In this document: positions 1 through 32,980 of the stretch, piece by piece | Numbering within the stretch: position 1 is the stretch's first letter | How the letters are laid out: every line of letters begins with the position of its first letter | Assembly (NCBI GenBank): GCA_021463195.1 | Contig: JAJTXZ010000055.1 | Span: forward strand, 1-32,980 | Direction of reading: 5' to 3' | From: Anaerolineae bacterium | GTDB taxonomy: Bacteria; Chloroflexota; Anaerolineae; UBA4142; SHND01 | Length of the DNA: 32,980 nucleotides | The notes under the pieces: generated by a model | What the model saw: only the letters and a program-made list of their open reading frames with translations | Told to the model about the DNA's origin: nothing | The model's database searches: none | Translations under genes and position numbers: made by a program

Positions 1-68
1 CATTTCGAATGCAATGAGAAATCTCGTTTGACGCGCAAGGTCGAGATTTCTCGCCTCCGCTCGAAATG
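1..68. repeat. Inverted-repeat element at the window edge
   Basis: The first 68 bases form nested inverted repeats. catttcga (1-8) pairs with tcgaaatg (61-68), and gagaaatctcg (16-26) pairs exactly with cgagatttctc (42-52). No T-run follows, so a simple terminator is less likely than a dispersed palindromic element. The left end may continue outside the window. Confidence 0.6.
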
Positions 69-206
69 ACAGTTTGCGCGACTTTGTGCCAGCCCTATCC
101 GGTGAATCATGACAACTGCAAGTCACGGGCGCGTCCCACGCGTCATGGCGAGGAACGCGACGCTATAGTTCATCTGAACTTTTTGATTACGCTGCCATAA
201 GCGCAT

Positions 207-300
207 TAGAGCCGATTCCACTTTGATTTGCGGGTAGGCCTTTCGGGTTTCCGAAAACCCGAAAGGTCTTGCCCCACAAACGAATCAGGAATTCGCTCTA
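207..300. repeat. Miniature element, copy A (94 bp)
   Basis: The ends are imperfect inverted repeats: TAGAGCCGATTCC at 207-219 against GGAATTCGCTCTA at 288-300, 11 of 13 pairing. The centre is a perfect 12-bp hairpin (239-250 with 255-266, loop ccga) built on CCTTTCGGGTTT. The same architecture and length recur at 10960-11053 and 19154-19248. This resembles a MITE or a mobile hairpin. No transposase is seen inside or beside it. Confidence 0.7.
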
Positions 301-373
301 GAGACTCGAACGCGTTCCATTTGCCGCGCGCTACGCGGAGGCAGATTATCATCAGGTCCTTTTTGCAAATCAA

Positions 374-409
374 AAAAAGCAGCCGCGAATTTCTCCGCGC
401 CTGCTTTTT
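374..409 (-). terminator. Terminator for the cox operon (bidirectional)
   Basis: aaaaagcag (374-382) pairs with ctgcttttt (401-409), with a GC-rich inner part. T-runs lie on both strands, so it would end the minus-strand cox transcript about 45 bases past the coxM stop. Confidence 0.6.
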
Positions 410-453
410 CCACTTTGCGCTTTTAACTTTTAGCTTTTAACTTTTAACTTGGT

Positions 454-1326
454 TCAGTGCCATCCATGCGCGCGATGATGCGCTTCATTTAGCGCGTCGA
501 GCGTCATGGCTTGAACGAGATGCGCGCGATATTCGCTGGACGCGAACATGTCGCCGAGGGTTGCCAAGCCATCCGACGCGAGTTTCGCGGCGGCGGCGAC
601 ATTGTCCTCGTTCATCGGCTTGCCCTTGAGCGCGGCTTCGGCTTTTGTCGCGCGCTGCGCGTGGTCTGCCGCGCCCGTGACGCCGATGCGAATATCGGAC
701 ACCTGGTCGTTGCCAAGCTTGACCCACACCGCGACGCCTGCCACGGCATAGCGCGACGCGGGATGCGGAAATTTGGCATAGGCGACGCCGCTGCCTTTCG
801 CGTCCGTTTTCGGAACGTGAACGGCGGTGAGAATTTCATTGCCGTTCAGGGCGGTCGAGAACAGACCCGTGAACAAGTCATCGGCGTTGATGCCGCGTTT
901 GCCGCCGCTGCCTTGCGCTTGAACGGTGGCGCCGAGCGCCAACATCGCGGCGGGATAATCGGCGGAGGGGTCGGCGTGCGCGAGCGAACCGCCGATGGTG
1001 CCGCGATTGCGGACTTGGCGGTCGCCGATGTGCGACGCGACTTCGGGGAGGAGCGGACACGCGTTTCGCAGCAGCGCGGAATATTCCACCTCGTGATGCG
1101 TGGTCAGCGCGCCGATGGCGATATAATCGCCCATATCATGGATGCCGCGTAAATCTGAAATCTTGGCGAGGTCAATCAACGCGGCGGGCTGCGCGAGACG
1201 CAACTTCATCAGCGGAATGAGCGAGTGTCCGCCCGCGAGGATTTTAGCGTCGCTGTTTTGCGCGAGCAACGCCAACGCTTCGCCCATTGTCGTGGGGGTA
1301 TAGTATTCAAATGGCGCAGGATACAT
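454..1326 (-). CDS. coxM: Molybdenum hydroxylase, FAD-binding medium subunit (CoxM-like)
   Basis: This is the FAD subunit of an aerobic-type CO-dehydrogenase/xanthine-dehydrogenase-family enzyme. It passes electrons from the Fe-S subunit to the acceptor. At 290 residues it has the usual family length. The two FAD-pyrophosphate motifs are visible: AGGHS at about residues 31-35 and TIGGS at about 110-114 (commonly TIGGN). I chose the start MYPAPFEYY because its ATG overlaps the coxL stop as TAATG (1324-1328), the usual sign of translational coupling. A longer in-frame start at 1368 adds 14 residues that lie inside coxL and look non-native. It is the last gene of the S-L-M operon. The family assignment is strong. 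The substrate is not determined by this subunit. Confidence 0.92.
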   Translation of the reverse strand: MYPAPFEYYTPTTMGEALALLAQNSDAKILAGGHSLIPLMKLRLAQPAALIDLAKISDLRGIHDMGDYIAIGALTTHHEVEYSALLRNACPLLPEVASHIGDRQVRNRGTIGGSLAHADPSADYPAAMLALGATVQAQGSGGKRGINADDLFTGLFSTALNGNEILTAVHVPKTDAKGSGVAYAKFPHPASRYAVAGVAVWVKLGNDQVSDIRIGVTGAADHAQRATKAEAALKGKPMNEDNVAAAAKLASDGLATLGDMFASSEYRAHLVQAMTLDALNEAHHRAHGWH

Positions 1327-3701
1327 TAGCTCTGCCCTCCATTGGTTTTGGATTGCATCGCGCGCCACACTTTTTCCGCGGTGAGCGGCATGTCGAGGTG
1401 CGTGACGCCGAACGGTTTCAACGCGTCCAACACGGCATTTGCCACCGCCGGAGTGGAAGCAATCGTGCCTGTTTCGCCAACGCCCTTGATGCCCATCGGA
1501 TTGGTCGGCGTAGGCGTCACTGTGCGCGCGGTTTCATAGGAAGGCAGCATCGCCGCGGTTGGCACGGCGTAATCCATCAATGAGCCGCTGAGCAGCTGCC
1601 CATTGTCATCATAGACCGCGCCTTCGTACAATGCTTGCGCCGCGCCTTGCGCGATGCCGCCGTGAATTTGACCGTCTACAATCATCGGATTGATGACATT
1701 GCCCACGTCGTCCACGGCGACGTAACGAATGATTTTTGTTTTGCCCGTGTTGGCGTCCACTTCGACCACGCAGATATGCGTGCCGAAGGGATAGGTGCAG
1801 TTGGGCGGGTCAAAATATGCCGTCTCGTCAAAGAACGGTTCCATCCCTTCCGGCAAGCTATAGCCCAACGCGACGGCGGCGGCGAGCTCTTGAATGGATT
1901 TGGTCTTGGCAGGCACGCCGCGCACAAACACTTTGCCATCTTGATACACCAAATCTTCGGGATTCGCTTCGAGCATGTGCGCGGCGAGGCGTTTGGCTTT
2001 TTCTTTGATGCGCTGCACGCTGCGATATACCGCCGCTCCGCCGACGGCGGCGCTGCGGCTGCCATACGTGCCATATCCGAACGGTGTGCCGAGCGTGTCG
2101 CTGTGTTGCACAATCACATCGTCCACCGCGATGCCCAGCTCATCGGCGACCAACTGCGCGAGCGTGGTCTCGTGTCCCTGCCCGTGCGATTGGGAGCCGG
2201 TGGTGACGACGACCTTGCCAGTGAGGTGCATCCGCACATTCGCGCTTTCCCACAAACCCGCGCCCCAGCCCTGTCCGCCCACACCAATCCACGCCGAAGG
2301 CGCCAAGCCGCATGCTTCGATGTACGAGGAAAAGCCAATGCCGATATATTTTCCTTTTTGGCGCGCTTGCGCTTGTTCTTGGCGCAGCTCTTGATAGTTT
2401 ACCATTTCGAGCGCCTTGTCGAGCGCGGGCGCGTAATTGCCGCTGTCGTATTTCAAACCCGCCATCAAATCATCGGCGGGCGCGTACGGGAACGCGTCGG
2501 GCGGAATAAAATTTTTGCGCCGAATTTCGGCGGGGTCCATATTTAATTCATACGCGACCAAATCCACCGTGCGTTCGACCGCGTACGTCGCTTCGGGACG
2601 CCCTGCGCCGCGATACGCGTCTACCATTGCGGTATTGGTGTACACGCCTTGCACATTGCAATAGATGTGCGGAAATTTATAGGGACCCGACAACAAGCGT
2701 CCATAGAGTGTCGTCGGAACGCCGGGCGCCGCCGTTGAAAGCGCCGCGCCTAAATTCGCGTAGGTATGCACTTTGAACGCCGTAATCGTCCCATCGCGCT
2801 TGGCGCCGACTGTAATGTCGGTGATGTGGTCGCGTCCATGCGTGGTGGCGACATAATTTTCGCGGCGCGTTTCAATCCATTTCACCGGTTGGCTCAATTT
2901 TTTGGATAAAGCCAGCACGAGCGGATATTCGGGATACATGAAAATTTTCGCGCCAAAGCCGCCGCCAATCTGCGGCGAAATGCAGCGAATCTTGTGTTCG
3001 GGAATGCCCAACACGAACGCCGCCATCACGAGGCGATGCACGTGCGGCGCTTGCGAGGTGAGCCAGAGCGTATATTCTTCAGTCGCGGCGCTGTAATGTC
3101 CCACCGCGCCGCGCGGTTCGATGGGCGTCGGAATCAGACGTTGATTAAGCAGGCGCTGTTTGACCACCACTTCGGCGGCTTGGAGCGCTTGGTCGGTCCC
3201 CGCCTCATCGCCGCAAGACCAATCGAACGCGACATTGTTGGGCGCGTTTTCGTACAGCTGCGGCGCGCCCGCTTGCGTCGCTTTTTCGGCATCCACGATG
3301 ACCGGCAGCGGCTCATACTCGACTTGAATTAACGCCAACGCGTCTTCGGCGGTGTAACGGTCTTGCGCGACTACCACCGCGATGCCTGCGCCGGTGTGCC
3401 GCACCTGATCAATTTCAAGCACGCGCGGCGTATTGACATTATTCTTGACGCCGCCAGCTTGCCACGCGCACGGCAGCGCGGGAATCTCTTGAAAATCGGC
3501 GCCGGTGAATACGGCGACGACGCCGGGCAGTTGTTTAGCTTGTTCGGTATTGATACTTGAAATTTTCGCGTGCGCAAAGGGGCTGCGTAAAATCGCCGCG
3601 TGCAGCATCCCCGGCAACTCGATGTCGGCAATATATTTGGCTTCGCCGGTAATGAGTCGCGGGTCTTCGCGCCGTTTGATAGATTGTCCGAGAACTCCCA
3701 T
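1326..3701 (-). CDS. coxL: Molybdenum hydroxylase large subunit, form II CoxL-like
   Basis: This is the molybdopterin-cytosine-dinucleotide-binding catalytic subunit, 791 residues. The active-site loop reads AYRGAGR at about residues 362-368. This is the form II signature. Genuine CO dehydrogenases (form I) carry AYRCSFR, with the Cys that binds Cu. The Gly-rich IGGGFGAK lies at about 245-252. The conserved catalytic Glu lies in GVGETG at about residue 743. The start at 3701 is set by a Shine-Dalgarno GGAGGTAACT directly before ATG and by the family-typical N-terminus (GQSIKRREDPRLITG). An in-frame upstream ATG at 3797 would add 32 residues read through a repetitive spacer. From established knowledge, form II enzymes act on various aldehydes, purines or other N-heterocycles, and CO oxidation is unproven for most. 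No coxG, coxD, coxE or coxF accessory gene is in view. Confidence 0.93.
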   Translation of the reverse strand: MGVLGQSIKRREDPRLITGEAKYIADIELPGMLHAAILRSPFAHAKISSINTEQAKQLPGVVAVFTGADFQEIPALPCAWQAGGVKNNVNTPRVLEIDQVRHTGAGIAVVVAQDRYTAEDALALIQVEYEPLPVIVDAEKATQAGAPQLYENAPNNVAFDWSCGDEAGTDQALQAAEVVVKQRLLNQRLIPTPIEPRGAVGHYSAATEEYTLWLTSQAPHVHRLVMAAFVLGIPEHKIRCISPQIGGGFGAKIFMYPEYPLVLALSKKLSQPVKWIETRRENYVATTHGRDHITDITVGAKRDGTITAFKVHTYANLGAALSTAAPGVPTTLYGRLLSGPYKFPHIYCNVQGVYTNTAMVDAYRGAGRPEATYAVERTVDLVAYELNMDPAEIRRKNFIPPDAFPYAPADDLMAGLKYDSGNYAPALDKALEMVNYQELRQEQAQARQKGKYIGIGFSSYIEACGLAPSAWIGVGGQGWGAGLWESANVRMHLTGKVVVTTGSQSHGQGHETTLAQLVADELGIAVDDVIVQHSDTLGTPFGYGTYGSRSAAVGGAAVYRSVQRIKEKAKRLAAHMLEANPEDLVYQDGKVFVRGVPAKTKSIQELAAAVALGYSLPEGMEPFFDETAYFDPPNCTYPFGTHICVVEVDANTGKTKIIRYVAVDDVGNVINPMIVDGQIHGGIAQGAAQALYEGAVYDDNGQLLSGSLMDYAVPTAAMLPSYETARTVTPTPTNPMGIKGVGETGTIASTPAVANAVLDALKPFGVTHLDMPLTAEKVWRAMQSKTNGGQS

Positions 3702-3842
3702 AGTTACCTCCGAATGGCTGATGGCTTGTGGTGAATGGCATATGGCAAATGGGGTATAGCGGATAACGTACGACTGACAGCGCTTGGCGCTCTCCATCCG
3801 CTATCTGTCAGCTGCCATCTGCTATTCGCTCTCTGCCATCAG
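3702..3842 (-). other. Word-repetitive spacer between coxS and coxL
   Basis: This 141-bp spacer is made of many imperfect copies of short words such as ctgatggc, gccatctg and gaatggc, on both strands. It has little coding character and interrupts an operon that is normally tightly packed. The last bases hold the coxL ribosome binding site. Confidence 0.5.
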
Positions 3843-4301
3843 CTACATCTTGTCTGCCGCTTGACGAATAGCGCGTACGATATTTTCATAGCCGGTGCAG
3901 CGGCACAAATTGCCTTCGATCGCGTGTCGAATTTCAGCATAGTTCGGCTGCGCGTGGTCTTGGAGCAAATCCACCGCGTTCAGAATCATACCGGGCGTGC
4001 AAAAACCGCACTGCAAACCGTGCAGATCCCAAAACGCTTGTTGAACGGGATGATATTCGCCGTTCTTTTTCAATCCTTCGATGGTGGTGATTTCAGCGCC
4101 ATCAGCTTGCACGGCAAAGACATTACACGCTTTGACCGCCGAGCCGTTCATCAGTACGGTGCATGCGCCGCATTGCGTCGTGTCGCAACCCACGTTCGTG
4201 CCGGTGAGACCAAAATTTTCGCGCAACACATGCACGAGCAATCGGCGTGGCTCCACCTCGGTTTGGCGCAGCTGGCCATTGACCTTTATACTCACTTTCA
4301 T
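3843..4301 (-). CDS. coxS: Molybdenum hydroxylase small subunit, two 2Fe-2S clusters (CoxS-like)
   Basis: This is the iron-sulfur subunit, 152 residues. It links the molybdenum site in CoxL to the FAD in CoxM. The N-terminal plant-type ferredoxin domain has Cys 39, 44, 47 and 59 ([12 protein letters not shown] motif). The C-terminal four-helix domain has Cys 98, 101, 133 and 135 (CGFCTPGM and CRCTGY motifs). All eight cluster ligands are present. The start has a strong Shine-Dalgarno AGGAGG about 9 bases upstream of ATG. It is the first gene of the S-L-M operon. Identity is secure at family level. Confidence 0.95.
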
Positions 4302-4386
4302 AAATGTCGCCTCCTAAGATTTGGAAATAAATTGTCGGTAGGGCAATCGAATGATTCGCGCGGCGCCTCCTTTCCAAATTAAAACA

Positions 4387-4432
4387 AAACGCGCGCGCGA
4401 CGAAAGGATACGCTTTCATCGCGCGCGCGTTT
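4387..4432. repeat. 20-bp GC-repeat hairpin
   Basis: 4387-4406 pairs with 4413-4432 at 19 of 20 positions around a 6-base loop. The stem is mostly alternating CG. No T-run follows, so it is not a typical terminator. It lies about 85 bases upstream of coxS. Confidence 0.6.
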
Positions 4433-4612
4433 CACAGAACCGCTGCGATAGCGCGCGCTGTCGCGCCACACAGCTATAGATTGGCGTATAATCTTTATGC
4501 TCAAATAAAAGCTTCATGTCACCGCTTTGTGACAGCGCGCGCGCGAAAATCGTTTGGCTTGCGCGCGCCGATACAATAACCAATCCAATTTATAATTTAT
4601 ATTCTCGTGGGT

Positions 4613-4640
4613 TTGACGTGCTGATTATATCCAATACACT
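4613..4640 (+). promoter_or_regulatory. Candidate promoter for the kinase gene
   Basis: TTGACG (4613-4618), a 16-base spacer, then TACACT (4635-4640). It would give a leader of about 160 bases before the ATG at 4809. The box pair closely matches the one before the lamin-tail gene (TTGACC-16-TACACT). Confidence 0.4.
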
Positions 4641-4808
4641 ATTCCAAAACAAGGGGGGTATCAAAGCGGCGCGTTCATCCGACTGCGATTAGTATGTGGT
4701 GTGCGCAAGACTTTTGGAATTTTCATGCAAGCACGCCAAATCGAGCAAATCATTTTGTTAAAAGCGCGCTAACTCGGCCGATAACCGCCGCTTTTATTCT
4801 GTAAAACC

Positions 4809-5486
4809 ATGTTGTCTGAAAATTCTCGACAAACCATTTGCATTGTCGGCAATATCGCTTCCGGCAAAAGTTCTTTGACGCAGTGGCTCGCGCGCGAAAT
4901 TCCCGACAGCGTCGCCATTTTAGAAAGTTTTGAACAAAATCCATTTCTCGAATGGAATTTTCAAAATCCGCGCCGTTGGGCATTCACCAACGCGGCGCGC
5001 TATTTTTATGATTATGTGCGCGTCTGGCATGCGCACACCGCGCGCGTCAACGCCGCGCGTTATTTTATTGACGCGGGCGCGGCGACGAATCGTTATATCT
5101 ATGGCAAGCATATGCTGGCGGAAGGCATTGTCACGCGCGCCGAGTACGATTTTTACGAAATCTTGTGCGATGTCATCCAAGCCGCGTTCGCGTATGCGCC
5201 GCCCGACGCGTATATTTTTATCGAAACCGCGCCCGAAATTTGTTTTGAACGCATGACCGCGCGCGCGCAAAACGAACAGTGGGCATATCAACAGCCCATC
5301 TCGCTCGCCTATCTGCGCGGCTTGGTTCAATATTTCCAAACGTTCCGCGCCACGCTGCGCGCGCAGAATATTCCATTGTTGGTCCTAGACAATGACGCGG
5401 ATAATTTTCAAAATCCCGCGCGCCAAGTGGACTTGCTCGAAACCATAAAAAACTTTTTGAACGTCCAAGTCAAGCCAAATAAATAA
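4809..5486 (+). CDS. Deoxynucleoside-kinase-like P-loop protein with altered ERS motif
   Basis: The 225-residue length and layout match the deoxyadenosine/deoxyguanosine kinase family, which phosphorylates deoxynucleosides at the 5' position for dNTP salvage. The P-loop is GNIASGKSS at residues 14-22. NRYIYGK and the following EYDFYE match the family block after the catalytic loop. The LID-type segment ERMTARAQNEQ is present. The oddity is at residues 88-90. The family has D/E-R-S there, with a catalytic acidic residue and an Arg; this protein has DAG, so the Arg is lost. The protein may have weak or different activity, or the substrate may differ. A strong terminator follows immediately. The fold call is confident; the function is less so. 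Confidence 0.75.
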   Translation: MLSENSRQTICIVGNIASGKSSLTQWLAREIPDSVAILESFEQNPFLEWNFQNPRRWAFTNAARYFYDYVRVWHAHTARVNAARYFIDAGAATNRYIYGKHMLAEGIVTRAEYDFYEILCDVIQAAFAYAPPDAYIFIETAPEICFERMTARAQNEQWAYQQPISLAYLRGLVQYFQTFRATLRAQNIPLLVLDNDADNFQNPARQVDLLETIKNFLNVQVKPNK

Positions 5487-5521
5487 AGCGAATGGCGCGC
5501 CTTGCGTCATTCGCTTTATTT
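5481..5521 (+). terminator. Rho-independent terminator after the kinase gene
   Basis: aaataaagcgaatg (5481-5494) and cattcgctttattt (5508-5521) form a perfect 14-bp stem overlapping the stop codon region. The T-rich 3' side makes it usable on either strand. Confidence 0.75.
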
Positions 5522-5523
5522 AC

Positions 5524-5604
5524 TGATGTTACGCAAGGGTAGGGCAAATTTGAAATTTGCCGTACGTTTGCGCGCTATTTTTTAGTGAACGTGCGTAACG
5601 CGAG
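5524..5604. repeat. Palindromic repeat, copy 1 (about 72-80 bp)
   Basis: Terminal inverted repeats GTTACGCA (5528-5535) and TGCGTAAC (5592-5599) enclose an internal palindrome GGCAAATTTgAAATTTGCC (5543-5561). A second copy lies at 23742-23823 and shares the order of all elements, including gcgcgctatttt. Both copies sit at gene edges. Confidence 0.7.
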
Positions 5605-5683
5605 TTATTTATTTTAATTCCAGCGCGCGCGTTTCGATTTAGATCGCGCGCCGCAAAACAATTTTTTTTTCGCGCGCATTTTT

Positions 5684-8380
5684 TCAGCGCCAAGCGATGC
5701 GCTGCTCTGTCCAGATTTGGCCCGGTTGTGCGGGTGAATTGCCCGGAACGGCTCCGGCAACATTTCCTTCAAGGTCAAACAATTTCGTTTCGTTTTCGCC
5801 ATCGGGGTCCATCGCCCACATGCTCCAGACATCGTCCGTATTGCGAACAAACGCGATTTTGCTGCCATCGGGCGCATAGACCGGCAATCCCTCATCGGTC
5901 AGCGCGTCGGTCAAACGTTCGGGCGAACCGCCGTCGGCATTGACGACATACAAATCCCAGTTGCCCACTGCGTTGCTCATAAACACAATGCGCGTGCCAT
6001 CGGGCGACCAGGCGGGCGCGGTCGCGTTCATGCCCGGAGTCAAAACTTTTTTGCCACCGCCATCCGCGTTAATGACCGCGATGCCGCATTTTTCATCGGG
6101 GAAACCACAATCGCGAAACGCGATGCGTCCATTGGGGCCCCACGTGGGATATTGCGCCTGTTCCACTAATGGCGCGGGGTCCTGACGCGGTTTATTCGCG
6201 CTGCTGGCGACGCGCAACGTAAACGCGCGTTTGGTAATGTCGCTGCCCTGCCCCGCCCGCGTGGCGTAAATATATTTCGCGCCATCGTCAGACCATGAAG
6301 GCAACGTATCTTCGGCGCGCAGCGAAATATGCGTATTGTCCGCGCCATTTACGCCAATGCGATGAATCCCGCGCTGATCATTTACCCATGAATAAAACAA
6401 CATGCGCGAACCATCCGGACTCACGGACGGCGCGGACGCCAATTCTACGACAATACGTCGGTCGCTGCCATCCGGATTTACGGAATAAATGCGATATTGT
6501 CCATCGTGAACGGCAAAGTAAATGCGTCCGCTGCCGGTGGGCGCGTTAGTATTCGCGTTCGAGTCGTCGGGCGCGGGCGTCGGTTTGGCGCCGGAATTAC
6601 CGCTGTCAATCGGCGCAGCAGTCGCTTGCGGCAGCGCGGTGGCAACAGGCAGCAGCGCGAGTTGGGTAGGTTCAACCGGCGGCGCGGAACCTTTTGCTAA
6701 CGCGCCGCAATCTTCCAATCCTTTGGCTGCGGCGGCAAGATTCGGGTCCAGTTCGAGCGCTTTTTGAAAATAGGGAATCGCCTGCGGACATTTGTCCGAA
6801 AGTTTAAACGCCTGTCCGAGGCCCAGAAACGCGTCGCTCGATTTTGGGTCCAGCGACAATGCTTTTTGAAATTGCAGAATCGCCGGCCCAGGTTGATTGG
6901 ACGCGAGATACGCGCGTCCGAGCGCGGTGTACGAAGGAATATACGGCGGATACAATTCAATCGCTTTTTCAAACGTGGGAATCGCCGTCGCGGGGTCGTT
7001 CAAATAATTGGCATAGACCAAACCGAGTTCGTAATAATACAAAAATATTTCGGGCGCCAATTCAATCGCGCGATTCCATTCGCCGACACCTTCGTCATTG
7101 TGCCCCGATAAAATCGCCACCCAGCCCGCCGCGCGATGCGTGTCCGGATTTTGGTCATCCAATTCCAGCGCTTGATTGACCATATCTTGCGCTTCGGCGC
7201 TGCGCCCCGCGCGCAAATACGCTTCGGCGAGGAACGCTTTGGCGGATGCGTTATTGGGATCAAGCGCAATCGCGCTTTCGCCCATTTTAATCGCCTGCTC
7301 GGTTTGGCCCGCCCAAGATAACGCGCGCGTGTATTCAGTCAAGGCGGCGGCGGAGGTCGGGTCGAGGCGCGTCGCTTTTTGCGCAATGGGAATCGCTTCG
7401 CCGATGCGCCCGGTCAACGCCAACGCGCGCGCCCAATGCGTATATACATCGGCTTCATTGGGCGCCTGTTTTGCGGCAGCTTGATATTGCGTGAGCGCCG
7501 GTTCAAATAGACTTTTAGTGACAAGCTCATCGCCAACACGCAAGAGATTATCAACGTTTTGTCCATCTGGCGCTATCGCGGTCTGACGTGGCGAAGGAGT
7601 CTTGACATTGGAAGCGGTCCCACCGAGTCGCCCAAAGAAACTGCTGATGGGTTTGCCCGGCACAAAATTATCCACCGCAAGCCACATCAACGCGACCAGC
7701 GCCAATCCGATGACAACCGCGCCAAGTAAAATAAAGGGTGGTTGATATTTGCGCAGCGGGGTCGGAGTGTGCGGAATCAGTTGCGGCGGAACATGCAGAT
7801 TCGGCGCATGAATGTTCGGACGCTGCACATGCGGCATCTCGACATGCGGCATTCGCACTTTGCCCAGCTCTTGATGCAGCTGCGCGCTGAGCGAAGGTTT
7901 AGCGCTTTGTGGCGGCGCGGGACGCGCGCTCGTTGCCGCGCCCGGCGTTCCGGGCGAATTATGCGCTAGCGCGGGTGAAGTTTGGGCAAGCGGCTGCGCG
8001 GTTTGAGGCACGCGAGGTTGAGGCGGCGCGTAGGTATAAGGAACTGAAATCGTTTGCGCGTTGTCCGTAACCGGAGCTTGCGCCGCCGTTGCTTGCGGCG
8101 CGACCGTCGAGCGAACCGGTGAGCTCGGCGAGATGACCACAACCGGCTCGCCTGCGCCGAGTGCGGGGGGGGGAGGGTCAGGCGGGTCGCCCAAAAGCCA
8201 GCGCGCGCCGTCGTAATAATACCAACGACCGCTTTGCGCGCCAATCATCCACCAGCGCCCTTGCGAATCTTGAAAACGGAGCTTTTCGAGCTCCCGCTTG
8301 AATTCCTCTTCTTGGATTTGTCCGACGGCGAGTTTGCCCTTGATTTCAAAAAAGCGCGCTTGCATCTGCGCCAAGGTCAT
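5684..8380 (-). CDS. Membrane-anchored TPR and TolB-type beta-propeller protein
   Basis: This is an 898-residue modular protein. Residues 1-67 form a small charged helical segment followed by a Trp/Tyr-rich piece (GRWWMIG, WYYYDGARW). Residues about 68-210 are a Pro/Ala/Gln-rich cytoplasmic linker. A single transmembrane helix lies at about 215-237. TPR repeats (ALDPN, LDPKS, ELDPN spacing) run from about 273 to 560. A linker leads to PD40/TolB-type propeller blades from about 617 to the end, with SPDGSR, SWSDDG, SPDGTR and APDGSK motifs. The topology suggests that the TPR and propeller parts face outward, perhaps for binding or scaffolding; no enzyme is evident. The start is supported by a GGAGG 8-9 bases upstream. 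The Pro-rich linker contains a run of nine C on the coding strand. Confidence 0.85.
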   Translation of the reverse strand: MTLAQMQARFFEIKGKLAVGQIQEEEFKRELEKLRFQDSQGRWWMIGAQSGRWYYYDGARWLLGDPPDPPPPALGAGEPVVVISPSSPVRSTVAPQATAAQAPVTDNAQTISVPYTYAPPQPRVPQTAQPLAQTSPALAHNSPGTPGAATSARPAPPQSAKPSLSAQLHQELGKVRMPHVEMPHVQRPNIHAPNLHVPPQLIPHTPTPLRKYQPPFILLGAVVIGLALVALMWLAVDNFVPGKPISSFFGRLGGTASNVKTPSPRQTAIAPDGQNVDNLLRVGDELVTKSLFEPALTQYQAAAKQAPNEADVYTHWARALALTGRIGEAIPIAQKATRLDPTSAAALTEYTRALSWAGQTEQAIKMGESAIALDPNNASAKAFLAEAYLRAGRSAEAQDMVNQALELDDQNPDTHRAAGWVAILSGHNDEGVGEWNRAIELAPEIFLYYYELGLVYANYLNDPATAIPTFEKAIELYPPYIPSYTALGRAYLASNQPGPAILQFQKALSLDPKSSDAFLGLGQAFKLSDKCPQAIPYFQKALELDPNLAAAAKGLEDCGALAKGSAPPVEPTQLALLPVATALPQATAAPIDSGNSGAKPTPAPDDSNANTNAPTGSGRIYFAVHDGQYRIYSVNPDGSDRRIVVELASAPSVSPDGSRMLFYSWVNDQRGIHRIGVNGADNTHISLRAEDTLPSWSDDGAKYIYATRAGQGSDITKRAFTLRVASSANKPRQDPAPLVEQAQYPTWGPNGRIAFRDCGFPDEKCGIAVINADGGGKKVLTPGMNATAPAWSPDGTRIVFMSNAVGNWDLYVVNADGGSPERLTDALTDEGLPVYAPDGSKIAFVRNTDDVWSMWAMDPDGENETKLFDLEGNVAGAVPGNSPAQPGQIWTEQRIAWR

Positions 8381-8546
8381 GCAATTTCCTCCAGACCAAT
8401 TAACCCGACATACCGCCGCCGTGGGATGACCGCGTATGTCGGCGCAAAATTATACTATGGAAACGCATTGCGGCAAATGCGCCGCCAATATCGCAGCGCG
8501 CTAAAAAAGCGGCAAATGCGACTATAATAAACATGGAGGCAAAAGT
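8381..8546. promoter_or_regulatory. Divergent promoter region with a 12-bp direct repeat
   Basis: This lies between the divergent TPR/TolB and thioredoxin genes. ccgacatac (8405-8413) and gtatgtcgg (8434-8442) form an inverted repeat. gcggcaaatgcg occurs twice, at 8470-8481 and 8509-8520. The second copy sits 2 bases before TATAAT (8523-8528), the likely -10 of the thioredoxin gene. The repeats could be operator sites; that is inference. Confidence 0.4.
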
Positions 8547-9239
8547 ATGACCTTTGATTCACCGCTCAATAGCAATGTCCAATCGTTTGACCGCGTATTG
8601 GGCGCGGGCTTGCCGACGCTGGCATTGTTTTTTACAGGCACGCTGGACAGCGCGCGCGAAGACGCGTTGAAAACATTGGCAAAAGAAAACGCGGGCAAGT
8701 TGCTTGTCGCCAAAATCCGCGCGGACGAAAATCCCACGCTCGCGCAAAAATACGCGGCGTTGACCATGACGGCATTAACGTTTCAAAATGGCAGCGAAAT
8801 CAGTCGCGCTGAAAATCCATCGGCGCAAGATTTGCGCGCGCACGCGGCGTTTGCGCTGGGACACGGGCCCAAGCCCGCGCAGCCGCAGCCCAAACAAACG
8901 GCGCACGCGGACGCGGCGCCGCTCAAGATAACGGATGCCACGTTCGCCCGCGATGTGTTGAGCGCGCCCTTGCCGGTCATGGTGGATTTGTGGGCGCCGT
9001 GGTGCGGACCGTGCCGCATGATTGCGCCGACCTTGGAAAAGCTCGCGGCGGAATACGCGGGACGTGTGCGGATTGCCAAATTGAACGTGGACGAAAATCC
9101 GCGCACGCAGGCGCAATATCAGGTGCAGAGCATTCCGACTTTGTTGCTTGTAAAAAATGGACGTGTGATAGATCGCATCGTCGGCGCGCTGCCCGAAGCG
9201 CAATTAAGAATGCAAATGGAACGTCTCCTGAAAGCATGA
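8547..9239 (+). CDS. Tandem thioredoxin-fold protein, second domain active
   Basis: The 230 residues hold two thioredoxin folds. Residues about 8-105 keep the fold pattern (KIRADENPTLAQKY, then TALTFQNG), but the CxxC is absent: the corresponding loop reads GTLDSAR. Residues about 125-230 form a normal thioredoxin with WCGPC (Cys153 and Cys156), the DVDEN-like LNVDENPRT segment and the cis-Pro SIPTLL. It probably works as a cytoplasmic disulfide reductase, with the first domain used for dimerisation or substrate binding. The start is set by GGAGG 9 bases upstream. A long hairpin separates it from hutU. Confidence 0.88.
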   Translation: MTFDSPLNSNVQSFDRVLGAGLPTLALFFTGTLDSAREDALKTLAKENAGKLLVAKIRADENPTLAQKYAALTMTALTFQNGSEISRAENPSAQDLRAHAAFALGHGPKPAQPQPKQTAHADAAPLKITDATFARDVLSAPLPVMVDLWAPWCGPCRMIAPTLEKLAAEYAGRVRIAKLNVDENPRTQAQYQVQSIPTLLLVKNGRVIDRIVGALPEAQLRMQMERLLKA

Positions 9240-9240
9240 G

Positions 9241-9303
9241 ACTGGAGATTAGAGATTGGTGCGCTAGAGAACAGCGCAAATCTCTAATCTCTAGTCTCCA
9301 ATC
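9241..9303. repeat. Long hairpin in the thioredoxin-hutU gap
   Basis: agactggagattagagatt just after the thioredoxin stop pairs with aatctctaatctctagtct at about 9281-9300, 18 of 19 positions, with a loop of about 20 bases. It fills almost the whole gap and ends within 10 bases of the hutU start. There is no T-run. Confidence 0.65.
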
Positions 9304-9309
9304 TCTCTC

Positions 9310-10962
9310 ATGTCAGACTCTCGTGTCATCCGCGCCCCGCGCGGCACCGAAATTTCCTGCAAAGGTTGGTTACAAGAAGCCGCGCTGCGGATGTTGATGA
9401 ACAATCTCGATCCGGAAGTCGCGGAGCATCCGCAAGATTTGATTGTGTACGGCGGACGCGGGCGCGCGGCGCGCAACTGGGAAGCATTCGACGCGATTGT
9501 GAAATCGTTGCGCGAACTTGAAAATGATGAGACGTTGTTGGTTCAATCGGGCAAACCGGTTGGCATTTTCAAATCGCATCCTGACGCGCCGCGCGTTCTC
9601 ATTGCCAATTCCAACATCGTGCCGCATTGGGCGACGCAGGAAAATTTTGACCGTTGGGAGCGCGAAGGTCTCATTATGTACGGACAGATGACGGCGGGCA
9701 GTTGGATTTACATTGGCACGCAAGGAATTTTGCAAGGGACGTACGAAACATTCGCCGCGCTCGCGCAAAAGCATTTCGGTGCGCCGTCGTTGAAAGGAAA
9801 ATTTGTGTTGACGGCGGGACTCGGCGGGATGGGCGGCGCGCAGCCGCTGGCGGTTACGATGAACGAGGGCGTTGGCTTGATTGTCGAAGTGGACCGCGCG
9901 CGCGCGGAAAAACGTTTGCAGACGCGTTACGTGGATGTGCTTACGGATAATTTGGAAGAGGCGATGACGTGGGTGCAAGAGAGTTGCGAGAAACAGGAAG
10001 CGAAAAGTATTGGGTTGATCGGAAACGCGGCGGATGTTTTTTCTGAACTCGTCGCGCGCGGCGTTGTCCCCGATGTTGTCACAGACCAAACGCCCGCGCA
10101 TGATCCACTGTCGTACGTTCCGGAAATGCCGCTCGATGAAGCGAACAGTTTGCGTATCAGCGACGCGGCGGAATATCAAACGCGTTCGATGGAGGCGATG
10201 GCGCGGCATGTGCGAGCAATGTTGGAATTTCAAGCGAATGGTTCGATTGTTTTTGATTACGGCAACAATTTGCGGCAGCGCGCCTATGACGCGGGCGTGA
10301 CGAACGCGTTCGATTATCCCGGTTTCGTTCCCGCGTACATTCGTCCATTGTTCTGCAAAGGCAAAGGTCCGTTTCGGTGGGTTGCCTTATCAGGCAATCC
10401 AGAAGATATTTACAAAACGGATGAGACGATTCTCGAACTCTTTCCCGAAAATCAACATCTCGCGCGTTGGATTCGCATGGCGCAAGAACGCGTCGCATTT
10501 CAAGGATTGCCCGCGCGCATCTGTTGGCTCGGCTATGGCGAACGCGCGCGCGCGGGTTTGCGTTTCAACGAACTCGTCGCGCAAGGCGTCGTGTCCGCGC
10601 CGATTGTGATTGGACGCGATCATCTCGACGCGGGCAGCGTGGCGTCGCCGCGCCGCGAGACCGAAGCGATGAAGGATGGCAGCGACGCGATTTCGGATTG
10701 GGTTTTTCTCAACGCGCTGATCAACGCGGTGAATGGCGCGACGTGGGTTTCCGTTCATCACGGCGGCGGCGTCGGCATCGGTTTTTCGCAGCACGCCGGA
10801 CAGGTGATTGTGGCGGATGGCACCCCCGAAGCCGCGCGCAGAATCGAACGCGTCTTGACGAGCGATCCGGGCATGGGCGTGATTCGTCACGTGGACGCGG
10901 GATACGCGGAAGCGATAGAGTTTGCGAAACGCGCGGACGTGAAAATACCAATGCTTGGTTAG
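9310..10962 (+). CDS. hutU: Urocanate hydratase
   Basis: It converts urocanate to imidazolone-5-propionate in histidine degradation, using tightly bound NAD+ as an electrophile. At 550 residues it is full length. The N-terminal [16 protein letters not shown] and [14 protein letters not shown] are family hallmarks. A Gly-rich NAD-binding [10 protein letters not shown] starts near residue 170. The conserved Cys in [13 protein letters not shown] is at about residue 405. The N-terminal family match fixes the start at 9310, yet no Shine-Dalgarno is visible; the bases before ATG are pyrimidine-rich (ctctctc) and part of a hairpin. No hutH, hutI or hutG is in the window, so the rest of the pathway lies elsewhere. 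Confidence 0.96.
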
Positions 10963-11053
10963 AACAGATTCCTGATGAGTTCAAGGGCCAAACCTTTCGG
11001 GTTTCGGAAACCCGAAAGGTTTTATCCCTTCCATCGAATAGGAATTCGCTCTA
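10960..11053. repeat. Miniature element, copy B (94 bp)
   Basis: TAGAACAGATTCC at the left end pairs at 10 of 13 positions with GGAATTCGCTCTA (11041-11053). The centre is a perfect 14-bp hairpin (10991-11004 with 11008-11021). Its first three bases are the TAG stop of hutU, so the element abuts the gene exactly. It may also act as a terminator after hutU. Confidence 0.7.
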
Positions 11054-11063
11054 GACAGACGGC

Positions 11064-11091
11064 TTGACCTTTTTATTTATTCGCGTACACT
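11064..11091 (+). promoter_or_regulatory. Candidate promoter for the lamin-tail protein
   Basis: TTGACC (11064-11069), a 16-base spacer, then TACACT (11086-11091). Transcription would start about 40 bases before the ATG. The promoter lies just outside the right end of miniature element copy B. Confidence 0.5.
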
Positions 11092-11137
11092 CGCGCCCAA
11101 ATACGCATCGAGTTTTTTTATCTTTTGCGCTCGCGCC

Positions 11138-14100
11138 ATGTCCTCTGCCGCGCCATTCTCCCGTCTCGTCCTCGCGCTGATTATTTTTTTCAGTGTGTGC
11201 GTACTGTTGTCGCTGCCGCTCGCCGCCGCGCCCGAAACAAAAAAAAGAAAACCGGAAGCTTCGATTACGCTCGTCATCAGTCAAATCTATGGCGGCGCGG
11301 GATGCGGAACTGCCGGATGTTCAACCTACAAAAATGATTTCATTGAACTCTTTAATCTGGGTTCAAGTCCCATTTCTTTAAATGGGTGGTCAGTCCAGTA
11401 CGCTTCTGCCGCAGGAACGACATGGCAGATGACTCCGCTTACAAACGTTAGCCTGAATGCCGGGCAATATTATCTTGTTCAAGAAGCGGGCAACGCCAAT
11501 GGCGTGAACAGTTTGCCAACACCAGACGCGAGCGGTAGTATTGCAATGAACGCGACTGCTGCCAAAGTAGCGCTCGTCAATAACACCACGCCGTTAAGTG
11601 GAGCTTGTCCAACTGGAGCAAGCATTATTGATTTTGTTGGATATGGGACATCTGCAAATTGTAGTGAATCAGCAAATGCGCCCGCTCCTTCTACAACAAC
11701 TTCGATCGTTCGTGTTGCCAATGGCTGTACGGATACCGATAACAACAGCGCCAATTTTTCGGCTGCTTTGCCAAACCCGCGCAACACTTTAAACACAAAT
11801 CCCTGTAGTCCGCCGCCAACCGATACCGCGACGTTTACACCGTCACTGACAGCGACACCGACAGAAACTTTTACGCCGGGCAGCACGCCCACTGTCACCG
11901 ATACCCCAACGGATACGCCGACCGACTCGCCAACCAATACGCCCACTGACACACCGACGAATACATTAACGTTTACGCCGACTGATACACCGACGAATAC
12001 GCCAACCAATACTGCAACTCCAACGTTTACGCCTCTCCCAAGTTTCAATCCGCTAGATGTCGTCATCAACGAAGTCGCATGGAGCGGCACGACGGCGAGC
12101 GCGAATGCGGAATGGATCGAATTGCACAACAACACGAATACGGCGATTGACCTGACGGGATGGACTTTGCAAGCGGACGATGGAACACCCAACATTGGTT
12201 TGAGCGGCGCAATTCCCGCGTTCGGATATTTTTTATTGGAACGCACGGCAGATTCTACCGTAAGCGATATTGCGGCAGACAAAATTTACACGGGCGCGAT
12301 GGGGAACGGCGGCGAACAGCTGCGCTTGCGCGATCCCGCGTCGAATGAAATTGATTCCGCCAACAGCGATGGCGGCGCGTGGTCTGCAGGAACAGCTTCA
12401 CCGCCCTGTTCGATGGAACGCAAAGATCCGTTGAACGCGGACACGGATGCGAATTGGGCGACGAACGATAACGTGCGCCGCAACGGCTTGGACGCCGCGA
12501 ACAATCCGATTTGCGGCACACCAAAGAACGAAAATAGCGCGTCGCTGCCCGTTACGCCAACCGCGACGTTTACACCAACCGCGACGTTTACGCCAACCGC
12601 GACGTTTACGCCAACCGCGACATCCACGTCCGCGCCCGGCGGCTTGTACGTGAATGAATTTATGCCCGCGCCCGCGCAAGATTGGAATAACGATACCATC
12701 GCCGACGACAATGACGAATGGATTGAAATTTACAACGCCAACGCATTCAGCATAGACCTGAGCGGCTGGAAATTGGACGATGTCGCGGACGGCGGCTCGG
12801 CGCCCTACACGCTGGCAAACAACACGATCATCGCCGCGAACAGCTTTTTGCTATTCTATCGCGCAAGCACAAACATCGCGCTCAATAACACAAACGACGA
12901 CGTGCGTTTGCTGCGTCCCGATAACGTGGTCGCCGATATGATCTCGTACAAAACTTCGCAATCCAACGCGTCGTGGGCGCGTGTGCCGGACGGCGCGAAT
13001 TATTTCTCGCTCTATTGCCCGCCCACGCCCGGCGCGTCGAATTGCAGCATCGCGCCAACGCCGACGTTAACGCCAACGCCGCTTGCCAAACAAATTTTCA
13101 TTAACGAATTTTTGCCCGCGCCGTACCAAGATTGGAATCATGACCAGATATTTGACTCGGGCGACGAATGGATCGAACTGTACAACGCGTCGAACCACGC
13201 GGTGGATTTAAGCGACTGGCGATTGGATGACGCCAAAAACGGTTCCGCGCCATACAAAATTCCCGCTGGCACAATTCTCGCCGCGCATGAATTCCTGTTA
13301 TTTTTCGCTAGCGAAACCGGACTCGGTTTGAACAATGATGGCGACGTCGTGCGCCTGCTGTATCCCGACAATTCATTAGCGGACCGCTTCAAATACACGC
13401 CCATCGAGACAAACCAAAGTTATGCGCGTTATCCCGACGGCGCCGCGAATTGGGTCGCGCATTGTCAACCCACGCCCGGCGCGCCGAATTGCGCCGCCCG
13501 CGCCGCGCCGACGCCGACGCGCGTTTTCAATCTCACAACCATCGCGCAAACGCGCGCTCTGCCGCTCGGTTCAAAAGTTTCCTTGTTGGGCAGCATCATC
13601 GCGCACCCATGTGAATTTGATTTGTACGGACACGCGGCGGTTATTTCCGACGGCAGCGCGGGCATAGCTATTTACATGGGTTTTCCCGCGCGCATGTCGT
13701 GTCTGATGCCGCGCCATGAACAAATCGTCGTCACCGGCGTCATCAGCGACCATTATGGTTTAAAAACAATTTATCCCGAATCGAATTTGGATTTGACGCG
13801 CCATTACAACGAACCGCGCGAAATCGCGCCGCGCGCCGTTCACACCGGCGATTTTGGCGAAAATGTAGAAGCCCTGCTCGTGACGATTCAAGGCAAAATA
13901 TCGAACGGCAAAAACGGGGATACGTTATGGGTGAATGATGGCACCGGCGCGGTGGAAGTGTACGCGGACGAATTCAGTCACACCTCATTCGAAGGCATCC
14001 CGCGCGGTTCGATTCTTCGCATTACCGGCATCGGGTATCAATACAACGGCGGCAAATTAACGGAAGAAGGATATTATTTGCGCGTGCGCGCGCCCGCCGA

Positions 14101-15022
14101 TGTTATTGTATTAGAGCGCGCGGAAAAAGCGCCCGAAGCGCCGGGCAAACGCGGCGGCGTGGATTTGGGCGCGGTGGCGATTGACCAAGCGCTCGCGACG
14201 AAACCACAAAATTATGTCACCGTCGGCGGCGTGGTGACGATGCCGCCGGGCGTAGTGGACGACAGCGATTTTTGGCTCCAAGACGCGTCGGGCGGCATTC
14301 ACGTCTTTGTCGCGAAATCAGCGGGCGCGCCGCCGACGCTCAAATTGCATGACCAAGTGAGCGTGCGCGGGCGTATTGTCAATACATTTGGCGCGCGCGA
14401 ACTGCGCGTGGAACTGCCCGATTCGATCGGCGCGCATGGCGCGGGCGTTCCCGTCGCGCCGCGCGTATTAAAAACGGGCCAAGTGGATTTCTCGCGCGAA
14501 GGCGCGCTGGCGCAAATCGTCGGTTGGGTCGCGCGTTCTGACGGACGCGAAATCTATGTGGATGACGGTTCGGGTCAAGTGTTGGTGTACATTGACGCCG
14601 ATACCCGAATTCGTTGGCCTCGTTTGCGCGTTGGCGACCCGGCGATTATTACAGGTATCGTCACGCGCTTTCGCGGCGCGCCGGAAATTCTGCCGCGCGC
14701 GCAGAGCGATGTCCAATTTGGCATAACGCTGCTGCCGGTGACGGGCGCGCAATTCCCCGCGTTTTTGCGACAGCTGCGCGCGCGCGGCGACGTCGGCGAA
14801 GATTTGACGTGGACGCAGAAACTCAAAGCGCGCGCCGCGCAGAATAGCGCGGTCATTCATTCGCCGCGCATCAAAAAAGCGCATGTCGCCGCGCCGCAGC
14901 CCGAAATAGTTTCCGCGCGCGCGGAGACTCTGGTCACCGCGCTGGCGCTCGCGCTGCTCGCCGCTTCCGCCGTGTGCGGCTTTCTCGCGGCGCGCGAATA
15001 TCGCCGCGCGCGCTTGAAATAA
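11138..15022 (+). CDS. Large secreted lamin-tail-domain and OB-fold surface protein
   Basis: The protein has 1294 residues. An N-terminal signal segment (about 8-32) is followed by four lamin-tail domains, each opening with an INE(V/F)-type strand and EWIEL/EWIEI and (S/T)GW/SDW motifs. They start near residues 45, 306, 500 and 650. Thr/Pro linkers separate them; the linker at about 472-494 comes from an 18-bp tandem repeat. From about residue 795 to 1200, repeated OB-fold-like modules appear ([32 protein letters not shown]). A C-terminal hydrophobic helix (about 1267-1286) followed by RRARLK looks like a membrane anchor. It is probably exposed on the cell surface and binds DNA, polymers or other cells; no catalytic motif is seen. 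No clear ribosome binding site precedes the ATG. Confidence 0.85.
12554..12621 (+). repeat. 18-bp in-frame tandem repeat in the lamin-tail gene
   Basis: The unit acgccaaccgcgacgttt is repeated about 3.8 times with one base change. It encodes the hexapeptide TPTATF as a linker. Length change by slippage would keep the frame. Confidence 0.75.
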
Positions 15023-15054
15023 AAAAACCGCGTCGCAAGGCGCGGTTTTTTATT
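15022..15054 (+). terminator. Bidirectional terminator after the lamin-tail gene
   Basis: aaaaaaccgcg (15022-15032) and cgcggtttttt (15041-15051) form an 11-bp stem around an 8-base loop. T-runs lie on both strands, serving this gene and the convergent receiver gene. Confidence 0.8.
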
Positions 15055-15078
15055 TGTTCGCCGCGGCGCGCGGCGGAT

Positions 15079-15444
15079 TTAGGTGCGGCGCAAAATGGCA
15101 TCGAGGCGCGCGTGAAATAAACGCGGTTCGCAGGGCAAATCAATATGCGCGTCCGCGCCGAGCCGATAGCCACGCGTGATTTGTTCGCGCGCCGAATTAT
15201 GCACGAGCATCACAATCGGCGCGCGCGAATAATGCCGCGCCGTCGCGCAAAATAACGCGGCATCCTCATCATCTTCTTCCAACGCGACCAACACCACGTC
15301 CGGCGGTTCCTGGCGCAGCAACGCCGTCGCCGTCTGCGGGTCGCTTTCGACGCGCAAACGGTCTTGGCGATGCAAAACATGCGGCAGCGTGACGCACGCC
15401 AGCGAATCTTGACGCGAAATCAAGAGAAAATATTGCGCGCTCAT
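15079..15444 (-). CDS. Degenerate response-regulator receiver domain (pseudo-receiver)
   Basis: This 121-residue protein has the length and strand pattern of a lone CheY-like receiver (PDVVLVAL, APIVMLV, GADAHIDLPCEP). The phosphorylation site is missing. Position 54, where the acceptor Asp belongs, is Ala. The N-terminal acidic pair is replaced by Arg/Gln near 11-12. The switch Thr is Val81. The conserved Lys before Pro is Leu103. It therefore cannot follow normal phosphotransfer chemistry and may bind a partner constitutively. No output domain and no neighbouring kinase are visible. It is convergent with the lamin-tail gene and divergent from the parvulin gene. Confidence 0.7.
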   Translation of the reverse strand: MSAQYFLLISRQDSLACVTLPHVLHRQDRLRVESDPQTATALLRQEPPDVVLVALEEDDEDAALFCATARHYSRAPIVMLVHNSAREQITRGYRLGADAHIDLPCEPRLFHARLDAILRRT

Positions 15445-15583
15445 TTTTTTTCAAGTGTCATACGCGTCGCATAAACAAGCGGGGAAAAAACGAGAGGTGA
15501 CAGACGGCGACGCGGCAACATCATAACACATCGCCGCGCGCGCAACAATCCGCTGCGATTACATTTTGATTACCGCGCGCGAC

Positions 15584-15612
15584 TTGGGACATGGCGCGTC
15601 TTGCTTTATAAT
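15584..15612 (+). promoter_or_regulatory. Promoter for the parvulin lipoprotein gene
   Basis: TTGGGA (15584-15589), a 17-base spacer, then TATAAT (15607-15612). It would start transcription near 15619 and leave a leader of about 170 bases. The rest of the 15445-15790 gap shows no gene. An open frame from 15566 runs through the leader but lacks a membrane-protein N-terminus. Confidence 0.6.
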
Positions 15613-15790
15613 CGTTTCGCCCTTGCCAATGGCAAGTTTGCATCCGCAAAATCGCGCGGCGATCCGTTTGCCGCGAACTTGTGAACTTGCGGCTTTGTCA
15701 TCAAGCCAATCTATTTTCGGATATAAATCAGACAGCTTGTTCCGCGCTCCCAGCTTGTCCGCGTTTCACCAATTCGTTCAGGAACTATTC

Positions 15791-16783
15791 ATGCGTCAAA
15801 TTCGTTTCCCTTTTGCGATACTCATTTTAGGTTTGGTCCTATTCTTGCTCGCGGCATGTGATGACGCGGCGCCCAACGCGACGCCGGCGCCGCAAGCTCC
15901 GCCAGCGGGCGCGATCATCGCCACCGCCGCGCCGCAAGCGCAAACGCAAAACAAAGAATGCGTGAATGGCGGACGTTTCGTGGCGCAAACCAATACCCAA
16001 CCTGCCGCGCGCGTAAATGGCGTCGTGATTCCACTCGTCATCTATGAACGTCAAGCCGCGCAAGCGCAAACGGCATTGGCGCAACAAGGCGTTGACCCGA
16101 ACAGCGCGCAGGGCAAAGAAGCGGTCAAAGGTTTGCGCGCCCAAGTGTTAGCGCAGTTAATTGACGATGCTTTGGTCGAACAAGCGGCAGCCAAACAAAA
16201 TATCGAACCGAGCGACGACGAAATCAATCAGCGCGTGCGCCAAGTGATTGAGGACGCGGGCGGACAGGCGAAATTCGACGCGTATCTTGGCACAAATCAA
16301 CTGACGCTCGACGATTTGTGCCAACAAATTCGCGCGAATGTATTTAGCGAAGCGATGATGACGCGCGTGACGCAAACGCTGCCGACCCAAGTCGAACAGG
16401 CGCATGTGGCGCATATCCTCTTTGCGAAAAAACAAGACGCCGAAGACGCCTTGACCAAACTCAAGGCAGGCGCGGATTTTGGCGCGCTGGCAAAACAAGT
16501 TTCGCAAGACGAAGCGACGCGCGACAATGGCGGCGATTTGGGCTGGTTTCCACGCGGAGTGATGCCGCCGGAATTTGAACAAGCGGCGTTTGCGCTCCAG
16601 CCGGGTGAAATCAGCGGCATCGTCAGCACGCAGCTCGGGCTGCACATTATCAAAGTTCTGGCGCGCGACGCCAAACGCGCGCTGACGCCGGAACTGTTGC
16701 AAAATCAACGCCTCGCCGCGTTCAATACTTGGTTGGAAGAACTGCGCGCGCAGGCGAAAATTGACAAGTTTGTACAGGAGTAA
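15791..16783 (+). CDS. Parvulin-type peptidyl-prolyl isomerase lipoprotein (PrsA/SurA-like)
   Basis: The 330-residue protein is predicted to be exported and lipid-anchored, and to help fold secreted proteins. The signal peptide (MRQIRFPFAILIL start) ends in the lipobox LAAC, with Cys23 as the lipidated residue. A low-complexity Ala/Pro/Gln spacer follows. Then comes a SurA-N-like helical chaperone region (about 75-195). The rotamase domain (about 206-300) shows AHILF, GADFGALAKQVSQD, GGDLGWFPRG and GLHIIKV. I chose the ATG at 15791 because it opens the lipoprotein signal; 75 in-frame codons upstream lie in the leader. The next gene starts 8 bases after its stop, so the two are co-transcribed. 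The lipoprotein start and domain are clear; the clients are unknown. Confidence 0.9.
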   Translation: MRQIRFPFAILILGLVLFLLAACDDAAPNATPAPQAPPAGAIIATAAPQAQTQNKECVNGGRFVAQTNTQPAARVNGVVIPLVIYERQAAQAQTALAQQGVDPNSAQGKEAVKGLRAQVLAQLIDDALVEQAAAKQNIEPSDDEINQRVRQVIEDAGGQAKFDAYLGTNQLTLDDLCQQIRANVFSEAMMTRVTQTLPTQVEQAHVAHILFAKKQDAEDALTKLKAGADFGALAKQVSQDEATRDNGGDLGWFPRGVMPPEFEQAAFALQPGEISGIVSTQLGLHIIKVLARDAKRALTPELLQNQRLAAFNTWLEELRAQAKIDKFVQE

Positions 16784-16791
16784 TAACGTTT

Positions 16792-18138
16792 GTGAAAAAA
16801 GCGCTACCTTTTATTTTGCTCGGCGCAGCCGGGCTCTTGTTGTGCATTGGCGTCGGCGCGCTGGCGTGGAATTTTTTCGGCGCGCGCGGGCCGGCGGTGG
16901 ATACGTCAAAATGGTTGATGCCGCAAACCCAAGTCGAAACCAACAAGATTAATCCCGGCGTCGCGGTCGCGATTCTCGCGGGGATTAGCGACGCCGCGTC
17001 GGTGGACGATTCGTTGGCTGCCGGCGATTTTGAAGGCGCCTTTGCGCAAATCGCGTATGGCTCTGAATTTTCAGACGCGAATCGCATCGGCACGCTCTTG
17101 TTATTGGGCAATCGCTACGCCGCCGCCAAACAAATCGTCAAAGCGACCTGGATGTACCAGTACGCCGTTTTCCTCGCCACAGTCAGCCCGCAGCCGTCGG
17201 ACTTGAATCGCATTCAAACGCTGCTCGAAGCGGCGCAGGGTTTGCAAACGCTCAATATGAATGCCAACGCGCGCGCCGCGCTCGATCAAGCGTATCTCAT
17301 CGCGCAATACAGTTACGCGCTGCCGCGCGATACGCGCGCCGAAGTGGCGGAACAAATCGCGCGCCTCTACGAAAAATTCGGCGTGAGCAAACAAGCGCGC
17401 GAAGCGCGTCAGTTGGCGCAAGACACGATTACGCTATCTGACGAAAGCGCGGTGAATCTAGCGCGTCGCCCGTTCCGCATTCAGCCCACTCAGCCGCCGA
17501 GCAATCCCGAAATCGTCGCCAAACTCAAAGAACGCATCAGCGCGGCGCGCGAATTGGTGGACGCGTTGAATCTCAATCCACCGCAAAATCAAACCGATTT
17601 GCCCGACGATTTAATTCGCGCGCTGGGCGATACGTTGTTTGAAGAAGACGCGCTGCGGATGGATTATTACGCGTCGCAATATGATCAATCGGCGGACGCC
17701 TCGGCGCAACTCGGCGTGCTGCAAGAAAAACTCGCCTGGCTCGCGCTGAAATATCGCATCGCGCAAAAGGCGTTCGGAATTTCATTGATGCCGGAATGGG
17801 AAGACCAATCTGCCGAAATCGCGCAGGAACTCAATGACACCTATGCCGATTACTTTGCCATCACGCAGCAGCAAGCGCAGAGTTTGGACAAGGAAGAAGA
17901 AGCGAATCGCAGCAATGAAGATTTGATACGCAACGCGATTGTGGCAGGACATTGGGGCGCCTTTCCGCAATATGACGAAGCCGATTTGCGCGCGCAGCTC
18001 GACCAAGTGTCGCAAGCGCTGCGCGATGAACAAGTCGCCTCGCTGCGGCTCGACAGCTTTATGCGCGGCAATCAGGCGATTTATCTACTCGTGCCGGATG
18101 AATTGTACGGCATGGGCGAGCGCGCGCTGCCGCATTAA
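16792..18138 (+). CDS. Membrane-anchored helical repeat protein of unknown function
   Basis: I do not recognise this 448-residue protein. A GTG start at 16792 has AGGAG about 10 bases upstream, inside the end of the parvulin gene. Residues about 4-28 form one transmembrane or uncleaved signal helix. The rest is almost all helix, with Ala-rich TPR-like pairs (for example RIGTLLLLGNRYAAAKQI, then AALDQAYLIAQYSYALP) and a charged coiled-coil-like part (DKEEEANRSNEDL). Pairing with the lipoprotein isomerase suggests a role at the cell envelope. No catalytic motif is seen. Confidence 0.7.
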   Translation: MKKALPFILLGAAGLLLCIGVGALAWNFFGARGPAVDTSKWLMPQTQVETNKINPGVAVAILAGISDAASVDDSLAAGDFEGAFAQIAYGSEFSDANRIGTLLLLGNRYAAAKQIVKATWMYQYAVFLATVSPQPSDLNRIQTLLEAAQGLQTLNMNANARAALDQAYLIAQYSYALPRDTRAEVAEQIARLYEKFGVSKQAREARQLAQDTITLSDESAVNLARRPFRIQPTQPPSNPEIVAKLKERISAARELVDALNLNPPQNQTDLPDDLIRALGDTLFEEDALRMDYYASQYDQSADASAQLGVLQEKLAWLALKYRIAQKAFGISLMPEWEDQSAEIAQELNDTYADYFAITQQQAQSLDKEEEANRSNEDLIRNAIVAGHWGAFPQYDEADLRAQLDQVSQALRDEQVASLRLDSFMRGNQAIYLLVPDELYGMGERALPH

Positions 18139-18143
18139 ATCCG

Positions 18144-18190
18144 AATCGGATGGTTTACGCGCTAATGCGCTAACCATCCGATTTTTTTTG
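18144..18190 (+). terminator. Terminator of the parvulin operon
   Basis: aatcggatggtt (18144-18155) pairs exactly with aaccatccgatt (18172-18183), followed by a run of T. Confidence 0.85.
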
Positions 18191-18288
18191 TCGCGACGCT
18201 TGTCCTATTTACGCCGCGCGCAGAGTGTGTTATAGAAAATCTATCGGGACCGGCGCGACGCGCGGGTCTTTTGGTCGTGATTGTTTTC

Positions 18289-18297
18289 TGATACAAT
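18289..18297 (+). promoter_or_regulatory. Extended -10 promoter for the Pro/Thr-linker protein
   Basis: TGATACAAT is an extended -10 element. The -35 is weak (TTTTGG about 17 bases upstream). The start would fall about 30 bases before the GTG codon. Confidence 0.4.
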
Positions 18298-18332
18298 ACG
18301 CGCAGCTTGGAAATACCTCTGCGAGGTCAATC

Positions 18333-19097
18333 GTGGGATTCGAACCAGATCGTGACCGTTTTTTTCAATACGCCACGTTTGTATTGCTCGGCTTGACTGC
18401 CGTCGTGTGCGTCTGTTATGCGCTGCTCTTTTTCAATCCGCGCCTAAATCCGATTGCGGCGCTGCGTCCTGAAACGCCAACGCCCGGTTTGGTGGTGGCA
18501 GCATTGCCGCCGACCTGGACGCCGACAGCGACGCACACGCCGACCAATACACCGCCGCCGACGGCAACGTATACGGCGACGCCATTGCCCACCAATACAC
18601 CGCCGGACACGCTGACCCCCACTTTTATTCCGACGCCGACAATTTTTTATATCATCGTGACTGGCGTTCCAACAGCGCGCCCGCCCACGCGTCCGCCGCC
18701 GCCACCAGCGCAACCCACTGCGCCGCCACTGCCAACAGCGCAGCCCTTTGAGTTTCGACTGGGGCGCCCAGTGGAATCCGAACCAAATTGCGGCACTTGG
18801 TACATTTCGGGAACCGTGTACAGCGATGCGAGCGGTTCAGCGCGTTTAAACGGCGTATTGGTGCGGATATGGGCGAGCGGTATCGAGCAAGGGACCGATA
18901 CCACCGGAACGCACAGCAATCGTCCGGGCTATTGGGAATGGATTTTCGGACACGGCACGGCGACGAACGGCGAAGTGGCGATTGTAAATCGCGATGGCAG
19001 TTTGCGTTCGCCCAAAGTGCCCTTTCGCTTGACCGCGGACTGTAACGCCGAAGGAGCGATTCAACAAAACATCATTGATTTTGTGGGTGGACAATAG
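18333..19097 (+). CDS. Membrane protein with Pro/Thr linker and exported C-terminal domain
   Basis: The function is unknown. I use the GTG at 18333 because GAGG lies about 8 bases upstream and the product then begins GFEPDRDRFFQY directly before a single membrane helix (about 11-33). The 108 bases upstream in frame read as promoter, not protein. The protein has 254 residues. After the helix comes a linker of TPT, TNTPP and PPPPP repeats (about 45-155). A folded C-terminal domain of about 95 residues follows, with NCGTWYISGTVYS, a beta-rich pattern and two Cys (near 151 and 238). The style matches Anaerolineae surface proteins. The C-terminal domain may be a small Ig-like or carbohydrate-binding fold; that is inference. 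Confidence 0.7.
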   Translation: MGFEPDRDRFFQYATFVLLGLTAVVCVCYALLFFNPRLNPIAALRPETPTPGLVVAALPPTWTPTATHTPTNTPPPTATYTATPLPTNTPPDTLTPTFIPTPTIFYIIVTGVPTARPPTRPPPPPAQPTAPPLPTAQPFEFRLGRPVESEPNCGTWYISGTVYSDASGSARLNGVLVRIWASGIEQGTDTTGTHSNRPGYWEWIFGHGTATNGEVAIVNRDGSLRSPKVPFRLTADCNAEGAIQQNIIDFVGGQ

Positions 19098-19105
19098 CCC
19101 AGCGC

Positions 19106-19148
19106 ATCACGGAATTTCTAACGCCATAGAAATTCCGTGATTTTTTTA
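19106..19148 (+). terminator. Terminator after the linker protein
   Basis: atcacggaatttcta (19106-19120) and tagaaattccgtgat (19127-19141) form a perfect 15-bp stem followed by seven T. Confidence 0.9.
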
Positions 19149-19153
19149 TCCAT

Positions 19154-19248
19154 TAGACCAATTTCCGATTTGTTCTAGGCGCCAGACCCTTTGGGTTTCT
19201 GAAAACCCAAAGGGTCTTTTACTCTAGCCCAAACAAAAGTTCGCGCTA
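19154..19248. repeat. Miniature element, copy C (95 bp)
   Basis: The left end TAGACCAATTTCC matches the inverted terminal motif at 10 of 13. The right end is a weaker gttcgcgcta. The centre is a perfect 15-bp hairpin (19184-19198 with 19203-19217, loop ctga). The stem sequence here is CCCTTTGGG where copies A and B have CCTTTCGGG, with pairing kept. Confidence 0.6.
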
Positions 19249-19396
19249 AATCGGACAAACGTGAATATGTAATTGGTACTATTGACCCCCATGCCGACGA
19301 ATGCTAGAGTAACGATAGATTCGCGATTTCTCAAGAGGAACATTTTTCAATGAAACTTTTCAATCCAATGAGGACGCTTGATCGGGAGTGAAAACA

Positions 19397-19759
19397 ATGC
19401 TTATGCCAATACCCGATACAACGCCCTTTGCGACTTTGCATGGTCCGGCGGAAATTGACCTTGAACTCTTTGCGTTTGTAGAACGTTACGCAACCACGTT
19501 GATACGTTGGGATCTCGTCCTACTTTTTGGCAAGAATCCTGATAGCGAATGGACTTGTATCCAAGTGGCGGAACAGTTGCGCCGCAGCGTTGCCGCCGCA
19601 ACCAAAGAATTGGATGACCTGACCTATCAGCGCGTGTTGGTGCGACAATATACGCCCGACCGCACGACCTATCGTTTGACGCGGCGCGGCACAGTGCGCC
19701 ATACGGCAATGCGTTTGGCGCAGTTGAACGAAAAACCAAGTTTGCCAGCCGTAGCGTAA
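19397..19759 (+). CDS. Small winged-helix transcriptional regulator (MarR-like)
   Basis: About 120 residues. Residues about 38-105 fit a winged helix: an HTH in WTCIQVAEQLRRSVAAATKELDDL, then a wing in VRQYTPDRTTYRLTRRG. There is no ligand or metal domain. I prefer the ATG at 19397 because GGGAG lies 8 bases before it; an in-frame GTG at 19388 overlaps that site. It is a single-gene unit between terminators, downstream of miniature element copy C. A weak promoter (TTGACC at 19282, TAGAGT at 19305) precedes it. The target is unknown. Confidence 0.65.
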   Translation: MLMPIPDTTPFATLHGPAEIDLELFAFVERYATTLIRWDLVLLFGKNPDSEWTCIQVAEQLRRSVAAATKELDDLTYQRVLVRQYTPDRTTYRLTRRGTVRHTAMRLAQLNEKPSLPAVA

Positions 19760-19774
19760 AGCGCAAATTAAAAG

Positions 19775-19813
19775 ACAGAAAAAAACGCCGCAGAACGCGG
19801 CGTTTTTTTCTGT
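19775..19813 (+). terminator. Terminator after the winged-helix gene
   Basis: acagaaaaaaacgccgc (19775-19791) and gcggcgtttttttctgt (19797-19813) form a perfect 17-bp stem with a 5-base loop and a T-run. Confidence 0.9.
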
Positions 19814-19851
19814 ACGGCGCGGAACATTTGTTTTTGTCCGCGTACAAGGAA

Positions 19852-19860
19852 TGGTATAAT
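19852..19860 (+). promoter_or_regulatory. Extended -10 promoter of the MBL-folP-M16 operon
   Basis: TGGTATAAT is an extended -10 element with a T-rich but poor -35. It lies 38 bases before the ATG at 19899, which has GAGGA upstream. Confidence 0.55.
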
Positions 19861-19898
19861 CGCTGCGCGAGCCCACACTATTCAATAGATGAGGATTC

Positions 19899-20543
19899 AT
19901 GGAAATTGATTGGTTCGGTTTGTCGTGTTTTCGTTTACGTTCGCGCGAGGCGACGGTGGTCACCGACCCGTACGAAAAAAGCATTGGTTTGAAATTGCCG
20001 AGGCCGCGCGCCGACATTGTGACAATCAGCCACAATCACGCGGGGCATGATTACGCGGACGGCGTGGCGGGCAATCCAAAAATTATCAATGGCCCCGGCG
20101 AATATGAAATCAGCGGCGTGTTTGTAACGGGCGTGCAAACTAGTCACGATAAACGCGGCGGCAAAGACCGCGGCAAAAATACAGTGTACGCCATCAATAT
20201 CGAAGGTTTGAACATTTGTCATTTGGGCGATATTGGACATGCGCCGACGCAAGCGCAGATGGATTTGATTGGCCAAGTGGATATTTTGCTCGTGCCAGTG
20301 GGCGGCGGCAATGCGTTGAACGCGTCGGATGCCGCCGAAGTCGTTTCGCTCTTTGAGCCAATGGTCGTGATTCCGATGCACTATCGCGCGCCCGACCTCA
20401 CGGTCAAATTGGACGCAGTGGACAAATTTATCAAAGAGATGGGCATCAAAGCGCCGCCGCCCATCGAAAGTCTAAATTTGAAACGCGAGAGTTTGCCCAA
20501 AGAGACCCAAGTTTTTATCTTGGAGATGAAGCAAAGGGAATAA
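19899..20543 (+). CDS. MBL-fold metal-dependent hydrolase (UlaG-like)
   Basis: This 214-residue protein is a compact metallo-beta-lactamase-fold hydrolase, single domain, cytoplasmic. The metal motif reads SHNHAGHD: His45, His47 and His50 are in place, but the Asp of the usual HxHxDH is Gly49, with Asp51 following. Other ligands are likely His108 or Asp111 (HLGDIGH) and His161 (IPMHYR). The substrate is unknown. It is first in an operon with folP (5 bases apart). Proteins of this type occur in many bacteria as general hydrolases. The fold is sure, the activity is not. Confidence 0.82.
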   Translation: MEIDWFGLSCFRLRSREATVVTDPYEKSIGLKLPRPRADIVTISHNHAGHDYADGVAGNPKIINGPGEYEISGVFVTGVQTSHDKRGGKDRGKNTVYAINIEGLNICHLGDIGHAPTQAQMDLIGQVDILLVPVGGGNALNASDAAEVVSLFEPMVVIPMHYRAPDLTVKLDAVDKFIKEMGIKAPPPIESLNLKRESLPKETQVFILEMKQRE

Positions 20544-20548
20544 CGTTT

Positions 20549-21745
20549 GTGTTGGAGCATGGCGTGCGCGTCTTGCAACTGCATACCTCCGCGCAAATCC
20601 GCGCCGCACTGGTCATGGTGGGCGCGGATTCCGCTTTGGCTGAACTGCTCGCGCGCGCGGAATTTCGTATTGTCAAAATTGAACGCGCGTCGCTGCCGCT
20701 CGCGCGTTTTTTGTACCAAGAGCTCGTCATGGAAGGCGGGCAGGTGGTGACGGCAGCGCGTTTGGAACACAGCGGCGCGGGTGAGACCGATGTTTTGTTG
20801 TGCGCGACGTTGTATCAATTTAATCATCTCATCACGCGCTTGCGTTGGCAGCCGGACCAAGAATTACAAGAACTTGCGGAACGCATCGCGCGCGCGCTCG
20901 AACATTTTGTCACCCCCCCCCTCGCACTGCGATTGGGCGAAATTTTTTTGGATTGGTCGCGCCCGTATGTGATGGGACTTTTGAATGTTTCGTCCGATTC
21001 GTTCAACGACGCGGATTTGGCGCAAGCGGATAATCACGCCGCGTCATGGACGGCATGCGCGGTCGCGCGCGCGAAAGATTTAATTGCGGCGGGCGCGGAC
21101 CTGTTGGAGCTTGACAGCGAATCCACGCGCCCGGGCGCGGCGCCAGTTGACGCGAAAACAGAATTGGCGCGCGTCATCCCCGTGTTGAATGAATTGAAAG
21201 ATTTGCGCGTTCCAATTTCCATTGACACATCGAAAGCGATTGTCGCGGAGGCGGCATTGCACGCGGGCGCGTCGTTGGTGAATGATATGACGGGACTGCG
21301 CGGCGATGCAGACATGGCGCGCGTGATTGCGGCGCATAACGCGGCGGTAGTGGTGACACACTCCGGCAAATTAGATGCGCGCGATTTTTTGAGCGCGCTG
21401 TTGGACGATTTACGCGCGCAAATAGATCTCGCGTTGGACGCGGGCATTGACGCGGCGCGCATCATCATTGACCCCGGTTTAGGGCTTGGCAAAACAACCG
21501 CGCAAAATCTAACGCTGGTCAATCGGCTCGGCGAATTGCGCGTATTGGGTTGTCCGCTTTTGCTCGCGCTATCGCGCAAAGAATTCATCCGCGCGGCGAC
21601 GGATGTTGCAGCGAACGAACGCCCAGACGAAATCGCTGCCGCGCTGACAATCGGCATCGCGCGCGGCGCGCACATCGCGCGCGGACACAACGTGGCGTTG
21701 CTGGCGCGCGTGGCGAAAATGACGCGCGCGCTGTTGAACAGCTAG
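20549..21745 (+). CDS. folP: Dihydropteroate synthase with N-terminal extension
   Basis: It joins p-aminobenzoate to 6-hydroxymethyl-7,8-dihydropterin diphosphate in folate synthesis. The protein has 398 residues. Residues 1-about 130 are the extra N-terminal domain found in a subset of bacterial DHPS proteins (VLLCATLYQFNHL block). The TIM barrel follows: VMGLLNVSSDSF at 141-152, LDSESTRPGA at 188-197, SIDTSK at 224-229, DPGLGLGKT at 308-316, SRK at 342-344 and a terminal GHNV at 379-382. Differences from consensus are LDS in place of the GG before ESTRPG, and SSDSF in place of TPDSF. It starts with GTG, with AGGGA upstream. Codons near 20913-20921 contain nine consecutive C. Confidence 0.88.
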   Translation: MLEHGVRVLQLHTSAQIRAALVMVGADSALAELLARAEFRIVKIERASLPLARFLYQELVMEGGQVVTAARLEHSGAGETDVLLCATLYQFNHLITRLRWQPDQELQELAERIARALEHFVTPPLALRLGEIFLDWSRPYVMGLLNVSSDSFNDADLAQADNHAASWTACAVARAKDLIAAGADLLELDSESTRPGAAPVDAKTELARVIPVLNELKDLRVPISIDTSKAIVAEAALHAGASLVNDMTGLRGDADMARVIAAHNAAVVVTHSGKLDARDFLSALLDDLRAQIDLALDAGIDAARIIIDPGLGLGKTTAQNLTLVNRLGELRVLGCPLLLALSRKEFIRAATDVAANERPDEIAAALTIGIARGAHIARGHNVALLARVAKMTRALLNS

Positions 21746-21780
21746 CGTTTGAAACGAGAATATTTAAAGCGCAATAAAAA

Positions 21781-23061
21781 ATGACCCATCAACTCACCTA
21801 TCAAAAATTCACGCTCGATAACGGAATTCGCGCGCTGATCACAGAGCTGCCGCACACGCGCTCCGTGACGCTGACGCTGTACGTGGCGACGGGCGCGCGT
21901 TATGAAGCCGCGCGCGTCGGCGGCATTTCGCACTTTATCGAACACATGTTGTTCAAAGGCACGCAGAGACGCCCGACCGCGCACGACATTGCCGTCGCCA
22001 TCGAAAGCATTGGCGGTTTCTTTAATGCTTCAACGGGTCACGAACTGACCAACTATTGGGTCAAGGTCGCGTATCAACATTTCGCTTTGGGCTTGGACGT
22101 GTTGAGCGATATGCTGCGCGCGTCGCGGTTTGACCCCGCCGAAGTGGAAAAAGAGCGGCGCGTGATTATTGAAGAATTGCGTCAGACGTTGGATACGCCC
22201 GATGAACTGGTATTTTTCGACCTCGACGCGTTAATGTGGCTGCCGCATCCGCTGGGCCGCGATGTCGCAGGTTCGCCCGAAACGGTGAATGCCATCACGC
22301 GCGCGGATATGTTGGAATATCTCGCGCGTCATTACCACGCGCAAAATTTGGTCGTAAGCGTGGGCGGATACACGCGCGCAAACGAAATTGTGCCGCAGCT
22401 GAATGCGGCGCTGGGCGCGCTGCGCCCGCGCGCGCCGAAAAAATTTTCGCGTTTTGCGCCCACGCAACGCGCGGCGCGCTGGCACGTGCGTTATAAAAAA
22501 ACGGAACAGGCGCATGTGGCGGTGGCGACGTGGGCATACGACCGCAACCATCCTGACCGCTACGCGGTAACGCTGCTCAACACCATTTTGGGCGACGGTA
22601 TGAGTTCGCGACTTTTCCAAGAGATTCGCGAAAAACGCGGGCTGGCATACACCGTCTCGTCGTTTGGCAGCGCGTTGGAAGATTGCGGTTATTTCGGCAG
22701 CTATGCGGCAGTGGAGCCAAAAAATGCGGCGGCGACTCTGCGCGTTATATTGGATGAATGGGCGCGACTCGCGACAGACCCTGTGCCAACAGAAGAGTTG
22801 GCCAAAGCCAAAGAGCTGATTAAAGGCGGCTTGCTGCTTTCGATGGAAGACACTCACTCGATCGCAGGTTGGTACGGACGGCAAGAAGCGCTGCGTCAAC
22901 CCATCATGACGGTGGACGATGTGACCGCGCAAATTGACGCGGTGACCGTCGCGGATATTCAACGCGTCGCGCGCGCGCTGTTCCGCGATGATGGGTTGAA
23001 TCTAGCGGTGGTGGGACCATTCAAAGCCGAGGACCAATTCGCGCGATTATTGCATTTTTAG
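21781..23061 (+). CDS. M16 family zinc peptidase (processing-protease-like)
   Basis: This 426-residue metallopeptidase has the inverted zinc motif HFIEH (His51, catalytic Glu54, His55) and the distal Glu in VIIEELRQ at about 131-132. The second half carries the substrate-binding region with SSRLFQEIREKRGLAYTVSS, the usual R/Y pair. The length fits a two-domain half-enzyme that dimerises or pairs with an inactive partner; no partner lies nearby. The likely role is degradation of small peptides or processing. It lies 35 bases after folP and is followed by a terminator, so it closes the operon. Confidence 0.93.
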   Translation: MTHQLTYQKFTLDNGIRALITELPHTRSVTLTLYVATGARYEAARVGGISHFIEHMLFKGTQRRPTAHDIAVAIESIGGFFNASTGHELTNYWVKVAYQHFALGLDVLSDMLRASRFDPAEVEKERRVIIEELRQTLDTPDELVFFDLDALMWLPHPLGRDVAGSPETVNAITRADMLEYLARHYHAQNLVVSVGGYTRANEIVPQLNAALGALRPRAPKKFSRFAPTQRAARWHVRYKKTEQAHVAVATWAYDRNHPDRYAVTLLNTILGDGMSSRLFQEIREKRGLAYTVSSFGSALEDCGYFGSYAAVEPKNAAATLRVILDEWARLATDPVPTEELAKAKELIKGGLLLSMEDTHSIAGWYGRQEALRQPIMTVDDVTAQIDAVTVADIQRVARALFRDDGLNLAVVGPFKAEDQFARLLHF

Positions 23062-23093
23062 CGCGCGCGCTTTGTCGCGTCGCAACAAAATAA

Positions 23094-23124
23094 AAAATGC
23101 CGCGCTGCGTCAGCGCGGCATTTT
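23094..23124. terminator. Bidirectional terminator between convergent genes
   Basis: aaaatgccgcgctg (23094-23107) and cagcgcggcatttt (23111-23124) form a perfect 14-bp stem with a 3-base loop between the M16 gene and the minus-strand gene at 23127. Confidence 0.85.
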
Positions 23125-23126
23125 AG

Positions 23127-23741
23127 TTATTCCGCCAAGAGCGGCGTCAAGCGCTCGATGAGCGGCTTGAGATTTTCCGGCACACTGCCGTCAAACACTT
23201 CGATTTGGTTCGAGCGCTGCCCGATGCGCGCCGCCAGCTCGTACGCGAACGCATCCGGATTTTGCTGACCTATTGATTCCGCGCGCCAAAAATTGGTCGC
23301 ATCCAACAACTTGCGCAGCGAAAGCATTTGGCCGTCATTCAAGGCGCGCCGCAAGCGATTGTATTCTTTTTGCGGCACGCCGCGCGCGTCATAGGCGACG
23401 CGACCGTCCGGATAAAGCAATACTTCGCGCGACGAAAAACGCAGCCCGCCGCTTTTGCGAAAAACCAAGAACGCGCCTTTGGGCAAACGTAATGGTTCGG
23501 CTTGGGGCGCGGCAGCTATTTCCAACGCGGAACCGTCAGACGCTTCGGCTTGCGCCGACAATGTGCCCAAGGGCGCGGCGTTATCTTCCGCCGCGAGCAG
23601 CGGCGCGTCCTTGAGCGCGTCTGCCTCCAATGGCGCCGCGTCGCGCTTGGCGCGCTTTTTGTTTGGCGTTTTCGGCGCGGCGCGTTGAATCGTTTCTTTT
23701 TTCGCCGCTTGCGAACTCTTCGCGTTTGTTTTTTTACTCAT
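23127..23741 (-). CDS. Unknown protein with basic Ala/Lys-rich N-terminus
   Basis: I do not recognise it. The likely start at 23741 gives about 204 residues beginning SKKTNAKSSQ. Residues 1-90 are low complexity (Lys, Ala, Pro) and probably disordered. The C-terminal 115 residues look folded, with LVFRKSGGLRFSSREVLLYPDGRV followed by a helical region rich in Leu. No Shine-Dalgarno is seen, and the start codon touches palindromic repeat copy 2 (23742-23823), so the 5' region may have been changed by that element. An in-frame ATG at 23765 lies inside the repeat. Confidence 0.55.
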   Translation of the reverse strand: MSKKTNAKSSQAAKKETIQRAAPKTPNKKRAKRDAAPLEADALKDAPLLAAEDNAAPLGTLSAQAEASDGSALEIAAAPQAEPLRLPKGAFLVFRKSGGLRFSSREVLLYPDGRVAYDARGVPQKEYNRLRRALNDGQMLSLRKLLDATNFWRAESIGQQNPDAFAYELAARIGQRSNQIEVFDGSVPENLKPLIERLTPLLAE

Positions 23742-23823
23742 TGACGTTACGCAATCGTAGGACAAATTTTTAATTTGTCGCGCAACTGCGCGCTATTTTG
23801 TGGATTAAGCCGCGCAATGCGAG
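23742..23823. repeat. Palindromic repeat, copy 2
   Basis: GTTACGCA (23746-23753) opens the copy, and GACAAATTTttAATTTGTC (23761-23779) is the internal palindrome. Compared with copy 1 the second pair of the stem changes from G-C to A-T on both arms, keeping the pairing. The right end (gcgcaatgcgag) is degraded. Confidence 0.65.
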
Positions 23824-23827
23824 CGGC

Positions 23828-24427
23828 TCATTGTAAATTCACTGTGGGTAGAATGCGGTCCAGGGTTTCACTCGCGCGTTCGTATTCATTTTCCGGCGCG
23901 GCGAGCGTGATATAGTACGAGCGCGTTGGCGTGAGAACAATAAAATCGCGCGCGATGACGACGACAGGCAAAGCCGCGCGGCGCGGCGCGTCAATGGGCT
24001 GCGTCACATACGTATATTGCAATTCTTGCGCGGGCGCGCCGTCCACTTGCGTTTCATGGTTGGCGATGAAATGATACGCTGTCAGCGCGCCGCGCTGCTG
24101 CACGCGGCGATCAACGAGCGTTTGCAACGTCGGCGGCGCGGAGGGGTCCAAATCACGCGCTTCAATCGTCAATGAGGTTTTGAACGCGGACGCGGCGGTG
24201 GGGTCCTCGACTTTGAGCAAAACTTCTTGCAAGGATTCCGCATTCGTCCACGCTTTCGGATATTCGATTTGAAACGTCGAATTGGGCTCTTGATACACTT
24301 GCGTGCGCGTGGTCACATACGTTTTAATGCCGAAACCGAGCGCGAGCGCGACAAGGACGACCAGGGCAACGCCGAGGTCATTATGCCACGCGCGAAAATT
24401 GTGTATAGAAGGTTGGGTTGCGGACAT
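23828..24427 (-). CDS. Single-pass membrane protein, PsbP/DcrB-like domain possible
   Basis: This is an unknown protein of about 199 residues from the ATG at 24427; an in-frame ATG at 24472 adds 15 residues inside a hairpin. One membrane helix lies at about 16-34 (LGVALVVLVALALGFGI). The exported part begins STFQIEYPKAWTN, a pattern seen in PsbP/DcrB-type domains that open with f.i.yP..W, and ends with a helix near TLDRILPTV. That match is weak. The gene upstream on the same strand, the PrsW-like one, ends about 95 bases away, beyond a hairpin, so co-transcription is unsure. Confidence 0.55.
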   Translation of the reverse strand: MSATQPSIHNFRAWHNDLGVALVVLVALALGFGIKTYVTTRTQVYQEPNSTFQIEYPKAWTNAESLQEVLLKVEDPTAASAFKTSLTIEARDLDPSAPPTLQTLVDRRVQQRGALTAYHFIANHETQVDGAPAQELQYTYVTQPIDAPRRAALPVVVIARDFIVLTPTRSYYITLAAPENEYERASETLDRILPTVNLQ

Positions 24428-24472
24428 GAATTTTGATTGGTCAGGTCGAATGTTTTCGCCGGGCGAAAACAC

Positions 24473-24510
24473 CGCGCCAGAGCGCGCCGATGACGCGCTG
24501 GCGCGTTTTT
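24473..24510. terminator. Hairpin between two minus-strand genes
   Basis: cgcgccag (24473-24480) pairs with ctggcgcg (24498-24505), followed by ttttt on the plus strand. It would be a better terminator on the plus strand than on the minus. Confidence 0.4.
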
Positions 24511-24521
24511 CGAAATGACGC

Positions 24522-25466
24522 TTATGCTTGACTCTTGCCCGCGCGCAACGTAAAAGCTTGCGCGCGCTGCATCAGATATACCAACGCGCCGAACGTCAAC
24601 ACCGCAATACCAACGCCCAGCGCCAACGAACGCCACGGTTCCACCGTCAAACCGTTAGAGCTCACTTCATTGATGAGCCAACTGAACAAGCCGTTCAACG
24701 TCGCCGCAAGGATGACGCCGAACGGCAGCCACCACACGGGCTTGCGCTCGAATTTGGTCTGCGCCATGAAATAACCCAGCACGCCGCCAAACGAAGCTTG
24801 CGCCAACGCGGTGGTCATTACGTTCACGATGCCGGGCGCCAACGCGACGCCTTGATTATCAATAATATAATGCAGGTTCAACATCGTCGCGACGCCCAAT
24901 CCTGCGACCGTGCCATAAATGATGCCGTCCATCCGTTCATCGTATTCGGACGTTTGATAAACCCACACGCGAATCGAGATGTACATAATGGCGGTATAAA
25001 TAAAGCCATTGACGAGAATAGACGCGCCGAGCGAGGTCCAATTATTATACGCCGCCCATTCCGGCACATTGAACCATTCGCTGATGAGGCGCAAGCCGAT
25101 AAAATCAGCCAGCACCATCGCCGTCAACAAGACCGAACCGATGCGTCCTTTGGGTTCGGGTTCGAGACGGTCTTGGCGATAAAAATAATAGAGCCAAACA
25201 GCAGTTGGCACGATTGCCAAGAGGACGCCGATGGCGATGAGCGCGTTGCGACTCAGGTCTTGGACATCGCGCACCAGAAACGCGAGGACACCGCTAGCAA
25301 AGCCCATCCCCAGAATCATCACGGCCGCCGAGCGCCAAAACCCCGCATGCGGTTTATTCACTTGCGCGAAATGTCGCGCGCAATAGACGCGTCCGCCGAG
25401 CATATTATAGGGCGGCGTCACCGATTCATGGCAAATGCAACAAAATTGTTGGTTCGGGTCAGACAT
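24522..25466 (-). CDS. PrsW-like membrane protein lacking catalytic residues, with Zn finger
   Basis: The protein has 314 residues. A short N-terminal treble-clef-like zinc site has Cys9 or Cys10, Cys12, Cys29 and His32. About seven hydrophobic helices follow. Two segments fit the PrsW intramembrane protease family: YFYRQDRLEPEP and DGIIYGTVAGLGVATM. The family catalytic residues are missing. Where an EExxK helix is expected there is VNGFIYT. The Glu of the ENxxY motif is Leu (MLNLHY). The His before the later helix is Gln (ALAQASFGG). It is probably a non-proteolytic relative. The start has GGA about 6 bases upstream. The family call is moderate; the inactive state is inferred. Confidence 0.6.
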   Translation of the reverse strand: MSDPNQQFCCICHESVTPPYNMLGGRVYCARHFAQVNKPHAGFWRSAAVMILGMGFASGVLAFLVRDVQDLSRNALIAIGVLLAIVPTAVWLYYFYRQDRLEPEPKGRIGSVLLTAMVLADFIGLRLISEWFNVPEWAAYNNWTSLGASILVNGFIYTAIMYISIRVWVYQTSEYDERMDGIIYGTVAGLGVATMLNLHYIIDNQGVALAPGIVNVMTTALAQASFGGVLGYFMAQTKFERKPVWWLPFGVILAATLNGLFSWLINEVSSNGLTVEPWRSLALGVGIAVLTFGALVYLMQRAQAFTLRAGKSQA

Positions 25467-25483
25467 TTTTCCATCTCAGCCCC

Positions 25484-25527
25484 GACAGATTTTCAACGCG
25501 GTAAAACAAACGTCTCGAAAATCTGTC
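25484..25527. repeat. Hairpin between the PrsW-like and M4 genes
   Basis: gacagattttc (25484-25494) and gaaaatctgtc (25517-25527) form a perfect 11-bp inverted repeat 22 bases apart in the 71-bp gap. It has no T-run, so it is not a standard terminator. Confidence 0.5.
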
Positions 25528-25537
25528 AGGGTTCTAA

Positions 25538-28090
25538 TCAGCGACTCTTGCGCATCGCCGCATCCACCTTGAATGGATTTTGCGCGCCGCTGGGAATTTG
25601 AATGCCATCATCCGCGACGACGGGACGGAAACCGTTAGCGATGATGATGACGCTGTACGTGCGCCCCACTGGCAGCGCGGCGTCGGTCTGATATAAACCG
25701 TTCGCATCGCTCACCGCTGTCGCGATGACTTCGCTGCGCGTCACCTGGTCGTCCGCCGCCGCTTCGCTCGCGCTCAAACCGGGTTTTATGATGAAAACTT
25801 GCGCGCCTTGAATACCGCGCCGCGTATCGGCATTGACAATGTTACCTTGCACAAACACGCTGCCCGAGCTCGCTTGCGGCGCGGACGGCGCGGCGCCTGT
25901 TGTGCAGGCGGTCAATACGACATCGTCCACGAACAGCGAACTGATATTGCCGCGCGGATTTTCCGAAGTGAACGCGAGCCGTATCGTCTTGCCCGCGAAT
26001 TGCGTCAAGTCCGCTTGCTTGGAACGCCACGCGTCATCGCCTTGCGATGAAACCATTTTTTCGACCGCGCCCAAAATTTTACCTTTGGCATCCGCAACCA
26101 CAGCGGCGAAATTCGCGTCGTTGGCAAACAAGCCCGAAAGACCGCTCGTCTCTTGGTGCAAGAAACGATAGTATTCCAATTTAACGCTCGTCGCGTTCGC
26201 GGGAATCTTGATGTCTTGATAAATGTAATTGATAGCTTCCTGATCTTGGCCGCCGAGCCACGCGCTGCGCTTGCCCGTGTGCGGAAGTTCGGTGTCAATC
26301 AACTGCGTGCGGTCGCCGGAAATATCGCCCCAGCCGTCATCGGTTTCAAACGTCCCATTCGACACCAAATTCACGCAACCTTGCGGCGTATTTGGCGCCG
26401 CCGGCGGCGGCGCATTGTTGTTCGAGCCGGGCGCGGAAGGAGGCGGGGTTGGCACATTGCTGCCGCCGCTAACGTTGAGGCCAACGTTGCTCAAGCTATT
26501 TTGCACCTGTTTGGCATCATTGCCGTACAAATCTTTGTAGGCTTGAATCAGCGCAAGCGCATTATCTTTGAATTGCGACGAGGGCGTGAGATATTGCGTC
26601 AGCGCGCGATAAAAAACCTGTTCCGCTTTGTCGGGTCCAAGCGCTTGGGCAATGAGATACGCGGCTTTGTTGGGAATGCCGCTGTTGATATGCACGCCGC
26701 CGTTATCGCTTTTGCGATTGACAGGCAAGTTCGCGTATTCGCTTACATGCGCGGGCTGACCAACGCCCGACAAGGGCTTGCGCGCATTGAACGCGCCTTT
26801 GGCATTCGGGTCTTCCAACGAACGCAGATAGGGACGCGGATACGGCGGCGATTTGATGACAGTTTCGCCAATCGTCCAGTTGCCGGGATCAATCAGCGCG
26901 CCGAAAACATCCGCGTACGATTCGTTGAGCGCGCCCGATTGCGCTTTGTATTCCAACCCCGCGGTCGCGGCGACAATACCGTGCGTAAATTCATGTCCCA
27001 CCACATCGAGGCCGTACGGCAGCGGCTTGAAAATTTGACCGCCGTCGCCATAAATCATTTGCTGATATTCGTTAACCCACGCGGCATTGTCGGCGTCTTC
27101 AATGTCACTGCCGTAATGCACGGTTGAAATCATGGTGCCGCCCTGTCCATCAATCCCATCGCGTTTGAACTTGCTGAAATAATAATCATACACTTTGCCC
27201 GCATTGTCGTGCGCGGCTTGCGCGATAGCGTCTCGCGAACGTTCGCCTTCGCCAATCAACAAACGGCCGGGAATATCCGTATCATTTTCCGCGCTGTATG
27301 TTTCGCGAATTTTGTCATCGGCGACATTATCGAAACGCGCTGTGACGACGGGTTTGCGCGCGTTGACAAAATAGCGCCATTCGCCGAGCGGCTGTTCGGT
27401 CATGATCACGACATACCATGTGAGCGTCGCGTGATTCGCATTCGCGTCGTCAATATAAATTTCAAGCGCGGTTTTGTCCGAGAGAGTTTTGAGGGTGACG
27501 CGCGCGCGTTCGTTCGCTTGCAGTTGGCCGCCCAACAAATCGTCGCGCGCGATTTTTTCCGCGTCTTGTTGAGTGAGCAGCGGTTCGGCCATGACGTTGA
27601 TGTTTGGAACAAACTGCCCGTTGACGGCGACGATATTTTCTTGCGCGTCGAGATGCACGACCAGTTGCTGCGCGTGGACGGGAATGTTCTTGAAGGTCTG
27701 ATCGAGCCGCACGTGCGCGAAATTTAACTGTGTATCGTTTTCGATGCGGCGCAAAAGGAAGCCGTCGTTCGCGCCAATTTTGAACAGCGCGGCATTTTCG
27801 GCAAGAAAGCCGCGCGCGATTTTTTCGGGCTTGCCGCGCTCGTCAGGTTTGACCGTGTACGGCAAGCGCGTCGCCGCGTCTTTGCCCGTGACAAAATCGG
27901 GGATGCGCGTCACATCATTCCACGACGCGTCGAGATTGCCGAATGCGCGCAGATTCAGCGCGAGCCACGCCGCGCGCGGACCGGTTTCAATTTTATTCGC
28001 GACGACGCTGGCGACGAGCGAAACGAGCAGGCCGCTCACAAGGATAATGAGCGCGCACAAAAAAATCCAATGAGGACGCTTTTGGAACAT
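25538..28090 (-). CDS. Secreted M4 (thermolysin-like) metalloprotease with extra C-terminal domains
   Basis: The protein has 850 residues. A signal or membrane segment lies at about 8-31. The propeptide (FTP and PepSY-like, about 60-255) is followed by the M4 catalytic domain. Zinc ligands and base are HEFTH (366-370) with Glu390 in GALNESYAD. The transition-state His is in GGVHINSG (His467). The domain continues to about residue 540. After a Pro/Asn linker, a jelly-roll-like domain (about 565-735, with NGTFETDDGWG) and a carboxypeptidase-regulatory-like beta domain (about 747-850) follow, probably for substrate or surface binding. All catalytic residues are present, so an active exported protease is likely. 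The start has GAGGT at a good distance. Confidence 0.95.
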   Translation of the reverse strand: MFQKRPHWIFLCALIILVSGLLVSLVASVVANKIETGPRAAWLALNLRAFGNLDASWNDVTRIPDFVTGKDAATRLPYTVKPDERGKPEKIARGFLAENAALFKIGANDGFLLRRIENDTQLNFAHVRLDQTFKNIPVHAQQLVVHLDAQENIVAVNGQFVPNINVMAEPLLTQQDAEKIARDDLLGGQLQANERARVTLKTLSDKTALEIYIDDANANHATLTWYVVIMTEQPLGEWRYFVNARKPVVTARFDNVADDKIRETYSAENDTDIPGRLLIGEGERSRDAIAQAAHDNAGKVYDYYFSKFKRDGIDGQGGTMISTVHYGSDIEDADNAAWVNEYQQMIYGDGGQIFKPLPYGLDVVGHEFTHGIVAATAGLEYKAQSGALNESYADVFGALIDPGNWTIGETVIKSPPYPRPYLRSLEDPNAKGAFNARKPLSGVGQPAHVSEYANLPVNRKSDNGGVHINSGIPNKAAYLIAQALGPDKAEQVFYRALTQYLTPSSQFKDNALALIQAYKDLYGNDAKQVQNSLSNVGLNVSGGSNVPTPPPSAPGSNNNAPPPAAPNTPQGCVNLVSNGTFETDDGWGDISGDRTQLIDTELPHTGKRSAWLGGQDQEAINYIYQDIKIPANATSVKLEYYRFLHQETSGLSGLFANDANFAAVVADAKGKILGAVEKMVSSQGDDAWRSKQADLTQFAGKTIRLAFTSENPRGNISSLFVDDVVLTACTTGAAPSAPQASSGSVFVQGNIVNADTRRGIQGAQVFIIKPGLSASEAAADDQVTRSEVIATAVSDANGLYQTDAALPVGRTYSVIIIANGFRPVVADDGIQIPSGAQNPFKVDAAMRKSR

Positions 28091-28348
28091 TACAATACCT
28101 CTATGTTGTAATACGCGGGAAGCGGCGAAACAAGGGTTGCGCCCATTTTACACTAAATTGGCGCGAACGCATACGCACGCGGCGCGGGAAAAATTTTCAA
28201 GGCGCGCGTCAATCCCGCGCGCTTGCGCGTTTGCTAGAATTGAAAATAGAACACAAGTTCTACAAATCCTCTTGCGCGTTTCCACGCTCCTTCTCCGCGC
28301 GAATGAAAAGAGTTCCCGCGCCTGCGCTTTCAAAAAAATTTAAGGCAT
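28091..28348. other. Gap between M4 gene and LuxR copy 1
   Basis: This region of 258 bases has ordinary host composition. I see no gene or clear promoter. Part of it (about 28280-28335) resembles the region before LuxR copy 2, so the duplication may extend slightly upstream of the coding parts. Confidence 0.35.
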
Positions 28349-28564
28349 ATGAACAAAGATTCGGCCGCACGCGCGCATCTGTTGACGCCGCGCGAAATCC
28401 AAGTTGCGCGTCTGGTCGCGCAAGCAAAACGCAATCGCGAAATTGCGGCGGAACTCGCACTTGCCGTTTCGACGGTGGAAACGAATCTCAAACACATTTT
28501 TGCGAAATTGCACTTGCGCTCGCGCACCGAATTGGCGCGGTGGGCGCTGGAAAATGAAATTTGA
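28349..28564 (+). CDS. Stand-alone LuxR-type HTH protein, copy 1
   Basis: This is a lone DNA-binding domain of 71 residues. LTPREIQVARLVAQ and NREIAAELALAVSTVET are the LuxR/FixJ HTH signature, and HIFAKLHLRSRTELARWA is the final dimer helix. There is no receiver or ligand domain. A TAAGG sits close to the ATG. The copy at 31770-31988 has about 86% identical residues in the same orientation, and both are followed by the same ~30 bases. A possible role is a small transcription factor or an accessory that heterodimerises with larger LuxR proteins. Confidence 0.85.
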   Translation: MNKDSAARAHLLTPREIQVARLVAQAKRNREIAAELALAVSTVETNLKHIFAKLHLRSRTELARWALENEI

Positions 28565-28585
28565 AATATACCTGATTTCGGGGAT
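28349..28585 (+). repeat. Direct repeat, left copy
   Basis: The coding part and the next 21 bases (to ggggat at 28585) match 31770-32009 at about 88% by eye. The similarity stops sharply after ggggat in both copies. Confidence 0.7.
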
Positions 28586-28666
28586 TCCAAAGTCGGAGGC
28601 TATAGCCATTCATGGTACGATAACAATCCGTCTTTTAATCGTACCGCGAGGGGTGAACCAGAGCGC

Positions 28667-29959
28667 ATGTTCAAAGTGGACCAGCGGAGCAGTGTTCTCG
28701 GAAATATTGATTCTCTTTCTACGAGTGCTTTGCAAAAAGTCTATGATACAGCGCATAATAATCCCGGTGCATGGTGGATCATCGGCGAAGAACCAAACGC
28801 GCTTGCCGGAGAACAGACGATGACTCCCACCGCGTATGCACAGTTCTTCAAGGCGAATCTGGAGCAAATATACGCTGCAGACCCAACTGCCAAAATTGTA
28901 GGAGTCTATTTGGCACACGAGACGCCAGATTTTTCGAACCCTTTCCAATATTACACCGATTTTTACAACGCTTGGCGCGCCAACTATACCTCTTTCTGCC
29001 CAGAGCCGCCATTGGATGCCATCCATGTGAATTATACTCCATGGTTGGAGGACGATAACCGAACCGAGCGTAGACCACGCACTGAGTGGGCTAATCCGAT
29101 GCACACCCTCAATTATGCAAACAAATGGCGCGACTATATCATGGCAGGTAACGCTGGTGGGACACTTGTCAATGAGTTTTTCTCATTGGGCACTTACGAA
29201 AGCTGTGATTACAATCGGTTTGCAGACTGTCCAACACAAGGTCAAGCGGGAAGATACTGGCAGGGCGTTCATGGGGCACTTTCCAACAACCAAGACTATC
29301 CATGGGTAGGATTGGTAATGAATTTTGCAACGTATCCCACTTCATCGGAAATCTTGTGGCATACAAGCGTGTATACCAATTCTGCTGTTACTACCAAGCA
29401 TACTTACTTTCCAGTGTTTGCGAATCTCATTTCGAGAAACGCGGGATTCGAGCAGGGGGATATCAATGGAACAATCGGAGACACGCCGAAACAATGGAAC
29501 CAGTGTACTGCTAGTCCACCTTACTTTGCGACAATCACAGGTGGCGCGGATGGTAGCGGCACAAATGGAACACCGATAATCGAGAGCGACTACGCTGTCA
29601 AGTTTTATACGACTACTACGTATGGATGCGACTTGTGGTCACGTAAGCACTACTTTCGCGGTGACTTGGGCACAAGCATCGAGATTAGTATTGACTATAA
29701 GGTGCAGAGTGGGAGTCTAAACAATTCTGACTTTTATGTCGAATTCTATAATGCGGCGGGACAGAATCTTGGTTCAACCAATTCCTGCGAATGGACCAAT
29801 CAGGATATACAGGATGCGAACTGGCGGCACAAATCCTGTACTTTTCCACTTGGCGCATTTCGGGACGCCCGCTACATGGAGTTCTGGTTGGATGTCTTTC
29901 CAGCAGGCGGAACATCGCACTTTCGTTTTGATAACCCAACGGTTCGTATGGTTCCTTAA
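28667..29959 (+). CDS. 5'-truncated glycosidase-like protein with a C-terminal beta domain
   Basis: The 430 residues from the first ATG lack a signal peptide. The same frame stays open back to the LuxR stop at 28564 and reads like protein (GGYSHSWYDNNPSF), so the real N-terminus is missing and the gene is probably a fragment. Residues about 30-240 resemble TIM-barrel glycosidase-like proteins, with WWIIGEEPN, a YAQFFKANLEQIYAADPTAKI block and VNEFF. Residues about 255-430 form a carbohydrate-binding-type beta domain starting RNAGFEQGD. No exact family is assigned. Its codon use differs from the neighbours (few GCG/CGC codons, many ATT and ACT), which suggests transfer. It ends with a strong terminator. 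Confidence 0.6.
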   Translation: MFKVDQRSSVLGNIDSLSTSALQKVYDTAHNNPGAWWIIGEEPNALAGEQTMTPTAYAQFFKANLEQIYAADPTAKIVGVYLAHETPDFSNPFQYYTDFYNAWRANYTSFCPEPPLDAIHVNYTPWLEDDNRTERRPRTEWANPMHTLNYANKWRDYIMAGNAGGTLVNEFFSLGTYESCDYNRFADCPTQGQAGRYWQGVHGALSNNQDYPWVGLVMNFATYPTSSEILWHTSVYTNSAVTTKHTYFPVFANLISRNAGFEQGDINGTIGDTPKQWNQCTASPPYFATITGGADGSGTNGTPIIESDYAVKFYTTTTYGCDLWSRKHYFRGDLGTSIEISIDYKVQSGSLNNSDFYVEFYNAAGQNLGSTNSCEWTNQDIQDANWRHKSCTFPLGAFRDARYMEFWLDVFPAGGTSHFRFDNPTVRMVP

Positions 29960-29972
29960 CCGCGCATGGTCG

Positions 29973-29998
29973 GGCGTGCCTCATTATTGAGGCACGCC
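29973..29998 (+). terminator. Terminator between convergent accessory genes
   Basis: ggcgtgcctca (29973-29983) pairs exactly with tgaggcacgcc (29988-29998), followed by cttctttt. Confidence 0.7.
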
Positions 29999-30041
29999 GC
30001 TTCTTTTGCCTAACCAATCTGCGTACCAAGAAGCTATCGCG

Positions 30042-31388
30042 TCAGGGTAAGACGGAAAACTCGAGCCAGGGCGAACGCGAGCATCCAATTGCGTTACATG
30101 CTGTGACTTGCCAAGTGTAGGTTTCTCCTCTTTTAAACCCCTTTGCAAGATAGCGCGGCGCAGTAAGATACATTTCTTGCTTGAAAATTTTCTTGCCTTG
30201 CTTGATTTTAAGCTCATACCAACTGGCATTAGCCATAGATTTCCACTTCAGCCAAGTGCGCGTTACTGAGAGCGTAGTGCGATTTTGGGGAGACCGAAGA
30301 ATCGGTACTTGAGGTTTGTTTGACACGCAGGGCAATCCCCCATGCCAGATGTTGGCGCCGACTGCCCAAAGCTCTTGTGAAGAAACTGCGGCGATGGCAT
30401 TCAAATGTGAATCCGCGATTCTTGGCATGTTTATAACGTTCCACGCACTGCCATCCCAATTTTCCATCAAGTGACGCTTAACGAGTTTTCGCGTAAAGCG
30501 CGCCCAGCCAACCGCCCATGCGTCATCGTGCGCAATTGCGGAAACATCATTGAAAGCGCCTAACCAACCGTAAGGATGACTCATTTCCTGCCATTCATTT
30601 CCATTCCAATGTGCAATCATCGTAAACCAGTTCGGTTGTCTCCACCATAATTTCCCGACTGCCCATACATCATCGGATGCTGTACCCGCAACCGAAAGTA
30701 ATTCGGGTCCATTCGGAGGCGTACCGTCAAGACTTGGAACAAAGCTCCAACTTGTGCCGTCCCAATGAATCGTTAGCGCATTATCCAGAACTTGGCCAAC
30801 TGCCCACATATCATTTGTTGTGAGCGCAGTGATTCCGAAAAGGGAACCCTCGGGCGTAGAAATAGGATTCCATGTTGTGCCATCCCAATGAAATGCTAGT
30901 CCTTTCAAAAAAGGGTCATTTCCGACAGCCCAAATATCAGTCGGTGAAAGCGCGGCAATCTTGCTGAGTGCGGCATTGGTTTGTGTAATGATCTTCCATA
31001 CGGTGCCATTCCATTGCAAAATGGAACCATCGGCTGTAACTGCCCAAACATCGTGCGATGCCACAGCTGCAATGTCCTGAATAGTGCCACTGACTGGCTT
31101 GAGGACAATTGACCAAGTATTTCCATTCCAATGCAAAAAGTCTCCTCCGCCGCCGGCCCAGACATCATTGGTAGAAACCGCTTCGACAGCGTACAGCGCA
31201 CCAACATTCGGACCAGGCACATGTGTCCATGTGAGTTGGCATGTTGCATCTGTTGAGCCATACACCATATTGCCAGTTCTCAGCACATCAGAGACGGTGC
31301 TTCCAAATAGCAGAGTTGCGATGAGAAATACCATTGGAATTCTTAAAAGGGTCAGTCTATTTTTTTGCGGTCCTGCACAATTGTTCAT
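30042..31388 (-). CDS. Secreted seven-bladed propeller protein with Fn3-like end
   Basis: The protein has 448 residues. A hydrophobic signal (about 13-32) is followed by seven repeats of a blade motif, each of the form DVWAVG then HWDGTxW (NDVWAG, HDVWAV, TDIWAVG, NDMWAVG, DDVWAVG, DDAWAVG, QELWAVG). This predicts a closed seven-bladed beta-propeller. The last 90 residues form an Fn3-like domain (WYELKIKQG, YTWQVTACN). No catalytic site is seen. It is likely a binding protein on the cell surface. AAGGA lies 8 bases before the ATG. The composition is lower in CGCG than that of the host. It has its own near-consensus promoter. Confidence 0.8.
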   Translation of the reverse strand: MNNCAGPQKNRLTLLRIPMVFLIATLLFGSTVSDVLRTGNMVYGSTDATCQLTWTHVPGPNVGALYAVEAVSTNDVWAGGGGDFLHWNGNTWSIVLKPVSGTIQDIAAVASHDVWAVTADGSILQWNGTVWKIITQTNAALSKIAALSPTDIWAVGNDPFLKGLAFHWDGTTWNPISTPEGSLFGITALTTNDMWAVGQVLDNALTIHWDGTSWSFVPSLDGTPPNGPELLSVAGTASDDVWAVGKLWWRQPNWFTMIAHWNGNEWQEMSHPYGWLGAFNDVSAIAHDDAWAVGWARFTRKLVKRHLMENWDGSAWNVINMPRIADSHLNAIAAVSSQELWAVGANIWHGGLPCVSNKPQVPILRSPQNRTTLSVTRTWLKWKSMANASWYELKIKQGKKIFKQEMYLTAPRYLAKGFKRGETYTWQVTACNAIGCSRSPWLEFSVLP

Positions 31389-31440
31389 CGCTTTTTTCCT
31401 TCTTGAAAATCAATATTCATGCAAGTGTTTCGTTGTTTCC

Positions 31441-31469
31441 ACTATAGGACATGATCCTTGCAGTGTCAA
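31441..31469 (-). promoter_or_regulatory. Near-consensus promoter of the propeller gene
   Basis: On the minus strand TTGACA (31469-31464), exactly 17 bases, then TATAGT (31446-31441). This is the best sigma-70-type promoter in the window. It gives a leader of about 45 bases. Confidence 0.75.
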
Positions 31470-31482
31470 TGCAAAATTTTCT

Positions 31483-31665
31483 TCCACGCGCAAACGCAGA
31501 ACACGCCCTGAAGATTTCGTCGGTAAATTCTTATTCAGCGTTGCGATGGCGGTCGTGACCACGCTCATCACGCTCGCGTGCGCGGGGCAGGCGCATTGGG
31601 AGTATGTGGTGATTGTGTTTTTGGTTGCTTTATTCCTTTTGGTGATTTATCAACACTCCAAGTGA
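31483..31665 (+). pseudogene. Remnant of a small membrane protein
   Basis: An open frame of host composition restarts here and ends at 31665. The readable end has a basic stretch (TRKRRTRPEDF) and two hydrophobic helices, the second ending LLVIYQHSK. The first in-frame ATG is at 31546, inside the first helix, and upstream DNA belongs to the promoter of the opposite gene. It is most likely a gene that lost its 5' end at the right border of the foreign segment. A 39-residue protein from 31546 is possible but less likely. Confidence 0.45.
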
Positions 31666-31769
31666 ATTGTCCGAGCAAAGATGTTTCGGCGCTCCTTCTA
31701 CTTCCTCTGCGCGTCAACTTGAGGCGCCCCTGCGCTCACGCGGATTGAAAAAAATCGGACTCGACAACG

Positions 31770-31988
31770 ATGAACCAAGAGACCTCTGCCGCGCGTGTGC
31801 GCGTCCTTACGCCGCGCGAAATAGAAATCGCGCGTCTGGTCGCGCAAGGTAAACGCAATCGCGAAATTGCGCGCGAACTCGCGCTTGCCGTTTCGACGGT
31901 GGAAACGCATCTCAAGCACATTTTTGCGAAATTACATTTGCGTTCGCGCACTGATTTGGCGCGGTGGGCGCTGGAAAATGAAATTTGA
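31770..31988 (+). CDS. Stand-alone LuxR-type HTH protein, copy 2
   Basis: The 72 residues have the same LuxR/FixJ HTH as copy 1 (LTPREIEIARLVAQG, NREIARELALAVSTVETHL). The differences are mostly conservative, for example Gly for Ala and His for Asn in the recognition region. The start has only a weak ribosome site. Its sequence is closer to the LuxR family consensus (VETHLKHIF), so copy 2 may be the older copy. It sits in host-like DNA. It has no sensor domain, and the gene next to it on the right is on the other strand. Confidence 0.85.
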   Translation: MNQETSAARVRVLTPREIEIARLVAQGKRNREIARELALAVSTVETHLKHIFAKLHLRSRTDLARWALENEI

Positions 31989-32009
31989 AAAATACCTGAT
32001 TTCGGGGAT
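31770..32009 (+). repeat. Direct repeat, right copy
   Basis: This pairs with 28349-28585. The shared tail is gaaatttgaaa.atacctgatttcggggat. Confidence 0.7.
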
Positions 32010-32083
32010 CGCAAGAAGAACAAGTGCGCTAGATTAGATATGGGTTCGCAATCCGGGATTTTTGTAAACGCGAGAGAAAAGAG

Positions 32084-32821
32084 TCAATAAAACGTCGTCC
32101 GCCGCACCGGCTGAAACAAAGTTTTTTCATGCGCGCATACCGCATCCACCGCGCAGCGCGCACAGTCAGGTTCTGTCATTTCGGGACAGCGGCGGCGCGC
32201 TCCAAAAAAGAACCAATCCACCGCGCCCATGCTCTTGCCGCTCAATTGTTGGACTTGGGCGATTGCTTCATACGCGGCGGAACGGACCGCCCACTCTTCA
32301 GCAGGCGAAACAATTTCGCGCCGCAATATATTTTTTTGCAGCGCGTCATCATCCACCCTTATTAACCCCGTCCGCAAACATGAACGCTGTAAATGATAAT
32401 CAATTATCGGCGGCACAATTTCCTCAGGATTCACGCGCAAAAATTTCTCAGGACGCTGCTGTAAAATGATTGCGAGCAGCGTCGCTTTTTTTCGCAGCGG
32501 ATCCTCTTTGTATCCGCCGATGTGGTCGAGCATCCGCAAAAATGTTTGCAGCGGTTTCTCCGACGCGTTCGCGTGCGCCACAATGTCCGCTGTCGTCCAA
32601 CCCAACGCTTGCATATCGCGCCCGTACACGCGCGCCATTTCAAAATGCAACGCGCGCGCGGGCATGTTTGCATTCCTGTCGTCGTCGCGGTACCAATTTG
32701 CGAATTCCGTTTCGGTTAACGCGGCGTGCCGCGCGGGCGTCAATGCGTCCGCATCGTTTTGCAGTAACCGCATATACACTGCGAGCAAAAAATCACTGCC
32801 TTTTAACGTTTGCCCATTCAC
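32084..32821 (-). CDS. Protein with C-terminal [4Fe-4S] loop, 5' end disrupted
   Basis: The protein has 245 residues from a GTG at 32821. The C-terminus has Cys212, Cys220, Cys223 and Cys229, a C-x7-C-x2-C-x5-C loop close to the Fe-S loop of HhH-GPD DNA glycosylases such as endonuclease III. The helical body and DWFFFG before it fit that superfamily loosely, but the full HhH-GPD motif is not clear, so a DNA-repair role is only possible. The frame stays open upstream (LLQQFGFWSDDGTRYIEPYIARV) to the transposase stop at 32900 without any ATG. The true start has therefore been replaced by an insertion sequence, and the gene may be inactive. Confidence 0.6.
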   Translation of the reverse strand: MNGQTLKGSDFLLAVYMRLLQNDADALTPARHAALTETEFANWYRDDDRNANMPARALHFEMARVYGRDMQALGWTTADIVAHANASEKPLQTFLRMLDHIGGYKEDPLRKKATLLAIILQQRPEKFLRVNPEEIVPPIIDYHLQRSCLRTGLIRVDDDALQKNILRREIVSPAEEWAVRSAAYEAIAQVQQLSGKSMGAVDWFFFGARRRCPEMTEPDCARCAVDAVCAHEKTLFQPVRRTTFY

Positions 32822-32899
32822 GCGCGCAATATACGGTTCGATGTAACGCGTTCCATCGTCCGACCAAAAACCAAATTGCTGTAAGAGCGCATTTGAATA

Positions 32900-32980
32900 T
32901 TAGTGAGCAGTGGTAAGACGACGGAGCAAACGGCGAATGGACGCGAGATAGACGACCCCTTCACTACTTTTGGTACACCG
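32900..32980 (-). CDS. C-terminal end of a transposase (IS5/IS4-like), cut by the window edge
   Basis: The minus strand reads 26 codons ending EGVVYLASIRRLLRRL, then TTAH and TAA at 32902-32900. The ASIRxxLRRL ending is typical of DDE transposases of the IS4/IS5 groups. The rest lies outside the window, so family and intactness are unknown. The IS end must lie between about 32870 and 32900, inside the neighbouring gene. Confidence 0.6.
   Translation of the reverse strand, partial: RCTKSSEGVVYLASIRRLLRRLTTAH

Follow-up and report, generated by a model that had tools for sequence, protein, structure and literature searches.

The two stand-alone LuxR-type genes described here, together with the tail that follows each of them, are probably duplicated control heads of an SOS mutasome operon that was lost from this genome. 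The source DNA is a 32,980-nt stretch, JAJTXZ010000055.1 (GCA_021463195.1, Anaerolineae bacterium; genome label G000), the whole of which we call the window. We read the LuxR units as leftover heads because the same locus and the mutasome operons of relatives are headed by LuxR genes, and because this genome (98% complete) gave no PolB2 match and no ImuB match anywhere. The features concerned are as follows.

28249-28260, no strand: LexA-like box TAGAAC-ACAA-GTTCTA with core GAACACAAGTTC; G001, G003 and G005 have orthologous boxes
28278-28590 (about), plus: LuxR unit copy 1 (leader, LuxR gene, tail), from alignment to copy 2
28349-28564, plus: LuxR1, stand-alone LuxR/NarL-type HTH gene, 71 aa, Pfam GerE E 4.7e-16
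28565-29959, plus: gly, 5'-truncated secreted-enzyme ORF, open from the LuxR1 stop, first ATG at 28667
28569-28584, no strand: shared tail copy 1, 7-2-7 dyad TACCTGA-TT-TCGGGGA, missing the -10 part of copy 2
29973-29998, no strand: terminator-like hairpin with an 11-bp stem between the convergent genes, with a comparable hairpin at the same place in the sister species
30042-31388, minus: secreted beta-propeller of 448 aa with an Fn3-like domain at its C-terminus; the predicted model has a YCF48-like fold
31441-31469, minus: propeller promoter TTGACA-17-TATAGT, 11/12 consensus match
31472-31665, plus: remnant of a small membrane gene; the start and roughly the first 17 codons are missing
31683-32014 (about), plus: LuxR unit copy 2, from alignment to copy 1
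31770-31988, plus: LuxR2, stand-alone LuxR/NarL-type HTH gene, 72 aa, Pfam GerE E 5e-20
31993-32035, plus: shared tail copy 2, complete, with the dyad at 31993-32008, a GAACAAGTGCGC box and a -10-like TAGATT at 32030-32035

Both genes encode LuxR/NarL HTH proteins, with GerE scores of 58.6 (LuxR1) and 71.3 bits (LuxR2) against a curated cut-off of 23.5, and NarL HTH was the best NCBIfam match of LuxR2 (E 1e-16). The two proteins are 83% identical, and the LuxR part of the two copies shares about 86-87% DNA identity. Alignment showed that the duplicated unit exceeds the genes alone and is longer than the earlier sequence-only reading of this DNA had seen, with short indels in the leader. The copies lie in equal orientation at a spacing of about 3.42 kb, and both are host-like in composition at about 40 CGCG/kb. 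Relative to G001, the insertion that carries copy 2 spans about 31666-32077 in full. The earlier reading was supported as far as a duplication or recombination involving LuxR modules goes.

To place the units in context we compared 20 genomes of the order, six of them in the genus, all of them assemblies with gaps. In G002, the closest by the neighboring M4 peptidase (83%), the locus is empty, with 137 bp from the peptidase to the Q-salvage gene, and in G004 different genes adjoin the peptidase. In G001 the LexA-like box is present and the membrane gene is intact; LuxR and the segment are both missing. G003 carries the box followed by a LuxR gene (LuxRa), genes for 175 aa (iRadA) and 135 aa (PPB2), a family B polymerase (PolB2) and the membrane gene. 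The sister species G005 (Chloroflexota MAG JAKOPZ01) has the G003 order with its mutasome intact, plus an added set, a second LuxR gene (LuxRb), the tail, a full-length gly (688 aa with a signal peptide) and a convergent propeller, that sits between iRadA (175 aa) and PPB2 (135 aa); this order rests on joining contigs C179 and C37 by an exact 201-bp overlap, a length that matches the k-mer size in the name of the contig (JAKOPZ010000045.1, k201). The sequence-only reading had proposed to look for a site with one LuxR copy and without the segment; none with exactly a single copy in this arrangement was found among these genomes.

The published order of the bacterial PolB2 operon is iRadA - PPB2 - PolB2, with a PPB2 that starts with MGRT (PMC11791011), and the 175-aa, 135-aa and polymerase genes of the relatives fit both this order and this start (PMC11791011). 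The polymerase reads IVDSLW in place of the DxD of the active enzyme. All three genes are absent from the window; at the same locus they occur in this order in G003, and in G005 with iRadA split from PPB2 by the added set. What the window does have is a LexA-type box upstream of the operon position, 100 bp 5' of LuxR1 at 28249-28260. GAACN4GTTC is the B. subtilis-type LexA operator (PMC4234289), and the box core occurs at a background frequency of 0.010/kb in 293 kb of its own genome.

We then asked how commonly LuxR genes head such operons, counting those with enough upstream sequence. PolB2 and ImuB were searched independently of LuxR, and the ImuAB loci of G009 and G013 were also met via LuxR similarity. 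In every testable case across the class, the gene immediately 5' of the operon, in the same orientation, encodes a LuxR HTH protein: 12/12 for PolB2 and 6/6 for ImuA-ImuB, against a background density of 6 LuxR matches in 321 kb. Perfect GAACN4GTTC boxes occur in 10/18 heads, with 11 boxes in about 16.6 kb compared with about 0.17 expected from the background of 0.010/kb. The variant GAACN4GTGCTA lies between LuxR and iRadA/ImuA in seven heads, and also in the G005 tail, with 0 occurrences in 293 kb of background; its counterpart in copy 2 is GAACAAGTGCGCTAG. Here, LuxR stands behind the box with no iRadA or ImuA next to it, while all 18 of the relatives' operons have LuxR directly upstream. 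Our limited literature search found no paper tying PolB2 or ImuB to LuxR in Chloroflexota.

Three features count against a mutasome-head origin. LuxR1 and LuxR2 are without the N-terminal membrane segment typical of mutasome LuxR proteins, they are only about 45-50% identical to LuxRa of G003 and G005, and the position of copy 2 differs from the ancestral head's spot. Moreover, some LexA-boxed LuxR genes in the order stand at the head of a tyrosine recombinase gene, or have no mutasome gene behind them, and LuxR1 and LuxR2 therefore need not derive from a mutasome operon. In favor of such an origin, when the LuxR relatives of copy 2 were ranked without selection, the nearest in other genomes were LuxRb of G005, then a gene on G011:C229, then the ImuA-ImuB heads of G009 and G013.

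Several observations on LexA-boxed genes stand apart from the window. The close LuxR2 relative on G011:C229 (L117, L119) is itself LexA-boxed; its genome gave neither a PolB2 nor an ImuB match, and the gene is possibly another orphaned head. In G008 (L122, L139) and G006 (L123), a LexA-boxed, membrane-anchored LuxR gene is followed about 0.3-0.7 kb on by a tyrosine recombinase (Phage_integrase E 1.8e-26 and 5.3e-32 for L139 and L123, the two tested), and immediately 5' of the recombinase, L122 and L139 carry a second GAACN4GTTC box. A perfect TAGAACN4GTTCTA box also lies directly 5' of an mraZ-like gene in this genome (L067:6873, G000:C58), suggesting possible damage control of a division gene cluster.

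The sequence-only reading had offered the shared 3' tail as the mark of a cassette site, and we examined the tail with this in mind. The common tail AATACCTGATTTCGGGGAT follows each LuxR copy, at 28566-28585 and 31990-32009, with 19/20 positions identical. A pattern search of the 20 genomes found two sites in this genome, both behind the LuxR copies, one joined site in G005, and none in the remaining 18 genomes. When the dyad pattern was relaxed, this genome yielded two more weak matches, and a reversed control gave an equal number. The tail reads TACCTGA-TT-TCRGGGA, a dyad with the 7-2-7 spacing that NarL uses. The distance in sequence from the dyad center to the -10-like hexamer places the center at about -41.5 in copy 2 and about -42.5 in G005, and in both a GAACN4G[T/C]GC box overlaps the -10. 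By geometry this is the arrangement of a class II LuxR/NarL site, a dyad near -41.5 upstream of a -10; copy 1 is without the -10. In copy 1 the tail breaks off just past the dyad and continues in frame into the interior of gly, which is how its -10 was lost. The tail is thus best read as the putative regulatory region that normally lies 3' of the mutasome LuxR gene, consisting of a 7-2-7 dyad and a LexA-like site over the -10, and not as an attachment site. As a cassette mark it does not hold up: it occurs only behind this LuxR type, the promoter-like element that follows it also stands before mutasome genes, and integrase and terminal repeats were not found in the segment. We rejected the attachment-site candidate on the same search of 20 genomes, where the tail was found only behind one LuxR type and not at several independent sites.

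Perfect dyads also lie directly 3' of other stand-alone LuxR genes, namely L062 (G000:C24), L026 (G001:C129) and L068 (G000:C61), for example AGTACAAATGTACT and AATAGTGCATGCACTATT. The conserved dyads behind several other stand-alone LuxR genes have no single common motif among them, and they may be pointing to a shared layout of a LuxR gene followed by its operator.

The repeats could instead be recombination ends, with the enclosed DNA integrated or excisable via direct repeats, as same-orientation copies about 3.42 kb apart that enclose atypical DNA would lead one to expect. We consider this very improbable. The ancestral membrane gene also lies between the copies, so that the repeats bracket more than the insert, and 86-87% identity with indels is poor for homologous recombination. 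In addition, the tail is nowhere else found as a site, and the repeat that flanks the added set in G005 is a different sequence.

The leftover-head reading also has to accommodate the genes between the units. Relative to its sister-species homologue (L021:502-2565 in G005; 38-41% aa identity), gly is missing about 180 N-terminal aa, signal peptide included, and it has no internal stop. Its glycosidase-like label comes from a WWIIGEEPN motif only; there was no Pfam, NCBIfam or meaningful PDB sequence match, and the structure model (pLDDT 43) was too poor to use. The propeller gave a model with pLDDT 74 whose best fold match was YCF48-like (Foldseek E 6e-12, 14% identity), a resemblance in the predicted structure that names a fold and not a function. 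The sister-species propeller has a TTGACA-17-TATACT match at the same place, read by eye. As the sequence-only reading had described, then, a truncated ORF, here short of ~180 aa, accompanies a secreted propeller with a near-consensus promoter (11/12). It was also correct that host-like DNA resumes with a truncated membrane gene: host homology returns at about 31472, with the first ~17 codons missing. This gene had no Pfam or NCBIfam family match. Both truncated genes, gly and the membrane gene, are probably non-functional.

The propeller family is present in 6/6 genomes of the genus and in 0/14 others of the order. Two more family propeller genes adjoin a stand-alone LuxR gene, L132 (G003:C258) and L043 (G005:C336), and the G003 one has a LexA-like box. 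The Fn3-like C-terminal domain, about 90 aa (propeller residues 353-446), recurs widely: each of the six genus genomes has 15-50 matches to it, on many proteins that otherwise differ. At the contig end (32885-32980), a minus-strand fragment ending in EGVVYLASIRRLLRRLTTAH and a stop resembles a transposase end; it interrupts a PfkB/Q-salvage fusion gene, whose G001 counterpart is complete at 606 aa.

The segment had been called foreign on its composition. Against a background of about 320 kb sampled from the same genome, gly and the propeller have 5-6 CGCG/kb, compared with 29 +/- 12 for the genome (bottom 2-3%), and a GC content of 0.48-0.49 compared with 0.545. In a codon test that controls for amino-acid content by simulating each gene with its protein kept and host codon frequencies, GC3 gave z = -7.0 for gly and -11.5 for the propeller; the LuxR genes and the membrane fragment were host-like. 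The segment therefore does differ from the genome average in CGCG, GC and GC3, and the earlier picture of two stand-alone LuxR domains with a common 3' tail framing CGCG-poor DNA was borne out by the GerE matches, the 19/20 tail identity and the CGCG counts. Atypical composition stood; foreign origin was weakened by the same order at the same locus in G005, by the genus-wide propeller, and by atypical codon usage in both species and in an unlinked paralogue. In their own host, the G005 gly and propeller have GC3 z values of -8.1 and -9.0, and the unlinked G000:C35 propeller has -8.2. We accordingly set aside foreign origin by composition alone, which the G005 genes and the C35 paralogue weaken.

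Low CGCG and GC3 might instead be a property of this class of secreted genes and not a foreign mark, an explanation compatible with a mutasome relic. Besides the like bias in the G005 pair and the C35 propeller, amino-acid content lowers the expected CGCG of gly and the propeller to 9-11/kb, compared with about 11-34/kb for host genes, and explains part of the deficit. However, the observed values still fall under the amino-acid-matched expectation (CGCG z -2.0 to -3.5, GC3 z -7 to -11.5), and the propeller on G000:C122 is host-like (GC3 z -2.2). We regard this explanation as possible, if somewhat doubtful. The atypical codon usage is nonetheless real, as a property of a gene class common to genus members.

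How the secreted pair came to lie here bears on a further explanation, that LuxR, tail, gly and propeller are a small mobile cassette that entered the locus independently in two species. Presence is patchy (G000 and G005 have the set; G001, G002 and G003 do not), exact positions differ between G000 and G005, codon usage is atypical in both hosts, and the G005 set is flanked by a 178-bp direct repeat, 90% identical, made of the iRadA end and the first four PPB2 codons, MGRT. It is because the repeat carries these codons that LuxRb also starts with MGRT. However, we found no integrase or transposase ORF in the segment, no inverted or other terminal repeats at its ends, and no short target duplication. 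Except for G005, gly had no relatives in the viral contigs, plasmids and other genomes searched, and a viral or plasmid carrier of gly was therefore rejected; propeller matches in viral contigs were weak (best 3e-7). Both sets lie in the same operon behind a LuxR gene, and the 36-41% identity of gly and propeller between G000 and G005 points to a long separation. On balance we judge independent entry of a cassette unlikely. The arrangements are compatible with one old insertion followed by losses as well as with two separate insertions. A common origin is favored by the equal gene order, by a bracket that in both cases has the box on its upstream side and the membrane gene on its downstream side, and by the pairing of promoter and terminator; the precise junction between genes in G003 and the repeat in G005 favor a later insertion in G005.

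Returning to leftover control heads as the preferred reading, the gene orders, duplication, boxes, truncations and missing PolB2 and ImuB matches were observed; how LexA and LuxR would bind and activate, and in what order and from what cause the events occurred, we infer. In relatives the LexA-like box comes first, then the LuxR-type HTH gene, a promoter in the intergenic gap that holds a second LexA-like site, the genes iRadA - PPB2 - PolB2, and finally the membrane gene. LexA would repress the LuxR gene until DNA damage occurs. The LuxR protein would then occupy the dyad located 3' of its own gene and centered at about -41.5, and from there act on the next promoter as a class II activator. 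In this genome, the box still precedes LuxR1 and the membrane-gene remnant still closes the unit, iRadA, PPB2 and PolB2 are missing, and the convergent secreted-protein pair, a 5'-truncated gly and an intact propeller, fills the gap. The junction between the copy 1 tail and the interior of gly would have cost this copy its -10; gly is therefore probably not secreted and may not be made. The propeller is predicted to be driven by its own sigma-70 promoter. The second copy would be a duplicate placed after the membrane gene, and it seems to retain a promoter with nothing to drive.

More broadly, SOS mutasome operons of the class (PolB2, ImuAB) might use a two-step switch, with LexA over a LuxR activator of the polymerase genes, and this switch might detach, duplicate and capture unrelated genes, here placing a secreted enzyme and a propeller under DNA-damage control. 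We offer this wider proposal as speculative, and think it rather unlikely. If the leftover-head reading is right, a LuxR-type protein is interposed as a further layer, below LexA and above the mutasome, in 18/18 operons examined from a bacterial class that is large and for the most part uncultured; a LuxR layer over error-prone DNA synthesis was not described in the papers found in our limited literature search. The window would then show what remains after loss of the polymerase genes, with other genes moved in behind the switch, which suggests that a damage-response switch is separable from its repair genes. Two first readings are also corrected: a 3' tail common to two genes does not have to mark a site of recombination, and DNA poor in CGCG does not have to be newly foreign. 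Locally this would be a lost operon with leftovers; the general pattern, LuxR heading both mutasome types, is directly testable.

Compared with known systems, the window resembles the PolB2 mutasome operon (PMC11791011) in its chromosomal place and LexA-like box, as in the sister species, in LuxR being the first gene in the class, and in a trailing membrane gene that is partly kept. It differs in that iRadA, PPB2 and PolB2 are absent, the LuxR copies are without a membrane segment, and secreted-protein genes are present instead; the description of the PolB2 operon in PMC11791011 never mentions LuxR. ImuA-ImuB cassettes are likewise LuxR-headed in the same order of bacteria, and the HTH domains of G009 and G013 are about 60-68% identical to LuxR2, whereas the genus of this genome has no ImuB match. 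With NarL/FixJ-type LuxR regulators acting at class II sites about -41.5, the units share a NarL-type HTH, a 7-2-7 dyad and its spacing to a -10-like hexamer; unlike these regulators, the LuxR copies here are without a receiver domain, and the predicted site lies behind the regulator's own stop codon. Lastly, the YCF48-like beta-propeller is the best fold match of the predicted propeller, although the protein encoded here is 14% identical to it, secreted, and equipped with an Fn3-like C-terminal domain.
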